A DNA stretch of 64,000 bases from Streptomyces sp. NBC_01288 (lineage in GTDB: Bacteria > Actinomycetota > Actinomycetes > Streptomycetales > Streptomycetaceae), in NCBI RefSeq assembly GCF_035982055.1, contig NZ_CP108427.1:4402001-4466000 (forward strand). The letters are read 5' to 3'. The translations under genes were made by a program, and so were the position numbers. Position 1 is the first letter of the stretch. Every line of letters starts with the position of its first letter. Under the pieces are notes generated by a model that worked only from the letters and a program-made list of their open reading frames with translations, was not told the origin of the DNA and did no database searches. Of the stretch, positions 1-64,000 are shown piece by piece.

Positions 1-250
1 CCTCGTCCACCGCGTCGACATACCGGGGATGCGCGGGCACGAACACGGGCGTCTCGTACGGCGGGACACCGGGCCGGGGTCCGGGCCGCCCGGCGGCTGC
101 CGGACCGGGCCGGGGCGCGGCCTCGGCATAGTCGAGCAGACGCGACCGACGCGCCTCGGGCACCCCCGCCGCCGGCCCCTGCGTGTAGTCAAGAAGGCGT
201 GAACGGTTCGGCTCCCCCACCGCCGTCTCCTCTTCCCCGTGAGTCGTCAT
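1..250 (-). CDS. Partial protein of unknown function (N-terminal 83 residues)
   Basis: The gene runs off the left edge; ATG is at 250 on the minus strand and the frame is open to base 1. The visible part is hydrophilic and rich in Pro, Ala and Gly, with no signal peptide or membrane segment. It carries a seven-residue motif twice, RSRLLDY, about 20 residues apart, each followed by a Pro/Ala-rich stretch. I do not recognise the family. Repeated short motifs in a disordered N-terminus suggest a protein-interaction or linker region, but this is inference. Confidence 0.65.
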   Translation of the reverse strand, partial: MTTHGEEETAVGEPNRSRLLDYTQGPAAGVPEARRSRLLDYAEAAPRPGPAAAGRPGPRPGVPPYETPVFVPAHPRYVDAVDE

Positions 251-332
251 GGTCGCTGTGGACACATTCGCGCCATCACAGTAGCCACCGACCCAGGGCC
301 CAAATCCGGCTATGTCAGCCCTCCGGACCCGT

Positions 333-347
333 TGCATGCGCAATGCA
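333..347. promoter_or_regulatory. Short palindrome upstream of the partial gene
   Basis: TGCAT and ATGCA arms flank a five-base centre in the 185-base gap between two minus-strand genes. The position suits an operator for the gene starting at 250. The arms are short, so chance is possible. Confidence 0.25.
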
Positions 348-435
348 TACGGCCGCTTGACACCGACCTGGCCATCCCTTGACCGGGTGATGACCAGGCC
401 GAACCGGCAGCCCTACGACCGCTGCGACCCGCCGC

Positions 436-2211
436 CTACAGCGCCCCCGCCAGATCCATCCCCGCCACATACCCGAACGTCATCGCCGGCCCGATCGTCG
501 AGCCCGCGCCCGCGTAGCTGTGCCCCATCACCGCCGCGCTCGCGTTCCCGGCCGCGTACAGGCCGGGGATCACCGAACCGTCCGCCCGCAGCACCCGGGC
601 CCGTGCGTCCGTGCGCATGCCGCCCTTCGTGCCAAGGTCGCCGGGGACGATGCGGAAGGCGTAGTACGGGGGCAGCCAGAGGGGGGCGAGGCAGGAGTTG
701 GGGAGGATCGACGGGTCCGTGTAGTAGTGGTCGTAGGCACTGTCGCCGCGCCCGAAGTCCGTGTCCTTGCCGTTCGCCGCAAGGGAGTTGAAGCGGCTCA
801 CCGTGGAGCGGAGGGCCGCCGCCGGGACGCCGATCGAGGTGGCCAGGGCGTCCAGGCTCCATGCCTTGTACGCCGCGCCCGAGCTGTACCAGTCGTCCGG
901 GAACGTGAACGTCGGCAGGACGTCCTTGAAGAGGTACCGGTTGCGGTAGTTCTGGTCGACGATCAGCCAGGCCGGGATGTCGGGGGCCGCGGTGTCGCGG
1001 TCGTACATGATGTGGACGACATCGCTGTACGGCGCGGCCTCGTTGACGAAGCGCGAACCCGCCTGGTTGACCAACAGGCCGCCGGGGAGGGTGCGTTCGG
1101 CGAGGCAGAAGTACGGGTCGCCGGGGATCGGGATGGTGGGTCCCCACCAGGCGTCGTCCATCAACGCCAGGGCCGCGCCCGCCCGTTGGCCCGCCTGGAT
1201 GCCGTCGCCGGTGTTCTCCTTCGCGCCGACGGTCCAGTCCGTGCCGATGGGCTGACGCTGGTACTGGGCGCGCATCGCCGCGTTGTGCTCGAAGCCGCCG
1301 GAGCCGACGACGACCCCGCGCCGGGCTCGCACCAACCCGGCGGTTCCGGCGCGCGTGACGACCGCCCCGGTGACGGCGCCGCCCTCCGAGTACAGGTCGG
1401 TGAGCGGGGTGTTGAGCCACACCGGCACCTGCGCGGACTGGAGTCCGGCCCGTAGGCCGGCGGCGAGGGACTGGCCCATGGTGAGCGGCTTCTGGCCGAG
1501 CAGCGCCGCCTTCGTCCCCCGGGCCAGACACTCGGTCGCGACCGCCGCGCCCTTCACGCTCACCGCCGCCAGGTCGAGCCACTTGTAGTCGGCGCTGAAG
1601 ACGACCATGCCCGAAGGGACGGCCAGGTAGGGCGGGTTGAGGTGGGCGAGTTCGGTGCCGAGGATGGTGCCGTCGAGCTGATCGGGTTCTATGGAACGGC
1701 CGTTGGGGAGCCCGCCCGGCAACTCCGGGTAGTAGTCGCTGTATCCCTCCATCCAGCGGAAGCGCAGCGGGCTGTTCGCCATCACGAAGGAGATCATGGC
1801 GGGGCCGTGGGCGAGGAACGACTGCTGGCGGTCGGCGGGGACGTCGGCGCCGACGACCGCGGAGAGGTAAGTGGCGGCTTTGGCGGGGGTGTCGGGGACT
1901 CCGGCCGCCAGGATCACCGGGTTGTTGGGGATCCAGATCCCGGCCCCGGAACGCGCCGCCGAACCCCCGAACGTCGGCGCCTTCTCGACCACCACACAGC
2001 TCAGGCCCTGCTTGGCGGCGGTCAGCGCGGCCGTCATCCCGGCCGCTCCCGCACCGATCACCACGACGTCGTAGGTGCCGAGGAGAGGGAGATCGGCGGC
2101 CTGCGCCGCGTGCCGCACCCCGGCGGCGACACCGAGCGCCGCAACCGCACCACCCGCCAACACACGTCTTCTACCGGGGAGTTGTACCTGTCCGTCCGTG
2201 CTCGGGGTCAT
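436..2211 (-). CDS. FAD-dependent oxidoreductase, ketosteroid dehydrogenase/fumarate reductase flavoprotein type, Tat-exported
   Basis: 591 residues. The N-terminus has a twin-arginine signal (GRRRVLAGG followed by an Ala/Val-rich stretch), so export as a folded flavoprotein is likely. The dinucleotide-binding motif VVVIGAGAAGMTAA lies near residues 50-65, and a C-terminal FAD-binding region ends with YAAGNASAAVMGHSYAGAG. This pattern fits the FAD_binding_2 family, which includes 3-ketosteroid-delta1-dehydrogenases and fumarate/urocanate reductases; the substrate cannot be told from sequence. It lies 96 bases downstream of the acyl-CoA ligase on the same strand, so it may share its transcript. 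Confidence 0.85.
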   Translation of the reverse strand: MTPSTDGQVQLPGRRRVLAGGAVAALGVAAGVRHAAQAADLPLLGTYDVVVIGAGAAGMTAALTAAKQGLSCVVVEKAPTFGGSAARSGAGIWIPNNPVILAAGVPDTPAKAATYLSAVVGADVPADRQQSFLAHGPAMISFVMANSPLRFRWMEGYSDYYPELPGGLPNGRSIEPDQLDGTILGTELAHLNPPYLAVPSGMVVFSADYKWLDLAAVSVKGAAVATECLARGTKAALLGQKPLTMGQSLAAGLRAGLQSAQVPVWLNTPLTDLYSEGGAVTGAVVTRAGTAGLVRARRGVVVGSGGFEHNAAMRAQYQRQPIGTDWTVGAKENTGDGIQAGQRAGAALALMDDAWWGPTIPIPGDPYFCLAERTLPGGLLVNQAGSRFVNEAAPYSDVVHIMYDRDTAAPDIPAWLIVDQNYRNRYLFKDVLPTFTFPDDWYSSGAAYKAWSLDALATSIGVPAAALRSTVSRFNSLAANGKDTDFGRGDSAYDHYYTDPSILPNSCLAPLWLPPYYAFRIVPGDLGTKGGMRTDARARVLRADGSVIPGLYAAGNASAAVMGHSYAGAGSTIGPAMTFGYVAGMDLAGAL

Positions 2212-2307
2212 GGCCGCTCCAGCCCGACGGGGAATGGGCTGGGAATGTCGCGCGGGGGTCTTGGGAAGTCAATGACCAGGTCCGCACCAAATGACCCTGA
2301 AAGACGG

Positions 2308-4221
2308 CTAGTTCGCGTACAGCGCCTCGATGTCCCGCGCGAACTCCTGCATGACGAACTCCCGCCGCAGCTTCATCGACGGCGTCAGATGGCCGGCCGC
2401 CTCCGTGAAGTCCACCGGCAGGATGCTGAAGCGGCGGATGGACTCGGGGCGGGAGACCAGCTTGTTCGCGTCGTCGACCGCGCGTTGCAGGACCCCGATC
2501 AACTCCTCGTCGTTGACCAGGAGTTCGGCGGGGACCGGGTGCTTGCCGTTCATCTGGCGCCAGTGGATGATGCCGTCGAGGTCGAGGGTGATGAGGGCGG
2601 CGACGTAGGGGCGGCGGTCGCCGACGACCATGCACTGGGCGATCAACGGGTGGGAGCGGAGCCAGTTCTCCAGCGGGGCCGGGGCCACGTTCTTGCCGCC
2701 CGCGGTGATCAGGATCTCCTTCTTGCGGCCGGTGATGGTGAGGTAGCCCTCGTCGTCGAGGCGCCCGATGTCGCCGGTCGCGAACCAGCCGTCCTGGGAC
2801 GCGGGGATCACCCCGTCGCCGTGCGGGTCCCAGTAGCCCCGGAAGACCTGGCCGCCGGCGAGCAGGATCTCGCCGTCCGACGCGATACGGACCTTGGTGC
2901 CCGGCATCGGCCAACCCACCGTCCCCAGCCGGGGTTTGAGCGGCGGCGTGCAGGTGGCAGCCGCCGTCGTCTCGGTCAGGCCGTAGCCCTCGAAGATCTC
3001 GATGCCCGCGCCGGCGTAGAACGCGGCGAGGCGGCGGCCCAGCGGGGAGCCGCCGCAGATGACGTAACGGAGCTTGCCGCCGAGGGCGTTGCGGATCTTG
3101 CGGTAGACGAGCGGGTCGTAGAAGGCGCGGGCCGTCTTCAACGGGCGGGTCGGGCCCGGCCCCTTGCCGGACTGGCGGGCCTCCAGTGCCTCGCCGTAGC
3201 GGCGGGCGACGTTCGTGGCGCGGTCGAAGACCTTGCCGCGGCCGCCCTTCTCGGCCTTCGCCCGGGCGTTGTTGAAGACCTTCTCCAGCATGTACGGGAT
3301 GGCCAGCAGGAAGGTCGGCTGGAAACTCGCCAGGTCGGCCAGCAGGTCCTCGGACTTGAGGCTCGCGGCGTGGCCGAGGCGGACCCGGGCGCGGATGCAG
3401 GCGACCGCGACCATGCGGCCGAAGACGTGGGAGTAGGGGAGGAAGAGGAGCGTGGAGGGCTCTTCGTCCGCCTTGTTCTTGAAGACGCCGTAGAGGAGTT
3501 CGATCGCGTTGTCGATCTCCGCGAGGAAGTTGCCGTGGGTGATCGCGCAGCCCTTGGGGCGGCCCGTGGTGCCCGAGGTGTAGATGACGGTGGCGAGCGT
3601 GTCGGGCAGCAACACCCCACGCCGTACGGAGACTTCCTGGTCCGGGACGGTCCGGCCGAGTTCCGCCAGCCGGTCCAGGTGTCCCTTCTCGAAGACCCAC
3701 ATGTGGCGCAGGTCGGGCAGCCGGGGCGTCTCCGGACCCAGCGCCGCCGCCTGCGCGACCGTCTCGGCGGCCATCGCCACCGCGCCCGAGTCCTGGAGGA
3801 TCCAGCGGATCTGGAAGAGGGAGGAGGTCGGGTACACCGGGACGGTGACCAGACCGGCCGCCCACGCGGCGAAGTCGAGGAGCGTCCACTCGTACGACGT
3901 CCGCGCCATGACCGCGATCCGGTCGCCCGGCGCGAGCCCCTCCGCGATCATCCCCTTGGCGACGGCCTTCACCTGCTCGGCGAACTCCGTCGCCGTCACG
4001 TCCCGCCAATTGCCGTCCTCGTCCTGCCTGCTGAGGACCACGTGCTCCGGCGCCGCCGCCGCGTTCTCGAACGGCAGGTCGGCGAGCGAGCCGTGGGTCG
4101 CCGGCGGCACCAACGGCGGTACGGACACCTCCCGCACCACGCCGTCCAGCCGCCGGATCTCGGGCTCGACGAGCACGGGCGCGCCGTCGTAGTCGTAGCC
4201 GGACGGATAGACGAGGGACAT
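2308..4221 (-). CDS. fadD: Long-chain fatty acid-CoA ligase (AMP-forming)
   Basis: 637 residues, normal for FadD15-type actinobacterial acyl-CoA synthetases. The AMP-binding motif YTSGTTGRPKG lies near residues 215-225, the A5-like motif EGYGLTETTAA in the middle, and TGDIG and the GRKKEILITAGGKN hinge/lysine region towards the C-terminus. It activates fatty acids with ATP and CoA in the cytoplasm for oxidation or lipid synthesis. It is divergent from the MaoC-type dehydratase across a 352-base intergenic region holding two palindromes; one of them (4265-4283) sits 44-62 bases before this start and probably carries its operator. Confidence 0.9.
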   Translation of the reverse strand: MSLVYPSGYDYDGAPVLVEPEIRRLDGVVREVSVPPLVPPATHGSLADLPFENAAAAPEHVVLSRQDEDGNWRDVTATEFAEQVKAVAKGMIAEGLAPGDRIAVMARTSYEWTLLDFAAWAAGLVTVPVYPTSSLFQIRWILQDSGAVAMAAETVAQAAALGPETPRLPDLRHMWVFEKGHLDRLAELGRTVPDQEVSVRRGVLLPDTLATVIYTSGTTGRPKGCAITHGNFLAEIDNAIELLYGVFKNKADEEPSTLLFLPYSHVFGRMVAVACIRARVRLGHAASLKSEDLLADLASFQPTFLLAIPYMLEKVFNNARAKAEKGGRGKVFDRATNVARRYGEALEARQSGKGPGPTRPLKTARAFYDPLVYRKIRNALGGKLRYVICGGSPLGRRLAAFYAGAGIEIFEGYGLTETTAAATCTPPLKPRLGTVGWPMPGTKVRIASDGEILLAGGQVFRGYWDPHGDGVIPASQDGWFATGDIGRLDDEGYLTITGRKKEILITAGGKNVAPAPLENWLRSHPLIAQCMVVGDRRPYVAALITLDLDGIIHWRQMNGKHPVPAELLVNDEELIGVLQRAVDDANKLVSRPESIRRFSILPVDFTEAAGHLTPSMKLRREFVMQEFARDIEALYAN

Positions 4222-4264
4222 GGCAGCTCCTGTGGCGTGCAGCTTGTACCGCTCTGCTGCATTA

Positions 4265-4283
4265 GGTACGCATGGTGCGTACC
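4265..4283. promoter_or_regulatory. Perfect 8-bp inverted repeat before fadD
   Basis: GGTACGCA and TGCGTACC flank the three bases TGG. Perfect symmetry and a position 44-62 bases upstream of the ligase start suggest a binding site for a dimeric repressor, plausibly the TetR-type protein encoded at 5496-6131 (inference). Confidence 0.5.
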
Positions 4284-4518
4284 GAGGCGTTCATCCCGGC
4301 CCGCGACCGGGGTGTTACCTCGGGTTAGGTCGAAGATCGTACGGGGCCCGCGTGGGGACTTCGTGCTGGTTCGGGGGTGGTACGGAGCCGGGCCTGTGCA
4401 ACCTCGGCGGGTTCGCACGGCTTTGTCAGCCATACGTCAGCCCTGCGTCACCTCTGCGTCGACCATGCGCCCGCCATGGACCGCCCGGCTCGCCCCACTT
4501 GGCCTTACCTGCGGTAAC

Positions 4519-4534
4519 CTTACTGCGAAGTAAG
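4519..4534. promoter_or_regulatory. Palindrome before the MaoC-type gene
   Basis: CTTACT and AGTAAG arms surround a four-base centre, 40 bases before the start at 4574. TTAC..GTAA-type sites are common for TetR-family regulators of acyl-CoA metabolism. It differs from the fadD palindrome, so two regulators may meet in this divergent region. Confidence 0.4.
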
Positions 4535-4573
4535 CCGAAAAGAGCCGCCCAGGACGCCACCCGGGAGTGGGAC

Positions 4574-5458
4574 ATGGCCAACCCCTATCCGCCCCTCACC
4601 GACACCCCCGCACTCACCCCGCTCCTCCTCCGCGGTGCCCTCCTCTCCCCCTTCAAACGGCCCCGCTCCGACGCCGAGTTCCCCCGCACCCGCCTGGTCC
4701 TGCCCGGCGTCCGCGTCGACCTGGCCAAACTCGCCGCCTACGAACGCGTCTGCGGCTTCGCGACCGGCGACGACGCCCTCCCGATCACGTACCCGCACGT
4801 CCTCGGCTTCCCGCTCGCCATGCGCCTGATGAGCTGCCGAGCCTTCCCGCTCCCCCTCCTCGGCCTGGTCCACACGTCGGTGGAGATCACCCGGCATGCG
4901 GCGGTACCGGCCACAGGGGACCACGAACTCACCGTCTACGTCGATGAGTTGGCCCCGCACCGGCGTGGCACGGAGGCGACGGTCACGACGGAGATGCGGG
5001 TGGGCGGCGAGTCCGGGGGCGCGGGCAGGGTCGTATGGGAGTCGCGGAGCACGTATCTCGCCCGGCACCACCGCGCCGACGCGCGGGCGTCCGAGGAGCG
5101 GGAGGCGGGCGAAGTACGGGAAGCGCGGAAGCCGTTGCCCACCCTCGCGGAATGGCGCCTCGCCGAGGACGTCGGCCGGCGCTACGGCGCCGCGTCCGGC
5201 GACCGCAACCCCATCCACCTCTCCCCCCTCACCGCCCGCCTCTTCGGCTTCCCCCGCGCGATCGCGCACGGCATGTGGACGGCGGCCCGGTGCCTCGCCG
5301 CGCACGGGACGCCCGAATCGGCGTACGTACGGGCCGAGTTCAGGGCGCCGGTGCTGTTGCCGGGGGTGGTGGAGTACGCGGCGGAAGGCGGCCGTTTCCA
5401 CCTGCGGAGCGGCGAGCGGACCCACGTGGACGGGCTCGTCCGACCGCTCCCTTTATGA
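4574..5458 (+). CDS. MaoC-like (R)-specific enoyl-CoA hydratase/dehydratase
   Basis: 294 residues from an ATG at 4574; the frame is open further upstream, but there the sequence is promoter-like. The C-terminal half carries the hot-dog hydratase signature: the segment GDRNPIHLSP, then FPRAIAHGMWTAA, where the Asp/His pair forms the catalytic dyad of MaoC/FabZ-type dehydratases. The N-terminal half resembles a degenerate second hot-dog domain, as in two-domain MaoC proteins. It should hydrate enoyl-CoA or dehydrate 3-hydroxyacyl-CoA, matching the divergent acyl-CoA ligase. The last sense codon (5453-5455) is TTA, read in Streptomyces by the developmentally controlled bldA tRNA. Confidence 0.82.
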   Translation: MANPYPPLTDTPALTPLLLRGALLSPFKRPRSDAEFPRTRLVLPGVRVDLAKLAAYERVCGFATGDDALPITYPHVLGFPLAMRLMSCRAFPLPLLGLVHTSVEITRHAAVPATGDHELTVYVDELAPHRRGTEATVTTEMRVGGESGGAGRVVWESRSTYLARHHRADARASEEREAGEVREARKPLPTLAEWRLAEDVGRRYGAASGDRNPIHLSPLTARLFGFPRAIAHGMWTAARCLAAHGTPESAYVRAEFRAPVLLPGVVEYAAEGGRFHLRSGERTHVDGLVRPLPL

Positions 5459-5465
5459 GCCGACG

Positions 5466-5497
5466 AGCGCTCACCAGCTCAAGAGCCTGTGAGCGCT
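5466..5497. terminator. Bidirectional hairpin between convergent genes
   Basis: AGCGCTCAC and GTGAGCGCT form a 9-bp perfect outer stem, with an inner GCTC/GAGC stem. It starts 8 bases after the MaoC stop and overlaps the last two bases of the opposing TetR gene. There is no U-run, as is usual for Streptomyces terminators. Confidence 0.55.
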
Positions 5498-6131
5498 ACG
5501 GCGCCCAGGGCCGCCCCTCCATCAACTGGCCCAGCCCCGCCCACGCGAAGTTCATCAGCGTCGCGGCGGCCTGCTTGGCGGTGACGCCCGGGGTCGCGTT
5601 CGACCAGGCCGCGAGGGACTCGGCGGCGCCGACCAGCGCCTCGGCCAGACCGGCGACCTCGTGCTCGGGGAGGTCCGGGTCACGGTGCGCCTCGCGCGCG
5701 GCGACCGCGATCAACTCGGTGACGAACGCGACGAGTTCGGCGCGCATCGCGGCCACCTCGGCCGCGAAGGGTTCGCCGTGGGTGCGGGCCTGGAGGTGCA
5801 ACACGGCCCAGCCGTCCGGGTGTTGCGCGGTGTGGGTGAAGAACGCCCGCAGCCCGTCCCAGAGTTGGCGGTCGGCGGGCGACCCCGTGTCCACACCGGC
5901 CCGTACCGACTCGGTCAGCGCCTGGCCCTCGCGCCGGATGCACGCGGTGAACAGGTCTTCCTTCGAGTTCAGGTAGAGATACACCAACGGCTTGGACACG
6001 CCCGCGAGTTCGGCTATCTCGTCCATCGACGCGGCCATGTAGCCGCGCTGCCCGAAGGTCCGCACGGCGGCGTCGAGCATCTGCTGCTCACGGACCGCCC
6101 GCGGCATCCGTTTGGTCTTCAAGGCACCCAT
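5496..6131 (-). CDS. TetR-family transcriptional regulator
   Basis: 211 residues from ATG 6131. The N-terminal HTH is clear: REQQMLDAAVRTFGQRGYMAASMDEIAELAGVSKP..LYLYLNSKEDLF covers residues about 13-60. The C-terminal ligand domain is Ala/Glu-rich and ends in a conserved-looking ATLMNFAWAGLGQL segment. The start chosen excludes an Arg/Pro-rich upstream read-through of the same frame. Convergent with the MaoC-type gene and close to the acyl-CoA ligase, it is a reasonable regulator of that locus, though this is inferred from context only. Confidence 0.88.
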   Translation of the reverse strand: MGALKTKRMPRAVREQQMLDAAVRTFGQRGYMAASMDEIAELAGVSKPLVYLYLNSKEDLFTACIRREGQALTESVRAGVDTGSPADRQLWDGLRAFFTHTAQHPDGWAVLHLQARTHGEPFAAEVAAMRAELVAFVTELIAVAAREAHRDPDLPEHEVAGLAEALVGAAESLAAWSNATPGVTAKQAAATLMNFAWAGLGQLMEGRPWAP

Positions 6132-6157
6132 GGGGCAAGGGTAGTTGGGCCCAGGTG

Positions 6158-6469
6158 TCAGGAAGTCTGACCCTGCGGATGGGAGGCCGGCTGGGCGGCG
6201 TCCACCGTCTCGTCCTCCTGGCTGCGGTTGGCGTCCAGGTTGGCCTTCATCCGGTCGACCCGCTCGACGATCTGCACCGAGGCACGGTCCCGCACCCCGC
6301 GCAGCACCACGAAGCTGATCGGCGCCGAGATCACCAGCGCCAGCAGCACGATCCACATGCCGTTGGACTCGCCGAAGCCGCGCGGGAAGGCGCCGAGGTA
6401 GACGAGGCCCCAGACGACGCCGAGGCAGCCCGCGAAGACTCCGAGACGCCACAGTGTGTAGCGGAACAT
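6158..6469 (-). CDS. Small membrane protein, DUF4229-like
   Basis: 103 residues with two predicted membrane helices (about 10-28 and 38-58), then a positively charged loop and a hydrophilic Gln/Asp/Ser-rich tail. The pattern RYTLWRLGVF...GLVYLG and the position beside the menaquinone genes fit the DUF4229 family of actinobacterial inner-membrane proteins. No enzymatic motif is visible. It starts 90 bases downstream of the acetyltransferase gene on the same strand. Confidence 0.75.
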   Translation of the reverse strand: MFRYTLWRLGVFAGCLGVVWGLVYLGAFPRGFGESNGMWIVLLALVISAPISFVVLRGVRDRASVQIVERVDRMKANLDANRSQEDETVDAAQPASHPQGQTS

Positions 6470-6559
6470 CTCAATCCACTCTTCCGATTCGGGACAAGGG
6501 CAACAAAGACAAGGCCATCAATCAGTGAAGCACGATGCCGCACGGATCTTGCAGGGGGG

Positions 6560-7084
6560 TCACAGCAGCGGCAGCAACAGGAAGATGTCGTCCCGGTCGT
6601 CCCCGGGGGCGACGCGGATCGCGCCGGGCACCCGCCCGACCTCCTTGTAGCCGCAGGAGCCGTAGAACCGCTCCAGGCCGTGGCCGCCCCGGCAGGTGAG
6701 GCGGATCGCCTCGATGCCGTCGATGCCGCGGGCGGCCTCCTCGGCGGCGGCGAGGAGGTCGCGGCCGTAGCCCCTGCCCTGGTGGCGGGGGTGGACCATC
6801 ACCGTGTAGAGCCACAGCCAGTGCAGCATCAGGCGGTGGGTGTTGAACGCGAGGAACACGGTCGCGGCGACCGTGCCCGTCTCGTCCCGGCCGACCAGCA
6901 GCCGGGTGCGGCCCTCCGCCATGGCGACGAAGTGCCGGACCAGTTCGGGCCGTATCTCGTCCACCGCGACCGGTGCGACGAAGCCGACCGAGCCCCCCGC
7001 GTTGGAGACGTCCGCCCAGAGGGTGAGGATCTCCTCGCGCAGGGCGGGGGTTATCGCGGGGTCCAGTTCAAAACTCAGTGCCAT
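6560..7084 (-). CDS. GNAT-family N-acetyltransferase
   Basis: 174 residues. The acetyl-CoA binding motif A is visible as VMVHPRHQGRGYGRDLL (Q/RxxGxG/A type) near residues 97-113, followed by IRLTCRGGHGLERFYGSCGYKEVGRV, the usual C-terminal strand-helix-strand of GNAT enzymes. The acetylated substrate is unknown. It lies 10 bases downstream of mqnE on the same strand and is therefore probably cotranscribed with it. Confidence 0.85.
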   Translation of the reverse strand: MALSFELDPAITPALREEILTLWADVSNAGGSVGFVAPVAVDEIRPELVRHFVAMAEGRTRLLVGRDETGTVAATVFLAFNTHRLMLHWLWLYTVMVHPRHQGRGYGRDLLAAAEEAARGIDGIEAIRLTCRGGHGLERFYGSCGYKEVGRVPGAIRVAPGDDRDDIFLLLPLL

Positions 7085-7094
7085 GGAGCTTTCT

Positions 7095-8264
7095 TCACAC
7101 TCGCATCGGCTGCGGCGACTCGCGCCGCGCCGGGTCCGGGCCGTCGTACTCGCGGATGATCTCGTAGCGCGTGTTCCGCTCGACCGGCTGGAAACCGGCG
7201 TCGCGGATCAGGTCGAGGAGGTCGTCGCGGGTGAGCTTGTTCGGGGTGCCGTAGTTGTCGGCGTCGTGCGTGATCTTGTACTCGACGACCGAGCCGTCCA
7301 TGTCGTCCGCGCCGTGCTGGAGGGCGAGCTGTGCGGTCTGGACGCCGTGCATGACCCAGAAGACCTTGACGTGCGGAACGTTGTCGAAGAGGAGACGAGA
7401 CACCGCGAAGGTCTTGAGAGCCTCCGCACCCGTCGCCATCTGCGTCCGCGCCTGAAGGCGGTTGCGGACCTTCCCGTCCTTCATGTCCACGAAGTCGTGC
7501 TGGTAGCGCAGCGGGATGAAGACCTGGAACCCGCCGGTCTCGTCCTGGAGTTCACGCAGCCGCAGCACGTGGTCCACGCGGTGGCGCGGCTCCTCGATGT
7601 GGCCGTAGAGCATGGTGCACGGGGTCTTCAGACCCTTCTCGTGCGCCAGCCGGTGGATCCGCGACCAGTCTTCCCAATGCGTCCGGTGGTCGACGATGTG
7701 CTGGCGGACCTCCCAGTCGAAGATCTCCGCGCCGCCGCCGGTGAGGGATTCGAGGCCGGCGTCGATGAGCTCGTCGAGGATCTCGCTCGCGCTCAGCCCG
7801 GAGATGGTCTCGAAGTGGTGGATCTCGGTGGCCGTGAAGGCCTTGAGGGAGACCTCCGGGAGGGCCTTCTTCAGCTCGCTCAGCGACCGGGGGTAGTAGC
7901 GCCAGGGGAGGTTCGGGTGCAGGCCGTTGACGATGTGTAGCTCGGTGAGGTTCTCGCCCTGCATCGCCTTCGCGAGCCGGACGGCCTCCTCGATGCGCAT
8001 CGTGTACGCGTCCTTCTCGCCCGGCTTGCGCTGGAACGAGCAGTAGGCGCAGGACGCGGTGCACACGTTGGTCATGTTCAGGTGGCGGTTGACGTTGAAG
8101 TGGACGACATCGCCGTTCTTCCGCGTCCGCACCTCGTGCGCGAGTCCGCCCAGCCAGGCCAGGTCGTCCGACTCGTACAGCGCGATGCCGTCCTCACGGG
8201 ACAGCCGCTCACCGGAGCGGACCTTCTGCTCCAGCTCGCGCTTGAGCCCGACATCCATGCCCAT
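7095..8264 (-). CDS. mqnE: Aminofutalosine synthase (radical SAM)
   Basis: 389 residues, the usual MqnE length. The radical-SAM cysteines are in the CX3CX2C arrangement at about C68, C72 and C75 (NVCTASCAYCSF). Conserved blocks follow: HIVNGLHPNLPWRYY, FTATEIHHFE, SLTGGGAEIF and HDFVDMKDG. MqnE joins 3-[(1-carboxyvinyl)oxy]benzoate to SAM-derived adenosyl to give 6-amino-6-deoxyfutalosine, the second step of the futalosine route to menaquinone. ATG 8264 has an AGGA-type ribosome site six bases away; ATG 8258 is an in-frame alternative. It is the first gene of a probable mqnE-GNAT transcript. Confidence 0.95.
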   Translation of the reverse strand: MGMDVGLKRELEQKVRSGERLSREDGIALYESDDLAWLGGLAHEVRTRKNGDVVHFNVNRHLNMTNVCTASCAYCSFQRKPGEKDAYTMRIEEAVRLAKAMQGENLTELHIVNGLHPNLPWRYYPRSLSELKKALPEVSLKAFTATEIHHFETISGLSASEILDELIDAGLESLTGGGAEIFDWEVRQHIVDHRTHWEDWSRIHRLAHEKGLKTPCTMLYGHIEEPRHRVDHVLRLRELQDETGGFQVFIPLRYQHDFVDMKDGKVRNRLQARTQMATGAEALKTFAVSRLLFDNVPHVKVFWVMHGVQTAQLALQHGADDMDGSVVEYKITHDADNYGTPNKLTRDDLLDLIRDAGFQPVERNTRYEIIREYDGPDPARRESPQPMRV

Positions 8265-8307
8265 ACCTCTTCCTAAGACAGTCTCGATAAACCGTACGCC
8301 TACGCCG

Positions 8308-8763
8308 TCACGCCTCTTCGGGCAGCTCTCCGACCCGGTTCTCCCACTTCGTGGAGAGCACGATCGTCGTACGGGTCCGGGACACACCCTTGGTCCCGCT
8401 GAGCCGCCGGATGGTCTTCTCCAGCCCGTCCACGTCCGGTGCCCGCACCTTCAGCATGTACGAGTCCTCGCCCGCGATGAACCAGCAGTCCTCGATCTCA
8501 CCGAGGTCCTTCATACGGCGCGCCACGTCCTCGTGGTCGGCGGCGTCGGAGAGCGAGATGCCGATCAGGGCGATGACGCCGAGGCCGAGGGAGGCCGAGT
8601 CGACGGTCGCGCGGTAGCCGGTGATGACACCGGCCGCCTCCAGCCGGTTGATGCGGTCGGTGACACTGGGTCCCGACAGGCCGACGAGGCGCCCCAGCTC
8701 CGCGTAGGAGGCCCGGCCGTTCTCTCTCAGGGCCTGGATGAGCTGCCTGTCCACCGCGTCCAT
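8308..8763 (-). CDS. Lrp/AsnC-family transcriptional regulator
   Basis: 151 residues from ATG 8763. The N-terminal HTH reads DRQLIQALRENGRASYAELGRLVGLSGPSVTDRINRLEAAGVI; the C-terminal RAM/ligand domain contains GVIALIGISL, WFIAGEDSYMLKV and SRTRTTIVLSTKWE. Lrp/AsnC proteins bind DNA as oligomers and often sense amino acids. It sits between mqnE and the UbiX-type gene on the same strand, so control of the menaquinone genes is plausible but unproven. The leader at about 8766-8838 has an unusual run of TGATG/CATCA repeats. Confidence 0.9.
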   Translation of the reverse strand: MDAVDRQLIQALRENGRASYAELGRLVGLSGPSVTDRINRLEAAGVITGYRATVDSASLGLGVIALIGISLSDAADHEDVARRMKDLGEIEDCWFIAGEDSYMLKVRAPDVDGLEKTIRRLSGTKGVSRTRTTIVLSTKWENRVGELPEEA

Positions 8764-8857
8764 GCGATCGATTGCCTTCCGGTGATGACGATGACGATGA
8801 AGGTGATGCCGAGAATGTGATGCCGATGAGGATGGATGAATAAGCGGGTGCCGTACG

Positions 8858-9559
8858 TCAGTTGGTGGTGTCGGCGGTGCGGAAGCCGGCGCCGAGGTCG
8901 CCCTTCCACCGCCGGTACAGGTCGTGCTCGACACCCGCCGAGTCCAGGACCCGCCCGGCGACGAAGTCCACCAGGTCCTGGATGTGGGTGGCCCCGGCGT
9001 AGAACCCGGGCGAGGCGGGCACCACGGCCGCGCCCAGGTCGTCCAGGGTCACGAGGTGCCGCAGCGTCTGCCCGTTCAACGGCGTCTCGCGTACGGCGAC
9101 CACCAGCGCGCGCCGCTCCTTGAGGGTGACGCTCGCCGCCCGCTGCAACAGGTCCTTGCTCAGCCCGAGGGCGATCCCGGCGACACACGCGGTCGACGCG
9201 GGCACGACGATCATCCCCTTCGCGGGGTACGACCCCGAGGACGGCCCCGCCGCGAGGTCGCCCGCGCTCCAGTGCCGTACGGCATCGGTGTCGATGGCGG
9301 GCTGGAAGGTGCCGGGCTTGCCGTCGGCGCCGCGGGCCAGCCATTCCCGCAGGTCGTCCTGCCAGTGCGCGTCCCGGAAGGCGATCCCCGTCTCGTCGAG
9401 GAGCGTGAGCCGGGACGCGCGGGACACCACGAGGTCGACACTCTCGCCGGCGTCGAGGAGCGCGCGCAGCACGGCAGCCGCGTATGGGGTGCCGGAAGCG
9501 CCGGACACCCCTACGATCCAAGGCGTACGCCGCGTCTCTCCTGGCTTGACTGGGTTCAC
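8858..9559 (-). CDS. UbiX-type flavin prenyltransferase (menaquinone-associated)
   Basis: 233 residues from GTG 9559. Family motifs: VGVSGASGTPYAAAVLRALL (flavin loop) at about 16-35, SGSYPAKGMIVVPASTACVAGIA in the middle, ERRALVVAVRETPLN and AAVVPASPGFYAGATHIQDLVDFVAGRVLD at the C-terminus. UbiX enzymes prenylate reduced FMN to prenyl-FMN, the cofactor of UbiD decarboxylases. The UbiD-type mqnL is 1.6 kb away, so this gene most likely activates MqnL. An upstream extension of the frame exists but is the antisense of the rhomboid gene. Confidence 0.9.
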   Translation of the reverse strand: MNPVKPGETRRTPWIVGVSGASGTPYAAAVLRALLDAGESVDLVVSRASRLTLLDETGIAFRDAHWQDDLREWLARGADGKPGTFQPAIDTDAVRHWSAGDLAAGPSSGSYPAKGMIVVPASTACVAGIALGLSKDLLQRAASVTLKERRALVVAVRETPLNGQTLRHLVTLDDLGAAVVPASPGFYAGATHIQDLVDFVAGRVLDSAGVEHDLYRRWKGDLGAGFRTADTTN

Positions 9560-9650
9560 GACACCGAGCCTAGCTGGCGTCGCGGGACGGGAACCGGCCA
9601 AGGGTGCCGGGGCGTTCTTCTGTGGGGACGAGTGGACTCTGGGGGGTGCC

Positions 9651-10256
9651 ATGTCCGGTACGGAGTTGGAGTGGTCGCAGAGCGACCGCGCGAAGGCCGC
9701 GGCCAAGCTGATGGTGGGCTGGGTCGCGCTGTTGTGGCTGCTCGAAGTGGTGGACGTGGTGTCCGGCCACGCCCTCGACAGCCTCGGGATCATCCCGCGC
9801 GAGCCGTCCGAGCTGATCGACGTCGTCCCGGCCGCGTTCATCCACTTCGGCTTCGCGCATGTCGCCGCGAACAGCGTCCCGCTGCTGGTGTTCGGCTTCC
9901 TGGCGGCACTGGGCGGCATCCGCCGTTTCCTTCTGATGTCCGCGCTGATCATCGTGGCGGACGGCCTCGGCGTGTGGCTGATATCCCCGGCCCACACGAA
10001 CACGGCGGGCGCGTCGGGCCTGATCTTCGGCCTCTTCGGCTTCCTGCTGACCAGCGGCTTCACCGAGCGCCGCCCACTGGGCATCGCCGTCGGCCTGCTC
10101 ATCGGCGCGGTCTGGGGCACCTCGATCCTGTTCGGCCTGGCGCCCACCCAGTCGGGGGTCAGCTGGCAGGCGCACCTGATCGGGTTGGTGGCGGGGGTGG
10201 GGGCGGCGTTCGTGTTCCGCCGCAGGCCCACCCCGAGGACCGCGCTGACATCGTGA
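9651..10256 (+). CDS. Rhomboid-family intramembrane serine protease
   Basis: 201 residues from ATG 9651, with six probable membrane helices. The catalytic GxSG motif is visible as TAGASGLIFGLFGFLL (Ser near residue 124) and the partner histidine in SWQAHLIGLVAG. A conserved FIHFGFAHVAANSVPLLVFG segment follows the first helices. Rhomboids cleave membrane helices of partner proteins; the substrate is unknown. It is the only plus-strand gene between the menaquinone genes and is divergent from the UbiX-type gene, starting 91 bases from it. Confidence 0.88.
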   Translation: MSGTELEWSQSDRAKAAAKLMVGWVALLWLLEVVDVVSGHALDSLGIIPREPSELIDVVPAAFIHFGFAHVAANSVPLLVFGFLAALGGIRRFLLMSALIIVADGLGVWLISPAHTNTAGASGLIFGLFGFLLTSGFTERRPLGIAVGLLIGAVWGTSILFGLAPTQSGVSWQAHLIGLVAGVGAAFVFRRRPTPRTALTS

Positions 10257-10285
10257 GGCCGCCGCTCGGACGGTGACCCCGCGGC

Positions 10286-11188
10286 TCAGACGCTGAGACC
10301 CCGCACCAGCAGATCCAGCAGCGCACACACGAACAGGGCGATCCCGATGAACCCGTTGACGCTGAAGAACGCCCGGTTCAACCGCGAAAGATCATGCGGC
10401 CGGACGATCGAGTGCTCGTACACGAACGCGCCCGCGACGATCAGCAGCCCGAACCAGAAGAAGGCGCCGGCGCCGGTGGCCGCGCCGTACCAGGCCAGCA
10501 GGGCGGTCGTGATCGCGTGGCAGACGCGGGCGCCCCAGATCGACGCCGGGATGCCGAAGCGGGCCGGGACCGACATGACGCCGATCTCGCGGTCGGTCTC
10601 GATGTCCTGGCAGGCGTAGATCAGGTCGAAGCCGCCGATCCAGATGCCGACGGCGAGACCGAGGATCACCGCGTCCCAGGACCATTCGCCGGTGATCGCC
10701 AGCCAGCCGCCGACCGGGCCCATGGCCTGCGCGAGACCGAGGATCGCCTGCGGAAAGTTCGTGAACCGCTTGCCGTAGGGATAGACCACCATCGGGATCA
10801 CCGCGATGGGGGCCAGCGCCAGACACAACGGGTTCAGGAGTGCGGCCGAGCCCAGGAAGACGACCAGGGCGACGAGCGCGCCGGTCCACGCGTGCTTGAC
10901 CGACATCGCACCCGTCACCAACTCGCGGTGCGCGGTGCGCGGGTTACGGGCGTCGATCTCCCGGTCGATGATCCGGTTGACCGCCATCGCGAACGTCCGC
11001 AGCCCCACCATGCAGATGGTGACCAGCAGCAGCCGCCCCCAGTGGATGTTCTCGTCCAGCTCGAACATCGCGGTCAGCGCGGCGATGTACGCGAAGGGCA
11101 GGGCGAAGACGGAGTGCTCGATCATGACGAGGCGTAGGAACGCCTTGGTGCGCCCCGGCTGCGGGATCGCGGCTGATGCGCTGCTCAC
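10286..11188 (-). CDS. mqnP: Menaquinone prenyltransferase (UbiA family)
   Basis: 300 residues, about eight membrane helices. The two prenyl-diphosphate/magnesium motifs are visible: NRIIDREIDARN near residues 70-80 and the C-terminal DLIYACQDIETDREIG. MqnP attaches the polyprenyl chain to 1,4-dihydroxy-6-naphthoate in the futalosine pathway. The GTG start at 11188 overlaps the TGA stop of mqnL (11185-11187) as GTGA, so the two are translationally coupled. The paired order supports the MqnP call over UbiA or heme O synthase. Confidence 0.92.
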   Translation of the reverse strand: MSSASAAIPQPGRTKAFLRLVMIEHSVFALPFAYIAALTAMFELDENIHWGRLLLVTICMVGLRTFAMAVNRIIDREIDARNPRTAHRELVTGAMSVKHAWTGALVALVVFLGSAALLNPLCLALAPIAVIPMVVYPYGKRFTNFPQAILGLAQAMGPVGGWLAITGEWSWDAVILGLAVGIWIGGFDLIYACQDIETDREIGVMSVPARFGIPASIWGARVCHAITTALLAWYGAATGAGAFFWFGLLIVAGAFVYEHSIVRPHDLSRLNRAFFSVNGFIGIALFVCALLDLLVRGLSV

Positions 11189-12639
11189 GAAAGTCCGTAC
11201 TCCTTCCACCGGCGGTCGACCTTCGCCGCCGTCTCCGGGTCGGACAGCACCATCTCGGGCCAGCCGCCGTCCCGCGTGTACCCCTCTTCGGGCCACTTCC
11301 TCGTCGCGTCGATCCCCGCCTTGCCGCCCCAGAACTGCTGGTAGGAGGCATGGTCGAGATGATCGACGGGTCCTTCCACGACCGAGAGATCGCGGGCGTA
11401 GTCCGTGTTGCCGAGGGCCCGCCACGCGACCTCGTGCAGATCGTGGACGTCGCAGTCGGCGTCGACGACCACGATCAGCTTGGTCAGGGACATCATGTGC
11501 GCACCCCAGACCGCGTGCATCACCTTCTGCGCGTGCTTCGGGTACTTCTTGTCGATGGAGACGATCGCGCAGTTGTGGAATCCGCCCGCTTCGGGCAGGT
11601 GGTAGTCCACGATGTCCGGCACGATGATCTTCAGCAGCGGCAGAAAGAACCGCTCCGTGGCGCGCCCCAGCGGTCCGTCCTCCGTCGGAGGCCGGCCTAC
11701 GACGATCGACTGAAGCAACGGCCGCTTGCGCATCGTCACGCAGTCGATGGTCAGCGCGGGGAAGGGTTCCTGCGGCGTGTAGAACCCGGTGTGGTCCCCG
11801 AACGGCCCCTCCGGCAGCATCTCGCCGGGCTCCAGCCACCCCTCGATGACGACCTCGGCCTGTGCCGGCACCTGCAACGGCACGGTCTTGCAGTCGACCA
11901 TCTCGATCCGCTTGCCCGCGATGAACCCGGCGAAGAGGTACTCGTCGATGTCACCGGGAAGGGGCGCGGTGGAGGCGTAGGTCACGGCGGGCGGACACCC
12001 GAAGGCGATCGCGACCGGCAGCCGCTCACCCTTCCTGGCCGCGACCTGATAGTGGTTCCGGCTGTCCTTGTGGATCTGCCAGTGCATGCCGATGGTGCGC
12101 TTGTCGTGGCGCTGGAGCCGGTACAGCCCGAGATTACGGACCCCGCTCTCCGGGTCCTTCGTGTGCGTGAGCCCGAGGTTGAAGAAGGACCCGCCGTCCT
12201 GCGGCCAGGTGAAGAGGGCGGGCAGCGCGTCGAGGTCGACGTCATCGCCCGTGAGCACCACCTCCTGCACCGGCGCTTCCTTGACTTTCTTCGGCGGTAC
12301 GTGGGTCATCGAGCCGAGCTTCCCGAAGGCGTCCCGCACCCCCACGAACCCCTGCGGCAGTTCGGGCCGCAGCAGCCCGCCGATCTTCTCGGAGATGTCG
12401 CCGTACGACTTCAGCCCCAGGGCCTTGAGCAGCCGCCGGTCGGTCCCGAAGACGTTCATGGCGAGGGGCATGGAGGACCCCTTCACCTTCTCGAAGAGAA
12501 GCGCGGGCCCACCGGCCTTCTGGACCCGGTCGACGATCTCCCCGACCTCCAGATAGGGGTCCACCTCGGCCTTGATGCGCTTGAGGTCTCCCTCGCGCTC
12601 CAGTGCCCTGAGCAGGGAGCGAAGATCGTCGTAAGCCAT
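11185..12639 (-). CDS. mqnL: UbiD-family decarboxylase of menaquinone biosynthesis
   Basis: 484 residues, normal for UbiD. Recognisable segments: LRSLLRALEREGDLKRI at the N-terminus, MNVFGTDRRLLKALG, the cofactor/active-site region EGWLEPGEMLPEGPFGDHTGFY, and FLPLLKIIVPDIVDYHLPEAGGFHNCAIVSIDK. It should decarboxylate the prenylated 1,4-dihydroxy-6-naphthoate using prenyl-FMN from the UbiX-type protein nearby. The gene is followed with a 4-base overlap by mqnP, so it heads an mqnL-mqnP unit. Confidence 0.93.
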   Translation of the reverse strand: MAYDDLRSLLRALEREGDLKRIKAEVDPYLEVGEIVDRVQKAGGPALLFEKVKGSSMPLAMNVFGTDRRLLKALGLKSYGDISEKIGGLLRPELPQGFVGVRDAFGKLGSMTHVPPKKVKEAPVQEVVLTGDDVDLDALPALFTWPQDGGSFFNLGLTHTKDPESGVRNLGLYRLQRHDKRTIGMHWQIHKDSRNHYQVAARKGERLPVAIAFGCPPAVTYASTAPLPGDIDEYLFAGFIAGKRIEMVDCKTVPLQVPAQAEVVIEGWLEPGEMLPEGPFGDHTGFYTPQEPFPALTIDCVTMRKRPLLQSIVVGRPPTEDGPLGRATERFFLPLLKIIVPDIVDYHLPEAGGFHNCAIVSIDKKYPKHAQKVMHAVWGAHMMSLTKLIVVVDADCDVHDLHEVAWRALGNTDYARDLSVVEGPVDHLDHASYQQFWGGKAGIDATRKWPEEGYTRDGGWPEMVLSDPETAAKVDRRWKEYGLS

Positions 12640-12714
12640 GTGTCCAAGTATCTGCCACCCGCTAACCTGACCCCGTCACCGGGGCCGTCCACCACTCAGG
12701 AGAATCTCGCCACC

Positions 12715-13026
12715 ATGCTCAGGTATCTGCCCTTCCTGCTGGTCCTGGCTCTGTGGATCTACGCCTTCGTGGACTGCCTGAACACGCCCGAGGAGGACGT
12801 GCGGGGCATGCCGAAGCTGGCGTGGGTGTTCGTGATCCTGCTCTTCGGCGAGGTGCTGGTCGGTCCGATCGCGTGGCTGATCGCGGGCCGGGCGCGGCGC
12901 ACCGGGGCCGAGTCGACGGCCGCGCCGGGCCAGTGGATCGCGCCGGACGACAACCCCGAGTTCCTGAAGTCCCTGAACAAGGACGACCTCAAGGACGACC
13001 TCAAGGACGATCCCAAGCCCGAGTGA
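12715..13026 (+). CDS. Small membrane protein with PLDc_N-type N-terminus
   Basis: 103 residues: a short hydrophobic start (MLRYLPFLLVLALWIYAFVDCL), a second helix (AWVFVILLFGEVLVGPIAWLIAG), then a hydrophilic tail. The WIYAFVDCL...PKLAWV..IL..GP.AWL pattern is that of the cardiolipin-synthase N-terminal (PLDc_N) family, which has no catalytic residues. The C-terminus has a short charged repeat (KDDLKDDLKDDPK). It is divergent from mqnL, with AGGAG 12 bases before the ATG. Confidence 0.82.
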   Translation: MLRYLPFLLVLALWIYAFVDCLNTPEEDVRGMPKLAWVFVILLFGEVLVGPIAWLIAGRARRTGAESTAAPGQWIAPDDNPEFLKSLNKDDLKDDLKDDPKPE

Positions 13027-13123
13027 CGTCACGCGATACGTGCAGGTTGTACGCCGGTGAGCGGCCCGGTACGGACAATGCGCCTCTGGGCCCGGACCGG
13101 CAGGAACCGGACACTTACCTCGC

Positions 13124-14563
13124 ATGACGACTGCTCCCGCCGACTCGACCGGCACCCTCGCCCCCGAATACGGTGACAAGGTCATCGCCGTAGAGACGGC
13201 CGGTGCCGAACCGATCCCCGACGCCGAACGCCATGGCAGCCCGCTCCAGCTCCTCTGGACCTGGGCCTCCCCGAACATCGAGTTCGCGACCGTCTACATC
13301 GGCGTGATCTCGGTCCTCTTCTTCGGCCTGAGCTTCTGGCAGGCGACCGCGGCGATCGTCCTGGGCACGGGCCTGGGCGCGATCACGCAGGGCTTCCTCT
13401 CCCTGGACGGCCCGCGCTTCGGCGTCCCGCAGATGGTGATCGGCCGCTTCTCCTTCGGCTTCCGCGGCAACATCATCCCGTCGGCGGCCAACGGCCTTGT
13501 GGCGGGCGTCGGTTGGTTCGCGGTGAACAGCGTGAGCGCGGCGTTCGCACTCAACACGCTGACGGGTCTACGACCTCTCCCGTCCCTGCTGCTGGTGGTC
13601 GTGGCGGAGATCCTCATCGGCTTCATCGGCCACAACTTCGTGCACACCTTCGAGAAGTACGCGTTCCCGGCGCTCGCGGTGATCTTCCTGCTGGCCGGCG
13701 TCTGGACCTTCAAGGACGCGCACCTCGGCGGGGGCGGCACGGGCGGCGGAGTGGGCGGTTTCCTGCTCGCGCTCAGCGCGGCCTGGGGCTACGCGGCGGG
13801 CTGGAACCCGTACGCCACGGACTACGCGCGCTACCTCCCCCGCACGGCGAACAAGTTCAAGACGGTCCTGTACCCGGCGCTGGGCCTGTTCGTCTCGGTG
13901 ACGTTCGTGGCGGTGATGGGAGCGGCCTCGGCAACGCTCCTCGCCCCCAAGGACGCAACCCCGACGGCGGCCTTCACCGGCCATCTCCCGTCCTGGCTCG
14001 CCAACTTGGTGCTGCTCGCGATCATCCTCGGCGCGATCTCGGCGAACGCCCTGAACGTCTACTCCGGCGCGATGTCCCTCACGGCGCTGGGTCTGAAGCT
14101 CCCCGCGTGGCTGAACCGCAGCGTCCTGGTCGTGGTGTCCGGAGTGGCCGGTACGGCGGCGGCGTGGGCGTCACTGTCCGACGCGGGTTCGGCGTACGAG
14201 GCGTTCCTGCTGGTGATCGCGTACTGGGTGGCGCCGTGGCTGGGCGTGGTGCTGGTGGAGCGCTGGTTCCAGTCACGCGGCACGACGACAACTTCGGAGC
14301 TGGCCCCCCGCCTGACCGACCCCACCTTCACCAACTGGCCAGGCCTGGCAGCCCTGTTGATCGGCATCGGCGTCTCGGTCCCGCTCTTCTCCAACCAGGA
14401 GGACTACGTCGGCTACGTCCCGAAGCACTGGCCGTCCTTCGGCGACAGCACGCCGATCGTGGGCTTCGTGCTGAGCGCGGTGCTGTACGTGGCGTTCACT
14501 CGTATCGCCGGACGGACCTCGACGCCCGCCTCGACATCGGCGTCCGCTCAGGCCGAGGCCTGA
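13124..14563 (+). CDS. NCS1-family purine/cytosine permease
   Basis: 479 residues with about 12 membrane helices. Typical NCS1 segments: WTWASPNIEFATVYIGVIS in helix 1, GPRFGVPQMVIGRFSFGFRGN, WGYAAGWNPYATDYARYLP and ANALNVYSGAMSLTALG. It should import a nucleobase or related compound with a cation. Its last 16 bases overlap the end of the convergent gene at 14548-15039. No purine enzyme is adjacent; the PucR/deaminase pair lies 7 kb to the right. Confidence 0.88.
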   Translation: MTTAPADSTGTLAPEYGDKVIAVETAGAEPIPDAERHGSPLQLLWTWASPNIEFATVYIGVISVLFFGLSFWQATAAIVLGTGLGAITQGFLSLDGPRFGVPQMVIGRFSFGFRGNIIPSAANGLVAGVGWFAVNSVSAAFALNTLTGLRPLPSLLLVVVAEILIGFIGHNFVHTFEKYAFPALAVIFLLAGVWTFKDAHLGGGGTGGGVGGFLLALSAAWGYAAGWNPYATDYARYLPRTANKFKTVLYPALGLFVSVTFVAVMGAASATLLAPKDATPTAAFTGHLPSWLANLVLLAIILGAISANALNVYSGAMSLTALGLKLPAWLNRSVLVVVSGVAGTAAAWASLSDAGSAYEAFLLVIAYWVAPWLGVVLVERWFQSRGTTTTSELAPRLTDPTFTNWPGLAALLIGIGVSVPLFSNQEDYVGYVPKHWPSFGDSTPIVGFVLSAVLYVAFTRIAGRTSTPASTSASAQAEA

Positions 14564-15039
14564 CGGTTGTAGAACGGGACGGTCCGGTCCCACTCCTCAC
14601 GCAGGGTCTTCTCCATGAAGCTCTCCAGCAGGCCGCCGACGCCGAAGATCTTCGCCTCGTAGGTGAAGTCCAGGCGGAGGCGGCTGCGGACGGCGTCGAC
14701 GTCCTCGACCCTCAGCTGACCTTCGTGGCGGATCTTGTCCGCCTGGCTGCTCGGCGTGACCTTCCAGGTCCACAGCCGGTCCGCCTTCTCGAAGGTCCCG
14801 TCCTCGACCTCGCTGAAGTTGGCGCCGAGCAACTTGGTCACGGGGTCGGGCAGTTGCAGTGAGCGCTGGAACACGGTGCGCCGGACAACCCGCTCGTCGC
14901 TCTCACGCCGCCCCGACATCGAGTAGCTCTTGTACGCCAACTCGCCCTTGTACAGGTCCTCTTCACGCGCCGAATCAAGAAACCAGACGAAGAACCCGTC
15001 GGGAGCACCGGCCACGTCATAGGTAAGGGTGAACTTCAT
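14548..15039 (-). CDS. START-like protein, DUF2505 type
   Basis: 163 residues, no signal peptide or membrane helix. The pattern of a first strand (MKFTLTYDVAGAPDGFFVWF), a middle of alternating strands and a long C-terminal helix (LLESFMEKTLREEWDRTVPFYN) fits the Bet v1/START-like fold of the DUF2505 family, which often binds lipids or hydrophobic ligands. The ligand is unknown. It is convergent with the permease, sharing 16 bases. Confidence 0.7.
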   Translation of the reverse strand: MKFTLTYDVAGAPDGFFVWFLDSAREEDLYKGELAYKSYSMSGRRESDERVVRRTVFQRSLQLPDPVTKLLGANFSEVEDGTFEKADRLWTWKVTPSSQADKIRHEGQLRVEDVDAVRSRLRLDFTYEAKIFGVGGLLESFMEKTLREEWDRTVPFYNRQASA

Positions 15040-15051
15040 ACACGCAAAGTA

Positions 15052-15255
15052 TCAGCGCAGGCACGCACCGTGAGCGGCAGTGAACGCAGACCAAGCGGAA
15101 CGGGTGACGACCAGCACCGGGCCGTTGACCAACTTACTGTCACGCACCGGCACCACGGCGGGGAAAGCGGGGGCGATTTCCACGCAGTTGCCGCCGTTGT
15201 CGCCGCTGTAGCTGCTCTTGATCCAAGCCGCCGCGCTCAACTCATGCCTGTCCAT
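15052..15255 (-). CDS. DUF397 protein, first copy
   Basis: 67 residues from ATG 15255. The DUF397 core is clear: WIKSSYSGDNGGNCVEIA, VPVRDSKLVNGPVLVVTRSAWSAFTAA. DUF397 proteins occur next to DUF5753/XRE regulators and are thought to act with them, in a toxin-antitoxin-like or developmental manner. It is a near duplicate of the gene at 15305-15496 and lies 49 bases downstream of it. Confidence 0.88.
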   Translation of the reverse strand: MDRHELSAAAWIKSSYSGDNGGNCVEIAPAFPAVVPVRDSKLVNGPVLVVTRSAWSAFTAAHGACLR

Positions 15256-15304
15256 GACGATCAGGGTTAGGCATGAACTACCGCCCAGCAAAGGGGCGTT
15301 CAAG

Positions 15305-15496
15305 TCAGCGAAGAGCACCCGTGAACGCCGACCAAGCAGCACGAGTGACGACGAGCACCGGGCCCTCGACGACCTTGCTGTCACGCACCGGCACCACGGC
15401 GGGGAAAGCGGAGACGATTTCCACGCAGTCGCCGCCGTTCTCGCCGCTGTAGCTGCTCTTGACCCAAGTCGCCGCGCCGAACTGGTGCCTGTCCAT
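15305..15496 (-). CDS. DUF397 protein, second copy
   Basis: 63 residues: WVKSSYSGENGGDCVEIVSAFPAVVPVRDSKVVEGP... It is strikingly similar to its neighbour, showing a recent tandem duplication. Its 5' 116 bases also encode, in another frame, the C-terminal tail of the HTH regulator (15381-16325), an unusually long same-strand overlap. Translation is probably coupled to the regulator. Confidence 0.87.
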   Translation of the reverse strand: MDRHQFGAATWVKSSYSGENGGDCVEIVSAFPAVVPVRDSKVVEGPVLVVTRAAWSAFTGALR

Positions 15497-16325
15497 GGTG
15501 CTCGTAACCCTCCATCACGTCGCTGATCAGAGCGGCGGATTCGCGGGCTGACAGGATGTCCGCCCTGAGCACATCATAGGCCTGGCTGTGCCTCGCGAAG
15601 ACGGCCGGATCGTCGCTGAAATGGCCACGATCCAGCGACTCCGAGTACACCCAGCGGTGCCCATCAGGCAGTTCGATCAGCGACATCGACACGTTGGGGC
15701 GCAGAAGTTCGGGGTAACCCGCTGGAGCCACCTGGATACGGATGTTGGGGCGTCGACCGACACTCAGCAGGTGCTCGCACTGCTTCCGCATGACCTCCGC
15801 GCCTCCCACCGTGTTGCGCAGACAACTCTCGTCCAGGATGGCGACGTACAACGGGCCGTCCTCGGCGAGGAAGCGCGGTTGGCGGCTCAGCCTGGCCCGA
15901 ACACGCTCCTCCACCTCCTCACCGCTCGCGATCCGGGAGAACAGGGCGTGCGCGTAAGCCGGCGTCTGCAACAGCCCTGGCATGACGCGCTCTTGATACG
16001 CCCGCAGCGCGACAGCTTGCGCATCCATCTCAGCTCGCCGCTCGAACCAATCGGGGTGCTGCACCTCGGGATACCAGTCGATCTGGCGCCACATCCGCAG
16101 CAACGCCCCACCCGTGTGCAGGATTTCGTCACACGTCTTCGCGAACGACTCCTGCGGAACCCGTGTGCCCGCCTCGATCTTGGCCACATGCGAACGGTCG
16201 CAGTGAAGCTGCCGGGCCAAAGCCTCCTGCGTCAGCAACTCGGTCTCGCGATAGAACCGGAGTAAGTCGCCGAACAGCACCGCGTTACTGACCCCGCCCG
16301 TGGCCTCCGCGTTGCGATAGGTCAC
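15381..16325 (-). CDS. XRE-type HTH regulator with DUF5753 domain
   Basis: 314 residues from GTG 16325. The HTH (LTQEALARQLHCDRSHVAKIEAGTRVPQESFAKTCDEIL) covers about residues 30-70; the DUF5753 domain follows with RAYQERVMPGLLQTPAYAHALF, SRQPRFLAEDGPLYVAILDESCL and SVGRRPNIRIQVAP. The last 40 residues, Arg/Gln-rich, lie inside the downstream DUF397 gene and look like read-through rather than domain. Codon 21 (16263-16265) is TTA, so translation should depend on bldA. With the two DUF397 genes it forms the standard regulator/DUF397 module of streptomycetes. Confidence 0.9.
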   Translation of the reverse strand: MTYRNAEATGGVSNAVLFGDLLRFYRETELLTQEALARQLHCDRSHVAKIEAGTRVPQESFAKTCDEILHTGGALLRMWRQIDWYPEVQHPDWFERRAEMDAQAVALRAYQERVMPGLLQTPAYAHALFSRIASGEEVEERVRARLSRQPRFLAEDGPLYVAILDESCLRNTVGGAEVMRKQCEHLLSVGRRPNIRIQVAPAGYPELLRPNVSMSLIELPDGHRWVYSESLDRGHFSDDPAVFARHSQAYDVLRADILSARESAALISDVMEGYEHHGQAPVRRGDLGQEQLQRRERRRLRGNRLRFPRRGAGA

Positions 16326-16441
16326 CGAACCCGCCCCCCTCCGTGGCAATAGCCCAATGGCACGCGCCAAGCATTGATACGCACCGTTCCCCTGGGCGAC
16401 TCTCAATACACCCAGAGTGATGAAGTGGCCCCGGAGTGAAC

Positions 16442-17071
16442 ATGGTTGAGCCGATCGCGAACCAGATCGAACAAGGAACGCTCGTCTACGACATCAGTAC
16501 GAACAAGGTGGGTGAATACCGAGGCGAGGCAGGCCCCTACGCGATGCTGCGCCCACTCGGCGGCGGCCGCGAATGGGAGGCCGCCCCGGAAGCCGTACGC
16601 CCGGCAACACCCCAGGAACGGCTGATCGCGAGCGTAAAGGCGGCCAACTCCCGCTCCTGGGTGGGAAATTCCGTCCCCTACGACATCACGACACCCCCCT
16701 CCCCCATCCCCGACTGCCAGGCCTGCACCGACCTCGCCGCCCTCCGCCACGAAGCCCGCGTCCGCAACGACGGCACCGCCGAGACCGACGCGAACGTCCT
16801 GCTCCGCCGGCACCAGCACCGCGACCACGAGATCCAGCACCGGCGAGTCTTCCGCTTCGTGCCGTACGCGATCGTCCAAGACCCCACCGCGGAACCGGAG
16901 TACGAAGCCCGCTGTGTCTCCGGCGACGAGTCCGACTGCGACGCCACGTCCGGCCCCTACGGCAACCCGGCCGACGTAGAGGAATGGCAACGCAAGCACA
17001 CGCAGGAAACCCGGCACACCCGCTACCGCCGAAGCTTCGCGGACTACGCGGTACTGGAGCCGCAGGGGTAG
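16442..17071 (+). CDS. Composite orphan protein (small conserved unit, CxxC unit and DUF7848-like unit)
   Basis: 209 residues from ATG 16442, with GGAG five bases before it (GTG 16436 is an alternative). Three parts can be seen: residues 1-70, a small beta-rich unit (GTLVYDISTNKVGEYRGEAGPYAMLRPLGGGREWE...); 80-130, with PDCQACTDLAALRHEARVR and ETDANVLLRRHQHRDH; and 135-209, RVFRFVPYAIVQD...RCVSGDESDCDATS...RHTRYRRSFADYAVLEP, resembling DUF7848. From memory these occur as separate small genes near DUF397/XRE loci in Streptomyces, so this looks like a fusion. Function unknown. Confidence 0.72.
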   Translation: MVEPIANQIEQGTLVYDISTNKVGEYRGEAGPYAMLRPLGGGREWEAAPEAVRPATPQERLIASVKAANSRSWVGNSVPYDITTPPSPIPDCQACTDLAALRHEARVRNDGTAETDANVLLRRHQHRDHEIQHRRVFRFVPYAIVQDPTAEPEYEARCVSGDESDCDATSGPYGNPADVEEWQRKHTQETRHTRYRRSFADYAVLEPQG

Positions 17072-17446
17072 GGGTGAGCCCCTGTTGATATGTGGCCGTT
17101 GGGCCACTCGCTTCTCAGCCAGTGTCGTGCTTCCACGGCCCGAGTAAAGGGCGCTCCCTACGGTCGCGTCGGCTACGCCGATTCCGCTCCGCTCCACCCT
17201 TGACTCGACCCGCTCCAGCCCGTTTCAGAAGCGAGCGAGCGGCCCGGAGGAACGGGTGGCCAAGGTGGGGAGACCCATACCTGTACTGCGTCGCGAGCCG
17301 GTGCGAGGGGACGCGTTCGCGTCTCGCCAGCACGCCGGGTGGGCTTAGCGACTGTCCGCCGGTGGGGTGGAGGGTGCATGAGGGCGTGCCGCGGTCTGAC
17401 CCGCACGGCGCCTCGGCTTGAGCGGCCGACCCCGGGTAGGTAGGTG

Positions 17447-17514
17447 CTGGAAGCCGGGGGTAAATCTAACCACCATCATGACACTTTACTGGTTAGAAAA
17501 GAGCACAGGCTGCG
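17447..17514 (+). repeat. TCTAACC/GGTTAGA palindromic element, copy A
   Basis: Begins CTGGAAGCCGGGGGTAAATC; half-sites CTAACC and GGTTAG are 19 bases apart. The right flank is less well kept than in copy B. The same element recurs at 17726, 43864 and 47463. Confidence 0.75.
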
Positions 17515-17725
17515 GAGGTGTGGGTGGGAGGCGGGAGGCGAAGAACACGGTGCCGTAGCGCCGGGGCAGCTGCCGCACCGACAGCCGTTACCGACCGGGC
17601 CCGCGCGGCGATCCTCCGCCCCTTGGCCGCTTGCGCAGTAAGTCCCCACCGGCCGACAGTCGCTGAGCCGACCCGGCGTGCAGGCGAGATGCCGACGCGT
17701 CACCCTCGCCTCACCCCTGGCCTCT

Positions 17726-17794
17726 CTGGAGGCTGGGGTTATTTCTAACCGGTCAATGGTTGTTACGGTGGTTAGATTTACCCCCGGCTTCCAG
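17726..17794 (-). repeat. TCTAACC/GGTTAGA palindromic element, copy B
   Basis: The best-preserved copy: the 25-base arms are imperfect reverse complements, running from CTGGAGGCTGGGG to CCCCCGGCTTCCAG, with CTAACC and GGTTAG 19 bases apart. On the minus strand TTGACC abuts GGTTAGAAA, so a -35 box or operator role is possible. Confidence 0.78.
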
Positions 17795-18109
17795 CAACTA
17801 CCCCCCCCAGGGTTGGCCGCTGAGCCAGCCCGGCGTGCTGGCGAGACGCGAGCGCGCCCCTTCGCACCGGCCGGCAACACGGTTCAGGCAGGGGGGTCCC
17901 TACCTGGCCACCCGTTCCTCCGGGCCGCTCGCTCGCTTCTGAAACGGGCTGGAGCGGCCCTAGTCAAGGGTGGAGCGGAGCGGAATCGCCGAAGGCGACG
18001 CGACCGCAGGGAGCGCCCTTTACTCGGGCCGTGGAAGCACGACACTGGCCAAGAAGCGAGTGGCCCAACGTTCACATACCAACAGGCCAGGCATCGACAT
18101 GGCCCCGCC

Positions 18110-18850
18110 TCAGGACACGGCAAGAACGCAGAACTCGTGCCCCTCCGGATCCGTCAGGCACGTCCACGAGACATCGCCCTGGCCGAGATCGAGGTCACTT
18201 GCCCCCAGCCCCTTCAACCGCCCCACCTCCGCCGCCTTGTCGCCACCGGCATACGGCATCAGATCGAGATGGATGCGGTCCGGCACCTCCTTCGCGCCAG
18301 GCACGCGGAGGAACTCCAGATACGGCCCGACCCCCTCGGCGGAGCGCAACGACGCCTGATCGTCGGAGACTTCAAGGACGGCCCAGTCCATCGCCTCGCC
18401 CCAGAACCCTGCCATCGCACGCGGGTCCACACAGTCGACGACGACCGCAGCGATCGGCCCGGTGTCCCGATAGGTCTCCCGAGGCTCCAGCACGCAGAAC
18501 TCGTTGCCCTCAGGGTCCGCGAGGACGGTCCAAGGGACATCGCCCTGGCCCACGTCGACGGGCGTCGCGCCGAAAGACCGTAGACGCGTGACCAACTCCG
18601 CCTGGTGGGCCGTAGAGGTAGTCGCGAGATCGAGGTGCAGACGGTTCTTCGTCGGCGTCTTGGATTCCGGGACGGGGATGATGTCGATGCCGAGACCGAC
18701 CGGCTCGGGCCAGACGAGGCCGCCGCCCGGGCCGACATACGTGGTCACGCCAGGGCTGAAGACGCTCCAGCCGAGCGCCTCCGCCCAGAACTGACCGACC
18801 GCCAAGCCGTCAACAGCCTTGATGTTCACCTGAACGGGTCGCAGCGCCAT
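18110..18850 (-). CDS. Two-domain VOC (glyoxalase/bleomycin-resistance-like) protein
   Basis: 246 residues from ATG 18850. Two VOC repeats can be read: residues 5-120 (VQVNIKAVDGLAVGQFWAEALGW... HLDLAT... DPEGNEFCVLEP) and 125-246 (AVVVDCVDPRAMAGFWGEAMDW... IHLDLMPYAGG... DPEGHEFCVLAVS). The H...E metal-ligand pattern (HLDL, EFCVL) occurs in both, so a metal site is possible. Members include dioxygenases, glyoxalases and antibiotic-binding proteins; the substrate is unknown. Divergent from the TetR gene at 19039. Confidence 0.85.
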   Translation of the reverse strand: MALRPVQVNIKAVDGLAVGQFWAEALGWSVFSPGVTTYVGPGGGLVWPEPVGLGIDIIPVPESKTPTKNRLHLDLATTSTAHQAELVTRLRSFGATPVDVGQGDVPWTVLADPEGNEFCVLEPRETYRDTGPIAAVVVDCVDPRAMAGFWGEAMDWAVLEVSDDQASLRSAEGVGPYLEFLRVPGAKEVPDRIHLDLMPYAGGDKAAEVGRLKGLGASDLDLGQGDVSWTCLTDPEGHEFCVLAVS

Positions 18851-18992
18851 GCCGCCGATCCTATGCACCACCCAGACTCAGCCCACCGGACCCACGGCCA
18901 TCCGTATCCCCCGAAACGGACGGACGCGGGCCCGGCTACCACCAAGTCTGGACCGCCGAATAGCCAGACCGGAAGGGGATTCCAGAAATCTG

Positions 18993-19013
18993 CTCTAGAA
19001 ATTCACTCTAGAA
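18993..19013. promoter_or_regulatory. CTCTAGAA direct repeat before tetR
   Basis: CTCTAGAA occurs twice, 13 bases apart, 26 bases before the TetR start at 19039; each contains the palindrome TCTAGA. Likely autoregulatory operator and part of the promoter. Confidence 0.5.
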
Positions 19014-19038
19014 CCGGCTTCCCAATACGCTGTCCCGC

Positions 19039-19647
19039 ATGAGCCCCAAGCAACACCGCGGCGAGGTCACCGCAGACCTGCTCCTCGACGCCGCGCTACG
19101 CCTGTTCGCCGAGCAGGGCGAACAGGGTCTTACCGTCAACGCCGTGACCAAGGCCAGCGGTGTCAGCCTCGGCAGCCTGTACCACCACTTCGGCAGCCTG
19201 GACGGCCTGTTCGACGCGCTGACGGAGCGCTGGCTGAGCCGGTTGCTGGGCGAGTTGATCACGGCGATGCAGGCGACCCGCACGGCCAGGACCGGCATCC
19301 GCGCGATCGTACGGACGCATCTCGCCTTCGTCCGCGAACACCGGGACGCCGCCCTGCTGTTGCACTCCGCCAGAACCGACCAGCGGAACATGATCCAGGC
19401 CAGGGAGCTGCGTGACTCCCAGGAGGCCAGACTCTCGGTGTTCGCCGTCTGGGTCCAATCCCACGTGGATTCAGGTGAGTTGGCCCCACTGTCGCTGCCC
19501 CTGCTGGAGTCCCTCGTCCTGGGCCCACTGGTCGGCGTCGTCCGCCGCTGGCTCTCCGGTATCGACGACATCGAAATCGACCTCGACGAGGCCGCCCGCG
19601 TCCTCCCGGACCGCATCTGGCGCTCGGTCGCCGCGGACCCGACCTGA
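19039..19647 (+). CDS. TetR-family transcriptional regulator
   Basis: 202 residues. The HTH region reads TADLLLDAALRLFAEQGEQGLTVNAVTKASGVSLGSLYHHFGSLDGLFDALTERWL, residues about 9-65. The C-terminal domain has the common TetR_C pattern with RTHLAFVREHRDAALLLHSARTD. It is divergent from the VOC protein and 45 bases upstream of the transglutaminase-like gene, so it may control either. CTCTAGAA repeats lie just before its start. Confidence 0.9.
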   Translation: MSPKQHRGEVTADLLLDAALRLFAEQGEQGLTVNAVTKASGVSLGSLYHHFGSLDGLFDALTERWLSRLLGELITAMQATRTARTGIRAIVRTHLAFVREHRDAALLLHSARTDQRNMIQARELRDSQEARLSVFAVWVQSHVDSGELAPLSLPLLESLVLGPLVGVVRRWLSGIDDIEIDLDEAARVLPDRIWRSVAADPT

Positions 19648-19692
19648 AGTAACTCTGGACAATCCAGGGCGAATTTTGACACGGTCGACGCC

Positions 19693-20628
19693 ATGCCTCT
19701 CAGCGCGGACCTCGCCTTCCACACCGTCCAGAGCCCGTACTCCGACCCCGGCGCCCTGGCCCACCTCTACACCGGCCTCCCCCGCGACCCGGCCCAACTC
19801 GCCCGCATCACCCGCGACTTGCTCATCCACCGCCTGGAAGACGGCTTCTACGACCACACCCACCCCACCGACCGCCTCCACAACGACGCCGAGAGCCGCT
19901 ACGTCGACGACATCCTGCGCATCGTCGTGGCCCGGAACGACACCCCGCTCAGCCTGCCGCGCGAACCCGGCGACCGGTTCGTCGGAGTGTGCCGGGACTT
20001 CTCGCTCCTGCACTGCTCGTTCCTGCGGCAGTTGGGCATCCCGGCCCGCATCCGTTCCGGCTTCGCCGACTACTTCAACGCGCCCGACACCGACGTCTCC
20101 AGGCTCTTCCACGGCGATCACGTCGTCACCGAGTACTGGGACGACGACCGCGGCTGGCTCCTCGCCGACTCCCAGCTGACCGACCCCGTCGTCACCGCCC
20201 ACTGGAACGTCGACTTCGACCCGATGGACGTACCCCGCGACCGTTTCCTCGTCGCGGGCGAGGCCTGGCAGGCCATCCGCACGGGCGGCGCCGACCCGAC
20301 GACGTTCGGCCTGCACCGGCCGGAGGAGGGCCCGTTCTGGGGCGAACGCTTCGTCGCGGGCAACATCCGCCTCGACCTCGCCGCCCTGAACAAGGTGGAG
20401 ACCCTGTTGTGGGACGTGTGGAGCGAGGACGAAGGGAAGCCCGGGGAGCCGTTGCCGGAGTCCTCGCGGGAGTTCTACGACCAGGTCGCCCCGGTCGTCA
20501 GCGGTGAGGTCGCCTTCGACGCCGTACGGAGACTCTTCACCGAGGACGACACCCTGCGCACCCCGCCCACCGTGACCTGCTACGCACCCTTCAACGGCCC
20601 CAGCGAAGTCACCCTGCGCCAGAGCTGA
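19693..20628 (+). CDS. Transglutaminase-like (papain-fold) domain protein
   Basis: 311 residues, no signal peptide. The catalytic triad is readable: Cys in FVGVCRDFSLLHCSFLRQLGIPARIRSGFADYF, His in GDHVVTEYWDDDRGW and Asp in LLADSQL, as in the transglutaminase-like superfamily. Bacterial cytoplasmic members are usually peptidases or amidases rather than cross-linkers. It follows the TetR gene with a 45-base gap and ends three bases before the convergent PucR gene. Confidence 0.82.
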   Translation: MPLSADLAFHTVQSPYSDPGALAHLYTGLPRDPAQLARITRDLLIHRLEDGFYDHTHPTDRLHNDAESRYVDDILRIVVARNDTPLSLPREPGDRFVGVCRDFSLLHCSFLRQLGIPARIRSGFADYFNAPDTDVSRLFHGDHVVTEYWDDDRGWLLADSQLTDPVVTAHWNVDFDPMDVPRDRFLVAGEAWQAIRTGGADPTTFGLHRPEEGPFWGERFVAGNIRLDLAALNKVETLLWDVWSEDEGKPGEPLPESSREFYDQVAPVVSGEVAFDAVRRLFTEDDTLRTPPTVTCYAPFNGPSEVTLRQS

Positions 20629-20631
20629 ATC

Positions 20632-21891
20632 TCACGCCACCGTCCGCAGCCCCCGTACCTGAGCCGCCCCCATCCCCCGCACCACCCGATGCGCGCACAC
20701 CGCCGCCAGCAACTCGCCCAGCAGATCGGGATCGTCGATCTCCAGGCCGAGCAACGACTCGATGCGTTCCAGGCGCTGGTAGAGGGACTGGCGGCCGATG
20801 TGCAGCAGGGCTGCCGTCCGCGTCGGCGAGCAGCCGTGCCGTAGATGAACTTCGAGCGTCCGCACCAGGTCGCTGGGATGGGCCGCCTCCCACGCCAGCA
20901 GCGGGCCCAGCGCGTGCTGCACCAGCCTCGCCAGGCGGTCCCGGTTCGCGTCGATGCCGCCGCGCGTCAGCTCACGTTCCAGGGCCAGCGCTCGTGCCGA
21001 TGTCACCAACGGGCCCTCGGGGAGGGCGGGTTCGGCCGCGGGGACCGTCAGCGCCAGTTCCAGTGTCGTACGGGCCGCCCTCAACGTGTCGCTCCAGCGC
21101 AGCCAGCCGCTCCCGGCCTCGACCGCGTGCCCCACCGCGACCGTCAGCCCGGGGTCCGCAGCCGTACGGAACGCCTCCTGGACCGCCCGGATGGGGTCGC
21201 CCGAGACAGACCCCGGAAGCGCGAGCAGGGCCAGGACGTCACCCGGGAACGCCGCCCGCAGCACACTCGCGCCACCCAGGAGTCGTACCGCCCGGTCCAC
21301 GGCCGTCACCTCGCGTGTGCCGTGGACGGAGACTCCGATCAGGCGGGCGCCCGGGCCGGGGTGGAAGCCGGCCAGAGCGGACCTCGCCTCGACCTCCGGT
21401 TGGTTCAGCGCGGCGCGGTCGGCGAGGTCGGCCAAGAGCGCTGCCGTGTGGTCGTCGCCCCACGGTCGTACGACGGAACGGCCGGACAGGCCGCGGGCGA
21501 CGATCGCCCGGTTGGCGGCCTCGGTGATCCGTACGAAGGGGACGACCCGGTGGAGAGCCAGCAGGGGAAGGCCCAGGCGGCGGGCCTCGTCCGTGACCTC
21601 AGGGGGCATCGTGGGGAGGGAGCGGCCGATCTCGACCGCCAGGCCGGACGCGCCCCGGGCCGCCAGCTCGCGGACGTAGCGGCGGCGGACCTCGGCGTCC
21701 GTGTCGGTGAGGCCGAAGCCGTTGGTGAGGAGGAGTTCGCCGCCGTCGAGGAAGTTCGCGCCCTCGTAGACCTCGCTGGAGTGGACCCAGCGCACGGGGC
21801 GGTCGAGCGCGGCCTCGCCGGCCAGGAGTTCGGGCTCGGTGGCACGCACCGGGTCGAGGGCCAGGACCTCACGGAGGGTGAGTGCGGGCAC
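20632..21891 (-). CDS. PucR-family transcriptional regulator
   Basis: 419 residues from GTG 21891, chosen because GGAGG lies five bases before it (GTG 21897 is the alternative). The N-terminal PucR domain reads TLREVLALDPVRATEPELLAGE...VRWVHSSEVYEGANFLDGGELLLTNGF; the C-terminal PucR-type HTH is ELDPTRTAALLH-like: CSPTRTAALLHIGRQSLYQRLERIESLLG. PucR proteins control purine catabolism and related nitrogen pathways. It is divergent from the deaminase/dioxygenase pair, which it most likely controls. Confidence 0.9.
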   Translation of the reverse strand: MPALTLREVLALDPVRATEPELLAGEAALDRPVRWVHSSEVYEGANFLDGGELLLTNGFGLTDTDAEVRRRYVRELAARGASGLAVEIGRSLPTMPPEVTDEARRLGLPLLALHRVVPFVRITEAANRAIVARGLSGRSVVRPWGDDHTAALLADLADRAALNQPEVEARSALAGFHPGPGARLIGVSVHGTREVTAVDRAVRLLGGASVLRAAFPGDVLALLALPGSVSGDPIRAVQEAFRTAADPGLTVAVGHAVEAGSGWLRWSDTLRAARTTLELALTVPAAEPALPEGPLVTSARALALERELTRGGIDANRDRLARLVQHALGPLLAWEAAHPSDLVRTLEVHLRHGCSPTRTAALLHIGRQSLYQRLERIESLLGLEIDDPDLLGELLAAVCAHRVVRGMGAAQVRGLRTVA

Positions 21892-21937
21892 GGGCACCTC
21901 CAGGGGCGCTGACAGTTCGTCCGGGTACGGGATGCGG

Positions 21938-21951
21938 GGAGAGTACTTTCC
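21938..21951. promoter_or_regulatory. Palindrome in the PucR/deaminase divergent promoter
   Basis: GGAGAGTACTTTCC is a 14-base palindrome with one mismatched pair, placed midway between the two divergent starts (21891 and 21992). It is a candidate PucR operator. Confidence 0.45.
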
Positions 21952-21991
21952 GCACGTTGCCCTCGTGTTTCGCCCACTGGAGAGTGAAGAC

Positions 21992-22450
21992 ATGAAGCCT
22001 TTGGATCAGGCACAGGCGAGCGCCTGGCTCGCCACCGCCGTCGCGGAGGCCCGCGCCGGGCTCGGCGAGGGCGGCATCCCGATCGGCGCCGCGCTCTACG
22101 GCGCCGACGGCACCCTGCTGGGGCGCGGCCACAACCGGCGCGTCCAGGACGACGACCCCTCGATGCACGCGGAGACGGCAGCGTTCAAGGCGGCGGGGCG
22201 GCAGCGGTCGTACCGGGGGACGACCATGGTCACGACCCTCTCGCCCTGCTGGTACTGCTCCGGGCTGGTGCGGCAGTTCGGTATCTCGCGGGTCGTCGTC
22301 GGCGAGGCCGCCACCTTTCACGGCGGGCACGACTGGCTCGCCGAGCACGGTGTGGAGATCGTCCTCCTCGACGACCCCGAGTGCACCTCGCTGATGCGCG
22401 ACTTCATCAAGAACAACCCTGCACTCTGGAACGAGGACATCGGTGACTGA
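21992..22450 (+). CDS. Cytosine/nucleoside deaminase-family zinc hydrolase
   Basis: 152 residues. The zinc-binding signature of the cytidine/deoxycytidylate deaminase superfamily is present: SMHAETAAF (HAE, proton shuttle Glu) and TTLSPCWYCSG (PCxxC). The sequence NNPALWNEDIGD closes the protein, as in fungal-type cytosine deaminases. It probably deaminates a pyrimidine or purine base. Its stop overlaps the GTG start of the dioxygenase by eight bases, so the two are coupled and probably act in one pathway under PucR. Confidence 0.88.
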   Translation: MKPLDQAQASAWLATAVAEARAGLGEGGIPIGAALYGADGTLLGRGHNRRVQDDDPSMHAETAAFKAAGRQRSYRGTTMVTTLSPCWYCSGLVRQFGISRVVVGEAATFHGGHDWLAEHGVEIVLLDDPECTSLMRDFIKNNPALWNEDIGD

Positions 22451-23432
22451 GCCCCAGACCCAGCCCCAGACCGAACCCCGCATCCCGACCATCGACCTCG
22501 GGCCCTGGATCGACGGGGACGAGCGGACGCGGAAAGACATCGCCCGTACCGTCGACGACGCCCTCCAGACGGCCGGGTTCCTGCTCGTCACCGGGCACGG
22601 GGTCGACCCGAGTCTCCGCTCCCGGATCCGGGAGGCCTCCCGCGCCTTCTTCGCCCTCCCCGTCGACGTCAAAGAGGCCTACTCCGCCAAGGTCGGCGGG
22701 CGTGGCTGGCTCGGGCCCGGTGCCGAGGCCAACGGGTACTCGGAGGGGACCGAGACCCCGCCCGATCTGAAGGAGTCGCTGACCTTCGCCACGCACAAGC
22801 CCTTCGACGACCCGGAGATCAACGCGGAGTGGTACGCGCCCAATGTGTGGCCGGACGAGGTGCCCGAGCTGCAAGCGCTCTGCGAGGAGTACCTCGACCG
22901 GATGGGCGAGCTGGAGAAGCAGCTGCTGTCGCTGCTCGGGGTCGCGCTCGGGCTCGAACCCGACTTCTTCTCCCAGCACATGGACCATCCGACGTACGGG
23001 TTCAACATCAACTGGTACCCGGGGGTCGAGGTCGTCGGGGAGCCGGAGCCGGGGCAGTTCCGGATCGGGCCGCACACCGACTTCGGGACGGTGACGATCC
23101 TCGACCGGCAGGCCGGGAAGGGGGGACTTCAGGTCTTCACCGATGAGGGCGGGTGGGAGGACGCGCCGTTCGATGCGGAGGCGTTCACCATCAACATCGG
23201 TGATCTGATGGCCCGTTGGACCGGGGACCGGTGGCGGTCCGGGCGGCACCGCGTGCTGCCGCCGCCCGCCGACGCGCCCGCCGAGGAGCTGATGTCGCTC
23301 GTGTACTTCGGCGAGTGCACCCCGGGCACGCTCGTGGAGTCCGTGCCCGCGCCGGTCGGGCGGGTGGCGTACGAGGCCGTCGACTCGCATGTCTATCTGC
23401 GGGAGAAGCTGGACTCGATCACCGTCGACTGA
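22443..23432 (+). CDS. Isopenicillin N synthase-like 2-oxoglutarate/Fe(II) dioxygenase
   Basis: 329 residues from GTG 22443. The N-terminal non-haem dioxygenase domain (IPTIDLGPWIDGD...GFLLVTGHGVD) is followed by the 2OG-Fe(II) core. The iron ligands are His and Asp in GPHTDFGTVTIL and His in RWRSGRHRVLPPP; the Arg that would bind 2-oxoglutarate is probably the one a few residues further on in the same helix-strand. It likely hydroxylates a base or nucleoside next to the deaminase; the substrate is not known. Confidence 0.86.
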   Translation: MTEPQTQPQTEPRIPTIDLGPWIDGDERTRKDIARTVDDALQTAGFLLVTGHGVDPSLRSRIREASRAFFALPVDVKEAYSAKVGGRGWLGPGAEANGYSEGTETPPDLKESLTFATHKPFDDPEINAEWYAPNVWPDEVPELQALCEEYLDRMGELEKQLLSLLGVALGLEPDFFSQHMDHPTYGFNINWYPGVEVVGEPEPGQFRIGPHTDFGTVTILDRQAGKGGLQVFTDEGGWEDAPFDAEAFTINIGDLMARWTGDRWRSGRHRVLPPPADAPAEELMSLVYFGECTPGTLVESVPAPVGRVAYEAVDSHVYLREKLDSITVD

Positions 23433-23584
23433 GGCTGCCTAATTTTCTGTCGGTTATGTTCGCTGTTCCGATATTTTCGTAACCCAACGGACACCACGCG
23501 ATCTGGTCCGAAACAACTCCCCCTATTTACCCTGGTGTTGATAGACAGGTTCCGGTGCCAGGCGACCGCTCAGGGGGAGATGCG
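23433..23584 (+). promoter_or_regulatory. AT-richer intergenic region, probable promoter of the NTPase/receptor pair
   Basis: This 152-base gap contains the most AT-rich run in the area (23447-23483 and 23520-23540), unusual for the window. No hairpin terminator is obvious. TTGATA at 23539 and a GGGGGAG ribosome site at about 23573 point to a promoter for the downstream gene. Exact -35/-10 boxes cannot be assigned. Confidence 0.4.
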
Positions 23585-25723
23585 GTGGGAAGAGGGCTGC
23601 ATGGACGCGGGGCGCTGTTCGAGGCACAGCCGCCCGGTCTCGCCTCGCGCCTGATCGGCCTGCGGCCGTACGAGCTGCTCACCTCGCCGTACGAACATCC
23701 GGAACCGCCCTTCGTGGTGCTCGCGGGCGCGCGCGGGCTCGGCAAGAGCATGGCGCTGGCCGAGTTGCGGAGCGCGTACCGCGGGCACACGCCGGTCGCG
23801 CTCATCGACTGCGAGGCGGACCGGCTGACCCGGCTGCCGGACGGGCGACCCGCCGCCACCTGGTCGCCGGTGTGGCAGGCGCTGGCGACCGTCGCGGAGC
23901 AGCTGCGGGAGCCGGTGGTGCACGGGGCCGGGAGCATCGACTTCCCGCGCCTGGAAGCCGGGTTGCTGGCCGTGTGCGCGACCGGGTGGGGCTCGCGGGA
24001 CGAGGACAGTGCCCGCGAGGAGGCCCGGCGCATCCTGCTGCTGAGCGACCCGGCGCGGCGCTGGGCGGTGATCGCGCAGGGCTGGGCCGGCAAGGTCGCC
24101 TCCCGGCTGATCGCCAATCTGTCGGGGACCGGGCCGGTCGGCCAGGCCGTCATCGAGGCGACCCTGGACACCCTCTTCGACCTGGTGTGGACGCCGAACG
24201 GGCTGCTGAAGGCGGGCGCGGACTGGTACAGCGCCTACCCGGGCGCGAGCGGTGACGCCAAGCGCGGGCTGATCGAGATCGCCCGCGACTTCCGCGCCGA
24301 CGGCACCTCCCGCGCGGACGCCGAACGCTGGCTGCTGCGCGCCCTGTTGGCCGATCTGACGGACACCTACGGGCGCCGGTGGGAGCGGATGCGCCGGGTG
24401 GGGCGGCCGGTCGTCCTCGTCGACAACGTGCAGTCGGGGCCCGGTCCCGGGCTGATGAAGGCCGTACTGCGGGAGCGTGCCGACGGCACCGGTGACCAGG
24501 TGGTGTTCTTCGCCGGGCTGCGCGGCCGTCGTCACCCCGAACTGCCGGACGCCGTACGGCATCCGCTGCCCGAGGTGGCGCGTGCGAGCGGCTGGGTGCC
24601 GGGGGCCTCGCCCTCGTCCCGGGCCTTGTTGGTGACCTTGCCCGCGCTGACTCCCGAGGAGGCGCGGCGCGTCATCGCCGACATGTGCGCCACCGACGCC
24701 GACGGCTCTACGCGTGTCGAGGTGCCGCCCCAACTGCCGTACGCCATCCACCGGTTGACGGCCGGCAGTCCGCTGGGGGCCGCGGTGCTGGGACAGGCCG
24801 TACGGCAGAACCGGCCCGCGGGGGCGGTCAGTCCGGGCGAGTTGCTGACCGCCGGGCTCAAGCCGGACGGGGACGCGGAGGGTGAACGGCGGCCCGTGTA
24901 CCGGGAGTTGCTCGACCGACTGGTGCCGCCGGGACTCGCGGAGGAGCTGGCCGTGCTCGCCACCGCGCACGACGGGGACTCGGCGCGGGCCCTGGCCGAG
25001 GCCCGGCTCGGGGACAGTTTCGGGGCGGCCGGGGTGAACCGGCTGCGCACCCAGCTCACCGCCGAGGGACTCCCCCCGGCCGAGGGCTACTTCGTCGGCG
25101 ACCCCTTCCTGCGCACCCTGCTCCTGCTCCGCCTGCACCTCGACGACGCCGACCACGGCCGCTGGCGTGCCGTCCACCGCTCCCTGCTCTCGCACTACGA
25201 CGGCCTGCCCGGCAACCCGGACACCCCGGCCCGCGCCCGCTACCGCCTGCACCACGAACTCGCCCTGGGCGACACGGCGGACGCGGTCGCGTACCTGCGC
25301 AACACCTTCCGCACCATCACGCCGTACGCCTGGCTGGAGACGCTGCTGTTCGTCACCGCCGCGCCCTACTACCACGCGCACGATCCGCACGGCCGGGACA
25401 TCGGCGCGCCCGGCGACCACCGCAAGGCCGTCGCGCTCGCCCGCACGGACGCCGAGGAGGACCCCCCGGCCGGTGTGGACCCGGCCCTGCATCTGACGGT
25501 ACGGCGGCTGCTGCACGCGGTGTGGCAGGTGACGGATCCGCTGGTGCTGCCGGACGAGGAGGTCGCGGGGCGGATGCACTTCGATCTGGAGCAGTTGTCG
25601 AACATCTGGCCCGCGGGCAGCGAACCGCTGTGGCGGGCCGCCCAGCAGTGGCCCGAACTGGCCCTGGCCGGGCGCCCGTTGAGGGTGCCGGGCGGCGACG
25701 ACCGAGACGGGGGCGGACGATGA
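23585..25723 (+). CDS. P-loop NTPase of unknown function, partner of a membrane-anchored receptor
   Basis: 712 residues from GTG 23585 (GGGGGAG seven bases before; GTG 23555 is in frame upstream). Walker A is GARGLGKS at residues 48-55; a Walker B-like strand is VGRPVVLVDNV near 280. The C-terminal half is helical, without recognisable TPR or WD repeats, and contains repeated Leu/Arg/Asp-rich helices. No membrane segment. Overall it resembles STAND/AAA-type signalling ATPases rather than ABC ATPases (no LSGGQ). Its stop overlaps the next gene's ATG as ATGA, so the pair is stoichiometrically linked. Function unknown. Confidence 0.78.
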   Translation: MGRGLHGRGALFEAQPPGLASRLIGLRPYELLTSPYEHPEPPFVVLAGARGLGKSMALAELRSAYRGHTPVALIDCEADRLTRLPDGRPAATWSPVWQALATVAEQLREPVVHGAGSIDFPRLEAGLLAVCATGWGSRDEDSAREEARRILLLSDPARRWAVIAQGWAGKVASRLIANLSGTGPVGQAVIEATLDTLFDLVWTPNGLLKAGADWYSAYPGASGDAKRGLIEIARDFRADGTSRADAERWLLRALLADLTDTYGRRWERMRRVGRPVVLVDNVQSGPGPGLMKAVLRERADGTGDQVVFFAGLRGRRHPELPDAVRHPLPEVARASGWVPGASPSSRALLVTLPALTPEEARRVIADMCATDADGSTRVEVPPQLPYAIHRLTAGSPLGAAVLGQAVRQNRPAGAVSPGELLTAGLKPDGDAEGERRPVYRELLDRLVPPGLAEELAVLATAHDGDSARALAEARLGDSFGAAGVNRLRTQLTAEGLPPAEGYFVGDPFLRTLLLLRLHLDDADHGRWRAVHRSLLSHYDGLPGNPDTPARARYRLHHELALGDTADAVAYLRNTFRTITPYAWLETLLFVTAAPYYHAHDPHGRDIGAPGDHRKAVALARTDAEEDPPAGVDPALHLTVRRLLHAVWQVTDPLVLPDEEVAGRMHFDLEQLSNIWPAGSEPLWRAAQQWPELALAGRPLRVPGGDDRDGGGR

Positions 25724-27261
25724 GAGCGTGGCCGCACGAACTGGTCCAGCGGATCCGGACGATCCCGCTCTACCGCTACACGGCCCTCGTGGTCGCCGCC
25801 GCGCTGGTCTTCGGGCTGGTCCAGCTGACCCGCACCCTCCTGCACGACGACCGCACCTGCGCGGCCGGGGTGGCCCGGCCCGAGGACAGTTCCGAGTGCG
25901 TGGGGGTGTCGACCTCCTCGTTCGACTTCGGGCAGCGTCAATTCGCCGACACCATCAGGGCGATGGACCGCGAGAACCGCACCCTCAAGGCGGGCACGTA
26001 CGTCACCGTCGCGCTCTTCGAGCCGTTCACCGCGACCGACGCCGACACCATGAACGACGTGGGGCACGAGCTTCAGGGCGCCTATCTCGCCCAGTACCAG
26101 GCCAACCACGACGACAACGGCGAGACCCCGTACATCCGGCTGGTCCTCGCCAACCCCGGTGCCACGGGCGCCTATTGGGAGCGGACCGTCGACCGGATAG
26201 TGACGATGACGACCTCGTCCGACCGGCTGCGCGCGGTCACCGGCATAGGGACGAGCACCGACAACAACAAGAAGGCCGTCGCGGAACTGACCCGGCTCGG
26301 CGTCCCGGTGATCGGCACCTCCATCACCGCCGACGACCTCGCCAACGGCCAGCAGGGCAAGGACCCTTACCCCGGTCTGGCCCGCGTCTCCCCCACCAAC
26401 ACCGACGAGGCCCGCGCCCTCGCCGCCTACGCCAAGGTGACCGCCGACCGGGCCCTGCTGGTCTACGACAAGCCCGGCGACCCGTACACGAAGACGCTCC
26501 AACAGGCCTTCGCCACGCTGCTCAAGGGCTCGCCGTACGGCTCCTGGCCGTTCACCCCGCCCGCCGACCGCAGCCAGGAAGGCAGCACGCCCAACACCTT
26601 CCGGCAGATCGCCGACCTCGTCTGCGACACGGACGCCAGGCTGGACACCGTGTTCTTCGCCGGACGGCACACCCAACTCCGCCAGTTCATCAACGCGTTG
26701 GGCCGCCGCGGCTGCCAGTCCCGCACGTTCACCGTGCTCACCGGCGACGAGGGCTCGTACCTCACCGGCGACAAGAAGCTCGACCGCAGCGCCCTGCAAC
26801 ACGGCGTCGCCGTCCGCTACACGGCCCTCGCCCACCCGGACGCCTGGGTCAACAAGCCCCCGGCGACGGGTGGTTCGGCCCAGGACACCCGGGACCTGGA
26901 GAAGCTGGTGGCCACCGCCAAGACCTCCCCCGTCGGCCCGATCGGCCCGGCCTCCCTCGACGACGGCCAGGCGATCATCGCCTACGACGCGATGCGCCTC
27001 GCCGTCCACGGCATCCGCGAGGCCACCCCCGACCAGCGGAAGATCCCGCCGCTGGCCGACGTCGGCCTCCAATGGCCGCAGGTGAAGGGCTCGTTGCGGG
27101 TGAACGGGGCGAGCGGCTGGATCTGCCTGGACGTCCACGGCAACCCGTACGACAAGGCCGTACCGATAGTGGAACTCACCCCGAAGGGCGGCTCCCGCTT
27201 CGTGAGGATCGCCTGGCCGGAGGACAGACCACCCGCGAAGGACTGCCTGCCTCCGGCCTGA
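25720..27261 (+). CDS. Membrane-anchored type-I periplasmic-binding-fold receptor
   Basis: 513 residues from ATG 25720. One N-terminal membrane helix (LYRYTALVVAAALVFGLVQL, about 18-37) puts the rest outside the cell. The exterior part has the alternating two-lobe pattern of Leu/Ile/Val-binding proteins: YVTVALFEPFT, AVTGIGTSTDNNKKAVAELTRLGVPVIGTSI, ALLVYDKPGDPYTKTL, LDTVFFAGRHTQLRQFI and DGQAIIAYDAM. Two cysteines near the start and two near the end could form disulfides. No permease or ABC ATPase is nearby, so a sensor role coupled to the overlapping NTPase is more likely than transport. Confidence 0.75.
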   Translation: MRAWPHELVQRIRTIPLYRYTALVVAAALVFGLVQLTRTLLHDDRTCAAGVARPEDSSECVGVSTSSFDFGQRQFADTIRAMDRENRTLKAGTYVTVALFEPFTATDADTMNDVGHELQGAYLAQYQANHDDNGETPYIRLVLANPGATGAYWERTVDRIVTMTTSSDRLRAVTGIGTSTDNNKKAVAELTRLGVPVIGTSITADDLANGQQGKDPYPGLARVSPTNTDEARALAAYAKVTADRALLVYDKPGDPYTKTLQQAFATLLKGSPYGSWPFTPPADRSQEGSTPNTFRQIADLVCDTDARLDTVFFAGRHTQLRQFINALGRRGCQSRTFTVLTGDEGSYLTGDKKLDRSALQHGVAVRYTALAHPDAWVNKPPATGGSAQDTRDLEKLVATAKTSPVGPIGPASLDDGQAIIAYDAMRLAVHGIREATPDQRKIPPLADVGLQWPQVKGSLRVNGASGWICLDVHGNPYDKAVPIVELTPKGGSRFVRIAWPEDRPPAKDCLPPA

Positions 27262-27298
27262 ACACCGCTGTTCGCTACAGCCTGAACACCCCTGATTC

Positions 27299-28282
27299 CT
27301 ACGGCCGTTCGCCCGCCTTGTCGACGATGGCCCGGCGCAGGACGGCGGTGTCGGCGGTGACCGTGCCCTTCTTCACGCCCGCGTTGTCCTTGGTGGCCAC
27401 CTCGCGCTCGCCGAGGAACTCGTAGGTCTTCGCGTCGAAGATCCACTCGTCCCGGGTCGGGTTGTCGGGATCGTCGCGGCCGATGGCGACACCGGTCCGC
27501 CCTGCGGCGTCCTTCACGCCCTGGACCGCCGTCACCCCGGGAATCTTGGCCACGGCCCGAAAGAGAGCCGCGCTCTGCTCCGGCGGCACGATCGAATCGT
27601 GGAGCAGATCGCCGACCAGCACGAACATCGCCTGGTACTTCTCCTGGCCGCTGTACTTCGGGGCGGTCTTGGCGAGGTACTCGTACATCGCGGCGGCGTC
27701 GGTCGGCAGCGTCTTGACGTGGTTGTAGTAGGACGAGACCTCCCAGCCGCCGTTGCCCGACTTCAGCCAGCCCGGCTTCACGTCGACCGGGATGACGAAC
27801 GGCTTCTCGCCCGCCTCCACCTTCAGCCCCTTGTGCAGACCGTCCACCGTCATCCACACCTCCTGCCGGTGCAGCGGCGCGATCTTCGCCTTCTCGCCCT
27901 CCTCGTACGCGGCGTAGGACACCTTGCTGTCCACGTACACGAACTGGTCGTCGCGGACCGTGCCGTAGGACTTCTCGTGCTCGGCCGCCAGCGCGATGTG
28001 CTCCAGGAGCGCGGTCGTCGCGCTGCTCGGCGGCTGCGCGGCCGCCGGGGCGGAGCCGGAGGACGGCAGGACGACGAAGGTGACGGCCGCGGCGGTGGCG
28101 ACGGCGGTCGCGGCGAGCGCGGGGCGCAGCCACTTGTTCCGCCGGGAAGCGGGCGCGCTCTCCTGGACAGCCGCGGTGACAGCTGCGGTCTCGTGCCGGA
28201 TCTCGGTCATCAGATGCTCCTTGAGGAGTCGGTGACGGCCCGGCGGAAGGTCTCTCTCGGGAAGTTCCGGGAGTTGATTCAT
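27299..28282 (-). CDS. CU044_5270-family membrane protein, partner of the ECF sigma factor
   Basis: 327 residues from ATG 28282. A cytoplasmic N-terminus of about 50 residues with LPERDLPPGRHRLLKEHLM precedes one membrane helix (LRPALAATAVATAAAVTFVVLPS). The outer domain is about 250 residues with YFYNHVKTLP-like and GVTAVQGVKDAAGRTGVAI segments typical of the CU044_5270 family. The start overlaps the sigma gene's stop by four bases. The layout is that of an anti-sigma factor, though no zinc-binding HxxxCxxC motif is present. Confidence 0.8.
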   Translation of the reverse strand: MNQLPELPERDLPPGRHRLLKEHLMTEIRHETAAVTAAVQESAPASRRNKWLRPALAATAVATAAAVTFVVLPSSGSAPAAAQPPSSATTALLEHIALAAEHEKSYGTVRDDQFVYVDSKVSYAAYEEGEKAKIAPLHRQEVWMTVDGLHKGLKVEAGEKPFVIPVDVKPGWLKSGNGGWEVSSYYNHVKTLPTDAAAMYEYLAKTAPKYSGQEKYQAMFVLVGDLLHDSIVPPEQSAALFRAVAKIPGVTAVQGVKDAAGRTGVAIGRDDPDNPTRDEWIFDAKTYEFLGEREVATKDNAGVKKGTVTADTAVLRRAIVDKAGERP

Positions 28283-28899
28283 CGTTGTCCCTCCCTCAGG
28301 GGCCCGACCGCACTGCCGCGGTCACCATTCATCTGTCCGTCCCGCAAGGGGAGTTCCACACTTTTCAGATGTTTCGCGAGCTTTGCGCGCGCCCGTGAGA
28401 GCCGCGACCGTACGGTCCCCACCGGCACCCCGAGCGCCTCGGCCGCGGCCCGGTAGTCGAGGCCGGACCACACGCACAGGGCGAGCACCTCGCGCTCGGC
28501 GCGGCGCAGGGTGGCCAACGCGGTGCGTACGAGGGCGAGTTCGGCGGTGTCGTCGAGGCGGGCGGCGACCTCGTCGGCGAAGTCGCGCTCGACCTCGTCA
28601 CGGGGCAGCCGGGAGAGCGCCGCCGTGTGTCTTCGGGCGGCGCGGCGCGCGTTGCGCGTGACGTTGGTGGCGATGCCGAGCAGCCAGGGCCGTAGCGAAC
28701 CGCCCTCCTCGTCGACCTTGCCGCGCAGGCGCCAGGCGTCCAGGAAGGTCAGCGACACGATGTCCTCGGCCTGCGCCCAGTCCCCCGTGAGCCGGAAGGC
28801 GTGGTTGTAGACGGAGCGTGCGTACGCGTCGAAGAGCTCGCCGAAGGCGTCATGGTCCCCCGCGCGGATGCGTTTCCTCAACCGCAGATTCGTATCCAC
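28279..28899 (-). CDS. ECF RNA polymerase sigma factor
   Basis: 206 residues. Region 2 reads HDAFGELFDAYARSVYNHAFRLTGDWAQAEDIVSLTFLDAWRLRGKV (residues about 15-61) and region 4 RTALATLRRAEREVLALCVWSGLDYRAAAEALGVPVGTVRSRLSRARAKL (about 128-176). A 30-residue C-terminal extension is charged. It is cotranslated with the CU044_5270-family gene, its likely regulator. A strong hairpin just upstream isolates it from the cytochrome c operon. Confidence 0.92.
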   Translation of the reverse strand: MDTNLRLRKRIRAGDHDAFGELFDAYARSVYNHAFRLTGDWAQAEDIVSLTFLDAWRLRGKVDEEGGSLRPWLLGIATNVTRNARRAARRHTAALSRLPRDEVERDFADEVAARLDDTAELALVRTALATLRRAEREVLALCVWSGLDYRAAAEALGVPVGTVRSRLSRARAKLAKHLKSVELPLRDGQMNGDRGSAVGPLREGQR

Positions 28900-28921
28900 A
28901 CCCCTCTACCTGTCCGTACGA

Positions 28922-28966
28922 CGAAGGCCGGTTCCGGTGACCCATGTCACACGGAACCGGCCTTCG
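28922..28966. terminator. Terminator hairpin of the cytochrome c maturation operon
   Basis: CGAAGGCCGGTTCCG and CGGAACCGGCCTTCG form a 15-bp perfect stem, with an inner GTGAC/GTCAC stem closing on CCAT. It starts 19 bases after the ccsB stop and lies directly before the sigma gene. Confidence 0.75.
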
Positions 28967-28984
28967 CCGTACGGGAGTCGCGGC

Positions 28985-30103
28985 TTACACGCCGGCGTAG
29001 GAGTGCTTGCCGCCGACGAAGATGTTGACGCCGTAGTAGTTGAAGATCCAGCAGCCGAAGGCGATCAGGGCCAGGTAGGCGGCCTTGCGGCCCTTCCAGC
29101 CGGCCGTGGCGCGGGCGTGCAGGTAGCAGGCGTAGGCGACCCAGGTGATGAACGCCCAGGTCTCCTTGGGGTCCCAGCCCCAGTAGCGGCCCCAGGCCGA
29201 CTCGGCCCAGATCGAGCCCGCGATGATCGTGAACGTCCACAGCGGGAAGACGGCCGCGTTGACGCGGTAGGAGAACTTGTCGAGGTTCGCCGAGGCGGGC
29301 AGCCGCTCCATGACGGAGGTGGCGAAGGCGCCGGGCTTGCCGCCGTTGGCCAACTTGCTCTCGTACGAGTCCTTGAAGAGGTAGAGCAGTGTGCCGACGG
29401 CGCCCACGTAGAAGACCGCGCCGCAGATGATCGCCGTCGAGACGTGGATGTACAGCCAGTACGAGTGGAGGGCGGGAACCAATTGATCGCTGGCGGTGTA
29501 CAAGACAGTGACGGCGATGCCGAGATCGAGGAGGACCGTCGTGACCAGGAACAGGCCGAGCCAGCGCACGTTCTTCTTGAGCAGCAGCAGCGTGAGGTAC
29601 ACGCCGACGGCGACCGTGGAGAAGGTGATGTTGAACTCGTACATGTTGCCCCAGGGCGCCCGCTCCACCGAGGCCGCGCGGGCGAGGACGCCGCTCAGCT
29701 CCACGAGGAACGCGAGAACGGTGAGGGACACGGCGATACGGCCGTAGAGGTCGCCCTGTTCGTCCCCGCCGTGCGCGCCGGGACCGTCCGGTACATCGCG
29801 CGAGCCGGACGCGGCCCGGACGACGACCTTCGGCCGCTCCAGCACGGTGGTGCCGCCGGCGTTCTGCACGGTGACGGCGGGCGCCGCCGCCTTCTTCGCG
29901 TCGGCACCGGTCAGCGCGGCGGCCGTACGGCCGATCTTGCTGCGGCTGCCGAAGGTCCATTCGGCGATGTACGCGAAGAAGGCCAGGGTGTAGACGGCCA
30001 TCGAGGAGTAGATCAGCGTGTTGCTGAGGTTGGCCAGGTGCTCGTTGGTGGCAGCGGCCAGATTGGTCACGGAGGCGATATCGGTTGCGGCGGCGAGAGT
30101 CAC
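28985..30103 (-). CDS. ccsB: Cytochrome c biogenesis protein CcsB/ResC (haem export and ligation)
   Basis: 372 residues with about eight membrane helices. The WWD-like haem-handling motif is visible as WGRYWGWDPKETWAFITWVAYACYLHAR, with conserved histidines around LHSYWLYIHVSTAIICG. With ResB it forms the system II synthetase that moves haem across the membrane and attaches it to apocytochrome c. A linker of about 90 hydrophilic residues (including AKKAAAPAVTVQNAGG) follows the first helix. The ATG overlaps the resB stop by four bases. Confidence 0.92.
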   Translation of the reverse strand: MTLAAATDIASVTNLAAATNEHLANLSNTLIYSSMAVYTLAFFAYIAEWTFGSRSKIGRTAAALTGADAKKAAAPAVTVQNAGGTTVLERPKVVVRAASGSRDVPDGPGAHGGDEQGDLYGRIAVSLTVLAFLVELSGVLARAASVERAPWGNMYEFNITFSTVAVGVYLTLLLLKKNVRWLGLFLVTTVLLDLGIAVTVLYTASDQLVPALHSYWLYIHVSTAIICGAVFYVGAVGTLLYLFKDSYESKLANGGKPGAFATSVMERLPASANLDKFSYRVNAAVFPLWTFTIIAGSIWAESAWGRYWGWDPKETWAFITWVAYACYLHARATAGWKGRKAAYLALIAFGCWIFNYYGVNIFVGGKHSYAGV

Positions 30104-32253
30104 TTCTCAGCCCCTTCGGCGGGTACGGGCGGTTCGACGCCGGAGTCGGAGTCGTGGGTGTCGGCGTCGGAGGTGGGGGTGGGGGTCTTCGGGTCGTCGT
30201 CGGTCTTCGCCGGGCCGGTGCGGGGCGTGGGCGAGCCGGTCTCGGACGTGGTCGAGCCCCCGTCCGTCTTGGTCGGGGCCTCGTCGGTCTTCGCCGAGCC
30301 CTGGTCGGACTTCGTCGAGGCGGTGCCGGGCGTGGGCAAGCCGGTCTCGGCCGTGGTCGAGCCCTCGCCGGTCTTCGTCGGGCCGATGCCGGAAGTGGGC
30401 GAGCCGGTCTCGGATTTGGTCGAGCCCCGGTCGGACTTCGCCGAGCCGGTGTCGGACTTGATCGAGCCCCCATCGGACTTCGCCGAGCCCTGGTCGGGCT
30501 TCGCCGAACCGGTGTCGGACTTCGTCGAGCCCCCGTCCCTCTTCGTCGGGGCCCGGTCGTGCACCAGTGCGGCCAGGTCGCCGAGTTCCTCGGGGAGTTT
30601 CGCGGACTCGCTGCGGCCGAGGCCGGCCATTTCTACGACCGTCACCCCGTCGGCGCCGCGCGCAGCCCGTACCCAGACGCGGCGGCGCTGGATGAACAGG
30701 GAGCCGGCCAGACCGACGATCGCGGTGAGGGCTCCGGTCAGGGCCCAGGTGGTGCCGGGCTGCTGGACGACCTGGAAGCCCGCCCACTCCTTGATCTGCT
30801 TGTCGAAGGTGATCGACCCGGCGCCGTTCGGCAGCGTCATCGTCTCGCCGGGCAGCAGCTGGGACTTGAGGATGGCGCCCTTGGCGGTCTTGAACTGCTT
30901 CAGGTTCTTCGTGTCCAGCTGGTACACGTTCTGCGGGACGCCCGAGTTGACGCCGAGGTCACCGTGGTAGCCGGTCACGTTGAGCACCGGGTAGTCGAGC
31001 CCGGGGTACTGGGAGAACATCGTGCCGCTGCCCTTGGCGTAGGTCGGCACGAACAGGGCGGCGAAACCGAGCTGTTCGGCGACGCCCTGGGTGTTCTTGT
31101 AGCCGTCGAGGACCTTGATCGCGCCCTGCGAGGTGACGTTGGAGTCGATCGGCAGCATCGGCACGGCCTGGTGGAGGACCACCTTGCCCTTGCCGTCCCG
31201 GACGGTGACGACGGGGGCGTAGCCGTGGCTGACGAGGTAGACCTTCGAGTCGCCGATCTCCAGCGGCTCGTTGACCTTGATCGTGTGCTTCTCCGCCTTG
31301 CCGTAGGCGCCGAGGCTGTAGGTGATGTCGGCCTGGAAGGTGCTCGGGGTGCCGCGGTTGGGGCCGGTGCGCTCGTACGTGCCGACGAAGTTCTTCAGGT
31401 TGAAGCTGAAGGGCACGAGGTCGTCGTCGCTGAAGAGGTTGCCGGACTTGAAGTCGTCGTACTGGGTGAGGGTGTTGGAGAAGCCGTCGCCCTCGACGAT
31501 CAGCTTGTCGCCCTCGGACTTGAAGAGCTGTCCCCAGGCGAAGGCGATCAGCATCACGATCAGCGCGAGGTGGAAGAGGAGGTTGCCGGTCTCGCGCAGG
31601 TAGCCCTTCTCGGCGGCTACGGCGTCACCGTCGACGTGCGCCCGGAAGCGCCGCTTCCGCAGCGTCGCGAGGGCGACCTCACGGACCTGCTCGGGCTCGG
31701 CGTCGGTGCGCCAAGTGGCGTACGCGGGAAGGCGGTTGAGGCGCTTGGGCGCGCCCGGCGGGCGGCCGCGGAGCTGGCCGACGAACTGCCAGGTGCGCGG
31801 GATGATGCAGCCGATGAGGGAGATGAACAGCAGGACGTAGATCGCGCCGAACCAGGCCGAGCCGTAGACGTGGAAGAGGCCGAGCTTCTGGTAGATCGGC
31901 CCGAGCGTCTTGTGCGCGTCCTGGAACTCGGAGACCTTCAGCGCGTCGGTGCCGGACTGCGGGATCAGCGAGCCGGGGACCGCGCCGAGCGACAGCAGGA
32001 ACAGGAGCATCAGCGCGACCCGCATCGAGGTCAGCTGCCGCCAGAACCAGCGCGCCCAGCCGAGCACTTCACGACCGGTCCAGGCGAGCCGGCCGGTCAG
32101 GCCGGGGGCGCGGTTGCCGCCGAAGGAGCCGGGCATGGCGGTCTCGACGGGGGCCGTGGAGAGCTGGGAGCCGGCGGCGCCGAGGTCCTGGTCGTCGCCG
32201 GAGGGGTCGGCCCGGGGCGTCTCGGCGGGCGAGTCGGCGGTCGTCTTGCTCAT
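30100..32253 (-). CDS. resB: Cytochrome c biogenesis protein ResB with heptad-repeat tail
   Basis: 717 residues. Four membrane helices are expected: near residues 75-95 (SMRVALMLLFLLSLGAVPG), 130-150 (WFGAIYVLLFISLIGCIIP), 215-235 (LLFHLALIVMLIAFAWGQLF) and 495-515 (WALTGALTAIVGLAGSLFI), with a large external domain between the third and fourth. The last 120 residues form a Ser/Thr/Lys/Asp/Gly heptad repeat, absent from ResB proteins I know. It partners CcsB in haem attachment to cytochromes c, including those of the bcc-aa3 supercomplex. Confidence 0.92.
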   Translation of the reverse strand: MSKTTADSPAETPRADPSGDDQDLGAAGSQLSTAPVETAMPGSFGGNRAPGLTGRLAWTGREVLGWARWFWRQLTSMRVALMLLFLLSLGAVPGSLIPQSGTDALKVSEFQDAHKTLGPIYQKLGLFHVYGSAWFGAIYVLLFISLIGCIIPRTWQFVGQLRGRPPGAPKRLNRLPAYATWRTDAEPEQVREVALATLRKRRFRAHVDGDAVAAEKGYLRETGNLLFHLALIVMLIAFAWGQLFKSEGDKLIVEGDGFSNTLTQYDDFKSGNLFSDDDLVPFSFNLKNFVGTYERTGPNRGTPSTFQADITYSLGAYGKAEKHTIKVNEPLEIGDSKVYLVSHGYAPVVTVRDGKGKVVLHQAVPMLPIDSNVTSQGAIKVLDGYKNTQGVAEQLGFAALFVPTYAKGSGTMFSQYPGLDYPVLNVTGYHGDLGVNSGVPQNVYQLDTKNLKQFKTAKGAILKSQLLPGETMTLPNGAGSITFDKQIKEWAGFQVVQQPGTTWALTGALTAIVGLAGSLFIQRRRVWVRAARGADGVTVVEMAGLGRSESAKLPEELGDLAALVHDRAPTKRDGGSTKSDTGSAKPDQGSAKSDGGSIKSDTGSAKSDRGSTKSETGSPTSGIGPTKTGEGSTTAETGLPTPGTASTKSDQGSAKTDEAPTKTDGGSTTSETGSPTPRTGPAKTDDDPKTPTPTSDADTHDSDSGVEPPVPAEGAEK
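30192..30548 (-). repeat. 21-bp tandem repeat encoding about 17 heptads in ResB
   Basis: The units read like STKSDTG, SAKPDQG, SAKSDGG, SIKSDTG, SAKSDRG, STKSETG and so on, about 17 in a row, degenerating towards the stop. Lysine and Asp/Glu alternate, and the segment should be disordered and cytoplasmic. Confidence 0.85.
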
Positions 32254-32256
32254 CGA

Positions 32257-33018
32257 TCAGATCCCTACAGTGAAGCCGTCGGACCAGCTCTGCATGTCCT
32301 GCACCAGCGCGTCCCAGGCGCCGGTGAGCAGCAGTACGCCGGTCACGATCATCATGGTGCCGCCGACGCGCATCACCCAGACGTAGTGGCGCTTGACCCA
32401 GCCGAAGGCACCGAGGGCCTTGCGGAACGCGACCGCGGTGAGGACGAAGGGGACACCCAGGCCGAGACAGTACGCGACGGTCAGTATGGCGCCGCGCCCG
32501 GCACTCGACTGGTCCATGGAGAGCACCTGCACCGACGCGAGCGTCGGGCCGATGCACGGGGTCCAGCCGATGCCGAAGAGCGCGCCGAGCAGCGGAGCCC
32601 CTATCAACCCGGTCGTCGGCCGCTTGTGGAAGCGGAACTCGCGCTGGGTGAGCCAGGGCATCATCCCCATGAAGAACACACCCATGAGGATCATGAGCAC
32701 GCCCAGCACCTTGGACAGGACGTCCCTGTTCTCCTGGAGCGTCTGCCCGAAGAAGCCGAACAGGGCCCCGCCGGAGACGAACACGACGGTGAAGCCGAGG
32801 ACGAAGAGAGAGGCGCCCGCGACCATCCGCCCGCGCCGGGCGTCACCGAGGTCGGTGCCGGTGACTCCCGTGACGTAGGAGAGGTAGCCGGGGACGAGCG
32901 GCAGGACGCACGGGGAGAAGAAGGAGACGAGTCCGCCGAGCACGGCGATCGGCAGCGCGAGCAGCAACGCTCCGCTACGGACCGTGGTGTTGGGCTCGGT
33001 AACCGCTGCCAGCAGCAC
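32257..33018 (-). CDS. ccdA: Thiol-disulfide transmembrane protein CcdA
   Basis: 253 residues with six to seven membrane helices. The first redox cysteine is in FFSPCVLPLVPGYLSYVTG and the second in GIGWTPCIGPTLASV, the standard CcdA/DsbD-beta pair. It carries electrons from cytoplasmic thioredoxin to the outside, keeping the ResA-like protein and apocytochrome c reduced. It is three bases upstream of resB and six downstream of the thioredoxin-like gene. Confidence 0.93.
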   Translation of the reverse strand: MLLAAVTEPNTTVRSGALLLALPIAVLGGLVSFFSPCVLPLVPGYLSYVTGVTGTDLGDARRGRMVAGASLFVLGFTVVFVSGGALFGFFGQTLQENRDVLSKVLGVLMILMGVFFMGMMPWLTQREFRFHKRPTTGLIGAPLLGALFGIGWTPCIGPTLASVQVLSMDQSSAGRGAILTVAYCLGLGVPFVLTAVAFRKALGAFGWVKRHYVWVMRVGGTMMIVTGVLLLTGAWDALVQDMQSWSDGFTVGI

Positions 33019-33024
33019 GTCAGC

Positions 33025-33627
33025 TCACTTCTCCGCGATGACCGGGTCGAGCATCTCGCGGAGCTTGTCCTCGCTGAGTGCCTGGAGTGCGCGTGCCGCG
33101 ATCTTCCCGTCCCGGTCGATGACGATCGTGGAGGGGATGGCCTGCGGGTTGAGGGTGCCCTTTTTGAAGCGGAGCATCAGCCGGCCCGTCGGGTCGTAGA
33201 GACTCGGGTACGGGACCTCGTACTTCTTCTCGAAGGCGACGGCCGGTTCGGTGCTGGTGTCACGGGTGTTGAGGCCGACGAACTGGACGTCCTTGTCGGC
33301 GGTGGCCTTGGCGACCTGGACGAGGTTGTCCGCCTCGGCGCGGCACGGGGAGCACCAGGAGCCCCACACGTTGACGACGAGGACCTTGCCCTTGTAGTCG
33401 GCGGTGTTGAGGGTCTTGCCGTCGATGGTCTTGCCGGACAGGTCGGGGGCGGCCTGGCGGTCGCCCTTCTTGACGGTCGCGATGCCGTCGGAGCCGGTGA
33501 TGAAGTTGGTGTTGCCCGAACCTCCGGAGGTGCCTCCGGAGCTGCACGCGGACAGCACCAACGCGGCGACGGCTACACCGGCGGTCGACAGGACGGCGCG
33601 GCTACGGGCGCGACTGGCGGCACTCAT
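33025..33627 (-). CDS. ResA/TlpA-like thioredoxin lipoprotein
   Basis: 200 residues. The signal peptide ends with the lipobox LVLSACSSG, placing it on the outer membrane face. The thioredoxin motif is WGSWCSPCRAEAD (WCxxC) near residue 100, with the cis-Pro region later (GTLNPQAIPSTIVIDRDG). It should reduce the CXXCH disulfide of apocytochrome c before haem attachment by ResB-CcsB. It is the first gene of the operon. Confidence 0.92.
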   Translation of the reverse strand: MSAASRARSRAVLSTAGVAVAALVLSACSSGGTSGGSGNTNFITGSDGIATVKKGDRQAAPDLSGKTIDGKTLNTADYKGKVLVVNVWGSWCSPCRAEADNLVQVAKATADKDVQFVGLNTRDTSTEPAVAFEKKYEVPYPSLYDPTGRLMLRFKKGTLNPQAIPSTIVIDRDGKIAARALQALSEDKLREMLDPVIAEK

Positions 33628-33716
33628 GTGAAAAGTTTCGCATGCCCGTTCTGGGGATCTTGCGCGCCCCCCTCAATGGCGTACGGCGGGCGGAAACCCG
33701 CATTTCAGACGGCATT

Positions 33717-35015
33717 TCAGGCGGCGGATCCGGTGGCCGTGGAAGAGGCGGTGGGGCTCGCGGCCAGGAACGACTTCCAGCCGCCGGCCGGTGCCTGGCC
33801 GACATCGAGGGTGCGCAGCTGGGCCAGCACCTCGGGCTTCTGCACGTCGATCCAGTCGGTGAACTGCTTGAAGGAGACGAGCCGTACGTCCTCGCCCTTC
33901 TCCTTCAACTGGGCGATGTGCTTGAAGGCCTGCTCTACGGCGTCCATGTAGATGCCGCCGTTCCAGTGCTCGAAGTGGTTGCCGATGAAGAAGGGGGCGC
34001 GGTTCGACTCGTAGGCGCGCTGGAAGCCGGATATGTAGGCCTGCGCGGCCTGGGTACGCCAGCCCGGGTAGTTGTAGGCGGGCGCGTTGGTGGAGTTGAC
34101 CGACTGATTGGCCAGCATGTTGTAGTCCATCGAGAGGACCTCGAAGCTGTGCCCGGGGAAGGGGACGGCCTGGAGCGGGTAGTCCCAGACGCCGTTGCGC
34201 TTCACGGGCCAGACCTGGCGGCCGCCGGGCGAGGAGGCGTCGTAGCGCCAGCCGAGGGAGCGGGCGGTGGGCAGCAGGTTGTCCTGGCCGAGCAGGCAGG
34301 GGGTGCGGCCGCCGACGAGTTCCTTCTCGTAGTCGAAGGGCAGGGACGGCAGGTCGGTCCAGCCGGTGTTGGTGCGCCACTCCTTGACGAAGGACTTGGC
34401 CTGGTCGATCTCGCTGCGCCACTGCTGGGGCGTCCAGTTGCCGACCGTGCCGAAGCCGGAGCAGAAGTGGCCGTTGAAGTGGGTGCCTATCTCGTGCCCC
34501 TCAAGCCACGCGCGGCGGACGTTGGTGAGCGTCGCCTTGACGTGTTCGTCGGTGAGGTAGCCGATGTCGGAGGCGCCGCGGGCGTTGTTCGGCGGGTTGT
34601 ACAGGCGCTTCTTCGACTCGGGCAGCAGATAGATGCCGGAGAGGAAGAAGGTCATGCTCGCGCCGTACTGCTTGGCGAGGTCGAGGAAGCGGGGGAACAG
34701 GCCGTTGCCCACCTCGCCCGCGCCGTCCCAGGAGAAGATCACGAACTGCGGCGGGGTCTGCCCCGGCTCCAACGGCACCGGCTTCGCGGGCTGCTTGGGC
34801 TGCGCGCCGGTGAAGGACGTCGAGCCGTCACCGATGGGCTTGGCCCGCGGCTCCATGGACTTGGTGGGACCGCCGGAGGAGCCCTTCCCGGAACCGCCGG
34901 ACGAACCGGAGGAGTTCGACCCGTCCGAACCGAGCGTCCCGCACCCCGCGAGTCCTACGGCCGCCGCGGCGCCCGCACCGACTCCGAGCGCTCCCCGTCG
35001 AGTGAGACTCCGCAT
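33717..35015 (-). CDS. Polysaccharide deacetylase-like exported lipoprotein
   Basis: 432 residues. The N-terminus has both a twin-arginine pair (LTRRGALGVGAG) and a lipobox (VGLAGCGTLG), followed by a Ser/Gly/Pro-rich linker to about residue 90. The NodB-like core starts with FVIFSWDGAG (catalytic Asp) and has GHEIGTHFNGHF (metal His pair). It may deacetylate a cell-surface glycan; the long insertion between the motifs makes the exact substrate uncertain. It lies downstream of the phosphatase gene on the same strand. Confidence 0.8.
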   Translation of the reverse strand: MRSLTRRGALGVGAGAAAAVGLAGCGTLGSDGSNSSGSSGGSGKGSSGGPTKSMEPRAKPIGDGSTSFTGAQPKQPAKPVPLEPGQTPPQFVIFSWDGAGEVGNGLFPRFLDLAKQYGASMTFFLSGIYLLPESKKRLYNPPNNARGASDIGYLTDEHVKATLTNVRRAWLEGHEIGTHFNGHFCSGFGTVGNWTPQQWRSEIDQAKSFVKEWRTNTGWTDLPSLPFDYEKELVGGRTPCLLGQDNLLPTARSLGWRYDASSPGGRQVWPVKRNGVWDYPLQAVPFPGHSFEVLSMDYNMLANQSVNSTNAPAYNYPGWRTQAAQAYISGFQRAYESNRAPFFIGNHFEHWNGGIYMDAVEQAFKHIAQLKEKGEDVRLVSFKQFTDWIDVQKPEVLAQLRTLDVGQAPAGGWKSFLAASPTASSTATGSAA

Positions 35016-35182
35016 TGCTTCCCCATCCGTCGCGTCCTCTGTGGTCTACCTGTGAGAGGACGCGCCGGACAAGAAAGTTCGCCGTTGACTATGTGGGTTG
35101 CGAAACAAATGTCACAGGGCTGTCACTGGACCTGCCCCTGACGAGAGGTCAAACCCGCCTTTCCCGTCTTTCCCGTTCTTTG

Positions 35183-35869
35183 TCAGGCGCCGAACGCTTT
35201 GTCCTTCCCCTTGACCGGCTTGGCGCCGGCGAGGAGATGGGCCGGGACGAGATCACGGGCCGGCTCGGTGTAGCCGACGGACACGATCTTGTCGCCGCGG
35301 TACGTGAAGGTCGTCAGGGAGGCGAGCGTGCACTGCCGCTTGCGCGGGTCGTGCCACAGCCGGCGCCGCTCGACGTACGACCGCACGATCCAGATCGGCA
35401 GCTGATGGCTGACCAGCACCGCCTCGTGACCGCGCGCGGCGTCCTTGGCGGCGTCCAGCGCGGCCATCATGCGGACGACCTGGTCGACGTAGGGCTCGCC
35501 CCATGACGGCTTGAACGGGTTGACGAGGTACTTCCAGTTGTCGGGCTTCTTCAGCGCGCCGTCTCCTACGCCGAAGGTCTTGCCCTGAAAGACGTTGTCG
35601 GCCTCGATGAGCCGCCCGTCGGTCGCGAGGTCGAGCCCGTGCGCCTTCGCGATCGGCGTGGCGGTCTCCTGCGCGCGCTCCAGCGGGGAGGCGACGACGT
35701 GCGTGACATCGCGGGAGGAGAGGTGCTCGGCGACCCGGTCGGCCATCTGCCGCCCCAGCTCGGAGAGGTGGTAGCCGGGGAGACGGCCGTACAACACCCC
35801 TTCGGGGTTGGCGACTTCACCGTGCCGCATCACGTGGACGACGGTGATGTCGGTGTCACTGCTGGTCAT
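35183..35869 (-). CDS. Histidine phosphatase (phosphoglycerate-mutase family)
   Basis: 228 residues. The RHG signature [15 protein letters not shown] is at residues 9-23 with the phosphorylated histidine; the second histidine is in [25 protein letters not shown] is the expected middle motif. The family includes phosphatases of small metabolites; the substrate is unknown. Its ATG overlaps the hemL stop by four bases, so it is coupled to hemL. Confidence 0.88.
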
Positions 35870-37254
35870 CGGGTGGCCTCCGCCGCCGCTCGGGCCGCCG
35901 CCGGGAGGGCGTCGGCGATCCGCTGGATGGCCCGTTCGTCGTGGGCCGTGGAAACGAACCAGGACTCGAAGGACGAGGGGGGCAGATAGACCCCGCTCGC
36001 CAGCATCGAGTGGAAGAACGCGGTGAAGCGGTACGACTCCTGCGCCTTGGCGTCCTCGTAGTTGCGCACGCTCCGGTCCGTGAAGAACACGGAGAACATG
36101 TTGGAGGCGTTCTGGATCCGGTGCGCGACACCTTCCTTGGTGAGCGCCTCGGTGACGAGCGACTGGATCTGCGCGGACACGGCGTCGATCGTGTCGTAGG
36201 CCGCGTCGTCGAGGAGCCGCAGCTGGGCGAGGCCGGCGGCGGTCGCGACGGGGTTACCGGAGAGGGTGCCGGCCTGGTAGACAGGCCCGGCGGGGGCGAG
36301 GTGCGCCATGATGTCGGCGCGCCCGCCGAACGCGGCGGCGGGGAAGCCGCCGCCCATGACCTTCCCGAAGGTCATGAGATCCGGGGTGACCCCGTCGATC
36401 CCGAACCACCCGGCCCTGCTGGTGCGGAACCCGGTCATCACCTCGTCGGAGATGAAGAGGGCACCGTTCTTCCGGCAGGCGTCCCTGAGCCCCTGGTTGA
36501 AGCCGGCCGTCGGCGGCACGACGCCCATGTTCCCGGGAGAAGCCTCGGTGATCACGCACGCGATCTCACCGGGATGCCGGTGGAAGGCCTCGTTGACGGC
36601 TTCGAGGTCGTTGTACGGCAGGACGATCGTGTCGCCGGCCTGGGCGCCGGTGACGCCCGGGGTGTCGGGCAGCGCGAAGGTGGCGACACCGGAACCGGCG
36701 GCGGCCAGCAGCGCGTCGACGTGACCGTGGTAACACCCGGCGAACTTGATGACCTTGGGCCGCCCGGTGAACCCGCGGGCGAGCCGGATGGCGGACATGG
36801 TCGCCTCGGTCCCGCTGCTGACGAGCCGCACCTGCTGCACGGGCTCGACGCGGGCGACGATCTCCTCGGCGAGCGCGACCTCGCCCTCACCGGGGGTGCC
36901 GAAGGAGGTGCCGCGCGATACGGCGTCGTGGACGGCGGCGATCACGTCGGGCTGGGAGTGCCCGAGGATCATGGGACCCCAGGAGCAGACGAGGTCGACG
37001 TACTCGCGCCCGTCGGCGTCCGTCAGATAGGGACCATTGCCGGAGACCATGAACCGGGGCGTGCCGCCGACGGCGCGGAAGGCGCGCACCGGGGAGTTCA
37101 CGCCGCCCGGTGTGACGACCGACGCACGGTCGAAGAGAGCCTGCGAGACGGGGGCGTCGTAGGGATATGGCAGGGCAGGCGGCGCTCCGCTCGCCCCGCC
37201 GCTGGACGTTCCGCTGGGCGTTTCGCTTGGCGTTCCGCTTGACGTTTCGGTCAT
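35866..37254 (-). CDS. hemL: Glutamate-1-semialdehyde 2,1-aminomutase
   Basis: 462 residues. The core begins at [48 protein letters not shown] and [15 protein letters not shown]-type blocks follow, and the PLP lysine is in [17 protein letters not shown]. It converts glutamate-1-semialdehyde to 5-aminolevulinate in the C5 haem pathway, in keeping with the adjacent cytochrome c genes. About 30 extra residues at the N-terminus, a Ser/Gly/Thr/Pro-rich stretch from 12-base repeats, are not part of the fold. Confidence 0.94.
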
Positions 37255-37557
37255 GACCTGCGACTTCTCCGGCTTCTGGGACTTCTCGGGATGAGCTGGG
37301 GCTCCGGTGACTCGGTGACCTCATCAGGGTAGGCGGCGGGAGACCGGGCAGGGGCCCCCACCCGTCTGCGAGACTGGGACCTGATACACACAGACACACA
37401 CAGCTCATGCGGGCGACGGTGTTCAGGGCTTGCGCAGATCCTGCGGACAGGTGTTTCAGCGCACGTTTCGGCGGGCGGCCGTGGGGGAGGTCACTGACAC
37501 GATGATCGGGTTGCGCGGCGAGGGTCACGCGTCCTGGAAAAGCAGTCGGGTGGAGAT
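37255..37557. other. Divergent intergenic region hemL/37558 gene
   Basis: 303 bases without a convincing gene. A short ACACACAGACACACACAG run lies at about 37385-37402. The region must hold promoters for hemL (left) and the plus-strand gene (right), but no clear boxes were found. GGAGA lies six bases before ATG 37558. Confidence 0.4.
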
Positions 37558-38310
37558 ATGCATCGCGGTGGCGGACTGGGCGAGGGGACTGACGACCTGG
37601 GTCCTCGGCGTGCCCGGCGGGGGAAGCACCGGCGCGACGAGGAGGAAGCCGCCGAGGCACGGCGGGGCGGGCCTGGATCGGGCTTGGGTCCGGGGCCGGG
37701 TGCGGGGGCGAGTTCGGGATCTGGTCCGGGATCCGGCATGGGCTCGGGTTCGGGATCGGGATCCGGCCTGGGTCCGGGATCTGGTTCGGTTTCGGGTGAG
37801 TCGGATCGGGATGAGCGACGTATCGAACGTCGGATCGATCAGTTGCGGGCGGGGAGCAGGAATGGTGGTCGGGTGGGGGTGACCTACAAATACTTCGGCG
37901 CGCCCGACGGCGCGACCGCGGCCCGCGTCCCGATCTCGATGCGCCCCGAGGAACTCGGCGGCGACGAGCTCGGGATGAACGGCATGTTCACCAAGATCAA
38001 GCCGGAGACGATGGCCGCGATGGTCCTCACCGGCATCGAGGGCGTCCCGCTCAACAAGGTGCCCCCACTGGAACTGGTGGTCCTGCACCCGGACTACGCG
38101 GTCGTCAAACTCCCGATGACCGTCGTCGACCCGCTCCGCGGAATCGGCGAGGAGGCGGTCGGCGCGGCGGCGTTCATCTGGTCGACGGTGCCGGACCGGG
38201 GTGGGCCTCGGGACGCGTTCAATGTGTACCAGTTGCTGCACGAGTGGCAGGACTTCAGCCATCGGTTGCATGAAGCGGGGCATCAGCCTTATTGCCTGGT
38301 GTGGCCGTGA
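37558..38310 (+). CDS. Conserved hypothetical protein with Gly-Ser repeat linker
   Basis: 250 residues. The first 35 are charged, then about 45 residues are a Gly/Ser/Pro repeat built of short GSGSG and GPGS units. The C-terminal 165 residues are globular: VTYKYFGAPDGATAARVPISMRPEELGG, IKPETMAAMVLTGIEGVPLNKVPPLELVVLHPDYAVVKLPM, ending HEWQDFSHRLHEAGHQPYCLVWP. I do not recognise a named domain; the position beside hemL in related genomes (from memory) suggests conservation. It ends 24 bases before a strong terminator. Confidence 0.75.
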   Translation: MHRGGGLGEGTDDLGPRRARRGKHRRDEEEAAEARRGGPGSGLGPGPGAGASSGSGPGSGMGSGSGSGSGLGPGSGSVSGESDRDERRIERRIDQLRAGSRNGGRVGVTYKYFGAPDGATAARVPISMRPEELGGDELGMNGMFTKIKPETMAAMVLTGIEGVPLNKVPPLELVVLHPDYAVVKLPMTVVDPLRGIGEEAVGAAAFIWSTVPDRGGPRDAFNVYQLLHEWQDFSHRLHEAGHQPYCLVWP

Positions 38311-38334
38311 GTTGAGGGTTCGTGGGGTGTGTGG

Positions 38335-38361
38335 GGCGGGGTTCTCGGACCCCGCCTTTTT
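38335..38361 (+). terminator. Intrinsic terminator with U-run
   Basis: GGCGGGGT and ACCCCGCC form an 8-bp stem with a six-base loop, followed directly by five T residues. One of the few canonical terminators in the window; it ends the 37558 gene. Confidence 0.85.
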
Positions 38362-38392
38362 CATGTCCCGGTAGGGGCCGTCAGGCAACAGC

Positions 38393-39547
38393 TCAGTGCG
38401 TCGAGGGCCGGTACGTGACCCCGAAGCGGAACTCCCGCTGACGGCCGGGCTCCAGGGACAGGGCGTTGGTGTGTTCGGGGCGGTTGAACGCGTCGGTGGG
38501 GGCCTCGACGGGTTCCAGGGCGATGGAGGCTCGCCGGTCGCGGGCCAGGGTGTCGCCGGTGAAGACGTGCAGGTAGCCGCCGTGCTGCCACACGCGTAGT
38601 TCGGCTCCGGTCGCGGGGTCGCTCAGTACCGTCTCGGTCCGGCCGCCGGGTCCGGGGGCCAGGTCTGCGAAGCAGGCGTCGATGACCGCGTCGCCGAGCC
38701 TTCTGGGCGTACGGAAGTCCAGGTCGGGGCGGCGGTCCAGGGGCAGCAGGGCCTCCTTTCCGCGCAGGGGGATGAGGGAGGCGTCGGTGCGGATCAGGGT
38801 GTGGGCGGGGATCTGTAGGACCAAGTCGTCGATCGGGCGGGGGCGGGACAAGGTGAAGTACGGGTGCCAGCCCGATGCGTAGGGGGCCGTGGTCTCCCCT
38901 ACGTTCGTCGCCCGGATCTCGATGCCGAGTTCGCGGCGGCCGATCGTGTACTCCACGTCGAGGTCCAGCGCGAACGGGTAACCGGGGTACCTGTCCGGTC
39001 TGATGCTCGTGCTGCGCAGCAGCAGCCGCGCGGAGTCGGACGTCGTGGTGGCCCCGACGAGTTGGAAGGGCGCTTCGCGTGCGAAGCCGTGGTAGATCGT
39101 GCGGTCCTCGACGCGGGCGGGCAGCAGGTCGTGGTCGCGGCCGCCGTAGTGGTAGCGGCCGTCGGCTACGCGGTTGGAGAAGGGGGCGAGCAGGCCCGCC
39201 CGTACGCCGTCCTGCGACCGCAGTTCCGCCTCGTCGCGGTAGCCGTCCGTCAGTTCAGTTGGTTCAACCGGCTCAGTCGGCTCAGTGAACTGCCCGGGCG
39301 CTTCGCGTGCGACCTGCCAGCTCAGCAGCGTCGCTCCGCGCAGGGCGAGGACGGCGCGTGCGGCACCGTCCGGCGCGGAGACGGTCACGGTGGGTTCGTC
39401 GCCGAGGCGGCCCTCGGCGATCCGGTACGTGTCCGCCGTAGCGCCCCTGCCTGTCAACCGGCTTCCGGAACCAGCCTCTTCACCCCCGCCCCCGCCCGTC
39501 ACCCGGCCTCCGGAACCAGCCCCCTCACCCCCGCCACGGCCCGTCAC
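38393..39547 (-). CDS. Aldose 1-epimerase-family protein
   Basis: 384 residues if GTG 39547 is used. Core motifs: LAPFSNRVADGRYHYGG, IYHGFAREAPFQLVG (catalytic His region), YASGWHPYFTLSR and LEPVEAPTDAFNR. It interconverts sugar anomers, fitting the sugar ABC genes upstream. Three in-frame starts lie exactly 45 bases apart (GTG 39547, GTG 39502, TTG 39457), one per repeat unit; the first overlaps the ATPase stop as GTGA. The core needs none of the 45-base units. A second low-complexity insert (TEPTEPVEPTELTD) lies in the N-terminal domain. Confidence 0.87.
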   Translation of the reverse strand: MTGRGGGEGAGSGGRVTGGGGGEEAGSGSRLTGRGATADTYRIAEGRLGDEPTVTVSAPDGAARAVLALRGATLLSWQVAREAPGQFTEPTEPVEPTELTDGYRDEAELRSQDGVRAGLLAPFSNRVADGRYHYGGRDHDLLPARVEDRTIYHGFAREAPFQLVGATTTSDSARLLLRSTSIRPDRYPGYPFALDLDVEYTIGRRELGIEIRATNVGETTAPYASGWHPYFTLSRPRPIDDLVLQIPAHTLIRTDASLIPLRGKEALLPLDRRPDLDFRTPRRLGDAVIDACFADLAPGPGGRTETVLSDPATGAELRVWQHGGYLHVFTGDTLARDRRASIALEPVEAPTDAFNRPEHTNALSLEPGRQREFRFGVTYRPSTH

Positions 39548-39582
39548 CCCGCTTCCGGTACGAGCTTCTTCGCCCCCGTCAT
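39443..39582 (-). repeat. 45-bp tandem repeat at the ATPase/epimerase junction
   Basis: Two full 45-base units begin at 39547 and 39502 and a partial one at 39457; the end of the ATPase gene itself (ATGACGGGGGCG... from 39582, 35 bases) is a shorter, diverged relative. Each unit restores a possible start codon followed by AC. Confidence 0.8.
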
Positions 39583-40338
39583 GATGGCCACCGCGTCCTC
39601 CATCGAGTGCGACTGCGGGGTGATGACCCCGGCGCGGCCGCCGAGGCGCTGGATGTGGATGCGGTCGGCCACGTCGAAGACGTTGGGCATGTTGTGGCTG
39701 ATCAGGATGACGCCGAGGCCCTGGTCGCGCAGGTCGCGGACGAGTTTGAGGACCTGGCCGGTCTCGCGGACGCCCAGTGCGGCGGTGGGTTCGTCGAGGA
39801 TGACGACCCGGCCGCCGAACGCGCCCGCGCGGGCGACGGCCACCGACTGGCGTTGGCCGCCGGAGAGTGTCTCGACGGCCTGGTTGATGTTCTGCAGGGT
39901 GCTGATGCCCAACCGCTTGATGTGGTCGGCCGCCTGACGCTTCATCTCGCCGGTGTCGAGCATGCGGAACACCGAGCCGAGCACACCCTTGCGGCGGATC
40001 TCGCGGGCGAGGAACAGGTTGCTCGCGATGTCCAGCGCGGGGGCCACCGCGAGGGTCTGGTAGACCGTCTCGATGCCGGCCTCGCGGGCGTCCTGCGGGC
40101 GTTTGAAGTTCACCTCGGAGCCGTCGACCAGGATGCTGCCCTGATCGGGGACGAGCGCCCCGGAGAGGCACTTGATCAGGGTGGACTTGCCGGCGCCGTT
40201 GTCGCCGATGACGGCGAGGACCTCGCCGGGGTAGAGGGTGAGGTCGACGTCGTTCAGGCCGACGACCCGGCCGAAGACCTTGACCAGGCCCTTGGCTTCG
40301 AGAACGGGGGCGGGGGTGGGAGTGGGGGCAGTCGTCAT
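39544..40338 (-). CDS. Sugar ABC transporter ATPase (single-domain, FrcA-like)
   Basis: 264 residues from ATG 40338. Walker A GDNGAGKST (about 44-52), Q-loop ETVYQTLAVAP, signature LSGGQRQSVAVARA and Walker B VVILDEPTAALG are all present. Only one ATPase domain is encoded, unlike two-domain RbsA/XylG, so it resembles FrcA-type transporters of fructose, ribose or mannose. The start overlaps the permease stop by four bases. Confidence 0.92.
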   Translation of the reverse strand: MTTAPTPTPAPVLEAKGLVKVFGRVVGLNDVDLTLYPGEVLAVIGDNGAGKSTLIKCLSGALVPDQGSILVDGSEVNFKRPQDAREAGIETVYQTLAVAPALDIASNLFLAREIRRKGVLGSVFRMLDTGEMKRQAADHIKRLGISTLQNINQAVETLSGGQRQSVAVARAGAFGGRVVILDEPTAALGVRETGQVLKLVRDLRDQGLGVILISHNMPNVFDVADRIHIQRLGGRAGVITPQSHSMEDAVAIMTGAKKLVPEAG

Positions 40339-41369
40339 GCCTTCACGCTCCTTATCCACTGGTCGACGGAGACAGCCGCGATCACCAGCACGCCGACCGT
40401 CAGGACTTGGTAGTTGGGGTCGATCCCGGCCAGTGCCAGGCCGTTGACGAAGACCTGGACGATGAGCGCGCCGATCAGCGAGCCGAGCACCACGCCGCGT
40501 CCGCCGAACAGGCTGGTGCCGCCGATGACGACGGCGGTGATGGACTGGAGGTTGGCGTTGAGGCCGCTGTTCGGGTCGCCGCCGCCGACCCGGCCGACCA
40601 GGATCCAGGCGCCCACCGCGATGGCGAACCCGCCGACCACGTACGCGCTCAGCAGCACCCGGTTGACGGAGATGCCGGCCAGGCGGGCGGCCTCGATGTC
40701 GTCGCCCACGGCGTACAGGTGGCGGCCCCAGGCCGTGTAGCGCAGCGCGTAGCCGATCACCGCGTACAGGGCGATCATGAGCAGGACGCCGGTGGTCAGG
40801 TTCAGTTGCCCGATGGAGACCGTGTCCGCGCTCCACATGAGGATGTTGCCGGGCTGGAGGGACACGGTCTGGCCCTTGGCGTAGATGAGCGTGATCGCGG
40901 TGAAGATGCTGAGGGTGCCGAGCGTGACGATGAACGGTGGCAGCTTGATCTTCGTCACCAGCAGCCCGTTGACGGCCTGCGCGGCGATGGCTACGGCCGC
41001 TCCCGCGAGCAGGGCCAGGACGCCCGGCAGGTGGTTGTCCGCGACGAGCTTCGACATCAGCAGCGAGGCCAGCACCATGACCGCGCCGATGGACAGGTCG
41101 ATGCCGGCCGTGAGGATGATGACGGTCTGGCCGACGGCCAACGAGCCGATGACGGCCACCTGTTGGGCGACGAGCGACAGGTTCTGCAACGCGTAGAAGC
41201 GGTCGTTGATGAGGGAGAACACGATGGCGGCGAGCACCAGGACGATCGCCGGGCTGAGAGCCGGCTGACGGTGCAGCACCGACTGGATGCGCTGGGCCGG
41301 CGTGGCGGGCCGGTTGAGGAAGTCCTCCGCCGGCGCCGGTGTCGCTTCACTGTCCACGTGGGTGGTCAC
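40335..41369 (-). CDS. Sugar ABC transporter permease (RbsC/FrcC type)
   Basis: 344 residues with about eight to ten membrane helices. The family motif AVIGSLAVGQTVIILTAGIDLSIGAVM is clear, with LPPFIVTLGTLSIFTAITLIYAKG and GDIEAARLAGISVNRVLLSAYV (cytoplasmic ATPase-contact loop), then GGTSLFGGRGVVLGSLIGALI. It pairs with the ATPase and binding protein on either side. A 17-bp hairpin lies before it. Confidence 0.93.
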   Translation of the reverse strand: MTTHVDSEATPAPAEDFLNRPATPAQRIQSVLHRQPALSPAIVLVLAAIVFSLINDRFYALQNLSLVAQQVAVIGSLAVGQTVIILTAGIDLSIGAVMVLASLLMSKLVADNHLPGVLALLAGAAVAIAAQAVNGLLVTKIKLPPFIVTLGTLSIFTAITLIYAKGQTVSLQPGNILMWSADTVSIGQLNLTTGVLLMIALYAVIGYALRYTAWGRHLYAVGDDIEAARLAGISVNRVLLSAYVVGGFAIAVGAWILVGRVGGGDPNSGLNANLQSITAVVIGGTSLFGGRGVVLGSLIGALIVQVFVNGLALAGIDPNYQVLTVGVLVIAAVSVDQWIRSVKA

Positions 41370-41433
41370 AGGGGGTCCTTCCGGTTCTGTCCCTCGTGCG
41401 GGCCTTCATACGGCTGGTGAGTTCGTGTGGTGC

Positions 41434-41469
41434 GGGTGGGCCGCCGGTACTTGTACCGGCGGCCCACCC
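41434..41469 (-). promoter_or_regulatory. Perfect 17-bp hairpin between binding protein and permease genes
   Basis: GGGTGGGCCGCCGGTAC and its exact complement flank TT, 12 bases after the binding-protein stop. Such hairpins commonly stabilise or partly terminate the message so that the binding protein is made in excess over the membrane parts. Confidence 0.75.
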
Positions 41470-41480
41470 GACCGACCGGA

Positions 41481-42599
41481 TCAGCTGCCCCAGCAGGCGG
41501 AAGCGGCCTGCGCCGGGGACTGGACCGTCAGACCGGCGAGGGACTTGGCGGCGACCAGCGCGGTGCCGGTGTCATAGAACGACTTGCCGCTGGTGACGCC
41601 GGGCTTGCTGCCGCCGCGGGCCAGCTTCGCGATGGAGCTGACGCCGAGGGCCGCCATCTTCCCCGGGTACTGCACGGCGTCGGCGGCGAACTTGCCGCTG
41701 GTGACGTTCTTCAGGCCCGAGCAGCTGCCGTCGATCGCGTAGATCGCGACGCTCTTCTCCTTGTTCGCGGCCTTCAGCGCGTTGTACGCGCCCTCGCCCG
41801 CGGGCTCGTTGATCGCGTAGACCACGTTGATGTCCGGGTTGGCCGACAGGCAGTTCTCCATCGCGGTGCGTCCGCCGTCGATGGCGCCCTGGGTGGGCTG
41901 GTGGCAGGCGATCTTGTACGTGCCGCCCGTGCCGCCCGTGTACTTCCCGGACTTGGCCTCCTTGCCGTTCTCGGTCTTGCTGCCCGGGTCGATGCCCATG
42001 CCCTCCAGGAAGCCGTGGTCGCGGTCGATGTCCACCGAGACGACCTGGTTGTTGAACAGGTCGAGCATGGCGATGACCGCGGGCTTGCCGTTCAGGGCCG
42101 CCGCCGCGTACTGGCCGTCGAGCTTGCCCGCCTGCTCGTTGTCGGTCGCGTAGGTGATGTCCGCGACGTTCGCCGGGTTCGGTGCGGTGTCCAGGGCGAT
42201 CACGAAGAGGCCGGCCTGCTTGGCGCGCTTCAGCGCGGTGTTCACCGCGTCGCCGTTGGTGGTGATCAGGATGCCCTTGTCGCCGCGCGAGACGGCGTTG
42301 TCGATGGCGGTGATCTGGGTCTGGGTGTCGCCGTCCGACGTTCCCGCCGCCACCGTGAGGCTCACCTTGTCCTTGGTGGCCTGCGTCTTGGCGTCCTTCT
42401 CCATGCTCACGAAGTACGGGTTGCTCAGCGTCTTCAGGATCAGCGACACACCCACCTTCCCGCTGCCGGACGACGAGGAGCCCGAGTCGGAGGAACCGCA
42501 GGCCGCGAGGGTGGCGCCGAGGCAGATGGTGACGCCGACGGCTGCCGCCCGGGTGCGCCGACTGCGGAGGCCCGACGCCTGGCTGGAGGAGAGGTTCAT
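41481..42599 (-). CDS. Sugar ABC transporter substrate-binding lipoprotein
   Basis: 372 residues from ATG 42599. The lipobox is LGATLAACGSSDS, followed by a Ser/Gly linker. The type-I binding fold is visible: KVGVSLILKTLSNPYFVSMEKDAK, DAVSRGDKGILITTNGD-like segment, GLFVIALDTAPN, YAINEPAGEGAYNALKAA and YAIDGSCSGLKNV. It is in the ribose/fructose-binding group; the sugar is not certain. It is the first gene of the operon, with a LacI-type operator 38 bases before its start. Confidence 0.92.
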   Translation of the reverse strand: MNLSSSQASGLRSRRTRAAAVGVTICLGATLAACGSSDSGSSSSGSGKVGVSLILKTLSNPYFVSMEKDAKTQATKDKVSLTVAAGTSDGDTQTQITAIDNAVSRGDKGILITTNGDAVNTALKRAKQAGLFVIALDTAPNPANVADITYATDNEQAGKLDGQYAAAALNGKPAVIAMLDLFNNQVVSVDIDRDHGFLEGMGIDPGSKTENGKEAKSGKYTGGTGGTYKIACHQPTQGAIDGGRTAMENCLSANPDINVVYAINEPAGEGAYNALKAANKEKSVAIYAIDGSCSGLKNVTSGKFAADAVQYPGKMAALGVSSIAKLARGGSKPGVTSGKSFYDTGTALVAAKSLAGLTVQSPAQAASACWGS

Positions 42600-42636
42600 G
42601 ACGTGATCCCTTTCGAGCCGTCCCTTGGTCGACGCT

Positions 42637-42652
42637 GAGACAACGTTGACTC
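42637..42652. promoter_or_regulatory. LacI-type operator before the sugar ABC operon
   Basis: GAGACAACGTTGACTC is palindromic except for the A/A pair next to the CAACGTTG core. The central CG between AA and TT is the LacI-family hallmark. It lies in the divergent region between the operon and the lacI-type gene. Confidence 0.7.
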
Positions 42653-42738
42653 GACGGGATAGTGGGCCCGTATGGACGAGCGCGTCAAGACACTGGTAAA
42701 CATGCGTCGGCAACGAGTCGGTAACGCAGAATCAGTTG

Positions 42739-42754
42739 GAGACAACGATGACCC
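42739..42754. promoter_or_regulatory. Second LacI-type half-matching operator at the repressor start
   Basis: GAGACAACGATGACCC matches the first operator at 14 of 16 positions and overlaps the repressor's ATG. It suggests autoregulation or looping across about 100 bases. Confidence 0.5.
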
Positions 42755-43806
42755 TGGGCGAGCCGCCGTCGCCGTCCCCGCGCAGCCGCCCCACCATGCG
42801 CGAGGTGGCGGCACTGGCAGGCGTCGCCATCAAGACGGTCTCCCGCGTGGTCAACGAGGTGCCCACCGTCGATCCGGTCATCGCCGCGCGGGTGCGCGAC
42901 GCGGCCGACAAACTGGGCTACCGGCCGAACCTGACCGCCAGCAGCCTGCGCCGCGGGGACGGCCGTACGGCCACGATCGGGATGCTCGTCGAGGACTCGG
43001 CGAACCCCTTCTCGGCGGCCCTGACCCGCACCGTCGAGAACGTGGCACGGGGGCGCGGAGTGCTCGTACTGGTCGGAAGCCTGGACGAGGACCCGGCCCG
43101 GGAACGGGAGTTGGCCCGTGCCCTCATCGACCGGCGGGTCGACGGCCTGGTGATCGTGCCGGCCGGGCGCGACCACAGCTATCTGATCAGCGAGCAGCGG
43201 TCGGGCACCCGCGTGGTCTTCGTCGACCGCGAGCCCAGCCTGCTCGACGCGGACACCGTCGTCTCCGACAACCGGCAGGGCACCCTCACCGCCGTCAACC
43301 ACCTGCTGAAGGCGGGCCACCGCCGTATCGCCTACCTCGGCGACCGCGCGAGCATCTCCACCGCCGGCCAGCGTTTCGACGGCTACCGGCACGCCCTGGA
43401 AGTCGGGCACATCGAGTACGACGACGAGATCGTCCGGCACACCGGGGCCAGCGAGGAGTCCGCGATCGCCGCGACCCGGCGGCTGCTGGCGCTGCCGAAC
43501 CCGCCCACCGCACTGTTCACCAGCCAGAACCTCGTCACCATAGGAGCCGTGCGAGCCCTGCGCGCCCTCGGACTACAGGACACCGTCGCCCACGTGGGCT
43601 TCGACGACTTCCCCCTGGCCGACATCCTCAGCCCGGGGATCTCCGTCATCGCCCAGGACGTCGAGCAGTTGGGCAGGACAGCCGCCGAGATGCTCTTCCG
43701 CAGACTGGACGGCGACCAGTCACCCACCCGCACCGTCACCATCCCGACCCGGCTGATCGAGCGGGGCTCCGGCGAGATCCCGGCCGGGGTACCCCACCAC
43801 GACTGA
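42748..43806 (+). CDS. LacI-family transcriptional regulator
   Basis: 352 residues from ATG 42748 (a TTG at 42736 is less likely). The HTH reads TMREVAALAGVAIKTVSRVVNEVPTVDPVIAARVRDAADKLGYRPN, residues about 16-62. The effector domain has GMLVEDSANPFSA, DGLVIVPAGRDHSYL and GHRRIAYLGDRASISTAGQRFDGY. It should repress the divergent sugar ABC operon until the sugar binds. Confidence 0.93.
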   Translation: MTLGEPPSPSPRSRPTMREVAALAGVAIKTVSRVVNEVPTVDPVIAARVRDAADKLGYRPNLTASSLRRGDGRTATIGMLVEDSANPFSAALTRTVENVARGRGVLVLVGSLDEDPARERELARALIDRRVDGLVIVPAGRDHSYLISEQRSGTRVVFVDREPSLLDADTVVSDNRQGTLTAVNHLLKAGHRRIAYLGDRASISTAGQRFDGYRHALEVGHIEYDDEIVRHTGASEESAIAATRRLLALPNPPTALFTSQNLVTIGAVRALRALGLQDTVAHVGFDDFPLADILSPGISVIAQDVEQLGRTAAEMLFRRLDGDQSPTRTVTIPTRLIERGSGEIPAGVPHHD

Positions 43807-43863
43807 CCCGCTACGGCTGACCCGCCGCCGGCGATCGGCGAAGCCCTCATGAAAGCTGTGCCG

Positions 43864-43917
43864 TCCAGACTAACTGCTGTCCGGCCTGCGACTGGTTAGA
43901 AATGACCCCACCCCCGG
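43864..43917 (+). repeat. TCTAACC/GGTTAGA palindromic element, copy D (degenerate)
   Basis: ACTGGTTAGAAATGACCCCA is well preserved; the left half is reduced to ACTAACT and the spacing is 18 rather than 19 bases. It lies at the edge of the remnant-rich segment. Confidence 0.55.
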
Positions 43918-43932
43918 CGACAAGAACCTTCG

Positions 43933-44019
43933 TCAGGCCGTGGTCACCGTCAGGCCCTCCGGCGCCGTCACCTGTGCTGTTCCGTCTGCCGTGACCGTGA
44001 TGTCCAGTCGGTCCCCGGC
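43933..44019 (-). pseudogene. C-terminal remnant, probably of a glycoside hydrolase
   Basis: Reading leftwards the frame gives [16 protein letters not shown]..., ending TVTTA and a stop at 43933-43935, with no start. The strand-rich pattern is like the last beta-sandwich domain of large glycosidases. It is cut at about 44019, where the opposite-strand permease remnant begins. Confidence 0.45.
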
Positions 44020-44169
44020 ATGATCCTGCCGCTCATGGTGGACGCGGCCGGCATCTTCATCATGAAGCAGTTCTTCGAGGCGATCCCCCGCGAGGTGGAG
44101 GAGGCCTCCCGCGTCGACTTCCAGCGCTACTTCGTGCAGGACGCGAACGCCGGGGCGGTCAAGGAGTAG
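44020..44169 (+). pseudogene. Remnant of a carbohydrate ABC permease (MalG type) with internal deletion
   Basis: 50 codons. The first 33 match the inner-membrane loop region of MalG-type permeases ([20 protein letters not shown], the EAA-type loop); the last 16 ([16 protein letters not shown]) match the extreme C-terminus of the same family. The intervening roughly 80 residues are gone, with the frame kept. All membrane helices are lost, so it cannot work. Confidence 0.7.
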
Positions 44170-44181
44170 CGGACGGTCTCG

Positions 44182-44670
44182 TCACAGCCCCTGGAGCCCG
44201 CCCCGGGCCGCGATGCGTTCACGGATACGCGCGGCCATGTCGGCGAACTCCTCCGGCCGTACGGCCAGTACCCCGTTCTCCGCCATCAGCGCGTGGAACT
44301 GCTGCCGCCCGTAGGGCACACCCGGCGGCAGGCCGGCGATGTGCCAGTGCAGATGCGCGTTGCCCTGCATGCTCCCCAGCGAGTACAGGTACGTCCGTTC
44401 GGCTCCCACGCACTCCTCCACCGCGAGGGCGACCTCCCGGACGACGAGCATGAGCCGGACGTACGCCTCCGGGTCGAGATCCCGGACGACATGCTCGACA
44501 TGCCTCTTCGGCGCGACCAGGACCTTTCCGGCCAGGGTGGGCCACCGGTCGAGGAACGCGATGTGGTCCGCGTCCTCGAAGACCGTGTGATGCCCGTACC
44601 CGGGGTGCCCCGACACGAAGGCACACACGAAGCACGGCCCACGCCGGGCTCTGTCCTCATAGGCGTCCAA
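44182..44670 (-). CDS. HIT-family nucleotide hydrolase/transferase
   Basis: 162 residues with a TTG start at 44670 (GGGAAGGGTGG precedes it). The histidine triad is NAHLHWHIAGLP near residues 108-119. Two N-terminal cysteines (GPCFVCAF) suggest a zinc site, as in Fhit/GalT-like branches. Likely a dinucleotide polyphosphate or AMP-conjugate hydrolase. It lies between remnants and shares no operon. Confidence 0.88.
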   Translation of the reverse strand: MDAYEDRARRGPCFVCAFVSGHPGYGHHTVFEDADHIAFLDRWPTLAGKVLVAPKRHVEHVVRDLDPEAYVRLMLVVREVALAVEECVGAERTYLYSLGSMQGNAHLHWHIAGLPPGVPYGRQQFHALMAENGVLAVRPEEFADMAARIRERIAARGGLQGL

Positions 44671-44761
44671 CTCGGCTCGCCACCCTTCCCGTTCCGCGGA
44701 GTTCGTACAGGGCTTGGTCGTCCACCGAGGACCACGCCCCCCGGAGTGGCCGTCCGGCGTC

Positions 44762-44800
44762 CTACGGCCGGAAGCCGTCGATCGCGAGTTCCATCAGGCG
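44762..44800 (-). pseudogene. C-terminal remnant of a TetR-type regulator
   Basis: The minus strand reads RLMELAIDGFRP then a stop at 44762-44764, the usual last residues of TetR_C proteins. Nothing upstream continues as TetR; the sequence passes into the opposite-strand epimerase remnant. Confidence 0.4.
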
Positions 44801-44810
44801 GGCAGCCCGC

Positions 44811-45499
44811 GCCGCCCGCGTCCGCAGGGTGGTGCTGACCAGCGCGTTCGGCGCCTCGGCTACGGCCATCCGGCGCGCTCGACGCCGTTCACGGAGGAGG
44901 ACTGGACGAACGTCGACGCCGACATCGCGCCGTACCAGAGGTCCAAGACGCTCGCCGAGCGTGCGGCCTGGCGGTTCGTCCGGGAGGAGGGCGACGGGCT
45001 CGAACTCGGCGCCGTGCACCCGGTCGGCGTGCTCGGCCCCGTCCTCGGGCCCGACGATCCGCCGTCGCTGCGGATCATCCGGGGCATGGTCGACGGGGAA
45101 ATGGCCATCTGCCCGCCGTTCGGATCGAGTTGGGTCGACGTCCGCGACGTGGCGGACCTCCATCTGCGCGCCATGACCGATACCTCGGCGGCCGGTGAGC
45201 GCCGCCTCGCCTCCGCCGGCCGCAGCCTGCGCACCGTCGAGGTCGCCCGCATCCTGCGCGGCCGGCTCGGCGACCGCGCCCCGAAGGCACCCACCCGCGA
45301 ACTGCCCCTGGTCCTCGCTCGTTTCCTCGGCCGGTTCACCCCCCAGTTGCGCGCGCTGCGCCCGCAACTCGGCCAGGACTTCGACGCCACCGGCGCGAAG
45401 GCACAACGCCTCCTCGGCTGGACGCCCCGCCCCGTCGCCGACACCATCGCCGACACCGCGGAGAGCCTCCTCGCGCACGGCCTGGCCACGGGGGCGTGA
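44811..45499 (+). pseudogene. Truncated, frameshifted NAD-dependent epimerase/reductase
   Basis: The N-terminal Rossmann half is missing. RVRRVVLTSAFGA is followed in another frame by GYGHPARSTPFTEEDWT, so one base appears to be lost near 44855. The rest is well kept: YQRSKTLAERAAW (catalytic YxxxK), VHPVGVLGPVLG, WVDVRDVADLHLRAM and a C-terminal TGAKAQRLLGWTPRP. The family (extended SDR, dihydroflavonol-reductase-like) needs the lost GxxGxxG motif, so this is a pseudogene. Confidence 0.75.
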
Positions 45500-45631
45500 G
45501 ACCACTCCCGACGGGCGGCGGAAACACGTCGGAACTTCGGGAACCGTATTGCCCGGTGTGGCCCTGACCCCGACGGCAGGCGTGTCAGGATGATGATCTG
45601 ACAGCGACTCTTCAATACGGAGCCTGGCCTC

Positions 45632-46453
45632 ATGACCTCTCCCAGCGGGGACGGCAGTGGCGCGCAGCCACTGATCATCGACACCAGCAAGCCCCACCCG
45701 GCCCGGATGTACGACTACTTCCTCGGCGGCAAGGACAACTACGAGGTCGACCGGGAGGCCGCCGAGCAGTTCATCAAGGCGGCGCCGGAGGTGCGGGAGG
45801 GCGTACGGGCCAACCGGCGCTTCATGCACCGGGCCGTCCGCCATGTCGTCCAGGAGGGCGGGGTACGGCAGATCCTCGACATCGGCACCGGCCTGCCCAC
45901 CGAGCCGAACGTGCACCAGATCGCGCACGCCATCGCCCCGGACACGCGGATCGTCTACGTCGACAACGACCCGATCGTCAGCACCCACTCGATGGCCCTC
46001 ATGGAGGACACCGACACCTCCGTCATCCTGGCCGACCTGCGCGACCCCCGCTCGATCCTCGACCACCCCGAGGTCCGCAAGGCCATCGACTTCGACCAGC
46101 CGGTCGCGGTCCTGCTCGTCGCCGTCGTGCACTTCCTGTCCGACGACGGCGACGACCCCTACGGCATCGTCGCCACCCTGCGCGACGCGCTGCCGGCCGG
46201 TTCCTACCTCGTCCTGTCGCACGCCACGGGGGACGTCCACGAGGACGGCCGGCACGACGCGGCGTCCGTCTACAACCGGGCCACCGCCACCCTCAACCTC
46301 CGCGCCCACGCCCAAGTCCTGGACTTCTTCGGCGACTTCACCCTCGTGGACCCGGGCCTGGTCCGCGTCACCCACTGGCGGCCGGACGAGACCCCGGCCC
46401 CGGGCGCCGCGCCGATCGGCATCTACGGCGGGGTTGCCCGCAAGGACAACTAG
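45632..46453 (+). CDS. S-adenosyl methyltransferase, DUF574 family
   Basis: 273 residues. Family motifs: DTSKPHPARMYDYFLGGKDNYEVDREAAEQ at about 16-45, RQILDIGTGLPTEPNVHQIA (SAM loop) near 87-106, RIVYVDNDPIVSTH, and VAVLLVAVVHFLSDDGDDPYGIV. Streptomyces carries many paralogues; substrates are unknown. It stands alone between remnants and the GOLPH3-like gene. Confidence 0.92.
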   Translation: MTSPSGDGSGAQPLIIDTSKPHPARMYDYFLGGKDNYEVDREAAEQFIKAAPEVREGVRANRRFMHRAVRHVVQEGGVRQILDIGTGLPTEPNVHQIAHAIAPDTRIVYVDNDPIVSTHSMALMEDTDTSVILADLRDPRSILDHPEVRKAIDFDQPVAVLLVAVVHFLSDDGDDPYGIVATLRDALPAGSYLVLSHATGDVHEDGRHDAASVYNRATATLNLRAHAQVLDFFGDFTLVDPGLVRVTHWRPDETPAPGAAPIGIYGGVARKDN

Positions 46454-46470
46454 CCACCCGCGCCCCGCCG

Positions 46471-47214
46471 TTAGTCACCTATCGTGATCGTCCTGCCCTC
46501 CCGGCCCGGCAGCGAGAAGCCCAGCACGGTGCTCGTGTCGCGCAGGGTTTCCGGGAGGGCGCCCGCCGCGCCGGTGCCTCGGGCGCGTTCGAGGCGCTGG
46601 GGTCGGGTCAGGGTGAGGCCGAAGTCCTTCGTGAGACCGGCGCCGTCCAGCAAGTCGCAGAGGAACAGCATGTGTTCGTCGAGCGGCACCTGTTCGGCGC
46701 GGACGGCACGGACGCCGTTGAGCAGAGCGGTACGGAGGACCGGGTCCGGGTGATGGCGGGTTCTGGTGAGGAAGGTGCCGGGGGTGTGGCGCAGCGCCCC
46801 TCGTTCGGTGAGGGCGGCCGTGTGCAGTGCGAGTGCTCCTCGGCCGCGTTCCCTCAGCCAGCGGGTCACCGTCAGGGGGCGGGGGGCGAGGGTGGCAGTA
46901 CGGGCGCGTAACGCGGACAGCAGGTCATCCGCCCAAGTCAGTCCCGTGCCAGGCATGTTGGGCAGGTCGGGCGTGCTGGACCTCAGCTCGATCTCGCCCC
47001 GCAGCTGGTAGATCTCCAGGCCCAGTTTTCCTGTCTTCCGCGGTCTGACCAACAGCCTTCTCCGCAGGGCCAGTTCGCCGAGCTCCGCCGCCGCGCAACC
47101 TGCCGCCGTCTGGGCCGAGTTAGGCACCCTGCCGTTCTCCCCGTACGACAGCAGGGTGAACTCCTCGGGCAGGGACAGGCGTTGGAGCGGGGCGGGTCCG
47201 AACATGCGGTGCAT
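46471..47214 (-). CDS. GOLPH3/VPS74 (GPP34)-like protein
   Basis: 247 residues. The family pattern is seen: LSLPEEFTLLSYGENGRVPN at residues 13-32, AAELGELALRRRLLV, and long Leu/Arg-rich helices such as VLRTALLNGVRAVRAEQVPLDEHMLFLCDLLDGAGL. Eukaryotic relatives bind phosphatidylinositol-4-phosphate; the bacterial role is unknown but may be in membranes or development. Codon 102 (46909-46911) is TTA, so expression should depend on bldA. Confidence 0.87.
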   Translation of the reverse strand: MHRMFGPAPLQRLSLPEEFTLLSYGENGRVPNSAQTAAGCAAAELGELALRRRLLVRPRKTGKLGLEIYQLRGEIELRSSTPDLPNMPGTGLTWADDLLSALRARTATLAPRPLTVTRWLRERGRGALALHTAALTERGALRHTPGTFLTRTRHHPDPVLRTALLNGVRAVRAEQVPLDEHMLFLCDLLDGAGLTKDFGLTLTRPQRLERARGTGAAGALPETLRDTSTVLGFSLPGREGRTITIGD

Positions 47215-47241
47215 TCTGCATGGCGGGGCGGCCGTCCGGGG

Positions 47242-47365
47242 TCAGGTCGCGGTACCGGGCAGGTCGAACCACACCGCCTTGCCCTCCGGGCGGGACAGGC
47301 CGCCGTACGGTACGACGGTGCCGTGGCCCTGGCCGCCCGTGCCCCAGCGCTCCGGCGTCAAACTC
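47242..47365 (-). pseudogene. C-terminal remnant, probably of an anti-sigma-type ATP-binding protein
   Basis: The minus-strand frame ending at 47242 reads RWGTGGQGHGTVVPYGGLSR then PEGKAVWFDLPGTAT. The RWG...GK.VW.DL pattern is that of the last strand of HATPase_c anti-sigma regulators in Streptomyces. The N, G1 and G2 boxes are not found upstream; the frame instead runs into the palindromic element at 47463. Confidence 0.45.
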
Positions 47366-47462
47366 CGTCGGCGGGTCCGTCCCCCAGTTGGACACCGCGC
47401 AGACCGACACTGGGCACGGTGCCGCGTTCCTGGACTCCAGCGCCCAACTGCACCACCACCCT

Positions 47463-47530
47463 CCACAAGCTGGGACATTTTCTAACCAGTCAACACGGAC
47501 GAGAGTGGTTAGATCTACCCCAGCCTCCAG
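47463..47530 (-). repeat. TCTAACC/GGTTAGA palindromic element, copy C
   Basis: On the minus strand it runs from CTGGAGGCTGGGGTAGATCT through CTAACC, 19 bases, TTGACTGGTTAGAAAATG, to CCCAGCTTGTGG. This matches copies A and B 30 kb away. It lies at the broken end of the anti-sigma remnant. Confidence 0.72.
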
Positions 47531-47695
47531 CGACCCCCACCACCCGCACTCCCTCCTCCTCGCCCACCGGCGTGATGGTGGAGCCAGCCGCACCCCCAAC
47601 TGGGCAGCTCACCCCCTCGTGGCGGCAGCCCGGCGACGGCATCGTTGATCTCGCACGGTCAAGGTCAACGACTCGCCGGAAGGAAACCGACCGCC

Positions 47696-47848
47696 ATGCC
47701 TCACACCGCCGTCTCCCTCACCAAGGACGCCCGTACCACGCAGCCGTCCCCCGCCCGGCGCACCCCGCACACCACCCCTCGCGTGATGCCCCTCTGGCAG
47801 GCGATGGCGCACCTGTTCGCCCCGGCCGACGGCACGGTGCGATCGTGA
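47696..47848 (+). CDS. Possible 50-residue small protein
   Basis: ATG 47696 has AGGAA ten bases before it. The product is basic and Pro/Thr-rich, with a short amphipathic end (RVMPLWQAMAHLFAPADG). The reading frame is open further upstream but without a better start. It could be a genuine small regulatory peptide or chance; the neighbourhood is remnant-rich. Confidence 0.4.
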   Translation: MPHTAVSLTKDARTTQPSPARRTPHTTPRVMPLWQAMAHLFAPADGTVRS

Positions 47849-47857
47849 ACCCCCGCG

Positions 47858-48307
47858 TCACCCGCGCCCGCTGAGACGCGCCCGCCGTACCCCCCACTCC
47901 CGTTCGGCCACGGCGAGGCTCTGCTCCAACGTCTCGACGAACCCCGTCCGGGTCACCGTCGCCACCGCTTCGGTACCCGTGGCCGTGCCCCGATCGCCGT
48001 GCAGTCGGCAGGCGAGGTGGATCCAGTCGCCGTCGGGGAAGGCGTACGCCCACACGTCGTTGGTGCACTCCCCCCACTCCAGGAAGTCGCAGGCGAAACC
48101 CGCCGGTCGCGCGCCCGGTGTGCGGAAGCGCCGCAACTCGTCGGTGAGTTCCTTGACCAGCAGGGGCGGATAGAACGCGTTGTCCCACGTGTTCACATGC
48201 AGCCCGCCGACGAAGACATCGACGCACAGCAGATGGGCGTCCTGTTCGAGGTGGAACTCCAACCCGAATCCGGCCCGCGTCCCGAACAACATGCCTGCCT
48301 CTCCCAT
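47858..48307 (-). CDS. Hypothetical soluble protein
   Basis: 149 residues from ATG 48307 (ATG 48292 is an alternative). No signal or membrane helix. It contains alternating strands with acidic and aromatic residues: FGLEFHLEQDAHLLCVDVFVGG, TWDNAFYPPLLVKELTDELRRF and WGECTNDVWAYAFPDGDWIHLACRLH. The look is that of small immunity-type or DUF proteins of actinobacteria, but no family is recognised. Divergent from the secreted phosphatase. Confidence 0.65.
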   Translation of the reverse strand: MGEAGMLFGTRAGFGLEFHLEQDAHLLCVDVFVGGLHVNTWDNAFYPPLLVKELTDELRRFRTPGARPAGFACDFLEWGECTNDVWAYAFPDGDWIHLACRLHGDRGTATGTEAVATVTRTGFVETLEQSLAVAEREWGVRRARLSGRG

Positions 48308-48398
48308 ATCCGCCCCGCCTTGACCCGACCCTACTGATCCACTCGCGGCGCACAGCCGACAAGCGTCGACAAAGCGCCGCGAAAGCCGGGCCCCCGGA

Positions 48399-48430
48399 GT
48401 CACCCGCAGTGCACCCGGCGTTCATGTCAT
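48399..48430 (+). promoter_or_regulatory. Candidate PHO box (phosphate control)
   Basis: Three direct units follow one another: GTCACCCGCA, GTGCACCCGGC, GTTCATGTCAT (10, 11 and 11 bases), resembling the GTTCAC-type 11-base repeats bound by PhoP in Streptomyces. It ends just before the phosphatase start, so the geometry is tight. Confidence 0.35.
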
Positions 48431-48448
48431 CCGCGAAACATGCGCCAC

Positions 48449-49834
48449 ATGAGACGTTTCACCCCCGCCCTGGTCCTCGGCATGACCGCGCTGCTGGCCA
48501 CCCCGTTCGCCGCCCAGGCCGCCCCCGGCAACGGCGGCAGCCACAGCAACGCCCACACCGACAGCTTCGGCACCAAGGCCGTGTACCAGCCGGAGCAGAA
48601 CTCCCGCTCGTACCAGAGGGTCCCGGCCGGCTTCACCCCTGTCTTCACCGAGAACGTGTCCCGGCACGGGTCCCGGTCCGCGACCGACAGTTCGGACGGC
48701 GACCTGATCCTCGCGCTCCTGGACAAGGCCCAGGCCGAGGGCCAACTCACCGCGAAGGGACGGGAGTTCGGGCCGAAGGCGCAGGCCCTCGAAGCCGCCA
48801 TGAGTGCCGTCGGGTACGGCGACCTCAGCGCGCGCGGCAAGGAGGAGATCCACGACACCGCCGTACGGATGGCGAAGCGGCTGCCGACCCTCTTCGCGTC
48901 GATCGCGGAGAACAAGGAGCCCATAGACGTGGTCAGTTCGGGGCAGGGGCGTGCGGTCGACAGCGCGAATCTCTACGGCGCCGCGCTCGCCCAGACCGAC
49001 CCCGACCTGACCTCCCTCATCGGCGCGACCCGTACCGACAAGGACCTCCTCTACTTCCACAAGGCCGACGGCGGGGCCGCCTACCGCGACTACATCGCGA
49101 ACGACAAGCGCCTCGCGGCCACCCTCAAGTCCGTCACCGACCAGCCGGCCACCCACCGCGCCGCACGCGACGTACTGAAGAAGCTGTTCAAGTCGGCGTT
49201 CGTGGACCGGATCACGGCGGGCGAGTTCGCGTCGATCGGGACCGACGTCGAGGCCGCCACCGCCGTCTACAACCTGTACGCCATCGCCCCCGCGATGAGC
49301 GAGGAGAGCCCGGGCGGCAAGGGCTGGGGCATGGACCGGTACATCTCGGCGCGCGACGCCGACTGGTTCGGGTACATCTCCGACGCCGAGGACTTCTACG
49401 AGAAGGGGCCCGGCTTCGCGGACAGCGACATCACGTACAAGATGGCGGACGTCCTGCTCGACGACTTCTTCAAGAAGGCCGAGGCCAAGCGCGACGGCAC
49501 GAGCGACCTGGGCGCCGAACTCCGCTTCACCCACGCCGAGGAGATCATCCCGCTGGCCGCGCTGATGGGCCTGCCCGGCAGCACGAAGGGCGTCACCACG
49601 GCCAAGCCGTACACCTACGGCAGCAACCCGTGGCGGGGCGCGGCCGTCGCGCCCCTCGGCTCCAACATCCAGTGGGACGTGTTCCGCAAGGGCAACACCT
49701 ACCTCGTCCGCATGCTCTACAACGAGAAGGAGACCGCCTTCAAGGCCGGCTGCCGCCCCGTCTCGAAGGGCAGCAAGTTCTACGACCTGAACGAACTGGA
49801 GCGCTGCTTCGGGCGCACGAACGCGGCGGGCTGA
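48449..49834 (+). CDS. Secreted histidine-type (acid/phytase-like) phosphatase
   Basis: 461 residues from ATG 48449 (ATG 48440 also possible). Signal peptide MRRFTPALVLGMTALLATPF, cleaved after AAQA. The family nucleophile motif is FTENVSRHGSRS near residue 67; the distal catalytic segment is RFTHAEEIIPLAALMG (HAE in place of HD), as in multiple-inositol-polyphosphate phosphatases. It should release phosphate from extracellular phosphomonoesters such as phytate. A possible PHO box lies just upstream and a strong terminator follows. Confidence 0.87.
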   Translation: MRRFTPALVLGMTALLATPFAAQAAPGNGGSHSNAHTDSFGTKAVYQPEQNSRSYQRVPAGFTPVFTENVSRHGSRSATDSSDGDLILALLDKAQAEGQLTAKGREFGPKAQALEAAMSAVGYGDLSARGKEEIHDTAVRMAKRLPTLFASIAENKEPIDVVSSGQGRAVDSANLYGAALAQTDPDLTSLIGATRTDKDLLYFHKADGGAAYRDYIANDKRLAATLKSVTDQPATHRAARDVLKKLFKSAFVDRITAGEFASIGTDVEAATAVYNLYAIAPAMSEESPGGKGWGMDRYISARDADWFGYISDAEDFYEKGPGFADSDITYKMADVLLDDFFKKAEAKRDGTSDLGAELRFTHAEEIIPLAALMGLPGSTKGVTTAKPYTYGSNPWRGAAVAPLGSNIQWDVFRKGNTYLVRMLYNEKETAFKAGCRPVSKGSKFYDLNELERCFGRTNAAG

Positions 49835-49890
49835 CCTGCCCCGTATCCGGTACGCGCGGATACCCCTCCGGCACCCGGGGGACCCTCTCC

Positions 49891-49931
49891 GAAAAAGTGT
49901 GTCACTTTCCCAGAAAGTGACACACTTTTTC
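49891..49931. terminator. Perfect 19-bp hairpin terminator
   Basis: GAAAAAGTGTGTCACTTTC and its exact complement flank CCA. T-runs at the end of the stem on each strand make it a good bidirectional terminator between the convergent phosphatase and histidine kinase genes. Confidence 0.9.
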
Positions 49932-49959
49932 AGACCACCTCTCCCCCGCCGCGAGCCCG

Positions 49960-51405
49960 TCAGCCTCGGCCGCGCGGCCCGCTTCCGGGAGCGGTGACGC
50001 CGCCCACCGTGAACCCGATCGCCGACCCGCCGCCGTCCCGTCGTAGCGCGAACGGGGCTCCCCCGTGGGCCAGTGCCACCTCGCGGACGATCGAGAGGCC
50101 GAGGCCCGAGCCGGGGAGCGAACGGGCGTCGGCGGCGCGGTAGAAGCGGTCGAAGATGCGGAAGAGATCGGTCTCGGAGACGCCGGGGCCCCGGTCGAGG
50201 ACCTCGACGCGAACCGTACCGGGGCGGGCCGGGCCCGAGACCGAGATCTCGATCGGGGTCTGGCCCACGCGGTCGAACTTGGCCGCGTTCTCCACAAGGT
50301 TGGAGATCGCGCGCTGGAGCATGCCGGGACGGCCGTCGGTCGTCGTGTCTCCGCTCGCGCGGACGGTGATGTCACGGCCGGTACGGCGACGGGCGACGCC
50401 CGCCACGTCCTCCGCGATGTCCGCGAGGTCCACCTGCTGGGGCGGTTCGGTGTCGGACTGGCCCGCCGCCAGATCCACCAACTCGTTGACCAGGTCGGTG
50501 AGTTCGCGGGCCTCCTGCGAGAGGTCGGCGACCAGTTCCTCGCGCGTGGCGGGCGGCAGCTCGTCGATCCGCCGCAGCAGGGAGATGTTGGTACGGAGGG
50601 AGGTCAGCGGGGTGCGCAGTTCGTGGCCCGCGTCCTGGATCAGGCGGCGCTGGTCCTCCTCCGACTGCGCGAGGCGGCCGAGCATCCGGTCGAAGGCCCT
50701 GCCCAGGCGGCCCACCTCGTCGTAGCCGGTGACCGGGACCTGGACGCCGAGCCGACGGGTGCGGGCCACGTCCTCGGCCGCCGCGGTGAGGATGATCAGG
50801 CGCCGGGTGATACGCCGGGCCAGCCACCAGCCGCACAGCCCCGCGAGCACGACCACCGCCGCCATCAGCACGAACGTCCGCTGCTGCAACGCCCGCAGCA
50901 GATCCTCCGTGTCGCTGAACTCCTGCGCGACCTGCACCGCGCCCCGCCCGGAGCCGAGCGAGACCGTCGCGATGCGGTACACGTCCTCGGCGACGGCGAC
51001 GTCCTTGTGCTCCACCGTCTTCCCGGCCACCCACTCGCCCGCGATCGCCCGGTCGTCGCCGGTGACGGGCAGCGCCGGGCTGCCGCTGTCGAGGACCCCG
51101 CCGTCCCGCCCGAGCACCTGCACGTCCGTACGGGCCGGCCGCACGATGTCGTGGCCGGGCGCGGAGGAGGAGAAGTCCTCGGTCGTCATCCGGTGCGTCC
51201 GCACCTCGTCCTGCAGATCCTGGACGACCTGGTCGAACACGGACTCCTGGTCGACCCGGACCAGCCGGGCCGCCGCGCCGTACGACAGCACGCCGACGAG
51301 CAGCGTGACCGCCGCGGTCACCGCCGCGAAGGACAGCACGAACGTGGTGCGGAGTGAAACCAGTCTGGGTCGCCTGGTGGCCACGAACCGCCGCAGGCGG
51401 CCCAC
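49960..51405 (-). CDS. Two-component sensor histidine kinase (OmpR-partner type)
   Basis: 481 residues from GTG 51405. Two membrane helices (about 22-44 and 172-194) bracket an outer sensor domain of about 125 residues. HAMP follows, then HisKA with DAGHELRTPLTSLRTNISLL (phospho-His near 258), and HATPase_c with ISNLVENAAKF (N), DRGPGV (G1) and GSGLGLSIV (G2). The external signal is unknown. It begins right after the response regulator's stop codon, with no gap. Confidence 0.93.
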   Translation of the reverse strand: MGRLRRFVATRRPRLVSLRTTFVLSFAAVTAAVTLLVGVLSYGAAARLVRVDQESVFDQVVQDLQDEVRTHRMTTEDFSSSAPGHDIVRPARTDVQVLGRDGGVLDSGSPALPVTGDDRAIAGEWVAGKTVEHKDVAVAEDVYRIATVSLGSGRGAVQVAQEFSDTEDLLRALQQRTFVLMAAVVVLAGLCGWWLARRITRRLIILTAAAEDVARTRRLGVQVPVTGYDEVGRLGRAFDRMLGRLAQSEEDQRRLIQDAGHELRTPLTSLRTNISLLRRIDELPPATREELVADLSQEARELTDLVNELVDLAAGQSDTEPPQQVDLADIAEDVAGVARRRTGRDITVRASGDTTTDGRPGMLQRAISNLVENAAKFDRVGQTPIEISVSGPARPGTVRVEVLDRGPGVSETDLFRIFDRFYRAADARSLPGSGLGLSIVREVALAHGGAPFALRRDGGGSAIGFTVGGVTAPGSGPRGRG

Positions 51406-52176
51406 TCAGTCCTCCCGCAGCACGTAACCCACGCCACGCACCGTGTGGATCAGCTGCGGCGCGCCGGGCTCGTCGAGCTTGCGGCGCAGGTAGCCGACGT
51501 AGACGGCGAGGTTCTTGGAGCCGGGGCCGAAGTCGTAGCCCCAGATGCGGTCGTAGATCGTGGAGTGGTCCAGGACGATGCCCGCGTTGCGCACGAGCAG
51601 TTCGAGGAGCTCGAACTCGGTCCGGGTCAGCTCCAGTTCACGCTCGTCACGCCAGACGCGGCGCGCCTGGAGGTCCATGCGGAGGCCGGCCGCGGTGATC
51701 TGCTTGTCGGCGGGCGTGGTCGTGTAGGTCGGCTGCGGGCCGTCCCGTAGTACGTCCGTGGAGGCGCCGGAGGTGGTGGACGGGCCGGGGACGCCGTTCG
51801 CCGGGACCGGGCTGGTGCGGCGGAGCAGGGCACGCAGCCTCGCGAAGACCTCCTCCACGTCGAAGGGCTTCACCACGTAGTCGTCGGCGCCCGCGTCCAG
51901 GCCCGCGATGCGGTCGGCGGTCTCCACGAGTGCCGTCAGCATGAGGATCGGGGTGCGGTCGCCCTCGGCGCGCAGCACCCGGCAGACCTGGAGGCCGTCG
52001 ATGCCGGGCATCATCACGTCGAGGAGCAGCACGTCCGGTGGGGTGCGGTGCGCCTGCGCGAGCGCCTCGACACCATCGGCGACCGCGGTCACCTGGTAGC
52101 CCTCCAGGGTCAGGGCCCGCTCCAGGGCATGACGGATGGCACGGTCGTCTTCGGCGAGCAGCACAGTCTGGGGCAC
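51406..52176 (-). CDS. OmpR-family response regulator
   Basis: 256 residues. Receiver domain with VLLAEDDRAIR, phospho-Asp in PDVLLLDVMMPGIDG and KPFDVEEVFARL; winged-helix DNA-binding domain from about 165 (LTRTEFELLELLVRNAGIVLDHSTIYDRIWGYDFGPGSKNLAVYVGYLRRKLD). The linker is unusually long, about 45 Pro/Ser/Thr-rich residues (GVPGPSTTSGAS...). It precedes its kinase on the same transcript. Confidence 0.94.
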   Translation of the reverse strand: MPQTVLLAEDDRAIRHALERALTLEGYQVTAVADGVEALAQAHRTPPDVLLLDVMMPGIDGLQVCRVLRAEGDRTPILMLTALVETADRIAGLDAGADDYVVKPFDVEEVFARLRALLRRTSPVPANGVPGPSTTSGASTDVLRDGPQPTYTTTPADKQITAAGLRMDLQARRVWRDERELELTRTEFELLELLVRNAGIVLDHSTIYDRIWGYDFGPGSKNLAVYVGYLRRKLDEPGAPQLIHTVRGVGYVLRED

Positions 52177-52317
52177 GTCACCCAGTGTGCCAAGGCCTCC
52201 GGCGGTTGACCGGTGGGGGCAGGTCTACGATCACCCTTTTTACCTGGCTCTCACCGAGCTGGGCGCAACCCGGGCCTTGCTCCTACCGTCTTCTCACGGT
52301 CGGGTGTGGCCGGTGTC

Positions 52318-52388
52318 CCTGGGGACTGCGGCCCCCAGGCCCCCGTCGGCCCTGAAGGGGCCTCGTCCTCAAACGCCGGACGGGCTGA
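52318..52388. repeat. Streptomyces-type intergenic repeat (CTCAAACGCCGGACGGGCTG)
   Basis: GCGGCCCCCAGGCCCCCGTC, GGGGCCTCGTCCTCAAACGC and CCGGACGGGCTGATG follow each other. From memory, this sequence class is abundant between genes in many Streptomyces. Here it also supplies the last codons of the flavin reductase gene (ISPSGV and stop). Confidence 0.6.
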
Positions 52389-52977
52389 TGTTCAGCGCCG
52401 CTAGTTGGTCTGTGAACGGGACGACCGTCGGCCTGCTCGCCGGACGCGCTGTCGACAAGCCCCTCATCAGCGCCCCCAGCTCCCCCGCCGCCCGCTCGAT
52501 CCGCTCCGGCAACCCCTCCGCGCCCCAGTCCTCGGAGGCCGCGTAGACACCGGTCGGGACGACCACGGCGCGCAGGTGGGCGAAGAGCGGGCGGAGGGCG
52601 TGTTCCAGTACCAGGGAGTGGCGGGCGCTGCCGCCGGTCGCCGCGATGAGCACCGGCTTTCCGACCAGTGCGTCCTTCTCCAGCACGTCGAAGAAGGACT
52701 TGAACAGTCCGCTGTACGACGCCGAGAACACCGGCGTCACGGCGATCAGACCGTCCGCCTCCGCGACCGCGTCCAGGACGGCCGCCAGCTTCTTGCCGGG
52801 GAAGCCGTTGGTGAGGTTGTGGGCGATCTCCACGGCGAGGTCGCGCAGCTCCACGACCTCGATCTCCGCCGGCGCGACGCCCGACGTAACGCCCGCCGTG
52901 GCGGTCGCCAGCCGGTCGGCCAGCAACCTCGTGGACGACGGGACACTCAGCCCCGCCGAGACGACTACGAGCTTCAT
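52369..52977 (-). CDS. NAD(P)H-dependent FMN reductase (CE1759-type)
   Basis: 202 residues. The flavodoxin-like fold begins with LVVVSAGLSVPSSTRLLADRL; the FMN loop region is VTPVFSASYSGLFKSFFDVL and IAATGGSARHSLVLEHALRPLF follows, as in the NADPH_FMN reductase family. It should supply reduced FMN to the luciferase-like monooxygenase next to it; their genes overlap by four bases. The C-terminus ISPSGV is encoded by an intergenic-type repeat. Confidence 0.9.
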   Translation of the reverse strand: MKLVVVSAGLSVPSSTRLLADRLATATAGVTSGVAPAEIEVVELRDLAVEIAHNLTNGFPGKKLAAVLDAVAEADGLIAVTPVFSASYSGLFKSFFDVLEKDALVGKPVLIAATGGSARHSLVLEHALRPLFAHLRAVVVPTGVYAASEDWGAEGLPERIERAAGELGALMRGLSTARPASRPTVVPFTDQLAALNISPSGV

Positions 52978-54077
52978 GCGACAGACACCTCCTGAGCGGA
53001 CTCGGCCGCCTTGGCGGCCTTGAGGGACTCGTGCGTCGGCGCCTCCGGCACGTCCGCCGGGCGGTTCGCCGCGAACTCCTTGCGCAGGACCGGCACGACC
53101 TCCTCGCCCAGCAGGTCGAGCTGCTCCAGGACCGTCTTGAGCGGCAGCCCGGCGTGGTCCAGCAGGAACAGCTGGCGCTGGTAGTCACCGGCGTAGTCCC
53201 GGAACGCGAGGGTCTTCTCGATGACCTCCTGCGGGGAGCCGACGGTCAGCGGGGTCTGGTCGGTGAAGTCCTCCAGGGAGGGCCCGTGGCCGTAGACCGG
53301 CGCGTTGTCGAAGTACGGGCGGAACTCGCGCACCGCGTCCTGGGAGTTGCGCCGCATGAAGACCTGGCCGCCGAGTCCGACGATCGCCTGCTCCGGCGTG
53401 CCGTGGCCGTAGTGCGCGTACCGCTCCCGGTACAGCTCGACCATCCGCTTGGTGTGGTCGGCCGGCCAGAAGATGTTGTTGTGGAAGAAGCCGTCGCCGT
53501 AGAAGGCGGCCTGCTCGGCGATCTCGGGCGAGCGGATCGAGCCGTGCCAGACGAACGGCGGTACGTCGTCCAGCGGACGCGGCGTCGAGGTGAAGCCCTG
53601 GAGCGGGGAGCGGAACTTGCCCTCCCAGTTCACGACGTCCTCGCGCCACAGGCGGCGCAGGAGCGCGTAGTTCTCGATCGCCAGGTTGATGCCCTGGCGG
53701 ATGTCCTGGCCGAACCACGGGTAGACCGGGCCGGTGTTGCCGCGGCCCATCATCAGGTCCACCCGGCCGTCGGCCAGGTGCTGGAGCATCGCGAAGTCCT
53801 CCGCGATCTTCACCGGGTCGTTGGTGGTGATGAGGGTGGTGGAGGTGGAGAGGATCAGCTTCTCCGTCCGCGCCGCGATGAAGCCGAGCATCGTGGTGGG
53901 CGACGAGGGCACGAACGGCGGGTTGTGGTGCTCACCGGTCGCGAAGACGTCGAGCCCGACCTCCTCGGCCTTCAGCGCGATGGCGACCATGGCCTTGATG
54001 CGCTCACGCTCGGTCGGCGTCCGTCCGGTGGTCGGGTCCGGTGTGACGTCGCCGACGCTGAAGATCCCGAACTGCAT
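52974..54077 (-). CDS. Luciferase-like FMN-dependent monooxygenase (CE1758-type)
   Basis: 367 residues. The TIM-barrel luciferase family start MQFGIFSVGDVTPDP is followed by KAEEVGLDVFATGEHHNPPFVPSSP, STSTTLITTNDPVKIAEDFAMLQHLADGRVDLMMGRGNTGPVYPWFG and a GLGGQVFMRRNSQDAV segment. It uses reduced FMN and O2; the substrate is unknown. It is the first gene of the pair; a MarR-type palindrome lies 20 bases before its start. Confidence 0.92.
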   Translation of the reverse strand: MQFGIFSVGDVTPDPTTGRTPTERERIKAMVAIALKAEEVGLDVFATGEHHNPPFVPSSPTTMLGFIAARTEKLILSTSTTLITTNDPVKIAEDFAMLQHLADGRVDLMMGRGNTGPVYPWFGQDIRQGINLAIENYALLRRLWREDVVNWEGKFRSPLQGFTSTPRPLDDVPPFVWHGSIRSPEIAEQAAFYGDGFFHNNIFWPADHTKRMVELYRERYAHYGHGTPEQAIVGLGGQVFMRRNSQDAVREFRPYFDNAPVYGHGPSLEDFTDQTPLTVGSPQEVIEKTLAFRDYAGDYQRQLFLLDHAGLPLKTVLEQLDLLGEEVVPVLRKEFAANRPADVPEAPTHESLKAAKAAESAQEVSVA

Positions 54078-54097
54078 GGTCGTTCACCCTCCAGGTT

Positions 54098-54111
54098 GTT
54101 GATTATTCAAC
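54098..54111. promoter_or_regulatory. MarR-type palindrome before the monooxygenase pair
   Basis: GTTGATTATTCAAC has GTTGA/TCAAC arms around TTAT and stands out as AT-rich. TTGA..TCAA sites are typical of MarR regulators; one MarR gene is at 59941-60414, but a link is only a guess. Confidence 0.5.
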
Positions 54112-54204
54112 TATACCCTCCAACGGCCACCCCACCGCACATATTCCGCTCGGCACAACCGCCGCCCTCCGGCCGTTGTCAGTGGCTCGTCCTACGATCC
54201 CCTC

Positions 54205-55008
54205 ATGGCCGCCCCGGACCGCGACACGCGAGGAATCGTCGACCCCGCCGAACTCCTCGCCCGCGTGCACTTCCGCCGCCCCGAACCCGCCGAAGCCCTC
54301 CGCCCGTACATCGAGCACTACTGGCTGATCGACTGGGACCTGACCGAGCCCTACGTCTCGCACGTCGTCCCGCACCCGGCCGTGCACATCGTCTTCCAGC
54401 ACCTCGCCGGCGAGGACGCCTTCGTCGAGATCGCGGGCATCCCGAACGGCCTCTTCGCCCAGAAACTGGAGGGGCGGGGGCGCGTGTGCGGCATCAAGTT
54501 CCGGCCGGGTGCCTTCCGTACCGTCGCCCCGGACCGGCCGGTGTCGGAGTGGACCGGGCAGCGAGTGCGGCAACCCGACGTGTTCCCGGACATCGACCCC
54601 GCCACGGTCCTCGACCTGCCCGACGAGACCGCCCGCGTCGCCGCCCTCGACACCTTCCTGCTCGCCCTCGACCCCCGCCCCGACCCACAGGCCGACCTCG
54701 CGACCACCCTGGTCGACCGCATCCGCACCGACCGCACGATCCGCCGCGTGACCGACTTCGCCCACGCCGAGGGCCTCTCCCTACGGCTGCTGCAACGCCT
54801 CTTCGCCGCGTACGTCGGCGTCGGCCCCAAGTGGGTCATCCTGCGCTACCGCATCCACGAGGCCCTGGAGCGGGCCGGCGCCGAGGAGCCCGTGGACTGG
54901 GCGGGCCTGGCCGCCGACCTCGGCTACGCCGACCAGGCCCACCTGGTCCGGGACTTCACGGCGACGGTCGGGGTGACGCCGACGGCGTACGCACAGGGTG
55001 TGCACTGA
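54205..55008 (+). CDS. AraC-family transcriptional regulator
   Basis: 267 residues. The N-terminal domain (RPYIEHYWLIDWDLTEPYVSHVVPHPAVHIVF...CGIKFRPGAFR) is the DUF6597-like sensor part of many AraC proteins; the C-terminal double HTH is IRRVTDFAHAEGLSLRLLQRLFAAYVGVGPKWVILRYRIHEALERA...LAADLGYADQAHLVRDFTATVGVTP. It may control the divergent monooxygenase pair or the MFS exporter downstream. Confidence 0.9.
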   Translation: MAAPDRDTRGIVDPAELLARVHFRRPEPAEALRPYIEHYWLIDWDLTEPYVSHVVPHPAVHIVFQHLAGEDAFVEIAGIPNGLFAQKLEGRGRVCGIKFRPGAFRTVAPDRPVSEWTGQRVRQPDVFPDIDPATVLDLPDETARVAALDTFLLALDPRPDPQADLATTLVDRIRTDRTIRRVTDFAHAEGLSLRLLQRLFAAYVGVGPKWVILRYRIHEALERAGAEEPVDWAGLAADLGYADQAHLVRDFTATVGVTPTAYAQGVH

Positions 55009-55021
55009 CGGCACGCTTCTA

Positions 55022-55064
55022 ATCCGGTTGACCGGATGGAGAACGGTCACGGATATTTATCTGC
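55022..55064 (+). promoter_or_regulatory. Promoter and operator of the MFS exporter; probably leaderless
   Basis: ATCCGGTTGACCGGAT (55022-55037) is a palindrome apart from the central TG. TTGACC inside it is a good -35 box; GATATT at 55052-55057 is the -10, 18 bases on. The expected start of transcription coincides with the GTG at 55065, and there is no ribosome site. Confidence 0.65.
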
Positions 55065-56498
55065 GTGACACAGACTCTGCACAACACAAACAAGCCTGAA
55101 GGGGACCCACCTCTCCCCGCCCGCACCCGCTGGGCGATCCTCGCCGTGATCCTCGCCGCCGACGTCCTCGACCTCCTCGACTCGACGATCACCAACATCG
55201 CCGCCCCGACCATCGCCGGAGACCTCGGCGGCGGCCCCGCCCTCGTCCAGTGGCTCGGCGCCTCCTACGCCCTCGCGCTCGGCGTCCTCCTCGTCCCCGG
55301 CGGGCGGCTCGGTGACCGGTACGGGCGACGGCGGGTGTTCCTCGTCGGACTCGCGGGGTTCGTCGTCGCCTCCCTGGCCTGCGGGCTCGCGCCCGGCCCC
55401 GTCTTCCTGGTCGTCGCCCGGCTCGTGCAGGGCGCCTTCGGGGCGCTGCTCATCCCGCAGGGCTTCGGCATCCTCGGCGCGAGTTGGCCACGCGACCAGA
55501 TCGGCAGGGCGTTCAGCCTGTTCGGGCCGGTGATGGGACTGTCGGCGGTGGGCGGGCCGATCCTCGCCGGGTTCCTCGTCGACGCCGATCTCGGCGGCCT
55601 CGGCTGGCGTCCCATGTTCCTCATCAACCTCCTCCTCGGCGGCGCCGCCCTCCTCGCCGCCCTGCGCCTCCTCCCCCACGACACCGGCGACGGCACCGCC
55701 CGCGTCGACGGCCCCGGCTCCGCCCTGATCGCGGGCGCCATGCTCGGCCTGCTCGGCGGCGTCATCTACGGCTCCACGCACGGTTGGACCGGCCCCGCGC
55801 TCGCCCTCCTACTCCTCGGTCTCGCCCTGTTCGCCGGGTTCTGCCACCGCCAGCGCACCGCCCCCGAACCGCTCATCCGCCCCTCCCTCCTCCACAACCG
55901 CGGCTTCACCGCGGGCCTCCTCCTCGGCGTCGTCGCCTTCGCCGCCGTCGCCGGTCTCCTCTACGTCATCTCCCTCTACTTCCAGCAAGGCCTCGGCCGC
56001 TCCCCCGCGGGCACCGCCCTCGGCCTGGTCCCGCTCTCGGCCGGCATCGTCGTCGCCTCGATCGCCTGCTACCGGCTCATCCACCGCCACGGCCGCCGCC
56101 TCGCCGCCACAGGCCTGCTGATCATCCTGACCGGCTGCGGCTACCTCGCCGCTCTGGTCACCAACTCCGGTACGGGGACGGGTAGTCGGGCCCTCGTCCC
56201 GCCCCTCCTCCTCATCGGACTCGGCATGGGCACCTGCTTCGGCACGATCTACGACGTCACCATCGGCGACATCGAACCGTCCGAGGCGGGCAGCGCCAGC
56301 GGCTCGCTCAACGCGGTGCAGCAACTGGCCAACGCGATCGGTGCGGCGGCCGTGACCACCGTGTATTTCGCGGCAGTCGGCGGCGGCACGACCCACGCGC
56401 TCCTCGTGAGCCTGGGTGCGGTCGGCGCTGCCGTCGCCCTGTGCCTGTGTCTCGTACGGCTGCTGCCGCGCGCGGCGCCGGCCGACCATGGTCACTGA
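55065..56498 (+). CDS. MFS drug exporter (DHA2 type)
   Basis: 477 residues from GTG 55065, with about 13-14 membrane helices. DHA2 motifs: DVLDLLDSTITNIAAPTIAGDLGG (motif D1) in helix 1, LVPGGRLGDRYGRRRVFLVGL (motif A) after helix 2, and GPILAGFLVDADLGGLGWRPMFLINLLLG (motif C region). It exports small hydrophobic compounds by proton antiport. A repressor appears to sit on its -35 box; the AraC-type gene ends 56 bases upstream. Confidence 0.92.
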   Translation: MTQTLHNTNKPEGDPPLPARTRWAILAVILAADVLDLLDSTITNIAAPTIAGDLGGGPALVQWLGASYALALGVLLVPGGRLGDRYGRRRVFLVGLAGFVVASLACGLAPGPVFLVVARLVQGAFGALLIPQGFGILGASWPRDQIGRAFSLFGPVMGLSAVGGPILAGFLVDADLGGLGWRPMFLINLLLGGAALLAALRLLPHDTGDGTARVDGPGSALIAGAMLGLLGGVIYGSTHGWTGPALALLLLGLALFAGFCHRQRTAPEPLIRPSLLHNRGFTAGLLLGVVAFAAVAGLLYVISLYFQQGLGRSPAGTALGLVPLSAGIVVASIACYRLIHRHGRRLAATGLLIILTGCGYLAALVTNSGTGTGSRALVPPLLLIGLGMGTCFGTIYDVTIGDIEPSEAGSASGSLNAVQQLANAIGAAAVTTVYFAAVGGGTTHALLVSLGAVGAAVALCLCLVRLLPRAAPADHGH

Positions 56499-56628
56499 GC
56501 ACCGACGGGCACACCCGCACGCTGGTAGCTTTCGCAGCGATCGGACGACGACGGCGGTCACCGTCCCCAGAACAGCGACAGCCACAACAATCGCCACAGC
56601 AACAGCAACAGCGGGAAGAGAGCCCCCG

Positions 56629-57786
56629 GTGAACCGAACTCAGCGCGTTATTCGGTGGTTCACGGCGGACAACAACCCCATCCAGGTCTTCGGCACCGTC
56701 GTCGCCATCGTCGTCGGCGCGATCGCGGTGCGGCCCATCGGGTTCTCCGGGACCGGGCTCGCGGTGCTGTGTCTGCTGGTCCTGGTCTCGCTGATGACGT
56801 GCACGCGGCTGATCCCGGAGGGGCGGCTCGCGCCGGGGCCGCAGCTCGCGGTGCTCTGTGTCTGGGCGGCCGGGGCCGCCGCGCTGATGGGCCTGGACCG
56901 CTCCGGGGCGTCGGCCCTGTTCGCGTACCTCGTCACCGGGCACGCCGGATACCGCCTCGACAGCCGCCGCTCGCTGCCCTTCGCCGCGTGCACCAGCGCC
57001 CTGTGCGCGGGGGTGCTGCTCCTGCCGTGGGGCAACCACGGCACCTCGTGGCTCGTGGGCGCCTTCACCGGCGTCAGTGTGCTGGTCGGGCTCTCCAACC
57101 GTGCCCACACCGCCGCGCTGCGCTCCGCGCGGGCCGCCGCCGAGCAGGCGGAACTGGCCTCGCGGGCGGAGGCGCGGGCCGAGGCGCTCGCCGAGCGGGC
57201 CCGGATCGCCCGGGACGTGCACGACGTACTGGCCCACTCGCTGGCCGGGGTGAACATGCAACTGGAGGTCACCGACGCCCTGTTGGAGTCCGGTGACGTC
57301 GAACGGGCCCGGCAGGCGGCCCAGCGGGCGCAGAGCCTGGTGCGGTCGGGGCTGACCGAGGTGCAGCGCACGGTCGGGGACCTGCGCGAGGACGCGCTGC
57401 CGCTGGTGGAGACCTTGCGGTCCATGCTCGACTCCGTGTCCGACGCCGGTACGCTGACCGTCGACGGGCCGCGGCGTGAACTGCCCGTCCGCCTCGCCCA
57501 GGTGATCGTGCGCTGCGCCCAGGAGGCGCTGACCAACGCGCACAAGTACGCGCCCGGCGCCCCGGTCCGCATGCGCCTGGAGCACCTACCGGACGAGACG
57601 GTCTTCGAGGTGGTGAACTCCTCGCCGCCTGAGGGTTCGCGGCCGTTGGCCGGTGCGGGGAGCGGGATGGGTCTGGTCGGGATGCGCGAGCGCCTCGACC
57701 TGGTGGGCGGCACGGTCACGGCCGGGCCGATCGTGGACGGCGACGACGCGGGAGGTTGGCGAGTGCGCGTGGTGATCCCGGGATGA
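56629..57786 (+). CDS. Sensor histidine kinase, NarL-partner type
   Basis: 385 residues from GTG 56629. Four to six N-terminal membrane helices (to about residue 155) without an outer domain, then a coiled Ala/Glu/Arg-rich linker, HisKA_3 with ERARIARDVHDVLAHSLAGVNMQLEV (phospho-His near 201) and HATPase with QEALTNAHKYAPGA (N) and GSGMGLVGMRERL (G2). The 130 bases before it are a CA-rich low-complexity leader. The response regulator's ATG overlaps its stop. Confidence 0.92.
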   Translation: MNRTQRVIRWFTADNNPIQVFGTVVAIVVGAIAVRPIGFSGTGLAVLCLLVLVSLMTCTRLIPEGRLAPGPQLAVLCVWAAGAAALMGLDRSGASALFAYLVTGHAGYRLDSRRSLPFAACTSALCAGVLLLPWGNHGTSWLVGAFTGVSVLVGLSNRAHTAALRSARAAAEQAELASRAEARAEALAERARIARDVHDVLAHSLAGVNMQLEVTDALLESGDVERARQAAQRAQSLVRSGLTEVQRTVGDLREDALPLVETLRSMLDSVSDAGTLTVDGPRRELPVRLAQVIVRCAQEALTNAHKYAPGAPVRMRLEHLPDETVFEVVNSSPPEGSRPLAGAGSGMGLVGMRERLDLVGGTVTAGPIVDGDDAGGWRVRVVIPG

Positions 57787-58481
57787 GCGACGAGCAGCGA
57801 GGGCAGGGCGATCAGCAGGCCGTCGTGCGAGTGGTCGTGGCCGACGACCAGACCGCCGTCCGCGAGGCGCTGGCGACCGTACTGGATCTGCAGCCCGGTG
57901 TGGAGGTCGTGGCGACGGCGAGGGACGGCGGGGAGGCCGTGCGGGCCGCCGAGGAGCACTCCCCGGACGTGATCCTGATGGATCTCAACATGCCGCGGAT
58001 GGACGGGGTCGAGGCCACCCGGCTGCTCACCGAGCGCTTCCCGCAGGTCGCCGTCGTCGTGCTCACCACTTTCGCCGACGAGGAGTACATCCTCGCCGCG
58101 CTCGGTGCCGGTGCCCGCGGCTACCTCACCAAGGAGTCCGGCCGGCAGGACATCACCCGCGCGGTGCGGGTGGCGGCGGCCGGGCAGTCCGTGCTCGACC
58201 CCGCCGTACGGGACCGGCTCGTCGCGGCCGCCGCGCGGGGTGGCGCCCCCGTCGAGCGGCCGGGCGCCGGACTCGCCCCGGACCTCACTCCCCGGGAGGT
58301 CGAGGTGCTCACGCTGATCGGCGAGGGCCTCACCAACCGGGGCATCGCCGAGCGGCTGGTGGTGAGCGAGGCCACGGTGAAGACTCATATCAACAACCTC
58401 TTCTCCAAGGCGCATCTGCGGGACCGGGCGCATGCCGTGAAGTACGCGTTCATCCACGGACTGGTGAAGACCCCTGGGTGA
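57783..58481 (+). CDS. NarL/FixJ-family response regulator
   Basis: 232 residues. Receiver: RVVVADDQTAVREALATVL, phospho-Asp in DVILMDLNMPRMDG, and GARGYLTKES. LuxR-type HTH at the C-terminus: LTPREVEVLTLIGEGLTNRGIAERLVVSEATVKTHINNLFSKAHLRDRAHAVKYAF. ATGA overlap with the kinase. Its last 32 bases overlap the end of the convergent membrane-protein gene. Confidence 0.94.
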   Translation: MSDEQRGQGDQQAVVRVVVADDQTAVREALATVLDLQPGVEVVATARDGGEAVRAAEEHSPDVILMDLNMPRMDGVEATRLLTERFPQVAVVVLTTFADEEYILAALGAGARGYLTKESGRQDITRAVRVAAAGQSVLDPAVRDRLVAAAARGGAPVERPGAGLAPDLTPREVEVLTLIGEGLTNRGIAERLVVSEATVKTHINNLFSKAHLRDRAHAVKYAFIHGLVKTPG

Positions 58482-59004
58482 GGGCCGCCCCCTGGGCCCC
58501 GGCCGGCAGCAGCCGCACGCGGGCCAGCAGCAGGAACACCCGGGTGAGGACCATGGCCAGCGCCATGATGACGAAGAACGGGGCGATGGCGTCCTGGACT
58601 ATCTGGTGCTCGGTCATGAACGTGCCGAGGTGGTCGCGGAACCAGGTGTTGTGCTCGGCGGCGTAGATGAACGCGATGCGCAGCCCGACCACCGCCGTCC
58701 AGATCGCCACGAACCCCGCGCCGCACCGGGTGTGCACACGGCCCGAGGCCGGGTCGCGCTCCACGCCGGTGGTGAGGGTGGCGACGACACCGCAGGCCAG
58801 CCCGATCGCCGCGCCCACCAGATAGACGACCACGTCGACGTGCTGGGTGGGCATCCCCCGCAGATAGAAGTAGGCGACCGCCGACACCGTGCCGATCGGC
58901 ATCAGCACCTTGTGCAGGTCGTACTTCCGGCGCCCGTACTGCGTCAGCATCATCACCGCGAAGATGCCCCCGCTGATCGTCAGCGCCTGCTCCATGTCCG
59001 TCAT
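58450..59004 (-). CDS. Membrane protein, possibly CcdC/DUF1453-like
   Basis: 184 residues with about five membrane helices. The segment QYGRRKYDLHKVLMPIGTVSAVAYFYLRG after the first helix resembles the RKY...HK..MP pattern of DUF1453/CcdC-type proteins, but I am not certain. The C-terminus (LLLARVRLLPAGAQ) is basic. It is convergent with and overlaps the response regulator by 32 bases. Confidence 0.65.
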   Translation of the reverse strand: MTDMEQALTISGGIFAVMMLTQYGRRKYDLHKVLMPIGTVSAVAYFYLRGMPTQHVDVVVYLVGAAIGLACGVVATLTTGVERDPASGRVHTRCGAGFVAIWTAVVGLRIAFIYAAEHNTWFRDHLGTFMTEHQIVQDAIAPFFVIMALAMVLTRVFLLLARVRLLPAGAQGAALTQGSSPVRG

Positions 59005-59172
59005 GACGTCCCACTCCTCGGTCCCCGGCGGTGTCCCCGCCTCGCGTTTTCCTGAGTCCGACTCTCCCGCCGAAGCCGGAAAAGCTCCCGGACCCACGGG
59101 TGGATTTCCGGGTGGAGACGCGAGGTGGAGCCTGCCCCTAGGGGGCCCTCGGGGCAGGCCGCCGCTCGCGAG

Positions 59173-59208
59173 AAGCGCTCAGCTCTCAGCTCTCAGCTCT
59201 CAGCGCTT
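59173..59208 (-). repeat. 7-bp repeat hairpin at the end of the DUF1062 gene
   Basis: AAGCGCT and AGCGCTT enclose three CAGCTCT-type heptamers. On the minus strand TGA recurs at 59202, 59195, 59188 and 59181, so all three frames are stopped. The first TGA is the stop of the DUF1062 gene. Confidence 0.7.
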
Positions 59209-59727
59209 GAGCGTGAAGGTGAAGTCGCCGGTGAGTCGGGCGCCCAGCCGGACCGCCGACACGAGACTCCCCTCCTCGATCAGCCTCCCGACCTCGGCCC
59301 GCGACAGACCACACCCCTCGGCGATCAGCCGCACCGGCCGGACCGGTATCCGCGCCGCGAACCGCACCTCCACCTCGATCACCTCGCGGTCCGCGAAGTC
59401 CGTTCCGCCGGTGTCGAGACGCCAGGCGCCGTCCCAGTCGAGGGCGATGCGATTACGCCGCCGCAGCACCGGATCCTGGAGCAACTCGGCTGCCAGGACA
59501 GGGTCGTTGGCATGCAGCCGGTCCAGCAGTCCGGGGCGTACGGAGCGCACGTTCGCCCGCTCCAGGACCGTCAGTTTCGTGGTGTCCCCGCAGCCGGTGC
59601 AGAGCGCGAGGAGCCACGCGTCGATGAGCTTGTGATGGGCGTTGACGCGGAACCTGCCGTTCACCCGGAAGCGTTCGGACGCGCACGCGTGGCAACGGCG
59701 GAGGACGAGCGGAAGGCGGGTGGGCAT
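59200..59727 (-). CDS. DUF1062 protein
   Basis: 175 residues from ATG 59727. Two Cys pairs (RRCHACAS and LCTGCGDT) suggest a zinc ribbon at residues 8-50. The rest (LLDRLHANDPVLAAELLQDPVLRRRNRIALDWDGAWRLD, FAARIPVRPVRLIAEGCGLSRAEVGRLIEEG) matches the DUF1062 family, whose function is unknown; the last part resembles a pseudouridine-synthase-like or S4-like RNA-binding end. It stands alone. Confidence 0.82.
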   Translation of the reverse strand: MPTRLPLVLRRCHACASERFRVNGRFRVNAHHKLIDAWLLALCTGCGDTTKLTVLERANVRSVRPGLLDRLHANDPVLAAELLQDPVLRRRNRIALDWDGAWRLDTGGTDFADREVIEVEVRFAARIPVRPVRLIAEGCGLSRAEVGRLIEEGSLVSAVRLGARLTGDFTFTLKR

Positions 59728-59940
59728 GACAAACCAGGTGGCGAGCACAGAAGTACACCGGTTCCAGTGAGAGGTCCGCAGCGGAAAGGGGCGCGGCGCA
59801 CAGGCGCGACGCGCGACAGATCAGCACTCGGGGGGTCTCACACGGTGTACAACGGCACGTCCTTGCCGAGACGACTGGATTCGGCAGGACGATAACGGCG
59901 CGCGAAGGCGCCGCTCAACGGGTTTTCGGCGCCCCCGGCG

Positions 59941-60414
59941 CTACACGTCCCCCGCGCGCAGCCGCGCGATCTGCTGCCCGCTGAACTCCACCGTCCGCCT
60001 CATGTGGCCGACGATCACGGCGAGTTCGGCGTCGCCCAGCTCGTCGAAGAGGGTGAACCAGCCGCCGCCGAGCCGGTTCCACATGCGCCCGAACTCGGTG
60101 ATCTTCTCCGGCACGGTCGCCACCAGCACCCGCCGCCGGTCCTCCGCGTCCCGCTCCCGGACGACGTACCCGGCCCGCTCCAGCCGGTCCACGAGCCGCG
60201 TCGCCGACCCGGTCGTCAGCCCGGTCAGCTCGGCGACCCGGCCCGTGGTCACGGGCCCGGCCTCCAGCGTGAGCAGGTTCAGACACTGCAGATCGGTGGG
60301 GTGCAGCCCGAGCCGGTCGGCGACAGCCTGGTTGAACAGGGCGTACGACGCCATGTACCGGCGCGATACGGAGGACAACTCGTCCAGCAGCCGCGCCCGC
60401 GCGTTCCCGGACAT
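59941..60414 (-). CDS. MarR-family transcriptional regulator
   Basis: 157 residues from ATG 60414. The winged helix is clear: LHPTDLQCLNLLTLEAGPVTTGRVAELTGLTTGSATRLVDRLERAGYVVRERDAEDRRRVLVATVPE, residues about 38-105, with the DxRR wing. The flanking helices dimerise. An inverted repeat (60441-60468) lies just before the start and may be its own operator. Confidence 0.92.
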   Translation of the reverse strand: MSGNARARLLDELSSVSRRYMASYALFNQAVADRLGLHPTDLQCLNLLTLEAGPVTTGRVAELTGLTTGSATRLVDRLERAGYVVRERDAEDRRRVLVATVPEKITEFGRMWNRLGGGWFTLFDELGDAELAVIVGHMRRTVEFSGQQIARLRAGDV

Positions 60415-60440
60415 GTCGTACCCCTCGTCGCCTGTGCCGT

Positions 60441-60468
60441 TCCGCACGTGCCGGACGTGCCGTGCGGA
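60441..60468. promoter_or_regulatory. Inverted repeat upstream of marR
   Basis: TCCGCACG and CGTGCGGA are perfect 8-bp arms, 12 bases apart, 27-54 bases before the MarR start. Possible autoregulatory operator or leader hairpin. Confidence 0.4.
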
Positions 60469-60524
60469 GATCGAGATCGTACGACGCGCCCGCGGGCGTG
60501 GCTCCTCGGTACTACGGGTGTGGC

Positions 60525-61010
60525 TCAGAAGTAGTAGGTGTCACCGGTGTCCAGGACGAGCACCCGCTGCTGGTCGTTGGCCCGGTTCCCGTCCACCGCG
60601 CCCCCGCCCCACACCGTGTCCAGCTCCAGCAGCACCTCGGAGGACGCGTCCCGCAGCCGTACCCGCACCTCGATCCGCTCGCCCACCGCGTCCGCGGCCA
60701 GCGCCCCCGTCCGGCACACCACCACCCGCTCCCCCGACCGCGCACACCCCTGCGGCAGCGTCTGCGCGTCCGCGAGCGGCTTCGACCAGCGCAGCCGTAC
60801 GGTCGCGTCGGGCACCGCGGACGGACCGTGGTTGCGCGGGGTGAACCGGACGTCGACCCGGCCGCCGGTCATGGTGGCGGAGCCGTGGTAGGCGAGATCC
60901 GCCTCCGGGCCCGGGATGTCCGGGTGAGCGGGCAGGCCCGGGGCCGCGCCCGTCACCGCCAGCGCGGCAGCCCCTACAGCAAAAGTCCGTAGTACCCGTA
61001 GTACCCGCAT
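60525..61010 (-). CDS. Secreted protein with one beta-sandwich domain
   Basis: 161 residues. A signal peptide ([20 protein letters not shown]) is followed by about 130 residues of alternating strands: [50 protein letters not shown] and [22 protein letters not shown]. The N-H-G-P-S and NRANDQ patterns resemble DUF11/CARDB-type surface domains. The single pair of cysteines may form a disulfide. Role unknown. Confidence 0.75.
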
Positions 61011-61132
61011 GCCATCCGCTCCTCAGTACGCCACGCCTCCACGGCTGCACCCCGCCGTGGTGGTCGTACGGATGTATCCCACGCGGAGCGCGCGACAGGC
61101 GCCGTCCATCAGGTGACAGCCCGCGTGATGTG

Positions 61133-61477
61133 ATGGCGGGCATGCTCGTGCTCCGCTCCGCAGCCCTCTTCGTCGTCGCCGCCGTCTTCGAGATCGGCGG
61201 CGCCTGGCTGGTCTGGCAGGGGGTGCGCGAACACCGCGGCTGGCTGTGGATCGGCGGCGGGGTCATGGCCCTCGGCGTCTACGGCTTCGTCGCCACCTTC
61301 CAGCCCGACGCCCACTTCGGCCGCATCCTCGCGGCGTACGGCGGGATCTTCGTCGCCGGTTCGCTGGCCTGGGGCGCGGTCGCGGACGGCTACCGGCCCG
61401 ACCGCTGGGACATCACCGGCGCCCTGATCTGCCTGGCCGGGATGGCCGTGATCATGTGGGCGCCCCGGGGGAACTGA
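61133..61477 (+). CDS. YnfA-family (UPF0060) membrane protein
   Basis: 114 residues from ATG 61133; ATG 61142 gives the more usual [10 protein letters not shown] start. Four helices. The family is evident from [52 protein letters not shown] and [24 protein letters not shown]. YnfA proteins are SMR-like small transporters of uncertain substrate. Confidence 0.92.
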
Positions 61478-61516
61478 CCCGGAGCCCCGGAACCGGCCCC
61501 CCTATCCTGGACGGAG

Positions 61517-61542
61517 TCGTACATACGAACTCGTACATACGA
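61517..61542. promoter_or_regulatory. Two tandem palindromes TCGTACATACGA
   Basis: The 12-base near-palindrome occurs at 61517-61528 and 61531-61542, a 14-base period, 56-81 bases before the SDR start. Likely operator pair. A separate direct repeat GTCGATCCGTC lies at 61547 and 61573. Confidence 0.6.
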
Positions 61543-61597
61543 TCCCGTCGATCCGTCTCATTGACGTGTCTTGTCGATCCGTCCCGAGGAGCACCCC

Positions 61598-62374
61598 ATG
61601 GCCACCGCCGCACCTTCCGCCGCCTCCCGCATCGCGGTCGTCACCGGGGCGAGCGGTGGAATCGGCGCCGCCACGGCCCGGCAGCTCGCCTCGGCCGGCT
61701 ACCGCGTCGTCCTCACCGCCCGCCGCAAGGACCGTATCGAGGCGCTCGCGGAGGAGATCAACGGGAACGGCGGCCAGGCCACGGCGTACGCCCTGGACGT
61801 CACCGACCGCGATGCCGTCGACGAGTTCGCGACCGCCTTCAAGACCATCGGCGTGCTGATCAACAACGCGGGCGGCGCGCTCGGCGCCGACCCGGTCGCG
61901 ACCGGCGACCCCGCGGACTGGCGCACGATGTACGAGACGAACGTCCTCGGCACCCTGAACATCACCCAGGCCCTCCTCCCCGCCCTCACCGCGAGCGGCG
62001 ACGGCACGGTCGTGGTCGTCTCCTCCACGGCCGGACACGGCACGTACGAGGGCGGCGCGGGCTATGTCGCCGCCAAGCACGGCGCCCACGTCCTCGCCGA
62101 GACGCTGCGCCTGGAGATCGTCGGCACCCCGGTGCGGGTCATCGAGGTCGCGCCCGGCATGGTCAGGACGGACGAGTTCGCGCTGACCCGCTTCGGCGGC
62201 GACGCGGAGAAGGCGGCGAAGGTCTACGCGGGCGTCGCCGAGCCCCTCACGGCGGACGACGTGGCCGACACGATCACCTGGGCGGTCACCCGCCCCAGCC
62301 ACGTCAACATCGACCTCCTCGTCGTCCGCCCCCGCGCCCAGGCCTCGAACACCAAGGTCCACCGGGAGCTGTGA
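61598..62374 (+). CDS. Short-chain dehydrogenase/reductase (SDR)
   Basis: 258 residues from ATG 61598, with GAGGAG before it. Classical SDR motifs: VVTGASGGIGAATARQLA, DVTDRDAVDEF, INNAGG, VVVVSSTAGHGTYEGGAGYVAAKHG (catalytic Ser, Tyr and Lys) and EVAPGMVRTDEF. ARRKD after the second strand suggests NADP. It is coupled to the DUF6126 gene by a one-base stop-start overlap. Confidence 0.93.
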   Translation: MATAAPSAASRIAVVTGASGGIGAATARQLASAGYRVVLTARRKDRIEALAEEINGNGGQATAYALDVTDRDAVDEFATAFKTIGVLINNAGGALGADPVATGDPADWRTMYETNVLGTLNITQALLPALTASGDGTVVVVSSTAGHGTYEGGAGYVAAKHGAHVLAETLRLEIVGTPVRVIEVAPGMVRTDEFALTRFGGDAEKAAKVYAGVAEPLTADDVADTITWAVTRPSHVNIDLLVVRPRAQASNTKVHREL

Positions 62375-62577
62375 TGCCCGACGAAGAGGGCACCCCGGCC
62401 GGCCCGAACAGTCCGGTCGGCCCGGACAACTCCCAACAGGCCCTGGACAAGCGCCGGTTGGCCGAGGAGACCAGGAACGAGCGCAAGGTCTGGTACTTCC
62501 TCGGCTACTTCCTCTTCGGTATCCACCTCATCGCGTTCGTGATGATCTACGCGGTGATGCACGCCCCGAACAAGTAG
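62374..62577 (+). CDS. Small membrane protein, DUF6126-like
   Basis: 67 residues. The N-terminal half is hydrophilic; one helix VWYFLGYFLFGIHLIAFVMI follows a basic RNERK stretch, typical of DUF6126. ATG 62374 overlaps the SDR stop (TGATG). It probably acts with or anchors the SDR; this is inference from conserved-looking coupling. Confidence 0.82.
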   Translation: MPDEEGTPAGPNSPVGPDNSQQALDKRRLAEETRNERKVWYFLGYFLFGIHLIAFVMIYAVMHAPNK

Positions 62578-62587
62578 GCGCGGCACA

Positions 62588-63985
62588 CTAGTTGGTCTTC
62601 CGCTGCTTGAAGATCCACGCCCGGATGTCCTCGATGGTGTAGGCGATCGGCCACGTCGAGTTGTGCTCGACGCCGTGCGCGTTCGCCGATCCTCCGGCCA
62701 GGGTCGAACCCTTCTTGAACGTGGCGTAGTTGACCGTCGTGCCCTTGGCCGCCATGGCCTTGACGTCCGCGGCGAACTCCGCCGCGCTGGACTGGCCGTC
62801 CCAGACCGCGCGGCTGACCTTCGTCCCGGCCTTCCCGACGACGGCCATGATGGCGTTCTCTCCGGGATAGGCCTTGGTGTCGCCCTGCGAGACGGTGACC
62901 CAGAGGTTCTTCTTCGCCAGCGTCGCGGCCTGCGCGGAGGGCCACTGGCCGGCGACGACCCATGAGGCCGCGAAGAGGTCGGGGTACTTGATGTTCAGGC
63001 CGAGGGTCATCATCGCGCCCATGGACTGACCGGTGGCGTACAGGCGATCGGTGTCGATGCTGTACTTGGCCGTCAGCGCTTTCACCAGGTCGGCGGTGGT
63101 GTCGAAGAGCGCCGTCGGCTTGTAGTCGTCGCCGACGACCACCTCCGGGTACTGGGGCGCCAGCACGAATGCCGGGCGCTCGGCCTGGTCCTCGGGGGAT
63201 GCCCAGCACACCGCGCCCAGGCCCTGCACCAGCGTCGCCCGCACCGTGGTGGTGATCAGGCTCGCGTCGTGCATGAAGAGGACCAGCGGATAGGACGTGC
63301 CCGGGTCGTAGTCCTTGGGGATGTAGAGGTTGTAGGGCAGCGACCTGCCGGTCTTCGAGTCCTTGTACGTGAACTGCTCGAAGTCGTCGACGATCAGGTT
63401 CACCGTCCTGCTGGTGCTGACCTGGGTGTCGCCGGCGGCGTAGCCGGTGCCGCCGGTGGTCGTGACGGTGCCGGCCTGGGTGACGGTGCCCTTCGCCGCC
63501 TTGACGGTGGCCGGTCCGCCCGTCGAGCCCACCTGGGGACCGGGGATGACGTAGGGGCTGCTTGAGGGGGACGCCGAGGTCGCGGCCGACGGCTGGGCAG
63601 TCCCCGGCGCGCCCTCGCCCGACCCCACGCCTCCCCACAACAGGGCGCTCTCGTCGTCCGGGGACAGTTCGACGATGACGTACGTGCCGTCGGTGCCCTG
63701 ATCGGCCGTCGCCGCGCGGGTGTTGGCGTAGACCTTCGTGACCGTACGGCCCTCGACCTCGAAGGACGACGCCGAGAGTTCGGACGTGTCGATCTCGGTG
63801 TCGTACTCGACGGCGACCGCGATGAATTTCTGGCCGTCGCCGTAGACCTTGGTGATCGCGGTGGCGCTTTTCATGTGCCCACCGCCGCCTCCTCCCGCTG
63901 AATCCGATTCACAAGCGGCAAGTCCCGTGACAGCCACTGCGGCCGTCCCCAGAACCCGCCCTAAAAAGGCGCGCCTTGTAGCCAT
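62588..63985 (-). CDS. Exported esterase/PHB-depolymerase-like lipoprotein (Tat)
   Basis: 465 residues from ATG 63985 (ATG 63994 also possible). Twin-arginine signal ATRRAFLGRVLG, then lipobox TGLAACESD. A beta-rich region (about 30-195) with Ser/Pro/Gly linker precedes the alpha/beta hydrolase: LPYNLYIPKDYDPGTSYPLVLFMHDAS (oxyanion), YATGQSMGAMMTLGLN (nucleophile Ser), the acid in WVTVSQGDTKAYPG, and His in HGVEHNSTW. The fold resembles feruloyl-esterase/PHB-depolymerase enzymes. Codon 8 (63962-63964) is TTA. Confidence 0.86.
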   Translation of the reverse strand: MATRRAFLGRVLGTAAVAVTGLAACESDSAGGGGGGHMKSATAITKVYGDGQKFIAVAVEYDTEIDTSELSASSFEVEGRTVTKVYANTRAATADQGTDGTYVIVELSPDDESALLWGGVGSGEGAPGTAQPSAATSASPSSSPYVIPGPQVGSTGGPATVKAAKGTVTQAGTVTTTGGTGYAAGDTQVSTSRTVNLIVDDFEQFTYKDSKTGRSLPYNLYIPKDYDPGTSYPLVLFMHDASLITTTVRATLVQGLGAVCWASPEDQAERPAFVLAPQYPEVVVGDDYKPTALFDTTADLVKALTAKYSIDTDRLYATGQSMGAMMTLGLNIKYPDLFAASWVVAGQWPSAQAATLAKKNLWVTVSQGDTKAYPGENAIMAVVGKAGTKVSRAVWDGQSSAAEFAADVKAMAAKGTTVNYATFKKGSTLAGGSANAHGVEHNSTWPIAYTIEDIRAWIFKQRKTN

Positions 63986-64000
63986 TTCCCTCATCACCTC

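Follow-up and report, generated by a model that had tools for sequence, protein, structure and literature searches.

A probable interspersed mosaic repeat of paired, inverted hairpins in the chromosome of Streptomyces sp. NBC_01288

Introduction

In the available part of the text of PMC3733652, BIMEs are described as mosaics of inverted palindromic units that are intergenic and lie mostly between convergent or tandem genes, and REPs as sequences 20-40 bp long that bear a GTAG or CGTC tag. REPINs are presented, in the portion of PMC3116915 that was available, as inverted REP doublets in which the inner part is less conserved and compensatory changes occur, and which are thought to be mobile and non-autonomous; in the GI REPIN 71 bp lie between the ends.

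We analysed a stretch of 64,000 nucleotides from Streptomyces sp. NBC_01288 (NZ_CP108427.1, positions 4,402,001 to 4,466,000), referred to here as the window. A first-pass annotation, made from the letters alone, had pointed out a gene-free block of about 1 kb built of nested inverted repeats, and had proposed that it might form a large cruciform or be a non-autonomous mobile element. We lean towards the view that the block is a member of a non-coding, non-autonomous interspersed mosaic repeat family of Streptomyces, with a layout like that of BIMEs and REPINs, which rarely spreads as DNA. No description of this family was found in the literature searched, most subscription journals lying outside the search.

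Results

The block, window positions 17091-18076, is built from two inverted arms of about 260 bp, an inner pair of palindromes that are likewise inverted, and a third copy that is partial (Table 1); the outer ends, at about 17091 and 18076, were set by cross-species conservation. The structure described in the first-pass annotation was borne out, including the order of the parts, R(-), element A, R'(+), element B, R(+). The outer arms are indeed close reverse complements, as 17089-17351 and the reverse complement of 17816-18078 are identical at 233 of 264 aligned positions, with an alignment score of 200, whereas none of 200 dinucleotide-keeping shuffles scored above 24.5. The partial copy is oriented as the right arm and shares 53 of 61 positions with the left one. 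A repeat search of the window returned the same parts as I1 (189 nt, 92% complementary), I2 (106 nt, 76% complementary), I3, which is the inner pair 17434-17517 / 17724-17807 (79% complementary), and I4, the partial copy (87%). The shuffles, together with homologues in other genomes, ruled out chance or a simple-sequence artefact. The arm proper comprises 168 model positions, or about 260-290 bp once its second module is included, and the repeat unit is made up of two large inverted branched hairpins that enclose one or two smaller inner hairpins.

Table 1. Features of the repeat block and its surroundings, in window positions
Feature	Position	Strand	Model and score
Flanking DUF7848 gene, pointing towards the element	16436..17071	+	
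Left arm, branched hairpin	17091..17259	+	R1, 159.5 bits
Left arm, inner part (second module; further copies at 17644-17704 and 17800-17907)	17260..17367	+	
Inner palindrome A, TCTAACC-N19-GGTTAGA with outer stem	17441..17521	+	
Third, partial copy of the arm's inner part	17644..17704	-	
Inner palindrome B, inverted relative to A	17720..17800	-	
Right arm, inner part	17801..17907	-	
Right arm, branched hairpin	17908..18076	-	R1, 162.4 bits
Flanking gene with two glyoxalase-like stretches, pointing towards the element	18110..18871	-	
Stand-alone inner palindrome copy, no arms	47457..47537	+	

The block sits between convergent genes whose stop codons lie at 17071 (+) and 18110 (-). The right-hand gene contains a 79% direct repeat (18123-18192 / 18489-18558), which fits its two glyoxalase-like stretches. 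As the annotation had held, no gene was found in the block itself: the three open reading frames that overlap it gave no Pfam family at E<=0.01, and since, in addition, the indels of the arms are not multiples of three, a protein-coding gene was rejected. Copies of such a repeat can yield spurious open reading frames. Of 24 flanking proteins chosen at 12 loci of the same genome (11 arm loci and the inner-only site L028), 20 were scanned; 19 had a Pfam family, and no common functional theme was seen among them. A known RNA family was likewise rejected, as a search of window 16000-19500 and eight other loci with the covariance models of Rfam 15 gave no match up to E 1.

A covariance model of the arm was built from 44 arms, those of NBC_01288 included, and in the single 10.56-Mb contig of that genome it found 21 arms at 11 loci, corresponding to 10 inverted pairs and one single arm. 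The outcome that the annotation had named as speaking against its proposal, a block present at the same locus in all relatives and with no other genomic copies, is thus not what was observed. Seven of the ten copies in one alignment were compared over their length, and these have nearly invariant blocks in common. The pair L021 (3.444 Mb; L021:4214-6573) is interrupted: a gene that matches DDE_Tnp_1 and Nterm_IS4 separates its parts, and CCTAG is present at both edges, which is likely to be the duplication made by this IS4-type insertion; at L179 of Streptomyces sp. NRRL F-525, which has the same neighbourhood, the arms are 1.7 kb apart and no such gene is predicted between them.

Used as a DNA query, the window element had matches in 14 of 61 genomes, its own included, and these were confined to Streptomyces, one of 14 genera sampled. 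The arm model at E<=1e-5 matched 21 of the 61 genus genomes (again with its own), leaving 40 without a match. A 24-base pattern occurred in at least 117 stretches, and among the 80 matches listed 79 had a Streptomyces title. The other (L182; NKPV01000143.1, 1891-2059) comes from an Armatimonadetes metagenome bin and lies on a 5-kb contig of 60% GC, for which contamination and transfer are both possible. The outer end of the element is sharp across species. Distant subfamilies preserve the inverted-pair layout, as in genome G006 with its 38 arm matches; eight aligned pairs of G006 measured 1.44-1.69 kb, each with two inner palindromes that, as judged by eye, are unlike those of the window block in sequence. 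A phage origin was rejected, there being no match in 50,697 phage records or, by pattern, in viral contigs, and so was a plasmid origin, as just four of 72,556 plasmid records, two of them inspected, had partial matches that covered <=27% of the query. In Streptomyces sp. NBC_00663, however, a linear plasmid of 133 kb carries a full-scoring arm near one end (L221; NZ_CP109028.1, record 359-692). Repeats of this kind can also interrupt assemblies, as in STR69, where a contig of 108,161 bases has an arm at either end.

Covariation was examined in the 44 arms, about five of which are, by eye, diverged or truncated beyond the first third. Over 50 named pairs, 90.7% of cells pair, and this fell to 37.7-42.8% when the partner was slid by 1-3 columns, a difference that is favoured because the window sequence served as the basis for drawing the structure. 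Double-sided changes were seen in 132 cells against 56.6 +/- 5.2 in shuffles and affected 19 pairs against 12.0 +/- 1.5, an excess that is favoured because the arms are related; the number of further pair types, 37, was no higher than in shuffles (36.0). At the level of the alignment, the arms are branched hairpins, the ability to form them being maintained by compensatory changes. The covariation could, however, stem from quasi-palindrome correction of DNA, not from selection.

The inner palindrome, searched for as TCTAACC-N(8-28)-GGTTAGA, occurs at 22 places in the NBC_01288 genome, with none for a reversed control. Fourteen of these are at arm loci and eight elsewhere, one of the latter in the window (47481-47513); two of the eight, L084 and L085, are without the flanking stem and may be due to chance. 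Because the genome has copies without arms, the inner palindrome seems to act as a unit in its own right, and its stand-alone sites extend to 8.85 Mb, beyond the central half of the chromosome. The exact pattern is present in 13 of 150 genus genomes, NBC_01288 included; in 11 of the 12 others the spacers are unlike those of NBC_01288, a similar site being found in G092 only, and slightly diverged sites occur in NRRL F-525, hokutonensis and G092. Single TCTAACC-N18-GGTTAGA sites with AT-rich spacers, again unlike those of NBC_01288, were seen in G063, G151, G017, G006, G150, G012, G158 and others, and are perhaps another conserved operator. In other lineages a different stem-loop takes the place of the inner palindrome, approximately ATTGG-NN-GATTTG..CAC with a loop of about 38 nt, which, like the matching changes on its two sides, was recognised by eye.

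The placement of the repeats was counted with genes from a simple composition-based finder. An outer predicted gene was present for 122 of 129 arms; it was directed into the arm in 84 cases, at a median distance of 37 bp from the stop codon, and away from it in 38, and 44 of the 122 arms lie <=40 bp from a stop codon. The 69 element-bearing gaps comprised 29 convergent, 31 tandem and 9 divergent, compared with 64, 213 and 108, respectively, among 385 other gaps in the same loci. The repeats are thus intergenic and favour the 3' ends of genes and convergent gaps. On a larger scale, the central half of the chromosome holds 32 of the 35 arm loci in the one-contig genomes G000, G092 and G071 (p 2e-7 if loci are independent and uniform, an assumption that shared ancestry violates). 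One-contig genomes with one or two loci were left out of this count: the two loci of G009 and the one of G064 are central, and the single locus of G007, at 15% of the length, is not. In NBC_01288, twenty parS sites place the origin region at about 5.13-5.31 Mb.

Comparison of flanks showed that the same neighbourhoods carry the element in several species and that the flanks have clearly diverged, so that movement would be rare or old. Arms at the same locus in two genomes were 69.5% alike (n=53), other between-genome pairs 67.0% (n=6542) and arms from different loci within one genome 78.2% (n=279); the two arms of one element, at 79.5% (n=29), were hardly above the last value. Paralogues were the more alike in 30 of 47 comparisons and the opposite held in 17, some arms at the same locus being 92-95% alike. 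As far as such alignments can tell, the likeness within a genome reflects either concerted evolution or a turnover of copies at preferred sites.

Sites without the element were found at some loci. At L022 the closest relative, G207, has a near-empty site, in which both flanks (91% and 84%) are 81 bp apart and enclose only a short hairpin, with ends (GTTGGGCCAC and GCGGCCCGACGG) similar to those of the element. Judged by eye from the 3'-end motif of the left gene, 10 of 20 further genomes have the two genes adjacent (<=~100 bp) with no element, and the remaining 10 have another sequence between them; repeated loss is an alternative source of these empty sites. At L031, an AraC-type gene and the element are present in NBC_01288 and NRRL F-525, and five relatives have the neighbouring gene, which we take to be LacI-type (88-94%), with neither AraC-type gene nor element within about 1.5 kb; in G207 and G228 the contig ends there. 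A whole neighbouring gene therefore differs too at this locus. At the window locus, relatives of the left gene in G009 and G013 are without an arm, and G026 has an arm after the same left gene with a different right neighbour. A break in synteny was rejected as the rule, since it applies to the window and L031 and other loci keep both neighbours across species.

No target duplication was seen at the window, in aligned copies or against empty loci, the flanks being too diverged to exclude a short one. A search for inner genes in 18 larger pairs found a gene that we take to be transposase-like between the arms of L128 (L128:255-3301) only, and neither an autonomous copy nor a transposase gene bearing matching ends was found in the loci studied. 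The gene between the arms of L151:2776-4609 is presumably acetyltransferase-like, and the arms of L074:2572-3998 flank a gene without recognised identity. Of the copies, empty-site counterparts and target duplications by which the annotation had proposed to recognise a mobile element, the first two were therefore found, the empty sites being those of L022, and the last was not. Its suggestion of a non-autonomous element agrees with the 10 inverted pairs and single arm, the sharp outer end and the L022 site that is empty in 10 of 20 relatives; it is just partly supported because neither duplication, transposase with matching ends nor movement was seen and because species whose flanks have clearly diverged have several loci in common.

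Discussion

The Streptomyces repeat looks like an undescribed mobile repeat that is unable to move by itself, mobility being what we infer from comparison of its copies. Such a unit would spread rarely, as DNA, and might be handled by an enzyme that recognises the hairpin ends. It would settle in 3' intergenic gaps, where it would do little harm and could possibly serve as a two-way transcription stop, and gene conversion or turnover would keep the copies of one genome alike.

Several of these features could also be expected of an element of the BIME kind that is useful to its host, as a transcription barrier at gene ends or as a site for topoisomerase or nucleoid proteins, with the copies organising the central chromosome. 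The central position of most arm loci in the three one-contig genomes, the preference for gene 3' ends, the positions common to several species and the compensatory changes that maintain the hairpin all argue for such a role. However, the 40 genomes of the genus without a match and the loci that differ among relatives argue against it, as does the one non-central locus of G007, and central placement is perhaps mere inheritance in a conserved core; we regard this explanation as unlikely. The arm covariation would also suit two structured non-coding RNAs whose transcription would run from the inner palindromes outwards through the arms, particularly as the mismatches, as written, comprise 63 A.C against 19 G.T cells, which corresponds to G.U on the inner-to-outer strand. 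This asymmetry shrinks to 17 against 9 when pair positions are counted (p 0.17), and mutation bias could produce the same skew. Moreover, a single window arm has the same folding energy as its shuffled versions, whichever strand is folded (z 0.08 and -0.08), Rfam gave no match and no convincing promoter was recognised by eye, which makes transcribed RNAs distinctly improbable. The poorest prospect is a classical MITE, that is, the ends of a known insertion sequence that has lost its transposase gene: inverted ends, multiple copies, the lack of a gene and empty sites are what it predicts, but a target duplication was not seen, no insertion sequence with these ends was found, and phage records had no match and plasmid records only the four partial ones.

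A more far-reaching reading is that these elements form a new twin-hairpin class, on present evidence specific to Streptomyces, whose copies mark out the central half of the linear chromosome, with arms under structural constraint and inner palindromes that turn over together in each lineage. We put this forward tentatively, and consider it doubtful. If true, joint turnover of the inner palindromes would be expected from a co-evolving, trans-acting protein that binds or mobilises the DNA. Their clustering in the central half makes it possible to test the copies as landmarks of chromosome organisation.

Among known systems, integron attC sites are palindromic and carry the core motifs RYYYAAC / GTTRRRY. 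The Streptomyces repeat is palindromic too and some copies show these motifs, but the core or inverse core motif fails in other copies and lineages, and an attC site was rejected. With MITEs it shares non-coding sequence, inverted ends and, at one locus, empty counterparts; it differs in that no target duplication or parent element was found and in the conserved branched structure of its arms. A REPIN driven by a RAYT was rejected, as Y1_Tnp (PF01797) is absent from four of eight genomes examined, all four of which have elements; the PF01797 match of NBC_01288, at 174 kb, is far from any arm. Large, structured, RAYT-free repeats at gene ends, with inner palindromes that change together in each lineage, would add a route by which palindromic DNA can persist, beside REPINs and MITEs.

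Set against the parts of the cited accounts that were available, the Streptomyces repeat resembles BIMEs (PMC3733652) in being a mosaic of inverted palindromic units, intergenic and near gene 3' ends, but its arm has 168 positions, its consensus end, GTGACCGTTGGGCC, is without the GTAG or CGTC tag of REPs and its inner palindromes change between lineages. It resembles REPINs, as that portion of PMC3116915 presents them, in the inverted pair of palindromic units (10 such pairs in NBC_01288), in compensatory changes and in the less conserved inner part, although it extends over about 1 kb, compared with the 71 bp between the ends of the GI REPIN. The repeat thus works like a REPIN or BIME yet is not assigned to either, as it has no REP tags, no consistent RAYT and units that are far longer.
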